Positions 1 through 64,000 of a DNA stretch of 64,000 nt are shown piece by piece. The notes under the pieces are model-generated. The model saw only the letters and a list, made by a program, of their open reading frames with translations. It ran no database searches and was not told where the DNA came from. A program made the translations under genes and the position numbers. Origin of the DNA: Liolophura sinensis (taxonomy: Eukaryota > Mollusca > Polyplacophora > Chitonida > Chitonidae); assembly GCF_032854445.1 (NCBI RefSeq), contig NC_088300.1, forward strand, positions 23,231,608 to 23,295,607, written 5' to 3'. Each line of letters starts with the position of its first letter. Position 1 is the first letter of the stretch.

Positions 1-82
1 CTTTACAACACCCTACAATCAGTGGATTGACAAAAGACTAGTGTTGCAAAGACTGGCACTATTGGTATGTGTTTGTCTTTGT

Positions 83-212
83 TTTCCATGTAGCAATGTG
101 TGGATGGATGTGGGTGTACCCCAGGCTCTGCTGAGTTTCCTCCAACAATGCTGAATGCCATCATATGAGTGAGACTATGGTGTAAAACACCAATCAAATA
201 AATAAGTCAATT
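83..212 (+). mobile_element. SINE-A 3' fragment
   Basis: Ends with the family-typical 'GTGTAAAACACCAATCAAAT' and AAATAAATAAG tail, in the EIF3K intron at the left edge. The head is missing. Confidence 0.7.
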
Positions 213-343
213 TTAGTCTCTTGGGGAGGAGAATTGTACTGTTTGTAAGCTTAGTATGACATCTAAATTGTCTCTCATGGAGACTTGCAAGTGTCGAAGG
301 ATGTAATCATTACCTTATTATAATTTGTTGTCATGTGTTTCAG

Positions 344-3300
344 ATACAACCCAGAGAATCTTGCCACCTTGGAGAGATATGTGGATCTTCAAGCCAAAGA
401 GAACACATATGATCTGGAGGCCAATTTAGCTGTCCTTAAACTGTATGTACATGCCAACAATCATAAAAAAAACATTGGGTGTGAGTGGGAATACATTATT
501 TTTGTAAGCTAGAAAAGCATTTATATTCAAGTCACCTCCCCACCCCCCCCAAAAAAAACATATTAGCTTACCAGAAATCATAACCTGTCCAGATCTGACA
601 ACATTCCTCTGATACACCAAAACATGACATGCCCTTGTCTGTGGTTAAATTTATTGACAGTTTATGGGTAGACTTATTGTGACATTGGTATTAGATACAT
701 GTACTTGCTTTCAACTTAATAACAACAGTTATTTTATGTAGCGTGAATATTAGATTTAGGTTACGTTTATGATAACTATAACTTATTTTCAAGGGCGAGA
801 CAGCACTTGGCTAAAATTATATTTCAGTCAAAAGCTGGATACTCAAGCTGTCTAAAAAGTATTGTACTTCATTATTTTTAGAACAGAATGACAAGACTGC
901 ACAAATGGCTGGTGTGATTCTAGGTATCCATCTTGAGAATATTATCCAATCAAACACATTACTATCAGATATGTCAGAATACACTGCCTAAGCTGTGACG
1001 TGGCCATTACCCATTTACTCCATGCAGTGACATTATAACACAGAACTACTGCATTTAGATCTTTCACAATGATTTAGTTACATGTAGCTGAAGGGCCATT
1101 TTGCTCAGTGTTGTGGGACAGGCCTGTATCATTCATGGACCACCACAGGCATAAAATAAGTTGATTTACAAGCTGTATAATATTCAGCAACACCAAATAA
1201 TGTCACATACCAGTAAATTGTCTCCACCCAAACTGCATTCATCTCCCCAATAGATCCTATAGGCTTACTTAGTTACGCTGTTCATATTATACAAATACAT
1301 TTTTGTCTTTTGTTTTAGCAATTAGTAAACAGTTTCACTGTGAGAAGATGCCATCTCACCAGACAACACTTAAAATGAACTAAATTGTGTGATAAAATAA
1401 ATTAAATCTAATAAATTTAATTAAATTAAAAATAGTATCAATTTTTTTCTCTGAATTTATTACAACTGAAGTATTTAAATTTTGTTCCTTTGCATTTCTC
1501 GCATATAAAGGATGTTTTTTTCTGTTTTGTTTTATAAAATGCTGTAAAATTATTAAAACGCAGTATTCAAGCTGAGGTGCTTCCTCTGACATCCGCGATA
1601 ACTAGGTCAGCACTGCTCTCATCTTAGAAGCCACCACTACAAAACTGAAGCATAAAATCCAGCGACTGTCAAATGCCTAGATCAGCTTCAAGGGTGCTTA
1701 GATTTATTTTAAAAATGAGCATGAATCTAGTTGTGGAACAATCCTATCATAATTTTGAAAACATTTAATAGGGGTCAAAATCACCAGCACAACCCCTCCG
1801 GAGGCAACCACCTGAACCAAGAGTACCCGGTTGTGCATTTACAGGCAATTTAAACAAGGCGGCTGGAATTCCTTGTAAATGCTATAGCAGGCCTACTGTA
1901 TCAACAGTTCAAGCAGTGGAAGAAATATTCTTCCCATATGTTCAATTTCAGAGAAAGCTACATGTATTTATCACTTTCCGAAGTCTACACCTTTTATCTG
2001 CCACAGGCTTCTACTTAGACTGTTATACAGAAAATACCTTTGATGTTAAAGAGTTAGAGTAAACGTGATGTCACCTTGCCCTCGATAGTGGAGACGTGCT
2101 AAAGCTGTGTTGAGATGAAGTTTCACTAAAGTTTTACTGGGTTGAAAAAAATTTTTAAAAAATATTTAATGCCAGTTTAAGATACCTTGAATGGTAGTCT
2201 TTTGGTGACCATAAATATTAGTCAGGTGCTGTCTTTCACCTTAACAGTATCGATAAATATAAATTGTTAACAATTTGAAATTTTCACTAAGTTAACCCTT
2301 TTAACTCTTGGTCTTTTGGCAGGTATCAGTTCAACCCTAACTACTACCAGACCACAGTAACAGGCCAGATCTTATTAAAGGCTCTCACCAACCTCCCTCA
2401 CACAGACTTTGCCTTGTGCAAATGTCTAATAGACCACATACATGTATCCTTTCTTGTTAGAGCCTGAATATGAAGTAAGGAGAGGTGTTGTGAGAAGAGG
2501 ATCAGATGCTGGCAGTGGCTGTGTCCAGTTTGGTTAAAGTTTTTGGCCAACCATAGGTTTGCAGTGGTGAACCATAGCACACAAATAGCCAATCATTGAT
2601 AGCAATTTGCTTATTGAAGACCAAGGAAGTTTTTTTACCTCATAGCTCAACATTTCCTCAGCCATACACAGGGTTGCAGGTGGCACCCATAATACATGGA
2701 TTGCCAAATGCAATTCTCGATTTACATGTCAAAGACCTCCGTGGTAAATTTGTGTGCGAACTCCCCACAGTGTCTTTTACTACCGCATTGATTTACAACT
2801 AAATTTCAAATTTATAACATTTGAAGTCACTGCTCTCCAATCCTTATGCATAAGATAAAACAGTCATAGTTGTGACAGCATAATAATGTTCGCCTTTCTT
2901 GATGATCTAATGGCAAGATGTTAATGCTATCTAATATGTGTGAATGACAGTGTCAGTCATTCTACTTTATTTTGGTTTTGAGATCAATATTTCTCTCTAA
3001 ACTGTTCTGTCTATTTACATATGTGTCACTCAAAAACCTTTTGTGCCAGAGTGTGTATTTTTGTCTGGGGCAGCCTCTCTGGCAGGTGACCTGAACTCTT
3101 ACCTTAAGATTTTGTTTTTGTCATCATGTTTTTATGCTACTTGCTTTTAAACGATTCTTATTCGGTTTGTTGGTTATGGAATTTGGAGGTATGTAGTAAT
3201 GTTGCCTTTGCCTGGATTACAGAAACAGGAACCATACTGGATCAGTTTTACCAACTTGGTATTGGCAAGACAAGAACTGAAGTATTGTGTTTAGTACACC

Positions 3301-6225
3301 GTACTTAAGGTGTTATGGTGTTTGTGTTTTATATCATATTTTTCTTCAGATGTCTCAGATTTTTATCTTTACCTTCATGCATCATACTATAGGTTATAAC
3401 TTTGTGAGTGTGAACGGTGGTTTGTTGTAACCGCAGTGTGAACTACCTATCAAATAACTCTGAAGAGTGCATGACCCTTAACTAATATCAGCAAGAAGAG
3501 GAGCCTATATTGAGGATCCTGAATTTACACGAGCTCTTGGAGATGTGCCAGTTCAAAGAGTTCTGGGTAAGCTTTAGTTTTCTTCAGGGTGTCAAGGTAA
3601 TTTTAAGCTAAATGAATTTTCCTGTGCTGACTATATTACTATTTCCATGTAGATTTACTCCACGGAGCAACCATCTGTTTTAATAAGCTGAATGATAGTT
3701 GTTCTGCACTAACAATTCCGTTAATTATTCTGGTCTAGATAAGAGAAACTTTCAAAAACAGAACTGTTTCTTGTCTGCATATCAGATAATCTTGTATTTT
3801 GTTTTCATCAACAGAGAGTTATTAATGAGGACCCAGACCTAACAGTGGGCATCATCGGGTTTGAGGATTCTATAAGAAAGTGTAAGCATTTCATCTGTGT
3901 AGTTTTTCATTTCATCCACATTGATAAAGCTCCAAATGTTATGACTGAAAGTACATGTGTAATTTTGGGGGAAGAAGGCCACGTGTGGTCTAGTGGTTAA
4001 AGTACATGCCTTTCAATCGCAAAGACACACTAGGTGCAGGTCCAAACTCGGCCTTGGTCAGAGAATTTGTAGATCCTACCTGCTATCACTTCTTGTGTAA
4101 CCTTGGTGACAATAAGTGGTCGATGATGCTCGTGTGACCGTTCATGCAGTCAGATGTTTGCTGAAGACCTCTTGTCCTTCACTAATATAGTGTGCATATC
4201 GTTGGTCAGTAATATTTGATGCTTTACCCTGGGCTTCAGTTTCCTCCATTGAAATTATAAATAAATAAATAAATAAAAATATTTGATGGTTTACCCTGGG
4301 CTCTGGATTCCTCCAGTGAAATTCTAAAGAAATTAAAAAAACAAATGAATAAATAATTTTAACTGAAAATAGTGGTTTTCATCAATGAGATTATCAATAA
4401 ATAAATACATAAATGCTGTTCATGTGTTGAAGGTGTTATTAAAGATGTGTATGCATGATGAAAATGCAATATTATATTCTTGACAATAATAACATTGCAA
4501 AGTCCCAACTTCTGGAACACGAGACATCACACGTTAGATAGTTCATATAAAAACTGTCTTATCATTCTAATAGAGAAAAATTCTTGAATATGTTGTAAGA
4601 TAAATAAAGATTGTTCAGTTCGCCAGGGTTGCCTATTGTTAATAAATTAGCAACAGACTGGGTTATTATTACAGGCATAATGACCTTCAGTTTGTAATTA
4701 CAGTTGTTTGCCACGTGGTAGGAATTACCTATCAGACGATATCCTTTGCATCGTTACGAGAGAATCTGGGCAACATTCCAGGTAAGTCCATGTTTGTATC
4801 TGACCTTTATTGTCAAATCCAGGGTTATCTCCCCTGAAATGTTCCAAGCGCAGTTGTTATATGTAGTGACATGTACATTATGAAAGCAATTACTAGTACA
4901 CAAAATGTATTTGGATTCCTTTTTGTAACTGTGTAATTGCTGAAGTGCATATATGAGTATACTCTAAATTTAATGCTTGTGCCTAGATGTAGTAAGTTCA
5001 TATTGAATATGACAAGTCACACAAGTTGTGAGTTCAATCCCTGCCTTGGATGAGTAGTTTTTAGATTTCTCAGCCATTTCTGAAAGTTTATGGTGTATTG
5101 GAGACAAAAGCAGTGGATGCTTTTCTTGTTGAAGCTTATGTTTGTTAAAGCTCACTTGTTTTCTTCCAATGTTGTGTGCAAGTTTGTGGGTACATTGTAA
5201 CTTGCCCAGGTCAGATTCCTTTTCCCAGGCACTCTGGTTTCCTTCACTCAGTCACATCTATGAAGAATTCTTGATTTGGCCATTATACAACAATTAAATT
5301 CATAAATAAATATATCAAGTTTTTCAATTCTGTTCAGATTTCCAGGTCAACCAGTGGATAACAAAATATGGATGGCGAGTTGAGTCAGACAAGATGATTT
5401 TTATTGCCAATCAGGAAGAAAACATTAAGACAAAGAACATCACAGAGAAAATCTCATTTGAAAGTAAGTTTCTTGTCATATACAGTATACTGATTGTTCT
5501 CCCCACATAATGGCCCTCATATTGCTGCTGTGACGTTAAACCATAATCATTCATTCATTTATGTGATGGTATCTCTCATTCATGAGTTGTCATACGACTG
5601 AAAAATTGTTAAGTATGACGTTAAACCACAAGCACTCACTCACTCACTCATTAATGCACTTGGGGGCCTCTGTGGCTCAGTTGGTTAGCGTGCTAGCGCA
5701 GCATAATGACCCAGGAGTCTCTCACCAATGCAGTCGCTGTGAGTTCAAGTCCAGCTTCCTCTCGGTCGTACGTGGGAAGGTCTGTCAGCAGCCTGCGGAT
5801 GGTCGTGGGTTTCCACCCACCATAATGCTGAGCGCCGTCGTATAAGCGAAATAATCTTGAGTACGGCGTAAAACACCAATCAGATAAATAAATAAATACA
5901 TTAATGAGCTTGAAGATGTTTGAAATGTGCAATGCACTGCTTGAGGTTTTGCAGAAAAATTTTAAGGATAGAATTACCTTAAAATAATTTTCTGTGTAAT
6001 AACAGTTTCTTGTCCCTTTGTCGTGTTTGTCCAAGACCAGTAAAAGTAATGATATTGTGGTCACATATCTACATCCTTTTTACGCCATTTCTTCAAGCAT
6101 AAGCAGTTTTCTGCTTAGAGGAATCATGATGTAAAGGGCTTACAATGAAAATGTGTTCCACAAGGTCATATTCTTTGTTCTCTTATTTTGTAGGTGTAGC
6201 TGCTATCATGGCTAATGCAAGATGA
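344..6225 (+). CDS. EIF3K: Eukaryotic translation initiation factor 3 subunit K, 5' partial (7 coding exons)
   Basis: Non-core subunit of the cytoplasmic eIF3 complex, which helps recruit mRNA to the 40S ribosome. Coding exons: 344-442, 2323-2443, 3492-3566, 3815-3881, 4704-4781, 5338-5463, 6194-6225. All junctions are GT-AG and all phases agree. Together they give 198 residues plus TGA; the human protein has 218, so about 20 N-terminal residues lie left of the window. Recognisable blocks are [30 protein letters not shown], the GFEDSIRK segment and CHVVGITYQ. The last three exons fall in the C-terminal winged-helix (PCI-type) half, ending in a short tail. AATAAA at 6297-6302 is a good polyadenylation signal. 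The gene is convergent with TSNAX. Family assignment is firm; exon ends come from splice consensus plus homology. Confidence 0.95.
3970..4275 (+). mobile_element. tRNA-derived SINE (type D)
   Basis: Head resembling a tRNA A-box (TGGTCTAGTGGTTAAAGT), a B-box-like GCAGGTCCAAACTC about 40 bp on, and an AAATAAATAAATAAATA tail. A partial second copy of its tail segment (TTTACCCTGGGCT...) follows at 4282-4360. It lies in the intron between EIF3K exons 4 and 5. Confidence 0.65.
5585..5648 (+). mobile_element. SINE-B tail fragment
   Basis: Shows 'CATACGACTGAAAAATTGTT', 'TATGACGTTAAACC' and the (CACT)n end typical of SINE-B. It lies next to a SINE-A copy that inserted just downstream. Confidence 0.75.
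5662..5898 (+). mobile_element. SINE-A, full length
   Basis: tRNA-like head (GTGGCTCAGTTGGTTAGCG, A-box) with B-box-like GAGTTCAAGTCC, the conserved body, and an AATAAATAAATA tail. Flanked by CATTAATGCACTT (5649-5661) and CATTAATGAGCTT (5899-5911), a 13-bp target duplication with two mismatches. Lies in the last EIF3K intron. Confidence 0.9.
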
Positions 6226-6296
6226 TCACATCATAACCGAAAGTCATCATTAGTATGGAAGAATACTGTAATATGTGTGGAGGTGGGGATAGAAGA

Positions 6297-6302
6297 AATA
6301 AA
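6297..6302 (+). terminator. Polyadenylation signal of EIF3K
   Basis: AATAAA, 72 nt after the EIF3K stop codon. Its position and orientation fit 3'-end formation of that transcript. Confidence 0.7.
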
Positions 6303-7833
6303 ACGCATGTCAACATGCCTGTTGTGTTTTGTGTGAAATCTGTCATTCAACTGAAGTATTCAATAAATTTATTACATGCTGTAGCTCTCCAGCCCCGGAC
6401 AGACAGTCTGTAGATTTTTTCCTGCATTCACTGCATGGGGCAAATAAGCAGTCATCGATGCTCATGTGGCATATGTACTTCAGTAACTTGACATGGATGA
6501 GTGTTTTATGCCATTTCTCCAGTTTCCTCCACCCATAAAACTGACCCCCATGGGACAAGTGAGAAATTCAGTATGGTGTCAACAATTACATGTAATTAGA
6601 ATAATTAAAAAAAAAACATGTCTGTAGTTTCAGATGTATCAATATATCTTCAGGAGGTATTCGATGTTATGCTGGCTTCCTTGGTGGTTACCTGAAGATT
6701 GCATATCTGTGGACACTGCAGTCATTGGTACAAATCCAGTTCATTGATTAGGGAGGTATCTTTATGATAGAACAGTTTTGAACCCTTGAAAAAAGGCTCC
6801 CATGATCCAAGTAGAACAGTGGCAAACGGATTCTGATGTATTTATTGTATCGCTTGGATGATGAGATGAGAAAATTAAATGATGCTACAGACTGTCCTCC
6901 ATTCTCCATCCAAACTTGGCTGATGTAAACTGCGATATTTGATTGTTTACAACACCATACTCAATAATTTAAAAGTATGGTGTAACATTTCAGTTTACTT
7001 TGATTGGAATTGCTTAGGAGTTTTCTTGGACATGTCTGTGGCATGCAAATCACATAAGGAAAAGTTCAACAGGAATTTGCCAAAGGTCAGTGGTCTACCA
7101 ACAAAACTACATGTATAAACCACCATTATACGTGTAACAGGGTGAAACATAGTGTGGTAGATCATTTAGTTGGAGTTCACAAAACACTGATTTATCCTGA
7201 TGTAGTGCTACCTCACTGCTTTGCCATGCTATAGAAACCAAATGTACCACACTGGGGATGGTTTACATTAGTGTTTGGCTAATCCCCTTGTACTGGCCAA
7301 CTAGTAAAAAAGTATGAGAACCGCCTCATCTTCATTTAACAACAGTTTTTACACCACTCAGCCATCACAATATTTGTTTTTTTCTGTAGTGGCCAAGAGG
7401 TTCTGGAGTGAGTTTGCCTTTCAATCACTGTCACACGAGACAAGGGTTTACTACCTATCTTGGACAGCGAATTGACAAGATGTGATCGTGAAGAGCAGAC
7501 GATGCCTTAAATGTGTATATGAATTTGGCTTGAGGCAACTTGTGGGCAATATATGTCAGATGTAGAAAAGTTTACCAGTTAACTAGCCCAGGGTCGGTGG
7601 TTTACATCGAGTGATCCAATTTCTTCCACCCATAATATCCTCTCTGGCATATTATAAGCAAAAAAATTCTTAAGCATGGTGTTAAATAATGATAAAAAAT
7701 CAATTAAATTTCTTTCACCTTGGATTTATTTATTTATTTGAATGATGTTTCACATCATACTCAAGAATATTTCTCCTGTACAACGGCGGCCAGACCAGCT
7801 ACGATGAGAGAAGAAGCTCTTTTGTCTTGGATG
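6303..7833. other. Intergenic spacer between convergent EIF3K and TSNAX
   Basis: No coding sequence seen. Two degraded SINE 3' portions are visible, at about 6380-6580 and 7565-7710, each with a 'TTCCTCCACCCATAA' type segment and a 'GTAAAACACCAATC'-like end. A minus-strand SINE-A fragment follows at 7727-7795. Confidence 0.6.
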
Positions 7834-7839
7834 TTTATT
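7834..7839 (-). terminator. Polyadenylation signal of TSNAX
   Basis: TTTATT on the plus strand, read as AATAAA on the minus strand, 78 nt past the TSNAX stop codon. The SINE tail just to its left also contains TTTATT, so the exact signal is not certain. Confidence 0.5.
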
Positions 7840-7916
7840 TAATAGCACAGCAATTTACATCTGAATTCATTTTAATCAGATTGTCAATTCAATTCATCAT
7901 ATAAGATGGAACCCTC

Positions 7917-10900
7917 TCAGTTGTCCAGCATTTCGCCATGATCCGCTGTATAGGGTCCAGGGTCTGTTTTCAGCACATCTATCAACATGTGGGTCGGGAT
8001 CTCTGATCCCCGCACCTGGAGAGTATAACATGCTGTCTCCACCTTCTTCAGACTCTGTCTTAAAACAGTCAGCTTCCTGGATAGCTCTCTGGAGCTATTT
8101 TCAAATGACATGAAAGCCCTGTGGACAGTGCGTAGAAAAACACACAATTTGAAAGGAGAAGTTATGTCCCCTGATCCAATGCAGTTTATGGCAATACGCA
8201 TGAGCTCTCCAGTGAGATCAGCAATACCCAGCATGTAGTCTACTGGGGATACAAACACACTGACTGACTTCTCTGGGTCATCAACTGCAGTTCCACTGTC
8301 ATCACAGTTGTCATCGGGTTCCAGCTTAAAATGTAGATCTTTGGAGACTTCAGCCAGACTAACCAAAGTTTCATCCTGAAGATAGTGTAATAGGGTCACT
8401 GCCTCAATGTATTCCTGAATACCTGTAAATACAAAACACAAAAAGAGCTTGTGCAGACAAGATTACACTGAATTACAAATAAGACTGAAATGTGGCTCAG
8501 ACATGTCAAAGATTAAAATACTGGCAGCAAATAAATGTATATATGTTTGCATGAGTTGTTATGTCGTCCTTAACAATTTTTCAAGCCAAATGACACCATG
8601 TTTGGTGTGCATATATACTGTCTTCTTGTGGCAGGGTGAGTCACATTACACTGAACTCGGTCCTTTTCCCAGGTCTGTTCCCTGGCTCTAACATGGCAGC
8701 AACACTTACCATTTTTAACTCTTTGAACCTGGATTTGATTTCAGATCTCCCAACCTTGAGACAGACACTAACCATTACCCCACCGAAGCATTCAGACAGC
8801 AAATAAAATCTGGAACTATTGTAATTGACTTAATATTTCAACCAAGTTTCTCATTTTGCCTTACTCTATTAAAGAGTTGCCTTGATCTTAACGTGTTAGG
8901 ATTGATTTATTTCATTGGTGCTTTATGCTGTACTCAGGAATATTTCAATTATCCAACAGCGGCCAGACTGGTGAGAGGAAACCGGACAGAGCCTGAGAGA
9001 AACCCATGACTAATGAGTGTGATGAGGGTTCTTACATCAAAGATATATTTCAGCAATTAAGGTACAAGTATTATGCTATGACCTTTGTTTGCCTATAAAA
9101 ATGTACTTTTTATAAGTAAGTACAGTACTAAAAACTTGTAATGCCAAGTAAAGCATCCTATATAACTTGATGTAAACCAAGCGGCAAGAGAAATGTGTAA
9201 ATATGAGATGCACACTCACTTCACAGGATCACGTTGCTGTGCTAGAGTGAAGATATTTCCACAAACACATGTGACAGCTTATATCTGGTTTAATCTACCT
9301 AACATGCCTTAGAAAATGACCACCCACCTGGGGAATAGGCTCGCAGAAACTGGTAGGGGTCTTCTCCAGCCAGTTCCCGAGCAATTAATCGACATTTAGA
9401 CTGACGAAGCTCATGTAACTTCTCTCGGGCTTGCTTCAGGAGATTCTCAGCTTCTTCATCTTCAGATCTTACCATGAATGATAAAATATCATATCAGTAT
9501 ATGTCCATCACAAACAAACTAGGCAAAATAGGTCCAGTTTTATACACAGATGGCCTTACTTCTACTGGCATATACATCTCGCTACTGTGTTGGATTATGC
9601 AACACTTTTGAAAACATTCAAAGAATTATTAAACATAGGTAGGGAACTAACTAGGCTTCATGTAGTATCATGTGCTCTTCTCACATCTTTTATCAACATC
9701 AACCCTCCTAGAATACACCACATATAAAATTCCAGCTGGGTGGAACAAGGTGGTCTGAGCCGTTAAATTTTCAGCCCTGTGCCAGGAATTTTTTGACTAC
9801 TTTAATTTCTCTATCTTTTCACATGTTTGCAAGGGGTTTATTCAAGCATATTCTGAAGGCATTACTCTTTGTAGGCTGATAAAATGACACTTTTTGTGAA
9901 GACTTTGCTCCAGTCAATCCAACCAATATAGTTTTGTCTCCAAAATCAACTTACAAATGTGCACAGATTGCACTGAAAGTGGCTCTTCTATATGTGAAAA
10001 CGTTGAGGAATTATGATATTTCTTGTTCTCATCATTCTCAGTGAAAATGGAAGTAGAATTCACAGTGCACATGATGCAGTTCAGAACAGTTACTATGGTT
10101 ACCCATTAAACTCCTTACAGCATGTGGACTGCTCCCTACATTCCCTTCACATCACTGCCACCACTAGCAAATTTTATACAGAAATCATGAACAACACCAA
10201 GGTCACTGGGGTCACGGTGATGTCATGAAACACAAAACTTTGTCTCAATCTTTGTTTCTAACAATACTTAATACACATTCATTCTCTCTATCAGAGGTAT
10301 GCACAACATGAGTCTAGCCAACACCTAAAGCAATATGTTGTATAAATGGGACATCACCTTGAGCGGTTTCACCTGCCTTACGTGGAGATACACAACACAT
10401 TAAGGATATTCTTATAAGTAAGACTGTAGGGCATGACCTAATTGTCAAAAATCATGCCTCCTCAAAAGCGTTTACTGGCCACTTTCCGCACAGTTTTTGT
10501 TTTCTTAGAAAACATTATCAATACCACACTGTTAATCTAATTCATTTTCAACAGTTATTTTGTCTGGATTATTTCTTGATAAAATTTTTGTGCTACTGTC
10601 TGTATCTGAAGTCTCAGTCATTTAAAAGCAACTATAGTATGACCCACCCACTCCTAAAATCAGGGCGACATTACGACCAACAGATATTTTCAGGATAGTC
10701 TAAACACACTTACCCAGACACCCTTTGCAGCAGGAAGATGACTCTCTTGCTTTCGATGGTGACATCACGGCTCAGTTTTACCAGCCTCTCGTAACGATCA
10801 TGCTTCTTGTCTAGGTCAGCCTGATATGTGTAAAATGCTTGGACAATCGGCGAACAGTCGTCATATTTCTTGGCAGCACTGGAGGACTGATTTCCTGGCT

Positions 10901-11813
10901 GTTTCCTTCTATGTCCTTTATCATCTACATAAAGTCAATAAAGGACATTTTGAAAGCTGCATACAACATGTACACTGCACACACACACACACAAAATAGC
11001 CTGTATCATTGTACCTATATGTAAGCTATATGTATGGTCATATCTAATGAAAGAATGAGGATATTTGAAGAACAATAACAAGTTACTTTAACTGGAACGT
11101 TAAACATCATTGACCTGGAAAATGTCTGATGTAAACAAAGCAGCTTTAAACCTAATTGAGAAATCAATAATATTTGGTCTTTTCAGACCTTGGAATTTCA
11201 TATTATTAGACATAAGACATCAATGTACAGTGTCTATGTACAAACATCTGTCATCCATAGTGTTAGAGTAATAATACAGCCGGTGGACTCCTGTAACTAC
11301 CACTAACCTAGTCTGTTACTGTTGCGCCAATCTCATCTCTCAACACATACTACAGAACGAGTAGACATTAATTAAGAGCTGCTGCTAGCGTTTTAAATTA
11401 AACTCAGTCTTATGAATTGTGTCTTGCACGGTAGCAAAAACATGTCTAATTTAATAGGTCATGTTAATTGCTACTAGTCTAGAGCCTAGTAGGCTTTATC
11501 ACGGTACACTAAGCACGCATGGAACTGGATCGCCTAAGTGAGGCTGACATGTTCACGGATTCAGCCCATACACCTATCGAGAGGCAAAGAGTCACTAGTA
11601 TCCACCATCACGGTGTTGTTGTTGTAGAGAACACTTCCACAACGGTAATGCGGCACCCCTGTCGTGCAGATCTCTATAAGTTCTTCTGGGCCTTACTTAC
11701 ATTGGTAAAGGACACATTAGTGCAGAAAAAGAAATGAAATTGCAACGAAGACTGCACTTACAGGGTTGAGCACGCTCAGACCTTTTACCTTTCACTTTCT
11801 GTTCAGTCGACAT
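7917..11813 (-). CDS. TSNAX: Translin-associated protein X (TRAX), 4 coding exons
   Basis: Partner of translin in the C3PO endoribonuclease, which clears siRNA passenger strands and processes tRNA fragments. Exons in transcription order: 11813-11762, 10924-10714, 9467-9328, 8422-7917. Phases agree and give 302 residues (human 290). Landmarks are KKHDRYERLVKLSRD in exon 2, the acidic GIQEYIEA motif across the exon 3/4 junction, and SPVDYMLGIADLTGELMR; these carry the acidic residues of the TRAX metal site, so the nuclease centre looks intact. RGSEIPTHML near the C-terminus is family-typical. I chose ATG 11813-11811 because it gives a lysine-rich N-terminus like other TRAX proteins; an in-frame ATG at 11879-11877 would add 22 residues. 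Exon 3 uses an AAG acceptor. Confidence 0.93.
8902..9015 (-). mobile_element. SINE-A 3' fragment
   Basis: Plus strand reads TTGGTGCTTTATGCTGTACT, CAACAGCGGCCAGA and GAGAAACCCATGAC, the reverse complement of the SINE-A 3' half. TSNAX intron. Confidence 0.65.
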
Positions 11814-12165
11814 TACTTTCGGGCTGTACCTCTCCCACTGGTAACCAGCTTCTACGTCACAAACTACAACAGCACCCATTAAGCGGATGGGGGTCCAAAT
11901 CGCCCTTTGATTCTAAACCATTCCGATTTGACCAGCCTGCGGAAATCGATCAAAAAGTAGTAAATATTGAATTTGATAAGGTAACGAGTTCAATAAAAAT
12001 AACAACCTAAGCAGATACACACTAATTGTGCTTTTTCTCCCTCATATGTAACGTCCGCTTATTATCAAGTTTGAGATTTGCCCGTAACCATACTAGTGCA
12101 AACCTGCCTATGGAGGGCTGCTGCTCATGACTGTCGTCCGTGACCTGTTGACAACCATAAACAAC
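11814..12165. promoter_or_regulatory. Shared head-to-head promoter interval, TSNAX / TTC12
   Basis: About 350 bp separate the proposed TSNAX and TTC12 start codons, which point away from each other. Both 5' UTRs and both core promoters must fit here unless there are far upstream non-coding exons. I see no clear TATA box. The bidirectional role is inferred from spacing only. Confidence 0.55.
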
Positions 12166-13403
12166 ATGGAGGGAGGTGCAGACATCGAATCTTTTCTCAA
12201 CAAAGTTGAAGAAATAGGTATTGAACGGTGATATTTTCTTTCATTATTATGGAATGCAAACAATCATGCCTAAAGAAAATGCGTAATAGCTCATAGTTGT
12301 TTGTTATTTACTTTTTCATTTTCACCAAACAGTTGCCAACACTAGGGTGGCAGAACTGACAGTTGTTGTTGCATTGAATTAGCCAGTGTAAGTGACTAGT
12401 TCTGCATGACGGCACCTTCGCTCCGATGTTATTTTAAATCACTACGGTACCGTCATGCAGCCTTATATTTACTTTTCTTGGAGTAGTGCCAGAGCTCTGT
12501 CAACTCGCACCTTAGGCAGGTGTAGTGTGTCTCCTGTGGAAGTACAGACCTCCACAAATATGTGCGCTACAATGTCGGTGGCCTCACCTTTAGTCACGAG
12601 CAACCTGCCGGTCTCGAAGACCATTGCCCCCATGTTAAAACGAAACAAACCAGTAATGGCGACCGCATCGCATATTTGAGCACTGACTCTGGTACTGTCA
12701 TAGAATTTGGCTCCGTTTAATATTTTACAAAAGTGAAAAAATAATGAGTTTTGACCACAAGGGTGGAGAAAGTTTTTGACTAGTATGGTAGTTCATATAT
12801 GTGGGGGTGAAAAATTACAGCAATTGTAGGCTTCGAAATGAACTGTTGGGTAGTCCGAGATTGTATTGACATTAGGTTTGGCAAAATTTTATTTGGCAAT
12901 GGATGGCCCCAAACCAGCATCGGAGCGTGCTGCATTTAAAAACTTGATGCAGTAGCCGTGGCAGTCTGTCACAACGTTTGAGACAAAAAGTATCTGTTGA
13001 CTGATTTTTCATAAGCACAAGTCGATTTCTTAGATTCTTTGGTGATGCTCAAAGCAAATGGCTGTACTGACACTCTTAACATGTTTTATAACTCTTGTAG
13101 TCTCGGGCTATGTGTTGGGGTGGGTAAAGTGCAGCTTCAGTGGAAACTCTCTACACTCAGGAGGCGACATTGTTTACTCTCACCATGGCCATCGTGGTGG
13201 ATAGGTCTTGTTATAATGTTAAGCGATGATCTTCAAGTTAAGCAGGCCCTGAGAAATAAAGGTAAGATCTGTACTTTCTTAGCAGACATAAGATAAGTGC
13301 CTGAGGTGCCACGTCGCAGAACTCCGGCACTGCTCCAAGAAAATTGAAGCGAAGATTGTATATATATATATATATATACTTGATTACCTCAGCCGTATGC
13401 AGA

Positions 13404-13467
<64 letters not shown>

Positions 13468-16400
13468 CATATATATATATGGCTCTGCATATGGCTGAGG
13501 CAGCCATGTACAACTTACGATTACATGAAGATCAGGCAGCGAATTAGTCGGACTACACTGACTGTTGATTGAGGAATATGTGGATAGGCCATAATCATTG
13601 CTCCTCAGCCTACAGGGAGAGACCCACATCCCTGGACTCACTGTTGACTTTATTTCAGATGGTGGAAAATTATGATGCTATAAACTGATTCCAAAAAATT
13701 GGAATCCCATATACTATCCTCTTAATTTATCTGCTGGTACAACTTCAATCTTCACATTGAATCCAATCCGATAGGAACAAAGAACTTTATAGTAATTCTA
13801 CAGGTAAGTTTAGGTACCATCAGCGCAAACCTAGTTTATTGATCTCTGTTCAGTCGAGTTAGCATTCGGAAATCTGGGGCAAGTTTTTTGAGAGTTGAGG
13901 ATGGACTCAGTGTTACGATAAATGTTAGAATTCTAAAATAGCACACTGAATCTGTCTTGATGTACTAGGGCTTCTCCAGTCCGGTTTCCTCCCTCACGAT
14001 GTTAGCCACTGTCTTTTAAGCGAAACATTCTTGAGAAGGGCATAAAACACCAATCATGCCAAATAAATAAATAAATTAAAAGTTCATTTTTTTCAATATA
14101 TTTTCTGTTGCAGAATCTATAGTTAAAGGATTAAACTCTAGCAAAGATGAAGAAGTTAAGGTGGCAGTACAAAAAGCTGATGAGAAGCTGGCACACATCA
14201 AAGCACAGGCTGAGGATATCTCATCTGAATGCAAGACAGGTAAGCTACATATACATGTAAATCTCACAGAGGTAAAAATGTATGTTTGAGTTCAAATATT
14301 CTCTATAACGGCTAACAGTTAGTCTGATTCAGTCTTCACAGGTCAATAACCCTCATCTTCATTACTATGTTTGTACATGTACATGTACATATTTTGAACA
14401 AAATATCATCAAAATGTTCCTTAGCTGGGCAGATACATACATGTATATGTATTAACTTGTTCTTGCATATTGGAAAGTGTAGCATATATTGTACTTGTAA
14501 ACCTGGAATTAACACAGTGAGGAAAGTGGGCGTTCTCATACATGGAATTTTAAACTTCTCATGTTTCCACTGTTGTTGGCAGTCGCTCGCTTGTTGTTGT
14601 GTGAAATTTGTTGGAGATCGCTCGCCTTCCACTAGTGTGACATGCTACACATGTTTTCCCTTAACTGGCCAAAGAAAACAAAAACACTTTCTTTTTTCAG
14701 GTGTCAACAGGACTGTGATAAATAAATCTGTGAAGGATGAATTTGGTGATCCCAAAATCCAATCTGGAATGTCTCAAGGTAGGTCAAACGTTATACATAC
14801 CTGTATATCACACACTATACCGTCGTACCATTACTTGTATGCATGTTTTTGACATGCTTTATTTCTTACTGTGTTAAGAATTGTTTATGAAAGCCATGGA
14901 GGATGATGCAAAGGAAAGAGCACAGAGGAGAAAAGTGAATGAGAAAGCAGCAACTAAACTTAAAGAGGAGGGCAATGAAGAATTCAAGTCTGGAAATTAT
15001 GAAAAAGCAGTGGAATTATACTCTAAGGTTGGTACTGTAGAAAATTCCTTAAATTACATATACTCATTTACTACAATGTTTTACATAAATGTGGAATTGT
15101 TTTTTAATGCTGTCCATAGATGTATGGATTTACATTCCTCACTCTGTACTTTTTTTATGGCCGAGGGGGTTGTTGCGCCAGCATGGCGCAATGACCCAGG
15201 AGGCTCTCACCAATGCAGTCGCTGTGAATTCAAGTCCAACTCATGCTGGCTTCCTCTCCAGCCTTACACGGGAAGGTCTGTCAGCAACATGCAGATGGTG
15301 GTGGGTTTCTCCCATAATCTTCCTGATTTTCTTCCTCCATAATGCTGGCTGCCGTTGTATAAGTGAAATATTATTGAGTACAACATAAAAACACCAATAA
15401 TATCCATATATTTTATACTAATTAAAGCCATTAAAATGTACTGAGTGCATTATTTGACTCTCACAGTATAAAATATTGTTATTCCAGGCCTTGAACAAGC
15501 ACAGAGACAGCCACGTACTGTACACTAACAGAGCCATGGCCTTGATTAAACTACAGAAATACCAGGAGGCGCTCTCTGACTGTGATTGGGCTCTGAGGGT
15601 ACTGTCATGTTATCATTACCTCTAGATTTAACACTGTGGCTCTAGATTTTTCATCTGCTCTATACAGCTGATGCAAAAGCTTAATTTGCTGTACAGACCT
15701 TTAGCCATGGTTATGTCAAAAACTGACTAGTGCAGCTTCTACAGTGTTGTAATGTATCAGTTTAATTGTAACATCGTACTGTCTGAAATGTTACATCATG
15801 ATGATAGGCTTGGAAAGGAATATTTAACGTTAATAAAATGACATCTAGGTTCTGCTGGCAGACATTTGACGTGTCCCCGTTGTTGTGCCCTCTACCCATT
15901 ACCAATTAAGCCATCATGAATAACCAAAACTGATATTGTTAATCAAGGAGGCAGAGGTCACTACTGTTACATTAGTTAAACAGTATTATTCTGACTCCAT
16001 TTGTACAGGACCAGTAAGTCCCATTGGGACATTACAGTACATTAGATATAAATAAAGTTCACTTCCTTTATATTAAGTCATGTTAGTATATAAACGTGCA
16101 TTATTAGAAAGATAAATCTTCAGTAACATATATCTCTTCTTATCTCCTAGTGGCCTCAGTGTGTATGTGTAGCCCACATGTTAAGATCTGTTTCAGATAG
16201 TAATACTCTGAATATTTTCATTCCAGGCATTCCCCAACGCTACAAAAGCCTTTGTGCACCAAGGCAAGGCATATTTGGCTTTGGGCAACTTTGATGAAGC
16301 TAGGAATAGTTACAAACAGGGCCTACAAACTGATCCCAAGAAAAAGAAAGTGTTTGAGGGTAAGCCTTCACTGTAAAGCTTCTCATTGAGAATGTTTTGC

Positions 16401-19400
16401 TTTAGTTTAGTTTCCGTGTTGATCGTAAGCTAATATTATTTGCTTCTGCAACTCATGAAACAGCAATTCTTTAGGAATTAGTCTTTCTGATCCCTAGCCT
16501 AACAGTCCATCGTGAAGAAAATACTTTGTTGTGGGTAACCCATCCCTTTAAGAAAAGAAAGGGAAGGTCAGTATGGGAATATTTGGTTTTTATTCTGGGT
16601 AAGAGTGAAAATAGAGTCCAGGAATGTCCCAATAAAAACGTTTTGAAACGGTCGGTCAGGTTACCACCAACAAACATATTTTTAATGATGGCCTAAATGG
16701 ACAACATCTGTGTACATATACAGGAGGCCCTGTCTCAGCTATGTTCCTTAAACTATGTATTGTTTTATTGAGTTATTAACCAGTGTTAAAAGGTGATTAT
16801 TTATACTTCATCAACAGATTACCTGGCAGAAGTAGACAGAGTTGAAAGGGCCAAGAATCAAGAGGAAAAAGTGCAAGAGCTGTTTGATTCAGGCTCAGAA
16901 GAAGCAGGTGGCCTTGTTGAGCTTCTAGAGAAAGTAAAGAAAGCAGATCAACTGCCATTGTTCTATGCTGGTGGCTTCCGTGTCATTGCCAAGTTACTGA
17001 CTGGAGGTAAAATAACTTTAGGGGATTGTAGTGTATGTCTTATATTCATCTCTTTACATGTGTGTTGTCTGTTTTATAGTGTATTTGTGACATGCAAAGA
17101 ATGTTGGCTTAAATGTGTCTGGGGAGTGGTAGAATTTTTGGATGACTTTAATCAGGTGGATGTCAAGTGAATATTTTACACTGAATTAATTTATTTAATT
17201 ATTTGATTGGTGTTTTACGTGGTACTCATATTTCACACTTAATGAATGTGCACACATCTAGTGATGAACTTTGCCAAGTAAAGTAGTTGGGGCAAAAAAC
17301 CCTATAGGCTATTGTTCATTCCTACTTGTGTGATAGCAGTTAGTGGGCAAGCTGGTAACAAAGTAATAAGTGATTTGGCCCTTATGCACATTATTTGCTG
17401 TTGTGCGCAAAAATATACTTTTGATTATTTATTTTCTTTTCCAGGCTAAAATCTGTGCTTTGATCAAAGCTATATGCTTATTAGGATTGGTATATGTTTA
17501 CTCCACATACATTAACTGGAAAAATCAAAATGGCTCAAAGACTACATATCTGAATGTCATTTGCCTGTTTCATTTCTCTTCAGAGATAGAGAAGACCCTG
17601 TTCAGGACACAAGGTGGCCTCCGCATTCATGTAGACCATCAAACAGTTCAAAGGTAAAACTAGAAAATAACAACACCTGCATTAAGCCTACATTTGTTCA
17701 TGATGCAAATGTCAATTAATGCCTGTTCCAACCTCCATCAGTATACTGGCAGACTGATGTAGTTTGTGTAGTTCAGGATCAGAAAGGTGGTTTGTTCAGG
17801 GGTCAGTTTCATGAAGCTTTTTTGATAAGTAACATTTAGCTGAGTGCACTGTATACTTGTATACAACATACATAGTCATGGTTGTTAAGGATTCACCGGG
17901 GTTGGGTTTAGTTGGCGAGATTGTGTTTTTTTTGTTGGGCACAAAGTGTTTCAGACTTCATTTAGTTCAGAGATAAACAAGATCATGTGGTGTCTTTGAA
18001 ATATGTGCTGTTTTTGGAACAGTGTTAATTTATTTATTTAATTGGAGTTTTATGCCGTACTCAGTAATTTTCAATAATGCCACGATGACCAACGTTGGAA
18101 TGAATCCAGACAGAGCCTCAGAGAAACACATGACCGACCACAAATTACTGCCAGACCTTCTCAAATACTTCCGAAGAGGAAGCCAGCATGAGTTGGACTT
18201 GACCTCACAGCAGCCGCATTGGCGAGAAACTCCTAGGTCATTGTTCTTTGCCAGACACTAGACTTGGCCATGGAAGCTCCCAGAACAGCATTAAACACCA
18301 GTCAGCTGGATTTCTGTGGTACATAGCGACTTCTGCAGTGGCTCATTCCTCTATATTGTGATTGTTTATTGCTGTACCTGGACCTTTAGCTTAAAGCAAT
18401 TTATGTATCTGTTCACTGATATGTTTCTCTCTTTCTTGTTTGTAGGTGTCTCTCTGCCTCCCCCAGAAGTCTGTCCCAGGAAGAACTGGACCTGTTGAGC
18501 TCAGTTCTGGAACTCTTATCTCAAGCTTGTTTTGACAATGGTATGTTGTGTATGTGTTTGTTTTTGGCATTGTTATTACATGTACATCCACACTGTACTT
18601 CCCATTGAAGAGGTTATATTTTAGCCAGTATTTGTTTGTCATTAAATTTTGATTGTGATTCATATCCACAAATATTTTCAGCGATTCTTCACCATGGACC
18701 TTAGGATAGAATTGCAGAGTGTTTTCCCTTGGTCTGTAATGTGGGAATTTGTATATTTTGCTACAGCAGACTTATATGCTCTCATAGTGCTTTCTGGTTC
18801 TAAGAAGTAAGTTAATGAATATTGTTCATGGGTTGATGTGGAAGGTGAGGTCTATCAGTTGTCCTTATTCCATTCATCTGTAAATGCAGATGATAACAGT
18901 TGCTTGACAGAAGTATGTGTAAAAAAATCATGTCAGCAAATCCAGCCAAAAGTTTCAAATTGAAAATTTACAAGAGAATGCAACAAAATCAGCAGAGGAA
19001 TCTGGCGTACCTAATAAACAACATCACAAATCTGTGCAACATATGACTGTAATGTGTTTTGATTGGACAGAGACGAGTCAGGAGCAGATCCTGGAGGTGG
19101 GAAATCTACCAGCCCAGTTACCAAACTTCCTAGATGCCAAACTCAAGGGTCAAGGACACCATCTGAAGGAGGCCATTGTGTCATTCTTACACTGTCTCTC
19201 ACTTACTAACGTGGGCAGATGCAAAATTGTCCAAAGCTTTGAGCTGTCAAGGTAAAATTCACAAGTTTTGTTAGTGAAAGGCTCAAAACATGATTCATTG
19301 AAGAATATATGATTATTTTCAACACCTTGCTATAAAATCTTCCTTTAAGCTGGTGATCAGTTTTATTCATGGAGTATAAAAGCGATGTGCACAAGGACAA

Positions 19401-22400
19401 CAACAATGTCTGGCAAGTTACCAATAGCCTTTCCCACATGTGATAGAAATGTACAAATATGCACACCATATTGGTGGAAGACGTGGACATCACGTATGTC
19501 AGACTGAGCCTTGTCACCCATGTCACATAGACAGTGAGAACAGGGAACAAATGAGCTCAAAATTAGAATACTTGAATAATAAATTAACCCCGTGTGTCTG
19601 AGCAACACAAATGCCATTTTTGTCCAGTCTTGGACCAGCAGAAGAAAATACATTAGCCTCAAATGCACTTGGTTTAGTGGTGCTGACTGATGACTGCCTC
19701 CTTTAAGATGTACATGTCATGTACAGTCATGGAAAAAATTATTAGACCACTCATATTTTCTTTGGTTTCTTGTTCATTTTAATACCTGGCAACCCTAAAG
19801 GTGTATTAACCGAAGATTACAATGAATACGACAAAAATCCAGCTGATTCCATAATACTTTGTCGTATTTGATATGCTTTAAGGTCATTTGTATTCCTAGG
19901 GTGTATGCGAGACAATTTCATGCTTTCAATTTACATGCAGACTTACATAAAGAGTGGTTTCCTGTTTACATGTAGGCTTACATAAATAGGGGTCTCTTGT
20001 TTATATATTAAGACGCAGCACAACTCGTTAGTTGTCAGCTCTCATAATGCCTAAAATGAAAGAATTATGTGGAGTTAGAAAGGCAGCCATCTTGGCACAG
20101 CTGGATACTGGATTGAGCGAGCGACAAGTGGCCAAAAAACTGAAGATCTCTAAGACAGCAGTTCATTACACCAAGAAAAAGCAAGCCGAACATGGTACTA
20201 CAAAACTGCTAGCTGGTCGAGGCAGGAAACGTCTTTCTACCCCACGAGATGACCGAGCACTCATCCGGTCCTGTATCAAGAATCGTCGTCAGACCTCCAG
20301 AGACCTTAGAAATGAGTGGGCATTGTCAACAAATGTGACTTGTTCAGCAAGAACAGTTCGAAACCGACTTCTTGAAGCTGGTCTAAAGTCGCACAGGGCA
20401 CGGAAGAAGCCCTTCATCAACGAGAGGCAGCGGAAGGCCCGCTTGCGTTTTGCGAGGGATCACAAGAATTGGACTGTTGATGATTGGGCTAAAGTTCTCT
20501 TCAGTGATGAATCCAATTTTGAGTTGATGCCTACTCCAGCCAACTTACTGGTTAGGAGGAAGCCTGGGATGCCTACAAACCAGACTGCCTTGCTCCTACT
20601 GTAAAGCATGGGGGTGGATCAGTGATGATCTGGGGTTGTTTCAGTATGGGTGGAACAGGACAGATGCAGTTGTGTGAAGGGAGAATGAACCAAGTCACAT
20701 ACAGAGCTACTCTTGAAAACAGCCCTCTTCCATCAGCTGCTAAACTCTTTCCTGGCTCGAATGACTGGATTTTCCAACAAGACAATGCCCCTTGCCACAC
20801 GGCAAGGTCAGTTAAAACCTGGATAGAGAACCGGAACATTCGAACCATGAATTGGCCTGCTCAGTCACCTGATCTGAATCCAATTGCAAACCGGTGGAAT
20901 ATTATCAAGTTCAAAATGGAGAACCACAAGCCCAAAAACAAAGCAAATTTGTTCGAATTTTTGCAACAGGAATGGGCTGCTGTGGCCGCAGGGCAATGTA
21001 ACAAACTGGTGGAGAGCATGCCAAGGCACATGGCTGCAGTCATCAAAAACAATGGGCATGCAATCAAGTACTAACTCCCGTGTGAGACTGAGAGTCATGT
21101 GACTACGTGACTAGGAGACAGGAGAAAAAATGAAATGCCAAAATGTTTTTGAGAATACAGTTGCCACATCTACAGATGTATGAACTTAAGTGATTTTGGT
21201 CATTGTCAAGAAAGTCATAGAGAACTGATAGATATCACCTCTTAAATAAAACCCTTATGAACTATTTCTGTTTTCATCACTTTCTTTGCCCAAACAAATG
21301 TTCCTTCAGTTGTGCAAGGTTTTAAAATGAACAAGAAATGGGAGAAAGCAAGGGTGGTCTAATAATTTTTTCCGTGACTGTATGTATATAATTTTTTTTA
21401 TGCAATATTACAGTGTTTGTACAATTTATTTGAAATAATAATTGCGTTTGTCATCAATAGAGTATGCCAAATACACTGAAATATGCCTTTATAATAAAGT
21501 TTGGATTTGTTCTTTATCATTTAATTGGCTTTGTTTTCTTCAGATTGACCAACTGGGCATTTGCCTGTACCCAGTCAAATGTGCCTTTGGCTGTGAATGC
21601 TGTAGGAATGCTGAATAACCTAGCTCTGGACCAAAGGTAAGATAAACATTACTGTGTAAACATACTGTGAAGTAAATCCCTCTACTGGTTCACTTACAGT
21701 TATGAGAGTTTATGGCTATGTGGGTTGGCATGGTCATGTGGGTTGGCATGGTCATGGTTGGGCTGGGATGGGGTGGGGTATGGAGGGGTGTAGGAGAGAA
21801 CTTCTGAATGGCAGTGCATTCGTTCTGTATGTACATGTAGGGACAGTTTATCAATTAGGTTTAAGTACATGTGTGAGACTAATCCGTGTTTTCCACTGAC
21901 AGATTTAGACAACAGATGAGAGATGTCATTGAGGATCAGGTGGTTCCGGCATTTGAAGCACTCATTGTAAGTACATACCTTAGCTGGACTGCCTCTTAAT
22001 GCAGAACAGTTTGAGACAGAAACCTCAAACATGTCATGGTTTGAGAAATTCAGCCTAATGGTAACATGATCCATGCTCTGTTCCCTAATAAAAGCAATGG
22101 ATGGATCCCACATGCCCACAGGCCCAAAAAAACAGACACTTTTCCTTCTTTATCTATGTAAGCATTAAAACATTTTCCTAATCTTTAGGGTCCTCCGTGG
22201 CTCAGTTGGTTAGTGCACTAGCGCAGCGTAATGACCCAGCGTAATGAGTCTCTCACCAATGCGTTGGCCATCTCTGGCCATACATGGCAAGGTCTGCCAG
22301 CAACCTGCAGATGGTCATGGGTTTTCCCGGGCTGTGCCCGGTTTCCACCCACCATAATGCTGACCGCCGTCGTATAAATGAAATATTGTTGAGTATGACA

Positions 22401-25400
22401 TGAAACACCAATCAGAAAAAAAAAAAAAAAAATCATAATCTTTATCTCAGCAAGCAACAAAACATTTTGCTAATGTTTATCTCAGCAAGCAACAAAACAT
22501 TTTCCTAATCTTTATGTCAGCAAGCAACAAAACATTTTCCTAATCTTTATGTCAGAAAGCAACAAAGCAGACACTTTCCCAGTTTTTATGCCCAAGCTTT
22601 ATCTCTGCAAGGAGAAGAATCCACACTTTCCAAACCTTTATTTCTGCAAGGAGAACAATCCACACTTTCCTAACCTTTATGTCTGCAAGGAGAAGAATCC
22701 ACACTTTCCTAACCTTTATCTCTGCAAGCAGAACAATCCACACTTTCCTAACCTTTATCTTGGCAAGGAGAAGAATCCACACTTTCCTAACCTTTATCTC
22801 TGCAAGCAGAACAATCCACACTTTCCTAACCTTTATCTCGGCAAGGAGAAGAATCCACACTTTCCTAACCTTTATCTCTGCAAGGAGAAGAATCCACACC
22901 TTCCTGAGCTTTATCTCTGCAAGGAGAAGAATCCACACCTTCCTAACCTTTATCTCTGCAAGGAGAAGAATCCACACTTTCCTAACCTTTATCTTTGCAA
23001 AGAGAACAATCCACACTTTCCTAACCTTTATCTCTGCAAGGAGAACAATCCACACTTTCCTAACCTTTATGTCTGCAAGGAGAACAATCCACACTTTCCT
23101 AATCTTTATCTCTGCAAGGAGAAGAATCCACACCTTCCTAACCTTTATCTCTGCAAGGAGAAGAATCCACACTTTTCTAACCTTTATCTCTGCAAGGAGA
23201 AGAATCCACACTTTCTTAACCTTAATCTCGGCAAGGAGAAAAATCCACACTTTCCTAACCTTTATCTGTGCAAGCAAAAGAAAAAGTCTTGCCTAGTTGT
23301 TGAAATGTATTTTTGTTTTATATTAATACTGGATCTCTTATTTTAGGAGAAGACTTGTGGCTCTACCTTAGCTGTGTTACCCTCCAGAATCCACACCTTC
23401 CTAACCTTTATCTCGTCAAGGAGAAGAATCCACACCTTCCTAACCTTTATCTCTGCAAGGAGAAGAATCCACACCTTCCTAACCTTTATCTCTGCAAGGA
23501 GAACAATCCACACTTTCCTAACCTTTATGTCTGCAAGGAGAAGAATCCACACTTTCCTAACTTTTATCTCTGCAAGGAGAACAATCCACACTTTCCTAAC
23601 CTTTATCTCTGCAAGGAGAAGAATCCACACCTTCCTAACCTTTATCTCTGCAAGGAGAAGAATCCACACTTTTCTAACCTTTATCTCTGCAAGGAGAAGA
23701 ATCCACACTTTCTTAACCTTAATCTCGGCAAGGAGAAAAATCCACACTTTCCTAACCTTTATCTGTGCAAGCAAAAGAAAAAGTCTTGCCTAGTTGTTGA
23801 AATGTATTTTTGTTTTATATTAATACTGGATCTCTTATTTTAGGAGAAGACTTGTGGCTCTACCTTAGCTGTGTTACCCTCCAGTATTCACATGGTGGTC
23901 AATTTGGCAGGGGATGGCATCATTCGTAAGAAACTGATGAGAAAAGATTCTCTTTGGAAAACTTGTATTTCTGCTCTGGTAAGCCTCACATCTCTTTATA
24001 CATATGTGAAAAAATGGTTGTTGTTTTTTTTCCATTCACTTGTTCCACCCCATTGTTGGTTTTGCAGTAACACCTCAACAGTTATGAATGCTATGTCTTA
24101 GAGTTGTTTTTTCATGAATGTCTCAAATCCCAAGAGGGAGTAAGGTGTAAAACACCAATAAATAAATAAACCAAATCCCAAGAGTCAAAATGTTGGTTTG
24201 TAGAATGAAAGCCTAAATATAGGTTTCCCAGGAATGTCTTTAAGACATAAGACTAAATGTTGGTATGGCTGAAATGTCTCTAACATCATAGGATTCTTTC
24301 TAAATTGTTGGATTTTGCATGACCTCTCATATGGTTCATCCTGAAAATTGTTTTGGCAGGAATGTCTCCAAGATTAAAAGACAGCCAGAATGCTTTTTCT
24401 TTTGTACAGGACCATTTTTCAGATCGTAAGACTCAGCCCCTGATTAGTGAGATCCTCCAAGCTATTCTGGCCCTTTTGGTCAACATGAGTTCTGAGGTCA
24501 GTCCTCAACTTGGTGACCATGCCTACAGCTGCTGTGTGAGCTGCTTGACCCTTACCACACCACCCTGCTCACATCAGGTGGTAGAGAGGTGTGTATGTGT
24601 GCTCAGTCTGGCCCTACCTCACTCACCAGAGGCCGTGGACTGGCTCACCAAGCACTCACATCTTCACCTCTTGCTCACCTCTATACAGGTATGTACATGT
24701 ATACTTAAAATGACACTTGTCAGATTATGTTAAAAGTTCTGATTGTAGGTCCATAAGACACATGCAGAATGTTACCACTGTTAATTTTTTTCACTGTTGT
24801 TTAATGCCATACCCAAGAGTTTTCCACTTGTTGCATATGATTATGTCCTCTCTGGACATACGTAGGTCTGGCACTAACCTCCCGCCATAATGCTGGCTGC
24901 CATTTTGTAAGTGAAATAGTCTGGAGTATGGCGTAAAACATCCATCAAATATGTAAATAAATAAATATATGATCACCTTAAAAAAAATAGCTCACCATTT
25001 ATGCATGCAGATAATAACCTTTTCATTTTTTGGGGTGATAACATTTCATTGTGGATTCTAATACTGTGTGCTCAACCTGACCAGGTTTCACTCATCCGAC
25101 TTGAAATGTCAACACCATCAAGTGAAGAAGTTGTTATCCATGATCTAATTCTTATGTAAGTTCTAAAGTGGTTTAAATAATGGTTTTTACATTGTCTTCT
25201 CCACAAGATGAGCAGAGTTTTTGAAATCAGGGTCTGGTTAGAAGTTTACATGAGTCTTGTTGATGAAGTATCTTGGAAATGTTACAACGTCAATTTTTGT
25301 ATTAGGTATTTGTTAATTTGGTTCTGATTCAAAACAGTTTATTGAGCAGAACATGCACAATATAAAAATTGATTGTACCATTTTTTTTTTGTTCATGTGT

Positions 25401-27498
25401 TTCAGTCTGAAAATTCCAGCCTGGTGAAACCAGCTTTGAAAAGTCTTACAGTTAGTGCAAAAGTCAGTCCAAAGGTTCGCCAGCACATAGTGGACAATAA
25501 TGGTAAGCTTTGTGGGATGGGCCACTGACACATTTTTTAGAATTAATACCTAAAGGTCAGTATCTGATAGAAGGTAAAACCAGAATGCATATATGCCTAC
25601 TCTATAAATTGAATTGCAGTTTATAGTGAAGGAAATGCACAAAGCATTTCTAACCAGGCTACACTGGTTTAATCACAAGGCAACAGGCAACAGTCATTCA
25701 GTGGATGTTGTGTGCTTAGGATACATCAATAAGTGCATCCAGAGATGCTTTCAGTTTCAGCATATTCTCATTTTTATAGGACATTTGATAAAGGGCTTAC
25801 TTGGTAGATCCGAACATTCGGTACAGAGGTGAGGATCAGCAACAAAAGAAGGGAGTGATTCACGTGTGAGGATATAAGAGCCCACAAGGGGCCAGACCCA
25901 ACTTTGAAAATGAGGAATATCCAAAAACGCACCCACATATACTGGGCTGTTCAGACCCAACAGTGCCTGCGATTTACACGATTAGAATATAATATTTGAG
26001 TGGTCTGGCCACAATAGATGTGTAGGGCTAGTCCTTTGGACAATTTTCTATACCATTTCTGTAGATATGATTATACGCATCAGAGCCCTGTGCTTGTACA
26101 AGAAATTTAATGAAGGCTTAATAAGACCAGCTTTTACGGTATGGTTTTAACAGGAATACCCTTCTTGGTCAAGTTGCTGAAGTCTGTGGATGAGAGTATG
26201 GTGGGGAATGCTGCACTATGCCTGGGTTACTGCATAGAGATAAGGGGAATGTGTGCCTCCTTGGCGGACACCACCATCGTGAAGGACTTGCTGGTTCTGG
26301 CCAGAGATGGAAAGATTGCAGATGTTCAGCAGAACTGTGGCATATTACTGGCTAAACTGGCCCAGGGAGACAAAAGGTAGGTGTATATTTGTTCCTGGTT
26401 ATGAAACTGTACTCCTGTTTAATTAAGTACAATATTCCCCCTGGCTCTGCCCTGTTTTCTCCCACTATAATGATGGTCATGGTTGTATATTCTTGAGTAT
26501 GGCCTGAAACTCCGTACAGTACTTTTATATACTCTGGCTTGGACTCAAGACTTGCTACATATACATGTATTGTGTACACTGCTTGAAAGTTTTCGCCAAA
26601 ATGATTCTATACATAGAAAGTAGCACCGTCCGAGAGCTTCTCCTTCAGTGGCCATACAGCCCTCACATTATAGCTCCAAGTTCATTGATCATTGTTGGTG
26701 CTTAGACTGTTTATCTCTATGTAACTTCAGGTCCACGTCAGCTATTGATGGTTTGTACCCTTTCTCATATACGATAATAAAAATGGGGCCTCCCTGTCCT
26801 AAGTGGTTAGCATGCAAGCGCGACGCAATGAACCAGGAGTATCTCACCAAAAGTGGTCGATGTTAGTTTATGTACAACTCATGTTGGCTTCCTCTCCGGC
26901 CATTAGTGGAAATGTCTGTCAGCAACCTGCGGAGGGTTGTGGGTTTCCCCCAGGCTCTGCCAGGTTTCTTCCCACCATGGCTCAGTTGGTAGAGCGTTCG
27001 CGTCCGGGGACGGTAGATCCAGGGTCAGTCCTGGGTCAGCTCACACCTGAGACTTTAAAAAAGGCAGTTGTAGCTTCTTCTCTTGACGTTCAGCATTAGA
27101 GGGATAGTGCAACGGCAGGTTGACCTAATCATTATAATGGCTCAGGTGGGGCGACTTACTAGCCTTTGGTAGGTTGTATCAGTAGATAAAAGAGTGATGG
27201 AAATTCGTCCCCTAACAAGGAGGCACATTACACGTTCATACTTTAAAACTCCTTTATCGTCGGATGACTGAAAAAAAGTATGACGTTAAACCCAAAGCAC
27301 TCACTCACTCTTCCCACCATAATGCTGGCCACTGTCGTACACGTGAAACATTCTTGAGCAGGGCGTAAAACATTAATGAAATAAATAAGTCATGATGATG
27401 TATTTTATTTGTCTTTTTCTTTCAGACATTTAGAACGTCTACGTGAGCTACATGGCATTGAAATACTTCACCAAGCATGTGGAAAGAACATTAAGTAA
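12166..27498 (+). CDS. TTC12: Tetratricopeptide repeat protein 12, complete (17 coding exons)
   Basis: Cytoplasmic factor for assembly of axonemal dynein arms in motile cilia. Exons: 12166-12217, 14114-14239, 14701-14778, 14879-15027, 15488-15598, 16227-16359, 16818-17006, 17584-17653, 18446-18540, 19071-19251, 21544-21636, 21903-21966, 23844-23978, 24410-24688, 25406-25502, 26154-26376, 27426-27498. Every intron is GT-AG and every phase closes; the total is 2148 nt, or 715 residues (human 705). Residues ~86-215 hold EDDAKERAQRRKVNEK and three TPRs (KEEGNEEFKSGNYEKAVELY; YTNRAMALIKLQKYQEALSD; HQGKAYLALGNFDEA). ADQLPLFYAGG follows, then ARM-like helical repeats to the C-terminus, including VGNAALCLGYC and LRELHGIEIL. 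Intron 10 holds a Tc1 element and intron 12 a minisatellite; both sit outside exons, so the reading frame is intact. Confidence 0.95.
12469..13010 (-). pseudogene. Hotdog-fold acyl-CoA thioesterase-like remnant in TTC12 intron 1
   Basis: Read on the minus strand, 12716-12469 stays open to a TAA. It shows the C-terminal half of a 4HBT/hotdog thioesterase: an AKFYDSTRVSAQ strand, GLFRFNMGAMVFE, LLVTKGEATDIVAHIFVEVC, then LHLP and an ALALLQEK helix. Just upstream (12717-12790) the VVKTHYFFTFVKY strand continues in another frame, with a stop at the switch. Further upstream (~12995-12900) TDCHGYCIKFLNAARSDAG resembles the D-x-x-x-H-x-x-Y-x-x-F-L-x-x-AR start of the domain, also followed by a stop. 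Either this is a decayed gene copy or it holds exons of a small nested gene. The match rests on pattern recognition of the family and has not been checked by a search. Confidence 0.4.
13356..13501. repeat. (AT)n tract inside a ~20-bp-armed palindrome
   Basis: A TA run (13358-13378) is followed by the arm CCTCAGCCGTATGCAGAGCC (13388-13407), about 70 bp of nearly pure (AT)n, and the reverse-complement arm GGCTCTGCATATGGCTGAGG (13481-13500), one mismatch. It lies in TTC12 intron 1 and should fold into a long hairpin or cruciform. Confidence 0.85.
13975..14078 (+). mobile_element. SINE-A 3' fragment
   Basis: Contains CCGGTTTCCTCCCTCACGAT, CATAAAACACCAATC and an AAATAAATAAATAAAT tail, ending 36 bp before TTC12 exon 2. 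Confidence 0.7.
15158..15412 (+). mobile_element. SINE-A, near full length, diverged
   Basis: Body carries AATGACCCAGGAGGCTCTCA, B-box-like GAATTCAAGTCC, 'GGTCTGTCAGCAACATGCAG' and an AAAACACCAAT end. The A-box is degraded. TTC12 intron 4. Confidence 0.8.
18028..18245 (-). mobile_element. SINE-A, diverged
   Basis: Begins with the TTTATTTATTTAATTGG tail complement and 'TTTTATGCCGTACTCAG', and runs to 'CCTAGGTCATTG'. Several internal differences indicate age. TTC12 intron 8. Confidence 0.75.
19724..21380 (+). mobile_element. Tc1/mariner-superfamily DNA transposon (DD34E type), defective
   Basis: 1657 bp in TTC12 intron 10, flanked by the TA target duplication (19722-19723 and 21381-21382). 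Terminal inverted repeats start CAGTCATGGAAAAAATTATT on the left and CAGTCACGGAAAAAATTATT on the right. Including an inner matching block (TTTCTTGTTCATTTTAA) they extend about 59 bp (19724-19782 and 21322-21380). The element lies in the same orientation as TTC12 and carries one broken transposase gene. The nearly matching ends suggest a fairly recent insertion. Confidence 0.95.
20047..21074 (+). pseudogene. Tc1-type transposase, frameshifted and catalytically altered
   Basis: The first open stretch (20047-20604) encodes the N-terminal paired-like helix-turn-helix (LSERQVAKKLKISKTAVHY), a GRGRKR linker of the GRPR type, and the first catalytic aspartate in FSDESNF. Near 20566-20570 one base appears to be missing; the frame then ends at TAA 20602-20604. 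The remainder continues one frame over to 21074 with VMIWGCFS, the second aspartate in QQDNAPCHTA, and SPDLNPIANRW. In active Tc1 enzymes that last block reads with Glu (PIENxW). Here it is Ala, at the exact 34-residue spacing from the second Asp. Two independent defects therefore make it inactive. Confidence 0.93.
22132..22187 (+). repeat. Diverged minisatellite units left of the SINE insertion
   Basis: Two weak units ('ACTTTTCCTTCTTTATCTATG', 'CATTTTCCTAATCTTTA') match the repeat that resumes at 22436, showing that the array was once continuous and was split by the SINE at 22188-22435. Confidence 0.6.
22188..22435 (+). mobile_element. SINE-A copy inserted in the minisatellite
   Basis: tRNA-like head with an A-box (TGGCTCAGTTGGTTAG), body, 'AACACCAATCAG' end and poly(A) tail. 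It is flanked by the direct repeat TAATCTTTA (22179-22187 and 22436-22444), read as the target-site duplication. The head carries a short internal duplication (ACCCAGCGTAATGA). Confidence 0.88.
22436..22575 (+). repeat. ~35-bp variant of the TTC12 intron-12 minisatellite
   Basis: About three to four units of the type CATTTTCCTAATCTTTATGT + CAGCAAGCAACAAAA. They align with the 39-bp unit that follows but are four bases shorter, so they look like an older or precursor form. Confidence 0.75.
22610..23280 (+). repeat. 39-bp minisatellite, first block (~17 units)
   Basis: Unit: AATCCACACTTTCCTAACCT + TTATCTCTGCAAGGAGAAG, with GAAG/GAAC, CTTT/CTCT-type and TGCAAGG/GGCAAGG variants. It lies in TTC12 intron 12. 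Since 39 is a multiple of 3, three frames stay open for 200 or more codons (for example NPHFPNLYLCKEK on the plus strand), but I regard these as by-products of the period, not genes. Confidence 0.95.
23281..23387 (+). pseudogene. Duplicated intron end plus first 41 bp of TTC12 exon 13 (decoy exon)
   Basis: 107 bp identical by eye to 23778-23884: the last 66 bp of intron 12 with its polypyrimidine tract and TAG acceptor (23344-23346), then 41 bp of exon 13 (23347-23387, ending in CCCTCCAG). After that the sequence drops straight back into 39-bp repeats. If the copied acceptor were used, the exon-13 frame would run on through the repeats (RIHTFLTFISARR units) to a stop near 23793, truncating the protein. 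Confidence 0.85.
23388..23777 (+). repeat. 39-bp minisatellite, second block (10 units)
   Basis: Ten units, beginning directly after the truncated exon-13 copy. The last units match the last units of the first block, including the same variants, so both blocks and their right flank came from one larger duplication. Confidence 0.93.
24797..24968. repeat. Two opposed SINE-A 3' fragments
   Basis: 24797-24830 is a minus-strand SINE-A end (GTTGTTTAATGCCATACCCA). 24868-24968 is a plus-strand one (CCGCCATAATGCTGGCTGCC ... GGCGTAAAACATCCATC plus an AAATAAATAAATA tail). Joined end to end in TTC12 intron 14. Confidence 0.6.
26785..27390 (+). mobile_element. SINE-A split by a SINE-B insertion
   Basis: The SINE-A head and body run 26785-26978 (GGGGCCTCCCTG ... 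CCACCAT) and resume at 27309/27321-27390 (AATGCTGGCCACTGTCGT ... GGGCGTAAAACATTAATG plus an AAATAAATAAG tail). The interruption is the SINE-B at 26979-27308. TTC12 intron 16. Confidence 0.9.
26979..27308 (+). mobile_element. SINE-B nested in SINE-A
   Basis: tRNA-like head GGCTCAGTTGGTAGAGCGTT, GGTAGATCCAGGGTCAGTCC, the body GATAAAAGAGTGATGGAAAT, and TATGACGTTAAACCC with a (CACT)n end. Flanked by TCTTCCCACCAT (26967-26978 and 27309-27320), a perfect 12-bp target duplication. Confidence 0.9.
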
Positions 27499-27531
27499 TG
27501 TTTCTTCGTCATACCCATCCCATATTTATTG

Positions 27532-27537
27532 AATAAA
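27532..27537 (+). terminator. Polyadenylation signal of TTC12
   Basis: AATAAA, 34 nt after the TTC12 stop codon TAA (27496-27498). Confidence 0.7.
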
Positions 27538-28394
27538 GCAGTTAAACTGTGTTTCCAAATCTTTGTGTTCTGAAATGAGTGTAGTGACCAAGTGAATGAC
27601 ACAGTTCATTTGTTTCTGTAAAGTTTGACGTTATTTTGGTGTTATTTTGGTGTTAGTTTTGCCATGATCTATCAGGAGGTAGGTACAGAAGCTGAGACGT
27701 TTGCACTCCTGAATCAAGGTGAAAAAGTACACTACTTCCAACAACACCACCATCTTCCCATAGAGCTGATGACCACAGCCAAAACACAGGACAGCTCACT
27801 CCTTGCCAGGGCACAATGTCCTGACAGCAGATTAACCAGCCTTCACTGCCTTTAGCCTTAACATACACACTCGTCGCTCATGCAACATGCGTGTACAGGT
27901 CACAGTTCACGGACAGCAGACAAAATAATACTAGATTTAAGATATTGCTTTGTTGCTAAGTGAAAGGTGTATGACTTCCTGTAATATTTTGTAACATATT
28001 TTACACTATTTATCGATAAGTGTCATTTTAGACATAATGATATAAATCACCTTCATTTCTGTACACCCAAGCTACCAAGAAAACAAAATGTCCGTTTGAA
28101 TATTATGGGATAATGTAATTGATTTTTGCCTGTTCCAGCATATAAGGAAAATCATGATACCAGCTTGATTTAGTCTTTTACCATTGACTTACGAAACTCT
28201 AGACTTATTGTCATATCATGTGAGTCATGTCATACAGATGGCAACGGCTTATCCGTTTAGATTCAGTTACTAGGTACAGTAAATGGCTTTCGAAGAAGGC
28301 GGGTATTTTATTATAGAGTACATCCTCGGACAAGGTTATGTTTCAAAACATATTCTCAGACATGGTTGTGTTTTGGGGATGAGAACCGGGCTTG

Positions 28395-28680
28395 CGTGAA
28401 CATAGAGAATTTATAGATGAGTCAGCAGCTTGTCAAAGGTCAGTGGGATTCCCAGGGAGCTCTGGTTTCCTAAACCCATGCGAAATACTGACCGCCATCG
28501 TTTATTGTTTCATTTGCGTGGTGGTTATGACATACTCAACAATACTTAAGCAGTATGGTGGAAGGAAACCCGAAGCTATTTATAGGTCTCTGACAGACCT
28601 TTCCACATAGGAGAGGCAACAAGCATGAGCTGGACTTGAACACGCTTGTATACTAACCACTCGGCTGTGGAGCCCCCACC
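28395..28680. repeat. Two opposed SINE-A halves
   Basis: Plus-strand body to about 28510 (CTCTGGTTTCCTAAACCCAT, GACCGCCATCG), then a minus-strand copy from about 28525 to 28680 (GACATACTCAACAATACTTA ... TCGGCTGTGGAGCCCCC). Confidence 0.6.
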
Positions 28681-29299
28681 TCACCCTTTCAGTGAAATCT
28701 CCTGATTTTGTTGTCTTTTTATTATATCAATATTTGTAAGATGAGATTCATAATCAACCAATTTCCGACAAATAAGTTACCGTGCTGTACATGACCAGTC
28801 TGCCTCAGAACTGTGTTCATATAGACTGTTATAAAACGCTATATCCACATGATCGTGGCTTCTCAATCTAACCCGCGGTATGTGTATAGAAATCCACCAA
28901 GATAGGACCACCCTGACAAGTAAAACCGGGACTTAAAGGAAAATTAAAAGATCGACCAGAATTCTGTATTAAATATACTCCTCACACAGGGTAATCTTTA
29001 AAATGCTAATCCATCCCTCTGCCCCATTTATAGTAAATTTGCGTTGTGTACTTAAACAATAGTGAAAGCTTGTATCTTTTTTTTCCTCCCCACTTTTAAA
29101 ACTAGCTTGGCAAGAATTTAGCAGATTTATCCTTTAGCTTGAATTGTTAGACGCACTGGAACTGGCCTATATTTAACTTTGAATGACGGGATTGGCACTT
29201 TAGGTGAAACCTCTATTATGTGTATATGCCCGTTAGCCAACCCTTAATACCATACAATATAAATGGCAATGCCGTGTAGATAACATGTGTTGAAGACTT

Positions 29300-29356
29300 A
29301 GAATAAAGTCAAATCTGGTATTAAGTTTTAGAGCAGTTTTGAACAACCGGGCCCAG
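29300..29356 (+). repeat. Copy of an interspersed motif also at 53.98 and 54.45 kb
   Basis: AAATCTGGTATTAAGTTTTA, GCAGTTTTGAACAACCGGGC. Nearly the same words occur at 53993-54037 and 54455-54500. Confidence 0.6.
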
Positions 29357-32300
29357 TAGAAGATGATATACCAAACACGTGTTGTCAGTATCGTACAACT
29401 GGCGGGACGTCATGTCTGGAGTCATCGTGGCATGTAGCGCTAACTTTCAGTGAGGCAGCACAATATGCAGGTTTGCCTTGGGATCGGTTCGAGTCAACTT
29501 TGTGATTAGAGGTAATAACAAAAGCAAAACTCATAGCATACCCATTCGAATATCTCTGACATGAATCATTATCTTGCGTCATGACGTAACAAAATTCTGC
29601 TGGCTAAACAGTCAGCATTGTCCCTAATTGAATGGGATTTTTTTTTTTTTTTTGTTTTTTTGTTTTTTTTTGCGGTGTCTTTTTTCGAAATCCCTATTCC
29701 AAGACTGAAAAAAGCAATTATTTCAGGTGTCGTTTTTCTGATGACAGTATTGTGTACACTGTGAAGTACTCGGTGTATCGATCAAGCTTATTCTCCATGC
29801 AGAAAAACCCTATTGTGAATGAAGTTTTAGATGTAGCACGGCTCACACGAGCATCAACTGATTTACATAGAGAATCAAATTATCCCATAGCGATAGTTCT
29901 GAGAAAACAATGGTTTCTATACGGATGAGAAACAACAAAACCTCAAATCAAGTCATCAGCTTGAACAGATTCTGTGCACACACACTCTACGTATGTGCTG
30001 ATAAGCAGATGAGCTTATCTTTTTGCTCGATATATTGAATATCCCATGTGGAACATCATATAGTGTTCTCTTGTGAGAGCAGTCGTCCAGAAGTCTCTTT
30101 ATAGGCTCTTCCACAAATAGGTGCTGCATAGATTCTTGTATGAATCACGTCGCCGTTGTCATTATATACACGTGCCCGTAATGCATTGATAAACTCTTTG
30201 TGGAACCCCTCCGTTCTGTCACGACGATTGCATTGGCTTAGAGACAGATACGGACATGATTGCACTCAAACGATTTGCCATGGACAGTGAATTTGTACAT
30301 TTGCCACTCTCACTGCTTGTAGGCTTTTCTGACTGTAAGCGGTTGGCGACGCTCATGTGGGTGTTTACGCAAGCTAGTTTCAATTAAAGACGAGTTCCAG
30401 AAGTAGTGGCGCAGCGCGCATATCTTTACGTCACACGTCGAAAAGTTCGTCAGTAGCTTGCCAAAAGTCGATGGTTTACGCCGGGCACTGTGGTTTTCTA
30501 TACCTATGAAACTGACCGCCGTCGTATAAGTGAAAAATGCTTGAGCATAGCGTTCAGTAACAATCAAACAAATATAGGAATATGACTCTATTCAAGTTCT
30601 TTTTGGGACCCTCGATTATTTTTACACACAAACGTTTGCCTTCAATAGTAAACCAAAATTCATTAAGTGCAGTTTCTCATAAAATTTTTGTGCCCTCTAA
30701 ATGTAGGCCCCAACTTAACATTATTAAATCTATATGCAGATTAGATAAGCGCACGGCCGTTCTGAGGTTTTGGCGACATCCACCTATGGTTATTGGCTTC
30801 AAAGCCGGGTTATGAGACGTCATTGCATGTGCAAGTATATGAACCCCATAGGCCTATATGTGCCGTTTTATCCAGAGATTGCTGACCCAGTCTGTAGCGG
30901 GGGACGGTATACGCATTAAAACAATAATCAGGTTAACTGCACGCTTTGATTATTTCTTGTTTTGTCCGATACATGCAACTAAAGCCTGGAAAATACTGCA
31001 TTTGTGTTTTAAATGTGAGTTGCACGCAACTTGGTACGGTCAATTTGTGTGTTTGGTATGGTCTATACAATGTTTTCGTTCCTGCATGTATAAAAGAGAG
31101 CGTGACGTTTTTGCTCAGTTCTAAGCTATTCACCTCAGTTTGACATCCATCAATATATCATAAACCTTGTACGTTCAGCGTTAAGAAAATAACGAATTTC
31201 GTACCCTTCTTAAGATTTATTTCATTACAGTATAACTTACAAGTATAAAGCGAGTGTGCTGTAGATAAATAGTCGATTTATTCTTTTGCAGAAGATAATT
31301 TCGTACATTTTATTACATTCCCTCTCTTCCATCAGCAGAATGGACATTTTATAATCAGTATATCCTTGTGCATCTTGTTTCACAAATTCATCTTGGTAAC
31401 CGACATCACCGATAGATGATCACCTAATTTCTGGGTGACCTCATAAACTCGTATACTCTTTCAAGACACCATTATCATTATAACGAAACTCTTAAATGAG
31501 GTCATATGGTAAGTTTTAGTGTATCACTGGCTATTTTTAGCCATGAGGAAAGACCAAAAATGTAATTTATAATCGCACATTTCATGTCTCCCACAGTAAA
31601 ATCTTATATGAAACGCAGTATCATTATTCTACCAAAAACGCCCAAGGGAAATTGAGTTTTCATTGCATTCTGGCAGCAATTTAGATCCCTTGATGACTTC
31701 TGACACGTTCTTAAAAGAAAAGACACTAGACTTCATAGCTTTTTATTTTTTAATGTTGCACAACCGAGATATCACAGTTAAAAGTTGGGCACATCGAGAA
31801 AATGGATTTATAATTTTTTGCTATTAATTTTAACCAATCATGCGCGATCTATTCAGTATGTTTCCGCTGACTTTGTTAACCCTATTGTTGCATTACATAA
31901 GAATCACCTATTTGGAGCTTTCAAAGCTTTCACGGTTCTATATGTTCCTTGTGTAATACATTTCGTCACCTGACTGCCAAACCTGTGCTATGGCCCCAGC
32001 GCTATTAGATAAATCTATGAGTTATTCACACACTCAGTGTATTGTTTTTCATCTGCTCTGCGAATAAAAGGTCTACCACTTGTGATCAGACAGCGTGCTT
32101 AAAGTTAAATACGACCTTCTTGGAGGTAGTTTGTCATTAACGCTTTGCACTGTTTTCTCTGACGATGGGTTTGGGACCATTCTTAACCAAGCTAAACTTT
32201 GAAGCAAAAACCTATATCACGGCTCAGCGCTCTTGGGCAGGCAGTGTTGATGTATGTGTACATATAGAGCGTTTGCCCTTAAAAACTGGTGATCAGTAAA

Positions 32301-33052
32301 GGTACGGGAAGTATATAAATTTTGTACTTTCTCATCAAATGGGCAATGGTCAGGTGCCGTATAACGAGTTAAAAATGAGCTATGAAATTTGTTTTTTTGC
32401 AAAACATGATCCATAATTTGGTGAAAAAAAATCATCAGCAAATTTCCAAATCTGACTGTCGCACTGTATAAATATCACACATTCATGTTGATAAAAGCTT
32501 TAATTTTGCTTCTAATTATCTGACAATATGGCATTTGCATTTTACCATTGGCGGTTAAACAGACGCATCCGAAAATATATCTAGTACTGTTAGCTTTGGA
32601 TTGCGTCGCTAAGCTGCTAATTGGTAACACGACATTCATGTGAAATGGCATCAGTGATACTAATACGTCTTTTGTTTAACTAACGGGTATGTCTTTGATA
32701 ATAATCTTTTACCTCATTGCGAATGATACAGATCAAGAACAATCTGTCCCATTGGTCAGGAAAAGTCGATTTCATCAACTTGTTATTCACAAGCACTGTA
32801 CAGTACAGGGTCCAGGTTCAGAAGGTTAGGGATACCCAACCTGTGTCGACGTCATCGAGGTACTGGTAAAAGGCCCACAACCATTGGTTTGGTCCTTCTT
32901 TTCCAGGCCTTGGTCGACATGCCCGGCAGCTCGATACAAGCGAGCATAGAAGCTTAATCCAGCATTACCAGGGTAAGCCACACAGCATATCCGCCGTCAG
33001 TAACACGCATTGTTGATGGACCTAAAGAGTGCCTTATACAGAATTTGACATC

Positions 33053-36000
33053 ATGACAGAAGGGTTGTACATTTATCAAGGATTCAAGATGATAGGTTCT
33101 CTGCTCATTATTGGACTTGTTACCTCTTATTACATGTCATCGGTATTTGGGAGTTTAGTAGATATCCCTGGTAAGTTTTTCTTCATTTTGTTGTTTCTTT
33201 ATTTCTTATATTTCTGTATATCGGTTGAGCCATCAAAAAACGATGACCCTCTTAAATTTGCTATTATTCAAAATGTTTCACCCGTATGAGACTTCAATTC
33301 CACACACATTATTTAATGAATATTAGACAGCTTTCATGGAGATGGGCACCATAGGTGAAATATTGTTAAAGCCACAACAAATCTAAAAGCTCCGCATTCA
33401 AAGAGCATGATGGTAAATTGGAGAATCGGCCCCAGTGCACCTCAAACTGTGCGCCTCAAGAACATATAGCTGTGACTGACAACTTGGTATAACTCCACTA
33501 GTTTGACTTCTGTTTTACTCCTCATTTTCCTGTTACATAACAAGCTTCAGACGCACACGAATCTACATCCATGTTACCGCTGCATTATTGGATAAAGGGT
33601 AACCTACTCCACTTAAAATCTTTGTGTTAAACACTGTAGAGTGGGGAAAATCCCTTCACCACAAATGTAACTTGGTGGAAAATTCTTGAGGTCAATTTAG
33701 ATCGGGAGAACAGTCTTGTCGCGTTATTTCTAAGCAGCCATCTCGGTAGCAGGAAATATCTACAATTCTTGATATGTAATGATATAATTTAAATACATTT
33801 ACACTGATTTAATACAAATGTACACAAAATCAATACACGAAGTCGGGAGATTAGGGATCAAACCAGGATCGGGTCAGGCCAAAGATTTTAAAATTGCTCC
33901 TTAACGCTGGGAGATTAGAGCGAGGGAACAGGGCTGGTTGACCATTTGTGAGTATGATGTATGAAGATTTCACTTTGATGAGTGACAGGCCGGCTGCCTA
34001 GACCACGTGCGCTCTCGCGATGGAATCAACACACATTACTATATGCATACATCGAAATTTACGAGGAAAGGAAATCAATCTACATGTATCGATGCCTAAG
34101 AAGACTAACATTGGTTCACAATACACTTCTTGTATCACACATCTGTTATTACACTTATGTTTTTACTCGAGTTGGTACACTTACTGTCATATTACTCAGA
34201 CAAAACTGCTGTAATAATAAATGGAACGTTGTTAGTAAATTTTTGAATTCCAGAAATCTGATTCTCCTGAATATCAGGCCCCGATAGGTCAGTTGTTTGA
34301 GCGCCCGCTTCGCGAGCGGTAGATCCACCGTCAGTCCTGTGTCGGGTCACACCTAAGCACTTCCTCGTTTGGCGTTAAGCATTAAGTGAATAGTGCAACA
34401 ATTCTTTGCCTGTATAGGTGCGGCTTACTTTCCTTCGATAAGTCGTCTCAGTGAAGCAGCACTAGATAAAAGAGCCGTGGAAATCCGTCGTGTAACAGGA
34501 GGCACATTACATGCACCCTAAGGATTCCTTCGTCGTCATATGACTGAAAAATTGTTAAGTACGACGTTAAGCACTCACTCGTGAGGTTATTGCTTATTCC
34601 TTAAAACGAATGCTTCAGACCACGACTATGCACCCGGACATCATTTATGGTATTCAAGCAACCCTATCATACCCTCTATACAGTCTTTGCTAAAAAGTAT
34701 AATGCAGCTAATCACAGATTCTTTCATTCTGCTGAATTAGTTCTGGCCGTATTGGATTGATTCGCTAATGGTTATGTTTTGTTATTGACTCCTAAATTGA
34801 TTGTGGGGATGTCAGTGATTTGCCATTGATTTTCCTTGACAAAGACTGAGCGCTATTGAGGTCTTGGACACATGAACTTCAGTTAACAGGTAGTCAGCTG
34901 ATTGAAATGCATGGGATTGAAATAAACCTTAAATAGACAAACAGTTAAAGTTTTTGTTTATGAAATCAAGTACATCTACATTACAAGGGACCTCGCCTTC
35001 TGAAAGGATTAAACCGATTGCTCGATATAAGTATGTCCCTTGAGCGATGAGATCGCGTTTTCGAATTTAGGTCTTCCATCTGATATACCTTTAAGTGAGG
35101 AAGTCAGATACCGAGGAGAGTTCCGAGATTAACTGCGGGAACTCCGGTTTCCTCCAACCATAGCCATGACTGCCGTCGTATACAGCGTTAAACATCGCTC
35201 AAATGTTTATTATTCAATTTGCCAGTCAGCTTTCCCTACATACAAGACCTGTTTATGATGTGAGGGTGGGAGCTGAGAGCATTGCATACAAAGAATATCA
35301 AAACCGCGAGAATAAAACCACGCTGATATTGACATTAATTCAATGTGCGTTGTAGCCGTTGTTGAATCAGCAGTGAGTTGAAAATTTATACCTTGCCACC
35401 TGTATTTGTCATCGCACAAAGAGAATATTTCTGAAGAAATTTGTAACAACTGATGATTAATGAGAGTAGGTCAGGAAACAATGTGTATAGTAATAGATTC
35501 GTGCTGAAATAAAAGAAAATCTTAGTGAACAATTGCAGTTTGAACACAGCAATATTTACCACTTAACCCAGTACTTAATATGTTGGCTAGTCAAATATTT
35601 ACGTAGTTTGCATTTTGGTGGTGTGACGGCTGCGGTGGCCTAATGATTAGACTGTCCACTTTGAAGATGGAAGACCCGGAGTCTCACCCAAAGACTTTAT
35701 TAATGGTGCTTGTTGTGTGTCTCACTTTACCTGAGCTTGGCGATTAGTCCTGAGAGGTTAGAGCAGGAAACAGGACTGTTTGGCTGGTGTCAGTATAATG
35801 TGACTGGGTGGGGCGTCATATCAGGTGATACCTCTGTGGCGACAGCACTCGCTCTGCGATAAGAAGACACAGTATACTCACCTAATGACTCCAGGGTCTG
35901 AAAAATTGCGACGTAAAACTCAAAGCATACGTACATGTACTTACGTACATACTTATGGTGTAATTCGGTAGGTACTGGGGTTTAGACACCGATTGAAACG

Positions 36001-39000
36001 AAGAGTGCTTTGCAAACCTTAAAGCTTTTAATGAAAGCTAATTGTCTTCCAAACAAGTATTTTATTCTTCATTTTCTTCCAGATGCTAGCAACACAACTG
36101 CGTACAAGGCTACAGCAAATGAGACGATTGGACAAGGGCTTGGTTTTTCCTACCCCACGCATGCCATGATTGTGAATTGCTGCTTACTGACCTTTGGTGT
36201 ACGCAGTTGTGAAAGTAAATACACCACATGCGCATTCAATCTTCCTGCGGATTCTGCACAAACCTGTCAACATTCGCGCATGTGCGAGTCAGAGCTTCGC
36301 CGAAAGTTTAACCAATTCTTTGGATGTGCACTGAGGCGAAGCTGGAATATTCTCTTTCATGGCGTTAATGGTATGTAGCTTCGGCCTTTGCAATTCTTTT
36401 TCTATAGTCTTCCTATTATCAATATTATATCATGCAACTCCATACATTTATTATGGATATAAATTTATCGTCTATGTGACAGGAAAGTAATATTGATTAT
36501 TGCTCCTACAGAAATAATGGAAGTCTTGAGTGGCCATAATGGCCTACTGCTGTCAAAGCATTGTTTAAGTTTCAGATAGCAGATATGTATTCGGATATGT
36601 CCCTAGAGGATTATATTGCAGGTAACTTCCATCACCGTTAGCAAACCAAGCGTTGTTGAATATGCGAAGAACAATGCTTACATTTGCGCACGTTTTCATG
36701 GCACATCACGTTGAGGTTAATGTTTAATATGATGTTTACTGTTTACAGTTATCATGGCGAATTAATGGCAGTCCTCACGAAAACCATTCGAAATTGTAAC
36801 TCTGACTCTTTGGTTCCACGATTATCCTTTGTTATTTTTTGATAGAGCACCTGGTGAATGAGATTGAAGAGGTTATGAATGATCTGGGAACGAAAACTTC
36901 ATCCATCCGGGCACAGCTACCCATTAATGTGACGGAAATTTTGGATAAAGTGAAGCGCTGGGATCGTCTGACTATCTTTGAGGAGACGTCATCATTCCTG
37001 CTGATTATGTCAACTGAAGCCTACACGGAACTTATGTCGTCATTACAAGTAAATAGGTCAACGACTGGCACAAAATAATGAAACCGTATAAATTTACTTT
37101 ATCGGCTTTTTTCCCTTTTTGGGGGTGTGCCCTCACATTGTTTAAGCATGCAGTCTATATATGCATTCCGTTTTTTTGTTCTCAACATACAGTAAATATT
37201 TGCTTGCATATCTTATGAAATATTCTGCGATTTTTGTCGTTTACTGGGTTGGTGGTTGGTGTTCTGTATATGTATATTCTCTATATGTGGCCGTGATCCG
37301 TTTTTTTATCATCTTAATGGTTTGTTTCAATGTGTAGTTTTCGTTTACACTTGGTTAACGCGTTTGTTCTGCTTCTTTAAGGTGTTTTACCCGCCATCTT
37401 GGGATTTGAATCATGTACAGATATTAAATATGTTCACCTTCAAGGTATTATCATTTGTTGAAGATGCTGCCTTCCGGTGTTGACGATTGACTATAATGCC
37501 TGCAGGTGTTAAGGGAGTTGTTGGCGGCTGCCGTCCTGAGTGATTCACGGTTGCCGCCCTGAGTGGCAGTTCTGCCGTTTCTCAGTTGTTGACGGCTGTC
37601 GTTCTGGGTTGCTCACAGCTGCCGTCCTAAGTGACTGACGATTGCTGCCCTGAGTCGCGAACGGCTACCGTCATGGGTTGTTGACGGCTGCTCTCTTTTC
37701 TAGATCCCTTTGTCTTTGATGGCACCGTTGTCTGTGATGTTGATTTAGTCAAGGGTTTCATGCCCACTGCCATTGTCTCCGTCTCCGTTACTGAAATTGA
37801 TTTAATTTTATATATATAAAACATTACCTTACCCGTATATCCTCCGGGTACGGTAATGTGGATGTTGTTATTTTATAAGTGTGCTTGTTTTATCTCCACA
37901 CAGTTTTTTCTCTCTCCAGGCTGCAGTTGTCCCTTTAGTTTCAGGAGACAATGACGACCTGGTCTCGGCTTCGACGATCGCCGGTCCTAGTGCTTGTGTG
38001 TGGCAGGTCGACTTGTCCCTGGGAATCGTTCTCTCCAAATTTGAACCCTGTCACGTTTTTACCAAAAAGCATTGTTATTGGCATCCAGTACAAGAGACCA
38101 TCATACTGCAACCAAAAGGTAAATGCTTCTTGGCATCATAACAAACAGAAAGCCACGACATTCTGATATGCCCTACTTTTATCAATGATAAAATACAGAA
38201 ACCTTTGTAACTGTCAAAGAATTATCTAACAAATCCACACAAGAAGTAACTAGGTCACTGCATCTGTATGTGTTTTAATACGATGACCTGATTACGGAGC
38301 CGTAAAAGTGACATGGTGAAAAAAAAAATTTTGGAAGAGAAAAAAAAACTACAAAAAAGCCCCCCCCCCATGGGACCCCGAGTTTAACTGACCAATCATA
38401 ATTAAGGATTACGCTATAATCTCATCTGTATATAGGGGACTACTGCCTGATCGTCAGTCCCATTATGCTGTTGAAAGTTTGTCGCTTACAAATTATACTC
38501 TCTCGATCCTTAGATGTTCTTTAGACGACAGGGAAAGCCAACGCGATTTATAGTATAACCTTCAACAATCTAGGATTATTATTAATAAAGTAAACAATCA
38601 ACCAAATAATACAATAAAGTTAAAACTTATCAAAGACGTCTTCTGACATGTATGTGACATAAAGTTAAGGCTTTTGGTCGTATCGTATAAATAGCTTGCC
38701 TTAGTTTCACCTTGTCTGGATCAAGTACTTAAATTCGTATAGTCTCCCACATATAGCTGTTGCAGTTGATATGAAAAGAACTCAACTAGGCTATATAAGT
38801 GGGGGGCTACACTCTGTGTTTTGTATTTTATTTTTATTTAGTCCATATATGTCTCTTTGAATCTGTTTATTAAAAAGCAGCCTCGTTGATATAGGGAAAT
38901 GCATTAAATGCATTTAAAATACAAGTTATTTATCTCATGGTAAGACCCTAGTCAAAACATGTAGTTATCAGTGAGAGATGCGCGTCGGTGGCTGCAAGAT

Positions 39001-42000
39001 TTGTTGTTTGATGGCAATTGACCTGCGAGATGCCAATTAAGTCGTTGCCCCGAATTTAAAAGGTGGGGGATTAAAAAGAAATTTTTCTCGTCCCCAAATT
39101 TTTTTTCTCCATGCCTGTTTTGTATCTACAAAATCTTTGTTTTTCTCTTCCAAAAATTTTGATTATTTTTACCATGTCTCTTTCACGGCTCCCTACAGGA
39201 ATGATTATCACAACTATTTTTTAGAGTAACGTGCACATCAGGTCCACAATGCTCCCAAAGGCTTCATCTTTTCTTCATTTTGTTTGTTTTTAACAGGTTA
39301 ATGTTTTTTCTTTCGTTTTGTTTGCATTTGTTTAGATACCTGATGTGCTTATTCATTTCGGATTTTTTTTTGTACAAGCAATTTTTTTTTTAACAGGTCA
39401 GTGTTTTTTTTTCGCTTGTGTTTGTATTCGTCTGGATACCCGCCCGTGTTGAAGGTACCTGTATCGGCTTTATCAGGTCTATCGACTAATACGGGAGGAT
39501 TAGGCTTATTGATGATTTATTGATGCTTCGGTCGGTATTCAGAAAGGAACCGATCATTAGGTAATTGAATGGGATTAATAATGAATCACAGTATAGTCAC
39601 AAAAGAGCATATCTGATATCGTCAGAATGACCTCTTTCTGCCCAATGTGTCAACCTGACTGGTTGACCTGTAGCCCTCAGACATACTTCCTTTTAGCGGT
39701 CGACATTATCTAAATACGCTTGGTTGCTTCTGTGCTCGTTAAACTGTACGTAAAAAGAGAAGCTATAAGATCCATCGAAAAAATCAATAATCAAATCCAC
39801 TTACTGACCGTACACACAATAGGTATGTAGAGAAGAGAATTTCCATAACAATTAACCCTATGGATGCAATAAATCAATGCTGTTAACATGTGCCGTAAAA
39901 GCCCTTCTGCATCAGACTCAGTCCTATTTGTCTCTTTCGTCTTGTCATGTGACAGGTTAATGGAACATCTATATAACCCACGTTAAAAGGAGAACCTTAA
40001 GTTCCTGAATCAGTTAACCGATGTACGTACGTCCGATTTTGGAAACACTTTTCTGTATAATCTGTACAGGTGCTCGGCTAATTGAAAGGCACTGTTCGTA
40101 GATATAGACCAACAAAACCTTGTCTGTGGAGACAATTCCAACCAACCGTCTATGCTCTACCACAACCAGATAGCACTTTGCGTGCAGTTACTGCATTTGC
40201 TCTCTGACTGTTGCAATCAATCGATTTTTTTATTGCAGCTGATCAGTATTTATATTGCGTGTAAATCGCGTGAAGCGGTAGTTATTCCAACAATGTGAAA
40301 CTTCTGGGCTCAGTCAAAAGAGTGGAAAATACATGGTGTGCTCAAAGCAAGAAATCTTCAGATAGCAATTCTTGGTAATGCGACTGTTACAGTAACAAAC
40401 ACATTTAAATATATTTATATTTACGTTCACATGACGTATTAAACACTTTGCCTTAATAAGCGTATTTTTCTCATTCGTAACGTTTAGGTATTATTATTTT
40501 TTGCTAATTTCCGCATAGGTGTACTGTCCTCGTAGCGATTGTGACGTCAGGGTTCATACCGTGGCGGACAGTGGTGTAACCATACCCTGGAGCTGTACGT
40601 CTGATGACATGGTGAACAAAGTATCTATCGGGATCCGCAACCTTCTAGCTGGACGACATCTCATTGCTAGCACAAATGAGGTAAGTTTCATTTCACCCCG
40701 ACGAAAGCCCCGGACGTACCATCGCCATCGTCACATTTTCAGTAACAATCGTGAATCAAAGCTATCTTAATAGGGAACATTATACTTGAGTGTTGAACAG
40801 TACTTATGGAAGGTTTGGGGTGCGATGCAATGAACAAGTAAGGGTTTAGAATTTTTTTTTACTTCCTAAACGGATGGTGGAGGGGAAGGGGGGGGGGGGG
40901 GCGAGGAGACATGATCTTTCAGGTCATTCAAACATTTTTTCACATATATAGGACTGCATTTTTACCACCATAAAATAGAGTTGATGAGATCATTTCCAAT
41001 AAGAATAAAAAAATAATATCTTGTGACAAAAATTACAAAAGATGTCATGTCTTGTTGGGGGACGCTCCTTATTGAAATGCTTGTATATTGAAGGCCATTC
41101 CATTTAGGCCCACTTTGCCGATATTGACTGGGCCGGTTTCGTGTTACACCCTCACCCAAGTAACATTGAAGGGTCGTTTAGAATATCAAAAATAATTTTA
41201 TATGTAACAGATTCACTTTGTACCGTAGGTTAGATAACACAGAGTAGATAATACAAACAGCGTCGATGTCTACAATGCTAGAATATCCCATGAGTTAAAG
41301 CGTAAACCCATGCATTGTATTTCATAACAGAAAGTGCAATACCGAAAATCTCTCTATCACGATATTCCCCTATAGCATTGTGCGAATACGTACTCTACCC
41401 GATGCACCCTCTGCCTTCAGGCGTATGCAAGGCGCCTCTAACATCAATCAACAAATAGCAATACCACGTTTGTCCCTTAATGGTGTTAACAGTCTGCATG
41501 GTGGAACATGTCGGTTATAGGATGTCAAATGTGATGACAACACAGCAGTTTTAAACTAGTAACGTCAATTAAACTGTTATTAACATCACTACATTTTTAC
41601 TTAATTCTGCTTTAATCATTGTTCTGGTGGACATGTAGTTTGCCAATATTTATGTATTTCACGGACACCTGGAATAAAAAACCCTAAACGAAGTGAATTA
41701 CAATATCCCTTCACAGTTTATTGGCAAACTTAAACAGTTATGATCTTCGTCAGCTTCGTCAATTTCGTAAGTTAATGCCAAAGTAAACTCATATCGTCAA
41801 TCGCGCAGTTATCTTACAATGCTTTATGAACTTATTTACAAGGCATTTGCTTAGCGTCCAAGAATATTTCATAGACCTATATCTGACGGTGGACAATAAT
41901 GAGTAAACGGGACAGTCAGGCAAGACCAGGGCCACCCAGGATCTGCTTGATAAACTTCTGACTTAGAGCCTTTCTTTTGATTAACTCATTCATCTAAAAT

Positions 42001-45000
42001 GATTAGAGCATTCTCTTCGATTTGCTTGCTGATGTCTGGATGTGCCGCCGTCGTATACGTGAAACATTCCTGATTATTGTGTAAAACACATCAAATAAAT
42101 CATCTCTGAGTGAGCAATTTTCACGGCGCATATACTGAGCATGCTTCTTTTCATCTCGCTAATCAGGCAGGCATGGCATATTCTAAGTATTGCTTTTATA
42201 CACATGTCTTTTGTGTATAGCAGTTTTGATGTGGAAGGTGGAAGTGTGAACTTACTTGAAGATATATTTCTTTCCCATACCGGACAGTTAAAGTTATTGG
42301 GAACAGCTTAAGGTTATCTGGAAATGTTACAAATAGCCACTGGATGCTTCGGGAAATGGAAATGTATAACTGATTCTCATTTTAATTTGACAGTGGCCCC
42401 CTTTTGTCATCAAGAGACAGGCTGAGAGAGGAGGTATCATGTACGAGGGCTTCTGTATTGATATCTGGAGAATGTTATCTGATCGACTGAATTTCACGTG
42501 AGTCCTAACAATGTATTGGCATGTTCTATACCTAATGTTATAAATGCACTGATTTATTAAATTGGAATTTGACACCGTTCTGGAGAATAGGCATGCTTCA
42601 TCTGATTGACAGAGTTGAGGTTTACGGGTCAGGGTAACAGGACAGAACCAGGAGGAAACACCCGCCCTTCACCATGTAGGGAAAAGTAGTTCCCCTATAC
42701 GAATATTATATTTTTGAATCGGAACAGAAAATTCTTGGGCAAAAGAGCTTTATTGACTTATATTATATACATTTGACTTTAAAGATCACGTTTGTCTAAA
42801 TGTAATTTATCTCTTGGCCTATTTTGGGTGTCTGTTAGTTTGCTGTCCAAAATACTACAATTTATATCCAAATGTATTGTTTCTTTATCTTATTTATTAA
42901 TGCTGTTTACATGATTTTTTTTTTTTGATTGGTGTTTTACGCCGTACTCAAGAATATTTCACTTATACGACGGCGGCCAGCATTATGGTGGGTGGAAACC
43001 GGGCACAGCCCGAGGGATACCCACGACCATCCGCAGGTTGCTGGCAGACCTTCCCACTTTCGGCCGGAGAGGAAGCCAGCATGAGCTGGAGTTGAACTCA
43101 CATCGACCGCATTGGTGAGAGGCTCCTGGGTCATTACGCTGCGCTAGCGCGCTAACCGACTGAGCCACGGAGGCCCCCTGTTAACATGAAGTAGCGGTGA
43201 CAACATGTACACAATGTATTCTGTAAATATGTACAGTCATATCTCTCCCTTGTCCTTGTAAAGTACACCATTCATGGGAGGAGAGACATTTTTCTTTGCA
43301 GCGGCAGTATAATAGTTACGTGTAACTCCAGATTTGCTAGTTTCAGTTTCGCTTTCATCCTTGCACTAGGCATGAATTTGATGTCTGTATATATGATTTC
43401 GTCAACGAAACTTCGCAAAATGTTAATTCATTGGCGGTCTTTTGCCATATTTTCAGATACGAGTTCGTGGAACCCAGTGACGGTGAGTGGGGAAAGCTTG
43501 TCAATGACACCTGGACAGGGCTGGTCGGACAGTTGCAGAAAAGGGTAGGCTGTTAAATATGTCGTTGTATGACCGCGTAGTGATATCACATATATAGGTC
43601 AAGTGAAGCGTCATCAGTAAGTACATGGAGTATAGTATAGTACAGAAAAAAATTATTTACATATCGACATTTTTATACCATAGACATGTCAAAAGTTTGC
43701 TTTATACAATATATCGTTCTATACGTTAATAATTATAACAATAATATTACATTTTACTACAGAAAGAATTACTGTCTAAAAATAGACCAATGCCACGAGC
43801 ACTGAATACACGCCGTGCAGCTTTCAAAAAACAACTGACAGTTTAACTTAACGAAGGTTGAACAAGCGAAACAGTCTACAGAGTTGTAACGACTAGCTGC
43901 AATTTAAGCATCAGCTAGTGTTCTCGTGAAGATTCGGATGACGATTCAATAAGACAAACACGTCGTCCTTTGAGTGCTTCATGATTGTAATGAACATGCA
44001 CGTGAAAGACATCACCCGATGTGGGACCGCCCACTGCTAGGCTTACTTCTTGATATTCTGCCCCATGAAAAAAAAATGTTGCCATCACGAACTCTCTTAT
44101 AAATAAAAAAATTTGCAACGCACAAAGTTTTAGGCCTACAGAATAATGTTAGGAAAAACAATGGCCTACCCGATCTTTCCGTTCTCGGGATTTGCTTTGC
44201 CTTCGTGGCGATATCTGTATGTCGTAGTCAATGCCGAGGATTTCCACATTGATTCGATTATCTCTTGTCACATTTATAACTCCTTTTTTGTCAATTTTAA
44301 TGATATCTCCTGGTCGAAAGTCGACAATGTTGACATTTGCAGACGACAAAAGTTGTTGAAAAAAGTGGTGCCAGTACAGCCGAGTTGTAACTTTTGATTG
44401 GTCGATTTGATGAATTCAAAGATACACGGACCAATCAAAAAGCCAGTCTAAATGTTACATGACAATCTTTACTCAGGCTGCATTGGGTTATAACATTTAT
44501 CTTTGTTAAAACCTTTCGTGTTGAAAAATTCTACCGCGACAGTCATGGAGGCCTAAAGGGGTTTTGTGCATGTCTTTCGTGCAATGTGATAAAATCCAAT
44601 AATATAATAGGTCAAAATATGTTCACTTGATTGGTGTTCACTTGATTGGTATTCAAGAATATTTTACTCACATGATGACAGTTATCATCAGATGAAACTC
44701 ATCATCCATACGTTATCCAGCAAGAATGTACAGTTGTCGAAGTTTCTAAAACATAAGAATCTGTCTAATCTAATTGTGTTGCTTGTTTGCAGGAAGTTGA
44801 TGTTGCTGTTGCCCCGCTATCCGCCCAGCCGGCGCGCGCACCAGTTATGGACGTGTCGCAATCTTACTTGCAGCTGGAAGGGAAACTACTGGTGGCGCGA
44901 AGTACAGACACCCAGTTCCACAGTCTGCTATACGTGTTCACAGCACCAGTGCTGGTTCTGCTGGCAGTGGTTCCGCTCTTAGTCGCTATGTTGTTGGTAG

Positions 45001-48000
45001 CGCTAGAAAAGCTGATGGGGAGATATAACAATAATAGCTGGACCAAGACGACTGGAGTAACAAAACTGTCAAACGCCATCTTGCTGGTGTACGGTGCCGT
45101 AGTTTGCCAAGGTAAGACGACAATCTAATACCACTTGATTTTCGGTCCTACATGCTTATGATATCTGAATGGGGATGACAGCTCCTTCTCAAGTAACCTG
45201 TAGACTGATATACCGTTACTTCTTGTGATGCTTTTCGTCATGGAATAACTTCATATATTTCCATATATACTTGATGAGTGTCACAAATAATGAAACTTCT
45301 CAGACATGCGAAACGCGCTACGATATGCTTGTATGCAATCGTGTCAAAGTGCCATTAGGACAAAATCCTTCGCCTATTCATACATATCACATATCATCGT
45401 ATCATCGTTCAGACATACATATCACTATCAAAAAGCCTCAGGTAAGATCAGCATAGGCTTACTGATTCTTCATTTTGTGTGTGATTGTTAGATAAAGAGT
45501 TATTGTTATTTTTATCTCTTTATCTTGGCATAATTAGCTTGTTGGTACAAAACAAATCCTAAGTTTGTTATATCTTGATTGTTGTTTTTTTCACCTGCAG
45601 CCAGTCCCTTCCGGCCTCAGAGCGTGTCTGGCAGAACCTTGGTAGCTTTCTGGTGGCTTTTCGGTATCGTATTTGTCAACACATTTTCAGCTTATATGAT
45701 TGCTAGCCTGGCGGCGCCGTCAACCAAACATGACGTCAGTTCTCTCAAAGAACTCGTTAATTCTCCAAACTACAAGTGGGGGATGTTAGGCAGTACAATA
45801 TTCCCATTCATTCTAAAGGCAAGTGTCATCTTAATTACGTAGGTTCGACATACAAATATGCATTTTTACACAGTTTCATTGTGGAGTATGTGTATGGGAT
45901 TACATTTTGTGTAAATCTTGCCACTTTCCTGTTGATGAATTCAGTTAGAGCCTAATCCATACGTGATGTAATATGATGACAACACAGCATCTTGAGTAAT
46001 GTGATGACAACACAGCATCTTGATGCAGTGTGATGACAACACAGCATCTTGATGTAATGTGATGACAACACAGCATCTTGAGTAATGTGATGACAACACA
46101 GCATCTTGATGCAATGTGATGACAACACAGCATCTTGATGTAATGTGATGACAACACAGCATCTTGATTAATGTGATGACAACACAGCATCTTGAGTAAT
46201 GTGATGACAACACAGCATCTTGATGTAATGTGATGACAACACAGCATCTTGATGTAATGTGATGACAACACAGCATCTTGATGTAATGTGATGACAACAT
46301 AGCATCTTGATGTAATGTGATGACAACACAGCATCTTGAGTAATGCTAACCCATTTAGGCCTAATAAATTGCAGTTAACAGCACGGCGTTATTTTTACGT
46401 AATTTGGCTTAAGGGGCGTCTAATCGAGCTGCTACTATTTTAGCATCCATATGAACAGTTAGAATAAAGCCCTAACTTAGGTAAATTGACAAGAGGCCGG
46501 ATTTCACTGGTTACTTCAGACCATGCATTTGCCAACTATAACACTGTCGTGACGTCGCTGCTATGTTTAATTCTCTGTGATGTAGATTTAATTATAAAAT
46601 TGCTTGTCTGTTCACCTAACTGGCCTGATGTTTAAAACGTTAGCTGGCTGCTACTATCAGACTGTTGACCAATGATGTGCCGAGTTCGAATCCAGGTCAA
46701 GGTGTTTCAGCATTGACTTTAAATCTGGAGATTTACCAACTTCTTGTCATGGCGAAAATCAGTGGTTTACTCCTATAAACTGGACCGCCGTCATGTAAGT
46801 GAACAATTCTTGATTATCACCCTAAACATCAGTCAAATATATGGAGAAATACATATATGCGGTGTTTTGTCCACGTACAGAACTCAAAAAAACCAGTGTT
46901 TCAAAAACTTTGGCAAGGGATATCAAAACTGAGTGAAGAGGATGAATCGATTCTCAGTGATGATTTTGAAGTTCATCTTCAGAGGATGAGGACTGAGAAA
47001 TATGCCTATATAGGACCTGTGCCTGCCTTGAATTTTTACAACGCCAGTCACTGTGAATTCAGGAGCGGGCGGGATTCCTTCTTCACAGCTCGCTATGTGT
47101 TCGGCCTGCCGAAGAATTCGCCATATACAGAAGTCATCTCCAGAGAGTGAGTGAGAGGCTCAGCGGCCACTTTCATAAAACCTTCCATGCTCTCTTTTTG
47201 CGTAGCTTACTCTTAAATCATCTCGAAGTCGGGAGACCAATCAAACCCGGGTTAGTTCATACCAAAGTTTTTGGTAATGGTACTTGTTGTGTCGTCGCTT
47301 GGCGCTCAGTACTCAGAGGTTAGAGCAAAGAAACAGGACTGGTTGACCCAGTGTCAGTTCTAATGTGACTGGGTGGAGTGTCATCTCTTGTATTTTGATG
47401 ATACTTCAGTTTCGGCAGCACTTTGTCGGCATGGGTTCGCCAGGCCACAAGAAGACAGAGCATATGTACACACACCTAATGACTCCTCGTTGTCATGCTA
47501 CTGGATCCTTGGTGACAATAAGCGATCCATGGTGTTAACACATTGTGATAGCTGGCGCAGTCTAGCGTTGGACCACTAGTCTTCTTCGAATTAGATATGG
47601 TTTGCATATCTGTACGTCATATGTGGGAAAGTTCGTCAGTAACTTGCCAAAGGCCTGTGGTTTACACCGGACACTCAGAATTCTTCCACCGAGAAATCTG
47701 ACCGCCTTCGTACCAACTTCACGGAACTATTGCCATAAGCTTTACGACCATGTTAGATTAACATCAATATCTAGAAGCAAACTATATAGGCCTATATCGT
47801 AGCACATTATCTTCTAGTTTTTGTCTCCCCCAGCTGGAAGCTGGATAACTCTTTCACACTCGCCCGAGCACAACAAACGCCCCTGCCTTTATGATGACCT
47901 ACTCGGGCATAATGGTTAATCGGTAGAACTTGATACTTCAGAAAGATCCTTGATGGCCAAGATCTGCTCGAGCAATGACACATTATCGTGTGGTAGTACT

Positions 48001-49521
48001 TTCCGGGTGACTGTAACCTCAAGTAATGCATGCATCTGATCAAATAGTTATATCGATGTCTTTGTGTTGTAAATCCAATGAGTATTTCCCATTAACATTA
48101 TCTGGCTTCTAATGGAAAAAGACCACGAAAATGTTCGGTATATGACACACCTTTTTTATTTGTCTTTTTATCATTGACTTTTTGGGGGTAATTTATGCTG
48201 TAACATCAAGAATTCTTTAGTTTATAGACACTCTTTCATTCCCCAACCCTGGAAACATCATAAAACCTTCATATTCGCCAGGTACTTGAGATAAAGTCTC
48301 AATAATTACCTAATAAGAAACACTTGGATTTGAACACGTAACGTAATTAGCCATGGGTTAGTGCATGGTTTGCCGGATCACCCATTAGAATAGACTCTTT
48401 GGTCACTCAACCATTCATCACTATGGCGGCTATATTTAAGGAGTGAGTGAGTGCTTGGTGTTTAACGTCGTACGTAACAACTTTTCAGTCATATGACGAC
48501 GAAGGAGTTTTTAGAGTGCGTGTAATATGCCTCCTTGTTCCCGGACAGATTCCAACCGTCCTTTTATCTAGTGCTGCTTCACATAGACGACCTACCGAAA
48601 GCAAGTAAACTGTCCCGCCCGAGCCATTATACCGATACGAGTTAACTAGGCGTTGCACTCTCCCCTTAATGAGGAACGTCAAGTGAGGAAGATACATCTT
48701 CCTCTTTTAAGGTCTTAGGTGTGACCTGACCCAGGATGGGACCTGCATCTACCGCCTCCCGAAGCCGACGCTCTACGAACTGTGTTATCAGGGATGATTG
48801 TTACACCTATGGAACATGGATATGTATGTATGCATATATACTTGGGTTTTTACGTCGTACTTAACAACTTTTCAGTCAAATGACGAAGAGGCGTCATTCG
48901 GCGTGTCTTCTTACAGCAGGGCGAGTCCATGCCACCAAGTGCTGCCGTCACTAAGTATCATGCCGAGCACATCAGACATGATACCTGACCAGTCACGTTA
49001 CACTGAAACCGGCCCAAACATCTTAATACTGAGCGCCAAGCGAGGAAATAACAAGTACCATTTTTAAAATCTGTGACATGACGCGACTCGGGTTTGACCC
49101 TAGGTCTCCAGTTTCGAGGCACCAACTTTAAAAACTATGCCACCAAAACGGTCGAGAAACCTTGGATGGGACATGACGTAAACGAAAAGGACTTTTGATG
49201 CCAAATTTGTAACATTTGAAAAAGAAAAGTTTATAGCAAGGAAAAAATTTGTGTTCGCAATTGTAATCTATTAAAAAGTCTATTTTCAGACTGCTGGATT
49301 TTGAGGAACTGGGCTTTATGCTTGCCATTAAGAGACGCTGGTTTCATATACAATCCAAGTGCGACCATCAAGTCCACCATAAACAGACAGTAGTGGGATT
49401 AATCCACGTGCAGGCTGCTTTCTTCGCCTTGGCAGTTGGCATCGCCGCCGCTGGCTTCGTCTTAATTTGGGAAAAAATTCTCAGATTGTGTCATGAAATA
49501 ATTGTAGAAAATAAGACCTGA
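33053..49521 (+). CDS. Divergent ionotropic glutamate receptor-like subunit (~12 coding exons)
   Basis: Ligand-gated cation-channel family, plasma membrane. Exons: 33053-33170, 36083-36370, 36846-37048, 37920-38118, 40239-40258 (putative microexon), 40519-40680, 42394-42497, 43457-43544, 44793-45111, 45601-45818, 46881-47146, 49290-49521; about 738 residues. ATG 33053 or, in frame, 33089 opens a signal peptide (MIGSLLIIGLVTSYYM). The N-terminal domain is short, cysteine-rich and unrecognised. S1: FCIDIWRMLSDRLNFT and VAVAPLSAQPAR. M1 spans ~440-466. The pore loop reads YGAVVCQASPFRPQSVSGR, and M3 carries ASLAA in place of the SYTANLAA core. S2: LGSTIFPF, KKPVFQKLWQGI, KYAYI and a conserved Cys pair. 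M4 spans ~703-725. Ligand residues are partly lost (see findings). Exons 6-12 are well supported; exons 2-5 are less certain. Confidence 0.85.
34277..34582 (+). mobile_element. SINE-B, near full length
   Basis: Head GGCCCCGATAGGTCAGTTGT with GAGCGCCCGCTTCGCGAGCG, then GATAAAAGAGCCGTGGAAAT, GAGGCACATTACATGCACCC and the TACGACGTTAAGCACTCACT end. Intron 1 of the receptor gene. Confidence 0.85.
35625..35925 (+). mobile_element. SINE-C (third tRNA-derived family)
   Basis: Head GCGGTGGCCTAATGATTAGA (A-box-like). Body AGGTTAGAGCAGGAAACAGG, AATGTGACTGGGTGGGGCGT, and the end TAATGACTCCAGGGTCTG. Relatives at about 33840-33960, 47225-47545 and 48838-49160. Confidence 0.7.
37505..37695. repeat. Degenerate GC-rich minisatellite
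   Basis: Imperfect repetition of TTGACGGCTGCCGTCCTGAG-like words (variants at about 37520, 37545, 37590, 37615, 37645, 37675), spaced roughly 25-45 bp. Intron 3 of the receptor gene. Confidence 0.65.
37821..37859. repeat. 39-nt hairpin near a splice acceptor
   Basis: Arms ACATTACCTTACCCG (37821-37835) and CGGGTACGGTAATGT (37845-37859), 15 bp with one mismatch, and a 9-nt loop. It lies 60 nt before receptor exon 4. Confidence 0.75.
38295..39193. mobile_element. Non-coding inverted-repeat (MITE/foldback-like) element
   Basis: The left arm starts CGGAGCCGTAAAAGTGACAT; the right arm read in reverse starts GGGAGCCGTGAAAGAGACAT. Similarity continues through A-rich GGAAGAGAAAAA for about 65-70 bp. 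TA lies outside both ends (38293-38294, 39194-39195), as for Tc1/mariner-type insertions. The 899-bp interior shows no transposase. Intron 4 of the receptor gene. Confidence 0.7.
40239..40258 (+). CDS. Putative 20-nt microexon of the receptor gene
   Basis: Exon 4 ends in phase 1 and the next clear exon (40519) begins in phase 0, so joining them directly shifts the frame and hits a stop at once. This 20-nt stretch follows a strong acceptor (TTTTTTTATTGCAG), starts in phase 1, ends in phase 0 and is followed by GTGTAA, repairing the frame with the residues ADQYLYC. The weak donor is the main doubt. Confidence 0.4.
42915..43177 (-). mobile_element. SINE-A, full length and best preserved
   Basis: In reverse orientation it runs from GGGGCCTCCGTGGCTCAGTC through GAGTTCAACTCC and CCATAATGCTGGCCGCCGTC to 'GGCGTAAAACACCAATCA' and poly(A). 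Flanked by CTGTTTACATGA (42903-42914) and CTGTTAACATGA (43178-43189), a 12-bp target duplication with one mismatch. This copy can serve as family reference. Confidence 0.93.
45966..46345. repeat. 28-30-bp minisatellite, 13 units
   Basis: Unit AATGTGATGACAACACAGCA + TCTTGATGT, with a shorter TCTTGAGT form. Thirteen copies of ACAGCATCT/ATAGCATCT are countable. It fills part of the GC-AG intron between receptor exons 10 and 11 (counting the microexon). Confidence 0.95.
46640..46850 (+). mobile_element. Diverged tRNA-derived SINE
   Basis: B-box-like GAGTTCGAATCCAGG at 46682-46696, then GACCGCCGTCATGTAAGTGA and a 'CATCAGTCAAATAT' end like SINE-A. It finishes just before the exon at 46881. Confidence 0.6.
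47225..47545 (+). mobile_element. SINE-C, diverged
   Basis: Shares AGGTTAGAGCAAAGAAACAG, AATGTGACTGGGTGGAGTGT and CCTAATGACTCCTCG with the copy at 35625. Last intron of the receptor gene. Confidence 0.65.
48435..48793 (-). mobile_element. SINE-B
   Basis: Plus strand shows GAGTGAGTGAGTGCTTGGTG, CATATGACGACGAAGGAG, CGACCTACCGAAAGCAAGTA and GACCTGACCCAGGATGG, the reverse complement of SINE-B. Last intron of the receptor gene. Confidence 0.82.
48838..49160 (-). mobile_element. SINE-C
   Basis: Minus-strand tRNA-like head (GGTGGCATAGTTTTTAAAGT with GGGTCAAACCC as B-box) near 49145-49095, and a tail near 48840 (TTTTACGTCGTACTTAACAA on plus). Lies 45 bp right of a SINE-B in the same orientation. 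Confidence 0.7.
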
Positions 49522-52500
49522 TTAAGACCAGCGAGCCTCTTCATACGATAGGGTGGCCATGGAGTGTACCTGGGGGAAATGAACCCATCGGACCTTCGTT
49601 CATAGCAAGGGATTTTATACAGTATGATTATGCCTTTCGTGGAAGCAGTTATCTCCCGTTGTTATTCGTAAAGCCAGGTGTCTAGGTCTTCTGCTAGACT
49701 CAGTAATTCTTTGTGATAAAATTAATGTGACTGTATATGTGCCTTTTGTGTTTATATCCAAGTAGATACTTAAGGATAAATACCATACTGTAGGTAATGC
49801 ATGTTTTTGATTGTTGTTGAAAGTCATACTCAAGAATGTTTTACTTCTACGATGGCGGAGGAAACCGGAGTGCCCGTGGTAAACCACCTACGTTTGGCAG
49901 GTTACTAACTAACTTTCTCACATGCGACGCAGAGATATGCACAAGACATTGGTGGGCGACTAGTTATATTTGTTGTTATATTACCTAGCGTGGTCGATCG
50001 ATTTTATGTTCTCACCAAGGTCCAATGAAGCGACAGCTGCATCTACAAAAGTTCCTTTCATCAAAGAATTTAATAGAAAAAGGAACTGCACCATACCTGG
50101 TAACGCTACCTGACCAAGGGCGGTGGATTTCTTCTCGTTTTTTAGAGTTTATTTCGCTTACATTATGTTTTTGTTATATGCACAATTTCCATGAAACTGA
50201 ATACTACTTATAGGAGAATAATGGAACAGCCTGTTTGGTAAATCTGTTATGTAACAGATAAAATTAATCTATCCCAGAAGAACTGTAGGAAAGAGATCAT
50301 TGCATAGCGATGAGAGTAGTTTGATTTATTTTTTTAGAATATTGTTCGACTTAGTAAAATGCATTTAAAACTTTGGATTCTGCTGTGGCCTTTTTTGACC
50401 ATATTGAGACCAGTTATGTCACTTCAGCTTTTTGCCACTTGACACTCTTAGATTACTATATTTCATCGTTCAAAATACATCTTGCGCTATGAATGCATCC
50501 CACATATGGTCATTGGAGCGAACTATTTCAAGCCAAAAATATTGCTATTTTGTCACTGATAGCCTCTAGGCCCCACCAGGCCACCATAAAATGCCAAATT
50601 TTAAATGCATTTTAGACGTTTAGAAAAAATAAATAAATAAATAAAACTATTTTCCTGGACAAAGCTTATTTAAACCTTATTTTAGTGCTTTCCTTAACTT
50701 TTAAGCTATGCTCACACAGTGTGATTTATCGTATCGACTCGTCGAATGAAAGTGGCGAAACGCTCTGGGATGCGACAAGCCGCGCCTTGCGCGCGAACAG
50801 AGGGTAATTTTTCATTTTTTTTTACTAGACGAGACAGAGCTTCGAGCTCTTCGAACGATATAACTACATATAGCATAGATTTCCTTCATTCATAAGCCAC
50901 ATATTCATAAAAAAGGACTTTAAGCTTTAAGCAAACAGAGAAAATCGCGATAATAGAAAAATATACTGCAGGGTTTTTTGATTGAAAGTCTGCAGATCAC
51001 GCGATTCTTCTCTGCAGTTATATATTTAGGAAAACGATGACAGTAGTGCCTGTGTCGATCACATTTTAGCATGGATGTGCGATATTAGAATCTAGACGTC
51101 TCTTTTCTTCCAGTGTTTTCTTACCTGCACGAGTACTATACAACCAAAGAGCAGTGAGTTTTGGGCACATGGGCGTTGTAGCTGGTGACGCGGTATCCTT
51201 CAGACTACCAGCATAACAATCAGGTGGCGCAGTAGGCCTTGCAGGACAAGTGATTATGTCGGAGATTTGTGCCGTGACTTCCAGTGCTACAATCGCAGTT
51301 TTAAATCAGGAAGTCTGCCAGGCATATGCACCTTGCCCCGCAAAATCGGTGTTTAACACCGAACTCTCTGACTATCACCATTCGTAATCATGACCGCCGT
51401 CACAGAATTCTTCAGCACGGCGTTAAACACCAATCAAATTGTTATGTGAACAACTGCCGTCAGCTTCTAAATTTAGCTTGCCACTGTTTACATCTGCAGA
51501 GTTCAGGACCTGTTGTCTGCCTCTGCCTTAGAATGTTCCAGAATACCCTCAGTTTGGGGCCTGTTTGTTTACAATAAGTGTTGAAGAATTTTCTTATTCT
51601 AGAAAACTCCACCAGTCTATACAAGACGTATGAAAGCAGGCCAAAGGGGGAGAAAGGAGAATTATTGAGAGTTTGGATACTTTCGCTGTGTGTTACTTTA
51701 GTGGGCCTTTTGTGCTGAATTTTGGTGTCTTTATAGCCTCTGGCTTTGTTATATCATATCTCAACCGAGCACTTGTTCAGTCTGAACTTGTATATTTAAT
51801 TTGTGCTCTTGTGTACACAGTGCTTATTAGTACATGGACCCTGTCTGTGGAATTTTGTGTATATTTCGTCATACACTCAGTTATACTGTGGATTTTCCCT
51901 CTTATGAATATTGCCTCCGTGCAATTTTTAAGCATTGTGGAGTATATGCGTCCGTTTGGACTTGACACCGTTGTACATGACAGTACTTTAGTATTTGTAT
52001 AGATACTGCTATCCTTTCTTGTTAAACTTAAGTACTTTAGTACTTGTAAAAGTCTTGTTATCTGTTCTTGTTAAACCTAATAAATTGTTGTAAAATAAAA
52101 TCTGCTGGTTTTGGTTACTTTTTTGTGCGGCTAAACTGTCGTGTATTTCGAACAAGCCATCTCTTTATAATACAGACAGTTTGGGTCGTAACAAAATGAA
52201 CACATGGATAAATAAATATCACCTCGGCCCTCATTGTGCTGATTTTTTCATGCAGTTAGGGTAGGAATGTCTTGGTGAGACGGTGCTTTGAACCGTGGGT
52301 TAAGTCAACATCTTCTGATGAGATCGATCTTCGCGGCAAAGAATTACACGCTGGGAAAGCTTCAATCACTTCTTAATCTCTTACACAGTACGGTACACTA
52401 CTACCTGGAACCTGTATGCCTAGCACTAGATAGCATGCATTAAAACGCCCGATTAACTTTACATGTGATCCAAAAACCTACATTAGGACCCATACATGTC

Positions 52501-54584
52501 TGTTTATTAATTTACTATAGTACCCCAAGGGGACTATATTTGTACGCCTCGCTTGTCCAGTAGTGAGTCCATCACAAGAGTTTTCCGCACCTTTTTCGAA
52601 ACGGTAAATCGTAAAGCGGTTAAAATTTAGTTTCGCCACAATGATGTAACTAATCAAGTTCTAGTTTTAAGACATCCTCTTTCTTTTCGACTAACCGTAT
52701 GGCGGTTTTTTTTTTGTACTAGTACATATGTACTTTGTTACAGCCATAAATCTGGCGACTCAAAATGGTAAAGGGAGTGCTTCTTTGATTGGTGTTAAAG
52801 GTGGTACTCATAATTTTTCGCTTCTAGGAAGGCCATTAGTTTAATGAACAGCAAAAACCGGAGTGAACCATCTTTAAGAAATAACAGACAAATTGTCGTG
52901 ACAGTTTTTGATTCACAGAACGAGCTGGTTGTGCACGCTGCATTGGTGCAAGACACGTGATTTGCAATGAACTTGTAAAACCTTCATCGCGTCACTTTCG
53001 ACGGCCTATTACTACTACATGTAATACAAGGGAATCTCAAATCTGAACCCGAGCCTAGTGGGAATTAGCGATTATCTACATTTGTACACGAAAGTATTGA
53101 TTACGAATTATTATCGATGTCTAAAAAAAAATGAAAAGCATATGATCAATACCTGCACTTAAGTCAGTTCTGAAATCAACAAAATGACGATTGATGATCA
53201 AATGTACATACAATTTTAATGTCATGAATTTTTCTGTAAAAGAGTTACAAAAAAAGCACACATTTAATCAAAGGATTGGTAATTGGGTACTAAGATTTGG
53301 AACCACTTTGTCTCCAGTCTAGCTTGGCCTATTGTGATTACTCAGCTACTCTCATGCAAATGAGCCAATGTGTGTTCACATATGACATGAATGAATTAAT
53401 GCAGTTAGGCAAAAATATAATTCCTATGCATGTAAATCAAATTTGATACAATTGTAACAAAGGCTCAGCATACACAATTTTTGTTTCAAATATAGTTGAA
53501 GTATTTAAGTGCATGTAAATTTATTACAGCCTTAACCCAGGCTCAGCATAAGTTATCTGAAACAGTTTTTGTTTTGCACATAATTATTTTTATCAGTATA
53601 ACCATATATGGAGTATACAATACTAAATATGCAAGTACTGACAAATCAGGTAATATGGTAAAGTCGGAAAAATGTATCCACACTATTGTAGGTGCTCTGG
53701 GAAATACATGCACATGTACTCTACACACACACAATACTACAAAGGTATACAAAATCAGATGCTTTAAGCCTATCAATCATGCACACATGGTGTTTACATG
53801 ACGAAGATCCTGTTGTTCAAAAGTCTATTAGCTAATACCAGTATTAAGTCCTTTAATATATTTATGATTTAGAGAAAACACAGCAACCGAAATCAGAGAC
53901 CAAATCGAACAGCAGCAGATTTAGTTCATATTAATATACTGTTACACAATTATTTTGGGACCAAGTGCAAAACTGAATAGTTGGCCTAAAGTTAAATCTG
54001 GTATTAATCTTAAGACAGTGTAGAACAACTGGCCCTAGGTGACATTAAAGTTTCATCAAACAACCATTTCGCAAATATTGAAAGAAATATAAAAAATTAC
54101 ATCCTGAAATTGTTGGGACCAGCAGGAGCTGTGCCCAAATCTGCTAACTTACATGTACTTCATAATCTAACTTTTCATTGCTATAGGAGAAATCTGTGGC
54201 TGACATTTACTCTGAAGTGAGATCTAGGTCATGGTTTTTCTGACAGAATACTCCACCATGGCCCAGTTATTCAATAGTATATTAGCTAATACTGGTATTA
54301 AGTCACATTACATATTTATGATTGTATCAAAACCAAGCAATCAACAGAGTTTTACAGAAACCAAATGGAACAGCAGCAGATTCAGTTCATATCTAATATA
54401 CTGCTATACACAATTATTTTTGGGCCAAGCACAAAACTGAGGACTGGGCTTGAAGTTAAATCTGGTACAGAGTCTTAACACAGTCTTGAACAACCGACCC
54501 CACGGTGAGGATTACACATAACGAACGTAGCACCATCCATATTGCCCTCTTCCAGCAGTCAAGCCATGTAACCGGCTTCACATT
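49522..54584. other. Intergenic region, receptor gene to SAE1
   Basis: No gene supported. Contents: a minus-strand SINE-A fragment at 49803-49930, AAATAAATAAATAAATAAA at about 50627, a SINE-type end at 51360-51445, and a hydrophobic open frame at 51673-52002 without ATG start or recognisable domain. AATAAA at 52079-52084 lies just before an AAATAAAATC; these could be 3'-end signals of an unseen transcript. A direct duplication lies at 53.8-54.5 kb. Confidence 0.55.
53832..54505 (+). repeat. Direct duplication of a ~200-bp unit
   Basis: Copies at 53832-54037 and 54282-54500 share, in order, CTAATACYRGTATTAAGTC, CATATTTATGATT, AACAGCAGCAGATT, CAGTTCATAT, CACAATTATTTT, AAGTTAAATCTGGTA and TTGAACAACCGACCC-like words. 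They are diverged and separated by about 245 bp. Confidence 0.7.
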
Positions 54585-57500
54585 TCAGGATCCAATCGTG
54601 TCCACCAACCCGCTTCCCTCCACGCCGTTGTAGAAGAAAAAGTTGTTGTGAGGTTGATCTTTCTTTGACACAGCCTATGAGGGTGAAAGAAAACAGGGAT
54701 AGTGTGAACATCACAAGTATGTGGGTGGGTACAGTGTCACAGTGGATGAAGATCCAGTACATTGTACAGGAAGAACACTACAATGGCACCATGTGAATGA
54801 GTCTCCCAAAAGAACATTATAGCTATTAAAACACACGATGTAAATCTGTGTTCACATGTAATGACAATGTGATTACCACAGAAACCTCCAAGTTGTTTGC
54901 ATGTAAAATTTCACCCATCAGTTCACCAAAATCAACTTGTCCACAAGTATTGAAGTTTTAGCACCTTAGCTTGAGGAATTACACCAGACTCCAAGCATAT
55001 ACCGGGCATGGAGATAATGAAAGCTTTACTGTAAATGTGGTTACCATGGTAACATCCAAATTTGACTAGCCCCTGCTGTATAACACATCCTTCTTTACTC
55101 TATGACTGATTGTAGAAAGTCGCCATTACCTTGATTATTTCCTGTCCTAGAACTCCCCCTACCACAGCGCAAACTGGACTCAGCTCAGCAAAACAATGGC
55201 TGTAGAAAATCACATCATGTACATCAGTTAAATAATTCAAAAGACACTGCAAGGCGCATAGCAATATAGCAGACAAATCCGTAAAGCAGTCATTTTAATG
55301 TCAAATGTATTTGGCCCAAAGCATATTTGGCTCATGGTATGGGACCAATATATTATAAGAGACACCAATCTTGAAAACTCTCTCTTGATTCATTCAAGGG
55401 ACAGGACTTCCACGTAAGATAATTGTCAGAGACGTAGTTTATATAATGATGCCAATATCGTCATGTGGTCTATATACCAAAATATAACAATCAGCATCCA
55501 AAGGAAAATAAAATAAAGCATACCCATAAATGCACTATACATTATCTTTAAGATTGCATCCTCAGTTCTAATATAATCTATCTGTATAAAGGAGCAATTT
55601 GCTATGATAAATTTATTTATTTATTTATTTATTTGATTGGTGTTTTACGCCATACTCAAGAATATTTCACTTATACGACGCCGGCCAGCATTATGGTGGG
55701 TGGAAACCGGGCACAGCCCGGGGGAAACCCACGACCATCCGCAGGTTGCTGGCAGACCTTCCCACTTACGACCGGAGCTATGATAAAGAAATGGCATAAA
55801 ATATAAAGCTTGTAATGTCTGAGTTATGGGTTATGGGTGACATGCCATTACTCATGTATACAGTTGTAGATAAAAAGATAAGACTGCTTACTATTAAAGA
55901 ACAGAAATAACAACCTTTCATCTATGCCTAAGTGCTACCCAAAACGGGTATAGCTGGCAGTATGTAACAGTTATAGTATTTTTTCTTCTAAGTTGTCCAC
56001 CCTTATCCCAACTGTCATTCAGAATGCTAGATTTGTTAAAAGAGTTGCACTGGTACATGCACATATATAGCTGCATATTTTTCGGTTTAGGTGGTAAAAT
56101 TGAATTCTTATCTTTGTAAATTTCTAGTCTTTCATTCTTTAACAGCAAAACTTATCAAGAAAGTTTTAAGGATAGCCTTCAAAGGCCACCCAAACAACAC
56201 AAAATCCAAAATGGTGCCTTTTACCACAGATATAATTTATTTATTTATTTATTTATTTGATTATTGTTTTACGCCGTACTCAAGAATATTTCACTTATAC
56301 AACGGCGGCAAGCATTATGGTGGGAGGAAACCGGGCAAAGCCCGGGGGAAACCCATGACCATCCGCAGGTTGCTGCAAGACCTTCCTGCCACAGATATAA
56401 ATATGAGGCTATATTAATACTAAGGCCATTAGTCATATATACACCATTCTGAAAGGCCAGTAGAACTAAATAATGACTATTTTGTATTATGTCACACGCA
56501 CACTCCTTTACCGCATTGTTCACCTGCACCAAGGTCACAAAGGTCAGATCTACTGAAGATCCTCACAATTACAAAAGTGTCACTAGACAATGGCCTGAGT
56601 ATTCTGATTAGAATGTGGAATCAGTACTTGGGGCAGGTATGAGTTTTAATGATGAAAGTTTGAAATTCTGGGCGAGAGGACACAAGGAGACAGGTGATGA
56701 TGAGGCTGCGAGTGACGTGGCCTTGGTGTTGCCTGGCACCCTTCCGGCTGCCAGCATTGGAAGGTCCAGATTTTTACGGTCAACCTACGTCAAGATTATT
56801 ATTGCTGCTTTCTCACAGGCTGGGCCAGGTATGCACCAAAGCTTATTGGCCACGGAATGTTTGACACTGAGTTACAGCACTAAACATTAACATTGTCGCT
56901 TATGGAAAATGAACAGGGGTCTGAGGCCATGTGCCAAGAGAGGTGAAGAGTTCAAGCCTACATGTACACAGACGACTGATGAAGACAAAGACTTACCTGA
57001 AGAAATCATTTGGCAAAACTTCTTTGTTGATTTTGTGTTTATCCAGAATGTCATCACGGATTTTAAGTAGAGTTTCAATATCTGTACTCACAGAGCCTGT
57101 TGACGGACGACGACCTTCTGCGTCTATAAACTTTAACAAAACTGTAATTACAATAACATTTTCAGGTGAGAAACAGGCATACAATTTCACTTCTGCGGTG
57201 TTTCACCTATAACTTTGACCATGACTGAGTCACTCATTTTGCCTGATTCTGTAAGTTTCATTCATCATAGAATGAATGAGTGAATGAATGAATGAATGAT
57301 TATGGCTTAATGCCACATGAGCAAAATTTCAGCCATATCATGGTGAGAACAAGGTGAAACACATGGTGATCAAAGTTTTCGAAACAAAAATGTTCGGACA
57401 TGTTTAAAATCATAGAGAAAAAACCAAAACAGTTAAAACTCAAAAATCAGCATATTTTAATAATAGTATATCAAGAAATCTATATGTATATAACTTTTTA

Positions 57501-60500
57501 TCGATAAAGATTTATGACAATTAAAGTTTATATTTTATGATATGGGCCAATGGCTCTCAAATATTTTACGACAGCATCTATATTACAGTTGACTGTGTAG
57601 AATCTTTGCCGAACATGGGCAAAGTCCACACAGTCAACCAGGATATGTTTGATGCCGTATTGAGCACCACATCCAACACATTCTAGGACAGAGCGCCCAT
57701 CAAGGATAAAATTGTGAGTTAGACGAGAATGCCTGATACAACAGCTTGTTAAAACTACTTGATCTCTATGAGACATACTGTGAGTATACAAAATGGATGC
57801 CAATATGACCTAGGTGTTTTAGGCCTTACTCAAGAAATATTTCACTTGTATGACAGCGGCCACCATTAGAAGAAACCGAAGAGAGCCTGGAGGAAACCAC
57901 AACCATCTTCAGATTGCTGACGGACCTACCAAATTACAACTGGAGAGGAAGCCAGTATGAGCTGGACTTGAACTCACAGTGACCGCACTGGTGAGAGGCT
58001 CCTGGGTCATGGCACCGAGCTGGCGTGTTAACCTCCACCGCCAAAGAGGACCCCATTTCTTAACCGTTTTACTGGTTTTTTTTGCAATTTTTTTTAATTG
58101 CTCTTTGATTGTGAAACAAGTTTTTTCGCTGCCTTTTCTTTGACCACAAATAGTATATAATTAATGTCACACTGTAGTCACAGGGAATATATATATATTA
58201 ATGTAAGGGCTGCTGTAACTTTCATGTGCATATGTTCTTTGTTTATTATATTCGTGATGCAAGTCCATTATGCCAATCTTAGATAGGACATGCCTCTGAA
58301 AATAGTCATTTTGTTGGAAATATAATTCTAGTGTGTGTGGCACAAATACAGTTATAAACCTGAAGGTAAGCTGTTTTCATGAGACTAATAAAAGATGGTA
58401 AACTTTATAAAAAAACTTTGTGATCTACTGTCTGTACTATAACTTTGGTTAAGCTGTCCCCCTGATCAATCACCTTGCTGAGTGTCTGCTATCAACTTGA
58501 CAAAGTCAGATTGCACAACAAATTACACAACGTGTCAAAATTTACACAAAGATCAACATGTGAGCAAGTATGAATCATGTCATAGATCTTCAATACGGTA
58601 CGCTCGGTAGCATAAACAATAATAGTTAAAAAACATTTTGAGCAGTTCTGTTATGTTTGCATGTACTTAAACGGCTGATCCATCGTGTAGGAACGCACAT
58701 GGCTGCAGCTAGTTGTAAGGTTTCCACACAGTAATCTATACCACATATTGTAGCTCCAAATCTGATATGAATCACTGCCTCACCCTATACGCAATTTAGC
58801 TGCAAGATAATGCAACAGTGTTAATAGTTCTATTAAGAGTTAAATACTGTACTAAGTTAGTAATACAGACCTGACAGGATTCGCTACCATGGCAACTTTA
58901 TGTCTATACTTTTTGGACAAGTTACCTCCTCTGACTTGAAATTGATTTTACAATGCTGTACCAGTTCGGTCAAATGAGTACATGTATAAGATAAAATAAG
59001 AAAACTGTAAATGACTTTATGGTCTATTGTGTTGGTCAGTATCAATGACCTGTCAATCCTGTCAAACTGTCAATCTACTGTAGACCAATGCGATATGTTA
59101 ATTAGTCAAAGTAACATCATGTTTGACTTTCCTTTCATGTCACTTCTGTAAAAGTACTTGACCATCCTGAACAAGGTTAAGCCATTGTATCACCTGCTGA
59201 GACATATTGGCCGGATATCAGTAACTGTAGGCAGCATTTGGGCTAAGATAGTCACATTTGTTTAATATAGTAGTTATGAATCACCGTTGTTCATACGGCC
59301 CTGTATGTAGTAGATCACTGTAATTTCCAGTGACCTTGCATTCTAAGGTTTAAGAACATTTACAACATTATGCATGCATGTACAGGCTGGCTTTTAAATT
59401 TTTATATTAGTTTTTTTTTTATCATAACTCATGAGCATGCAGTTATGATGCCATATAAAATCACAGTATTAAGAAACACCACAGCAGGTAATCGTTGTAC
59501 AGCTGAGAAAGCGGAGCTGTTCATCTACATGCTTCTAGTAAGTTAATCGTGTTACTCTGATCAAAGTATTGTGCAGAGAGATAATTAATTTTCTGTAATT
59601 GCCAATAGCTTCAAGTTACTCATGTTATATTGATTTTTTACTTTGACTCTTTATCTTCTGAAAAATTTATTGTTTCAAGTTAACATTATAAGGAAAAGGG
59701 TTATCCCCACTGATAGTATATACACGAACCAGCATCAGAGATTTGTCATACGCTATAAAAAGTACATGAGTCATTCATATAGCTAGCAAATGTGTAATAC
59801 ACATATCACCACTGTACTTAACAATACTGTAAAAGTACGACGGTATAAAATACAATGGTATAAAAGAACATCAGTCTAGAAAGTCTTGGGTTTATTTATT
59901 CCACTTGTTTTACAATAAAAATGAAATAAAAAACTTGAGGATACCAACAGCATGAAAATCTCCACCCACCTTGCAGTAGAAAGAATGTACTTGGAGTTTT
60001 CTTCACTTTCTTACTGTTGCTTTCTTCTGTCCAGTCAACGCTTAAGGCATCCTTGAGCTCCACAAAATTTTCACTCTAAATATAAAAGTTAAATGAGGTC
60101 AGAGAACACGTAAACAAAGAACAGTATGCTATGCCCTCTGAATGAAGTGGTTGAAAACAAAGAAACGAGAACACAAAAATAATGTGTCAATAATATGTCT
60201 ACAAACTAAAGTTACAAATATATGTACTACATTTACATGATCTCAAACTATGGCATTTTCCTGGGATATTAAAAACAATACAATCCATCCATCACCTTGA
60301 AAACATTCCTCAAAACATGTCAAAATAGAAAGCAGGGGATTCAATTTTACAACCATCATGTTCCTACAATTGGATAAGGAAAATCTCTTTAAGAGACAAA
60401 ATGTTTATAGCTGTCACACAGCATGCGTTTTCTGTTGATTTAAAGCAGACAACTTTTTGTGTAAAAAAAATCATTACTGTGTTACCTGCATCAGAAGTTG

Positions 60501-61667
60501 GTTAGAAAAAATTATCAGTTATCATTAACAGCTTAATACATGATATACAGTGAGCAACACTCAATCATATTCAGGAAAATTCTGAGGTGGTGGACAGTAA
60601 TTTTGCTGGCAAACAATTCCAAAGTCCCGACAAGTACACTCTCTAGTATTAGCAGAAATGTACTCAAAGCACATATCTTCCTTATTGTAAGGAAGCTTTG
60701 AGTTCCGAGAGCCAATAATTCCAAACCGTACATGTGTTCAGTATTATTTGGAAGAACATACATGTAGTTTGTATGGGTGTGTGAGTGCTTGGTTTAATGT
60801 CGTCCTTAAAAATTTTTCAGTCATATGACGACGAAGGAATCCTTAGGGTGCATGTAATGTGCCTCCTTGTTGCAGGACGGATTTTCACTGCTCTTGTATC
60901 TGGTGCTGCTTCAATGAGATGCCTTACCGAAGGCAAGTAAGCCGCCCTGCCCGAGCCATTATACTGATACGGGTGAACCAATCGTTGCACTATCCCCTTC
61001 ATGTTGAACGCCAAGCGAGGGAGTTACAACTTCCTCTTTTAAGGTTTTTGGTGTGACTCGACCCAGGATTGACCCTGGACCTACCGCTCCTGAAGCGGGT
61101 GCTCTACAAACTGTGTAGTTTGTATGTGCATCTACTATGATAACATTGCTTTCATTTATTATTATTCGTGCAATGGCTGAATCATCTTTGTGACACCATT
61201 ATTGCTTAATTTGTACATGCAGTGAATAATTTTTGCAATACTTCACCCTCACTTTTCAGTGTCTTAAGTAATACATCTAGCAAATGTGAAGTCAACTGCA
61301 TAAACAGATGCAGAGAAAATTGAAGTACAGACATGCAGAGATTCCTTCCAGCACTAACACATGATAAAGCCTTTTAAAGAAAAATATTAAGCTGGCCTCA
61401 CAAAAGCAACACCGCAATAATAACTCCCATCTACACAGTTTTTCTTTCATTTCATTTCATTTCTATCATTCAAACAGTTCATATTTTCCCATACTTTTTT
61501 TTGTCTTGTAACAATGTATGTTTGTAAACCAAGCACAATGATCTTTAATTCTCACACGACTCACATGTTTCACCATTATCGTCTCTCTCTCTTCTGTTCT
61601 CGTTTTTTTGGCTGCGGGTTCTCCACTACCTTCATCACTTCTTTTTGGCTTAGGTTTGAGAACTTCT
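54585..61667 (-). CDS. SAE1: SUMO-activating enzyme subunit 1, 3' part (5 coding exons)
   Basis: Pairs with UBA2 as the nuclear E1 that adenylates and activates SUMO. Exons in transcription order: 61667-61565, 60075-59970, 57141-56997, 55199-55130, 54674-54585 (stop TGA 54587-54585). All phases match. The exons encode the lysine-rich linker ending TIMVK, then ALSVDWTEE, VLLKFIDAEGRRPS, IRDDILDKHKI, LPNDFF, CFAELSPVCAVVGGVLGQEI and the end PHNNFFFYNGVEGSGLVDTI. These align in order with the second half of human SAE1. The ThiF-fold nucleotide-binding half lies beyond 64000; I found no further exon in 61668-64000. A LINE fragment and several SINEs sit in its introns. Confidence 0.93.
55612..55776 (-). 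mobile_element. SINE-A, 5'-truncated
   Basis: Only the 3' ~165 bp are present, cut at CCGGTCGTAAGTGGGAAGG. Flanked by GCTATGATAAA (55601-55611 and 55777-55787), a perfect 11-bp target duplication, so the copy was already short when it inserted. SAE1 intron. Confidence 0.92.
56236..56388 (-). mobile_element. SINE-A, 5'-truncated
   Basis: 3' ~153 bp only, cut at 'AGGAAGGTCTTGCAGC'. Flanked by CCACAGATATAA (56224-56235 and 56389-56400), a perfect 12-bp target duplication. SAE1 intron. Confidence 0.92.
57528..57803 (-). mobile_element. Non-LTR retrotransposon (LINE) C-terminal fragment
   Basis: 91 open codons ending in a stop. HRDQVVLTSCCIRHSRLTHN, a C-x2-C-x9-HIL-x2-C zinc-knuckle-like stretch, and the end YLRAIGPYHKI match the usual C-terminus of jockey/CR1-type LINE polyproteins (R.RIGHSRLTH...C..C....HIL..C). 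Only the last part of the element is present, as expected of a 5'-truncated insertion. It lies in a SAE1 intron, on the same strand as SAE1. Confidence 0.75.
57812..58055 (-). mobile_element. SINE-A, near full length, diverged
   Basis: Runs from TGTTTTAGGCCTTACTCAAG to TCCACCGCCAAAGAGGACCC on the plus strand (reverse complement of the family), with TTGAACTCACAGTGACCGCA in the B-box area. Its 3' end is 8 bp from the LINE fragment on the same strand. Confidence 0.8.
60776..61114 (-). mobile_element. SINE-B, full length
   Basis: Plus strand runs from GTGTGTGAGTGCTTGGTTTA through CATATGACGACGAAGGAATC to AAGCGGGTGCTCTACAAACT. Flanked by GTAGTTTGTATG (60764-60775 and 61115-61126), a perfect 12-bp target duplication. 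SAE1 intron. Confidence 0.92.
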
Positions 61668-61887
61668 CTGGAAATGCAAAATTGTAGATGACAAACTCAG
61701 ATCTGTCCATGTGATACAGAGCAACCAAAACTACGTAACTGCATGTACATGGACTATCATTCTAGTAATGGCTTGAAACCCCTACGGGTTTTGTTCAGAT
61801 TATTATTCCACCAAATTTGTTGCAGCCCGGCAGTCAGAACTAATATGTCTATGATTCTGAAACTAACCACGTTTTAAAATACCATTC

Positions 61888-62237
61888 AGACTGAGTGAGT
61901 GAGTGCTTGGGGTTTAATGTCGTACTCAACATTTTTTCATATTTTTTTTGATGACGAAGGAATCCTTAGGGTGCATGTACGTGTAATGTGCCTCCTTGTT
62001 GCAGGACGGATTTCCACCGCTCTTTTATTTAGTGCTGCTTCACTGAGACGACTTACCGAAGGCAAGTAAGCCGCCCACCCGAGCCATTATACTGATACGG
62101 GTCAACCACTCGTTGCACTATCCCCTTCATGCTAAACGCCAAGCGAGGAAGTTACAACTTCCTCTTTTAAAGTCTTAGGTGTGACTCTACCGGCCCCGAA
62201 GCGGACGCTCTACCAGCTGTGCTATCCGGGCCGGTCC
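61888..62237 (-). mobile_element. SINE-B, full length
   Basis: In reverse the head reads CCGGCCCGGATAGCACAGCT GGTAGAGCG, a clear tRNA A-box. The body carries GATGACGAAGGAATCCTTAG and the end GAGTGAGTGAGTGCTTGG on plus. This copy has the clearest tRNA-like head of the SINE-B set. It lies beyond the last SAE1 exon seen. Confidence 0.88.
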
Positions 62238-62624
62238 GTAGGCTGCATCAAAAAATTCAGGTGTCAAACCAAAACTGACATCATTTAACCCTGAAATGAC
62301 ACCATCTACAATGCAAATGATATTAGAGACATAGGAGTAATACCATTTGGTGTCCCAATGCATGAAAACTTTACATGCATCAAACCACAATTGATATCAT
62401 ATAGATCTGAAATGCTGGCTTCAACCCCGACATTGCTGTAATTGATATAACAGCTATACTTTTTGCTTTGTTTTAGGATAAGGCCTTAAAAAATTATCAT
62501 AATCTAGAGCACGCTGTCTTCATGGCATAGCTGCGTGTCATTTGAAGATTCAACTTTGAAGGCTAAAGTTATTAAAATGAAGGTATATAACATGTGTTAT
62601 ATTCATCCCACATATTATATTTAT

Positions 62625-62747
62625 ATTTACTTGTTTGACTGCTGTTATACAACAGCAGCCAGCAATATGGTGAGCGGAAACCGGACAGAGCCTGGGGAAA
62701 CCCATGACCATCCGCAGGTTGCTGACAGACCTTCCCACATATGGCAT
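62625..62747 (-). mobile_element. SINE-A, 5'-truncated
   Basis: Contains AACAGCAGCCAGCAATATGG, GGAAACCGGACAGAGCCTGG and GACAGACCTTCCCAC on plus, and stops at the same place as the copies at 55612 and 56236. Confidence 0.8.
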
Positions 62748-64000
62748 TATATTTTTAATATCACCCTGACTTTTTACACCTGCATGTATAACAATATCTA
62801 CAAGTTAAAGACAGTTGTTATATTCAAGGAAATTTCAGGGACTTAAAATGGTAAACCATGGGAGTGTGTTACTCTGTAACACCACAAAACTCAACTTTGT
62901 ACGTACAACTTTCAAAATGTCAAAACAGTTGAATACATTAGGAATGCCGGGCAATATTTTCTTTTCTTTTTTACTGTACTATAGCACATTTTTTTTTACC
63001 TTCACAGATATTCTAAATGCTGTTAAGCATTTACTTCCTGAATTTAATGTTTGCTGCTTATATCTGAATGTCATTTAAGAAAAGTCTGAAATCTCATTTT
63101 ATTTTCAAATTACACTGTAAATGACAAAATGTTATTTACTGTACTGTAAACATTTTATACACTACACATCACCCACATCCACTTAGTCAGCAAACCACGC
63201 AGCCGTGATTTGCACGTAAGATCTGAGAAAACACGGCTAAATATTTCATACTGGGTTCAGCTGCTCCTGTCACTAGCAGTGCCTCTTTTACTTCACTGTG
63301 TTGGCAAATAGATAGTTTAATTTGCAATAAGTAGCCAAGCATGGAATTCACCAAAAACTAACTTCAGTGTTATCAACAACAACACCAACAATGCAAGGAG
63401 TGAGGAGGGGACTTGACTGACCCCAACCATTGACTGGTTGGAATTTAACCTATCCACTAATAAATCAGCTTTTATCCCATCGAATGTTGCTTGGCTAGTG
63501 GAAATAACCGCTGACTGGCTGGCCCGTGGATAGCAAAAACTTCGCCGGGCTGGCAGGAGTGCTCAGCATAAGTAAGTCCAGCATGCTAGCTAAATTTTAA
63601 AAGCAGGGAGGAAAAATTAGGCTTTAAATATATATATATACACGCTCTGATTAATTAGGGCATGATGAGTAAACACAGCTGGAGTTCTTTTGTCTGAAGT
63701 TTGAGTGAGCTTGTGACAAATTGTCAGAAATGTCACATGTTTTCAACATAGTAACTGCCATTTCACAGTTACAGTCCTGGCAGCAGTTCTGGACGGCTAC
63801 TAAGGACTACTGAAACATAAACATATCCAAAACTAATGAAAAAATAGCAACATGGAGCAATGAAAAATGTTTTGGTGGCTATTACTATTTAAAAAGTAGT
63901 GATGAAACATTGGAAGCGGCAGGAATGCAGATGGCTTTAAAAACAAAAGTTTGCTTGTAAATTTGATCACACCTACTCTGAAGTTTTGGAACTAAAGGGA

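Follow-up and report, generated by a model that had tools for sequence, protein, structure and literature searches.

Introduction

Tandem repeats lying over exon-intron boundaries, known as 'mirages', have been described in the lancelet genes Adh3 and TnC and in the globin genes BflGb6 and BflGb9, with similar duplications in PGBD5 (PMC3087553, PMC3902484). In the lancelet cases the short unit itself (10-160 bp) spans the boundary, the units of the BflGb6 mirage are 81-100% alike, and splicing is reported to be undisturbed (PMC3087553, PMC3902484). Related events have been linked to intron gain. The potato RdRp gene acquired an intron by tandem duplication over an intron end and the following exon start, which copied the AG, the tract and a putative branch site, and an exonic GTAAG became the donor of the new intron, as confirmed by RNA-seq (PMC4974935). 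In Drosophila, tandem duplication of coding sequence that contains a proto-splice site has likewise been named as one source of novel introns (PMC2891723). Intronic arrays have also been reported next to exons. Earthworm metallothionein genes contain minisatellite-like repeats in their introns, and one clone carries exon duplications absent from the transcript; copying of an exon end together with a repeat array does not feature in the portions of that report on which we draw (PMC12783039). In ABCA7, the length of an intronic VNTR correlates with exon skipping, and the sections of the report cited here describe no copied splice site (PMC5954066).

Here, we describe a duplicated splice boundary in the TTC12 gene of the chiton Liolophura sinensis, within a window of 64,000 nucleotides (the whole stretch of DNA analysed; positions 23,231,608 to 23,295,607 of contig NC_088300.1, forward strand), to which all coordinates refer unless another sequence is named. 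As in the lancelet mirages, a tandem duplication across a boundary in a normal gene has given rise to extra splice-site copies. Unlike in the mirages, the 39-bp repeat unit is itself free of any boundary; the boundary rides with the intronic array as part of a composite of 284-497 bp, present in two copies only, and the host is a mollusc. As in potato RdRp, the duplicated segment extends over the end of an intron into the start of the next exon, but the TTC12 copy lacks a good donor. With ABCA7 the locus shares an intronic tandem repeat that may influence splicing. A search of titles and abstract openings in the open-access literature found no molluscan mirage.

Exon 13 is very probably a genuine exon of TTC12

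TTC12 has been described as a cilia gene. The gene in the window was identified as TTC12 from the TPRs in its N-terminal exons (Pfam) and a C-terminal ARM region, collinear with human TTC12. A tblastn search with a human TTC12 sequence gave 17 rows. Five are collinear pieces with E values of 3.4e-5 or less (14878-15123, 15485-15598, 16242-16361, 16766-16999 and 26165-26377), two are weak collinear pieces at 17589 and 27424 (E 2.2), and the remaining ten lie elsewhere with E values of 0.98 or more. With this query, no row fell in the stretch of exons 12 and 13 (numbered as in the original prediction), nor did any Pfam family match the exon 12-14 stretch, translated with the start of the next exon as it stood before correction to 24410.

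Evidence for this part of the gene comes from reading phase and from a joined alignment. Exon phases agree at ten paired TTC12 junctions within the window. The phases of 16818 and 26154 were worked out by hand, the phase-fitting donor was chosen where several were possible, and the junction after 18540 was left out of the pairing. When the four exons around the duplication were joined in phase and aligned with the human ARM region, the score was 76, against a best of 67 among 500 shuffles, none of which reached 76. Given the agreeing phases and an alignment above all 500 shuffles, exon 13 very probably belongs in frame to TTC12, as a true exon of its ARM region. The junctions and the two exons that frame intron 12 are as follows.

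16359/16818, 17006/17584, 17653/18446, 19251/21544, 21636/21903: TTC12 junctions in phase, left five
21966/23844, 23978/24410, 24688/25406, 25502/26154, 26376/27426: TTC12 junctions in phase, right five
21903-21966, plus strand: upstream TTC12 exon (exon 12), ending in phase 0, donor GT at 21967-21968
23844-23978, plus strand: real TTC12 exon 13, 135 nt, 45 codons, phase 0-0, donor GT at 23979-23980

Several other elements were noted around the gene. Exons of a translin-family gene (Pfam PF01997), which we take to resemble TSNAX, lie on the minus strand at 7917-8462 and 10710-10934, upstream of TTC12 and divergent from it, and the two genes probably form a head-to-head pair. A Tc1/mariner-like transposase occupies a TTC12 intron at 20032-21074 on the plus strand, across two overlapping frames, the first of which matches PF01498. 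To the right of TTC12, a Pfam search with the frame at 46803-47150 gave no match. The genome itself looks molluscan: a row of eight haemocyanin beta-sandwich domains (PF14830), a family of molluscs, occurs on one contig, and eight units in a single gene would point to a gastropod. The 14 control genomes gave 0 hits, a comparison that does not extend to other animals.

An exact 284-bp duplication links a minisatellite to the start of exon 13

Intron 12 holds a SINE-like element, a short 35-bp array and a minisatellite interrupted by a copy of the exon boundary. These features, from left to right, are listed below.

22187-22412 (ends approximate), plus strand: SINE-like dispersed repeat, beside or within the 35-bp array
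22436-22566, plus strand: 3.7 tandem copies of a 35-bp unit whose sequence is related to that of the 39-bp unit
22597-23280, plus strand: 39-bp minisatellite, upstream block; 17 full units at 22598-23260, then a truncated last unit
23104-23387, plus strand: upstream copy of the 284-bp duplication, from the array end through the intron end and the decoy acceptor to the first 41 bp of exon 13
23281-23346, plus strand: copied intron end with the decoy acceptor, AG at 23345-23346, first exonic base 23347
23347-23387, plus strand: copied start of exon 13, 41 bp
23387-23388, plus strand: exon/array junction with a 2-bp AG microhomology
23388-23779, plus strand: 39-bp minisatellite, downstream block; a 19-bp part-unit, nine full units at 23407-23757 and a truncated last unit
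23601-23884, plus strand: downstream copy of the 284-bp duplication, continuing into the real exon, AG at 23842-23843, first exonic base 23844

The minisatellite is made of head-to-tail 39-bp units with variant copies (30.6 copies, 84% matches), and a genome search, which skips very common words, returned six matches to it, all at the TTC12 locus. Between 21900 and 24400, no hit to an Rfam family attained the gathering score of that family. The SINE-like repeat is numerous in the genome, with at least 41 copies among the matches listed (40 of 5715 first-look candidates scored). TAATCTTTA flanks the element on both sides and also belongs to the 35-bp array unit, so that a target-site duplication cannot be told apart from the array. 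Outside the gene, a second minisatellite was observed at 45964-46345, with a 29-bp unit (13.3 copies, 94% matches) and higher-order periods of 86 and 114 bp.

The original prediction had pointed to matching copies of 107 bp, at 23281-23387 and 23778-23884. These copies are real, and the identity is longer: 23104-23387 equals 23601-23884 exactly over 284 bp, at an offset of 497. The run contains four full 39-bp units, a truncated unit, the intron end, the TAG acceptor and 41 bp of exon 13, in support of the earlier proposal that repeats, intron end and exon start were duplicated as one unit. In the upstream copy, the exon stops after CCAG at 23387 and the sequence continues from 23388 as AATCCACACC, the middle of an array unit. 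It thus runs directly into the array, as had been described, although the ten further units then counted are a part-unit, nine full units and a truncated one. Among exact repeat pairs of at least 30 bp and at most 5 kb apart, with simple words excluded, the 284-bp pair is the longest of the 83 that start in 22400-23800; the longest starting elsewhere in the whole window measures 75 bp. The intron-end/exon boundary gave two matches in the 609-Mb genome, both at the TTC12 locus, in a search that skips very common words; this search of one assembly found the boundary on no second contig.

To the left of the exact run, the correspondence is looser. A comparison of 22891-23103 with 23388-23600 shows 12 differences in 213 positions, whereas the 284 positions of the exact run show none (Fisher p 3e-5). 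For the first five full units after the junction, three neighbouring upstream registers fit equally well, with 10 mismatches each, so the left end of the duplication cannot be placed. The duplicated segment would therefore measure at least 284 bp, and 497 bp (22891-23387 copied to 23388-23884) if a single simple tandem duplication took place. Any one of three processes would account for the difference between the two parts: units gained or lost afterwards, conversion affecting the right part, or a different allele as the source of the copy.

Two further ideas were set aside. A large homology at the junction was considered, since 8 of 14 positions agree there, but 76 of 4329 exon-by-unit registers reach that figure, and we claim the 2-bp microhomology alone. 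Descent of the array unit from the exon-13 acceptor was not supported: the common part is only AGGAGAAGA, and among the 80-bp segments of the window tested outside the array, 2.4% score as high as the 18 obtained here.

How ordinary such an event is was gauged with 15 pieces of 10 kb from elsewhere in the same genome. A tandem array (period at least 10, score at least 200) is present in 12 of the 15, and in one piece (L021) an array contains a perfect copy of 281 bp at offset 366. That array, L021:7906-8949, has a 61/122-bp period and shows that higher-order duplication of this kind also affects a background locus. Because arrays are common and one of them contains such a copy, the duplication event itself is ordinary. 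Identical duplications of a few hundred bp within arrays are not rare in this genome; it is the reach into an exon that stands out.

Decoy and real acceptors are equal in score

The prediction that two acceptors now share one context was borne out: decoy and real sites agree at every position of the 243 nt that end with the AG and of the next 41 nt. Owing to this shared sequence, both score 3.9 with a matrix built from 11 other TTC12 acceptors. The matrix left out 14879, which is uncertain, and the acceptor of the exon near 19040, which was not found. For this gene the real site is weak: it ranks second lowest of 12 TTC12 acceptors, above 15488 (2.3), when the other acceptors are each scored left out of the matrix. 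Four AGs in intron 12 outscore it, with last bases at 22485 (6.2), 22520 (6.6), 22555 (9.0) and 23387 (6.0), three of them in the 35-bp array. We also considered the array as a string of 3' splice sites, as every unit has a CTAAC, a pyrimidine-rich stretch and an AG, yet there is no enrichment: the real-site score is reached by 3 of 84 AGs in the array, by 4 of 117 other intron-12 AGs (the two acceptors excluded) and by 334 of 3696 plus-strand AGs in the window.

Splicing to the decoy would open the following frame.

23347-23793, plus strand: hypothetical decoy reading frame, 148 codons, TAG at 23791-23793

The open frame and its basic repetitive tail (29 K/R and no D/E in 135 residues) are as originally predicted. 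The openness is weak evidence, since in the downstream block of the array only one forward frame contains stops, 11 of them, and the other two contain none. From 23347 to 23978, ahead of the real donor at 23979, no GT matches 6 or more of the 9 donor consensus positions, and AATAAA and ATTAAA are absent from 23347-24156, the first occurring at 24157, in the next intron. With neither a good donor nor such a signal before the real donor, use of the decoy would yield an exon of 632 nt, against 135 nt for the real one. Its stop would lie 185 nt before the exon end. By the usual 50-55-nt rule for nonsense-mediated decay (NMD), RNA spliced to the decoy is therefore predicted to be an NMD substrate and not to carry a stable terminal exon.

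The downstream acceptor is probably the one mainly used

We consider it probable that minisatellite turnover left a mirage-like copy of the boundary as a nearly neutral by-product, and that the downstream acceptor is mostly used. A tandem duplication in the intronic minisatellite, recent or recently homogenised, would have overrun the array end into the TTC12 exon, leaving a complete copy of the 3' splice site with 41 bp of exon, followed by more repeats. Microhomology-mediated or slippage rejoining may have connected exon 13, broken off behind CCAG, to an array unit entered at AATCCACA, and later turnover or conversion of units may have produced the mismatch contrast between left and right parts. 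Normal mRNA would then rely mostly on the downstream acceptor and the good donor 135 nt away, and any use of the decoy would give the 632-nt exon with its early stop, leading to NMD. Several observations speak against this reading: the contrast of 12/213 and 0/284 mismatches does not fit one uniform event, the two sites score equal, the real one being weak, and the stretch of exons 12-14 drew neither a Pfam nor a tblastn match in the searches above.

Where flanking introns are large, the splice sites closest across the exon are reported to be preferred; in human genes there is an overall preference for the upstream 3' splice site, which under exon definition, where the flanking introns are long, becomes 'significantly reduced' without a plain reversal (PMC9225289). 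Given the preference for sites closest across the exon, the distance to the donor (135 versus 632 nt) and the reportedly intact splicing of lancelet mirages, the real acceptor is presumably the main one, and the decoy may see minor or moderate use.

A larger role for the decoy, in which a real fraction of transcripts uses it, TTC12 output falls through NMD and array copy number acts as a polymorphic modifier, seems to us rather unlikely, though it is the alternative that best survives. The 3' splice-site context shared over 243 nt upstream, the weakness of the real acceptor, the overall upstream preference in the human survey (PMC9225289) and the effect of an intronic VNTR on ABCA7 splicing (PMC5954066) all point towards it. 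It requires, however, that a 632-nt exon be defined in competition with one of 135 nt, and splicing is reportedly intact in lancelet mirages (PMC3087553, PMC3902484). In a further and quite doubtful reading, the minisatellite alleles of intron 12 would set the splicing of a cilia gene like a dial: those carrying the copied acceptor would divert part of the TTC12 RNA to NMD or to in-frame extra exons, and array turnover would create and remove competing 3' splice sites in populations.

An assembly artefact or haplotype mis-join is highly improbable. Tandem arrays with a 284-bp perfect copy are hard to assemble, and one lancelet mirage appears to be aberrantly assembled in the draft genome (PMC3087553); against this, the parts meeting at the junction have almost no homology, which would be unexpected of an overlap-based mis-join, the left parts of the copies differ at 12 of 213 sites, and the genome search placed the boundary on a single contig. 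Even less probable is early intron gain, whereby the decoy acceptor and a donor in the copied exon or array would delimit a small extra exon and the array beyond it would become a new intron. The geometry is similar to that of the potato RdRp duplication (PMC4974935), and a GT at 23374 would give an in-frame exon of 27 nt, but this GT matches the donor consensus at only 3 of 9 positions and none inside the decoy exon before 23979 reaches 6. Least credible is the original proposal, a stable alternative terminal exon whose product would end in a basic repetitive tail, in favour of which stands the 148-codon open frame: no AATAAA or ATTAAA occurs in 23347-24156, no donor reaches 6/9, the stop does not end the exon, and an open frame is unremarkable where two of three are open. 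To call the locus a 'direct view' of exon creation overstates what is a candidate exon predicted from sequence.

Implications

Our best reading of the TTC12 duplication is that of a mirage-like boundary duplication in a mollusc. A copied splice boundary of this kind is a caution for gene prediction. As the two acceptors agree over 243 nt on their upstream side and 41 nt on their downstream side, the locus offers a natural test of whether donor distance and exon length alone choose between identical sites. Taken together, our data suggest that boundary duplication as seen in the lancelet mirages extends to a mollusc whose genome is rich in minisatellites, and that an ordinary intronic array can carry along a whole splice acceptor.
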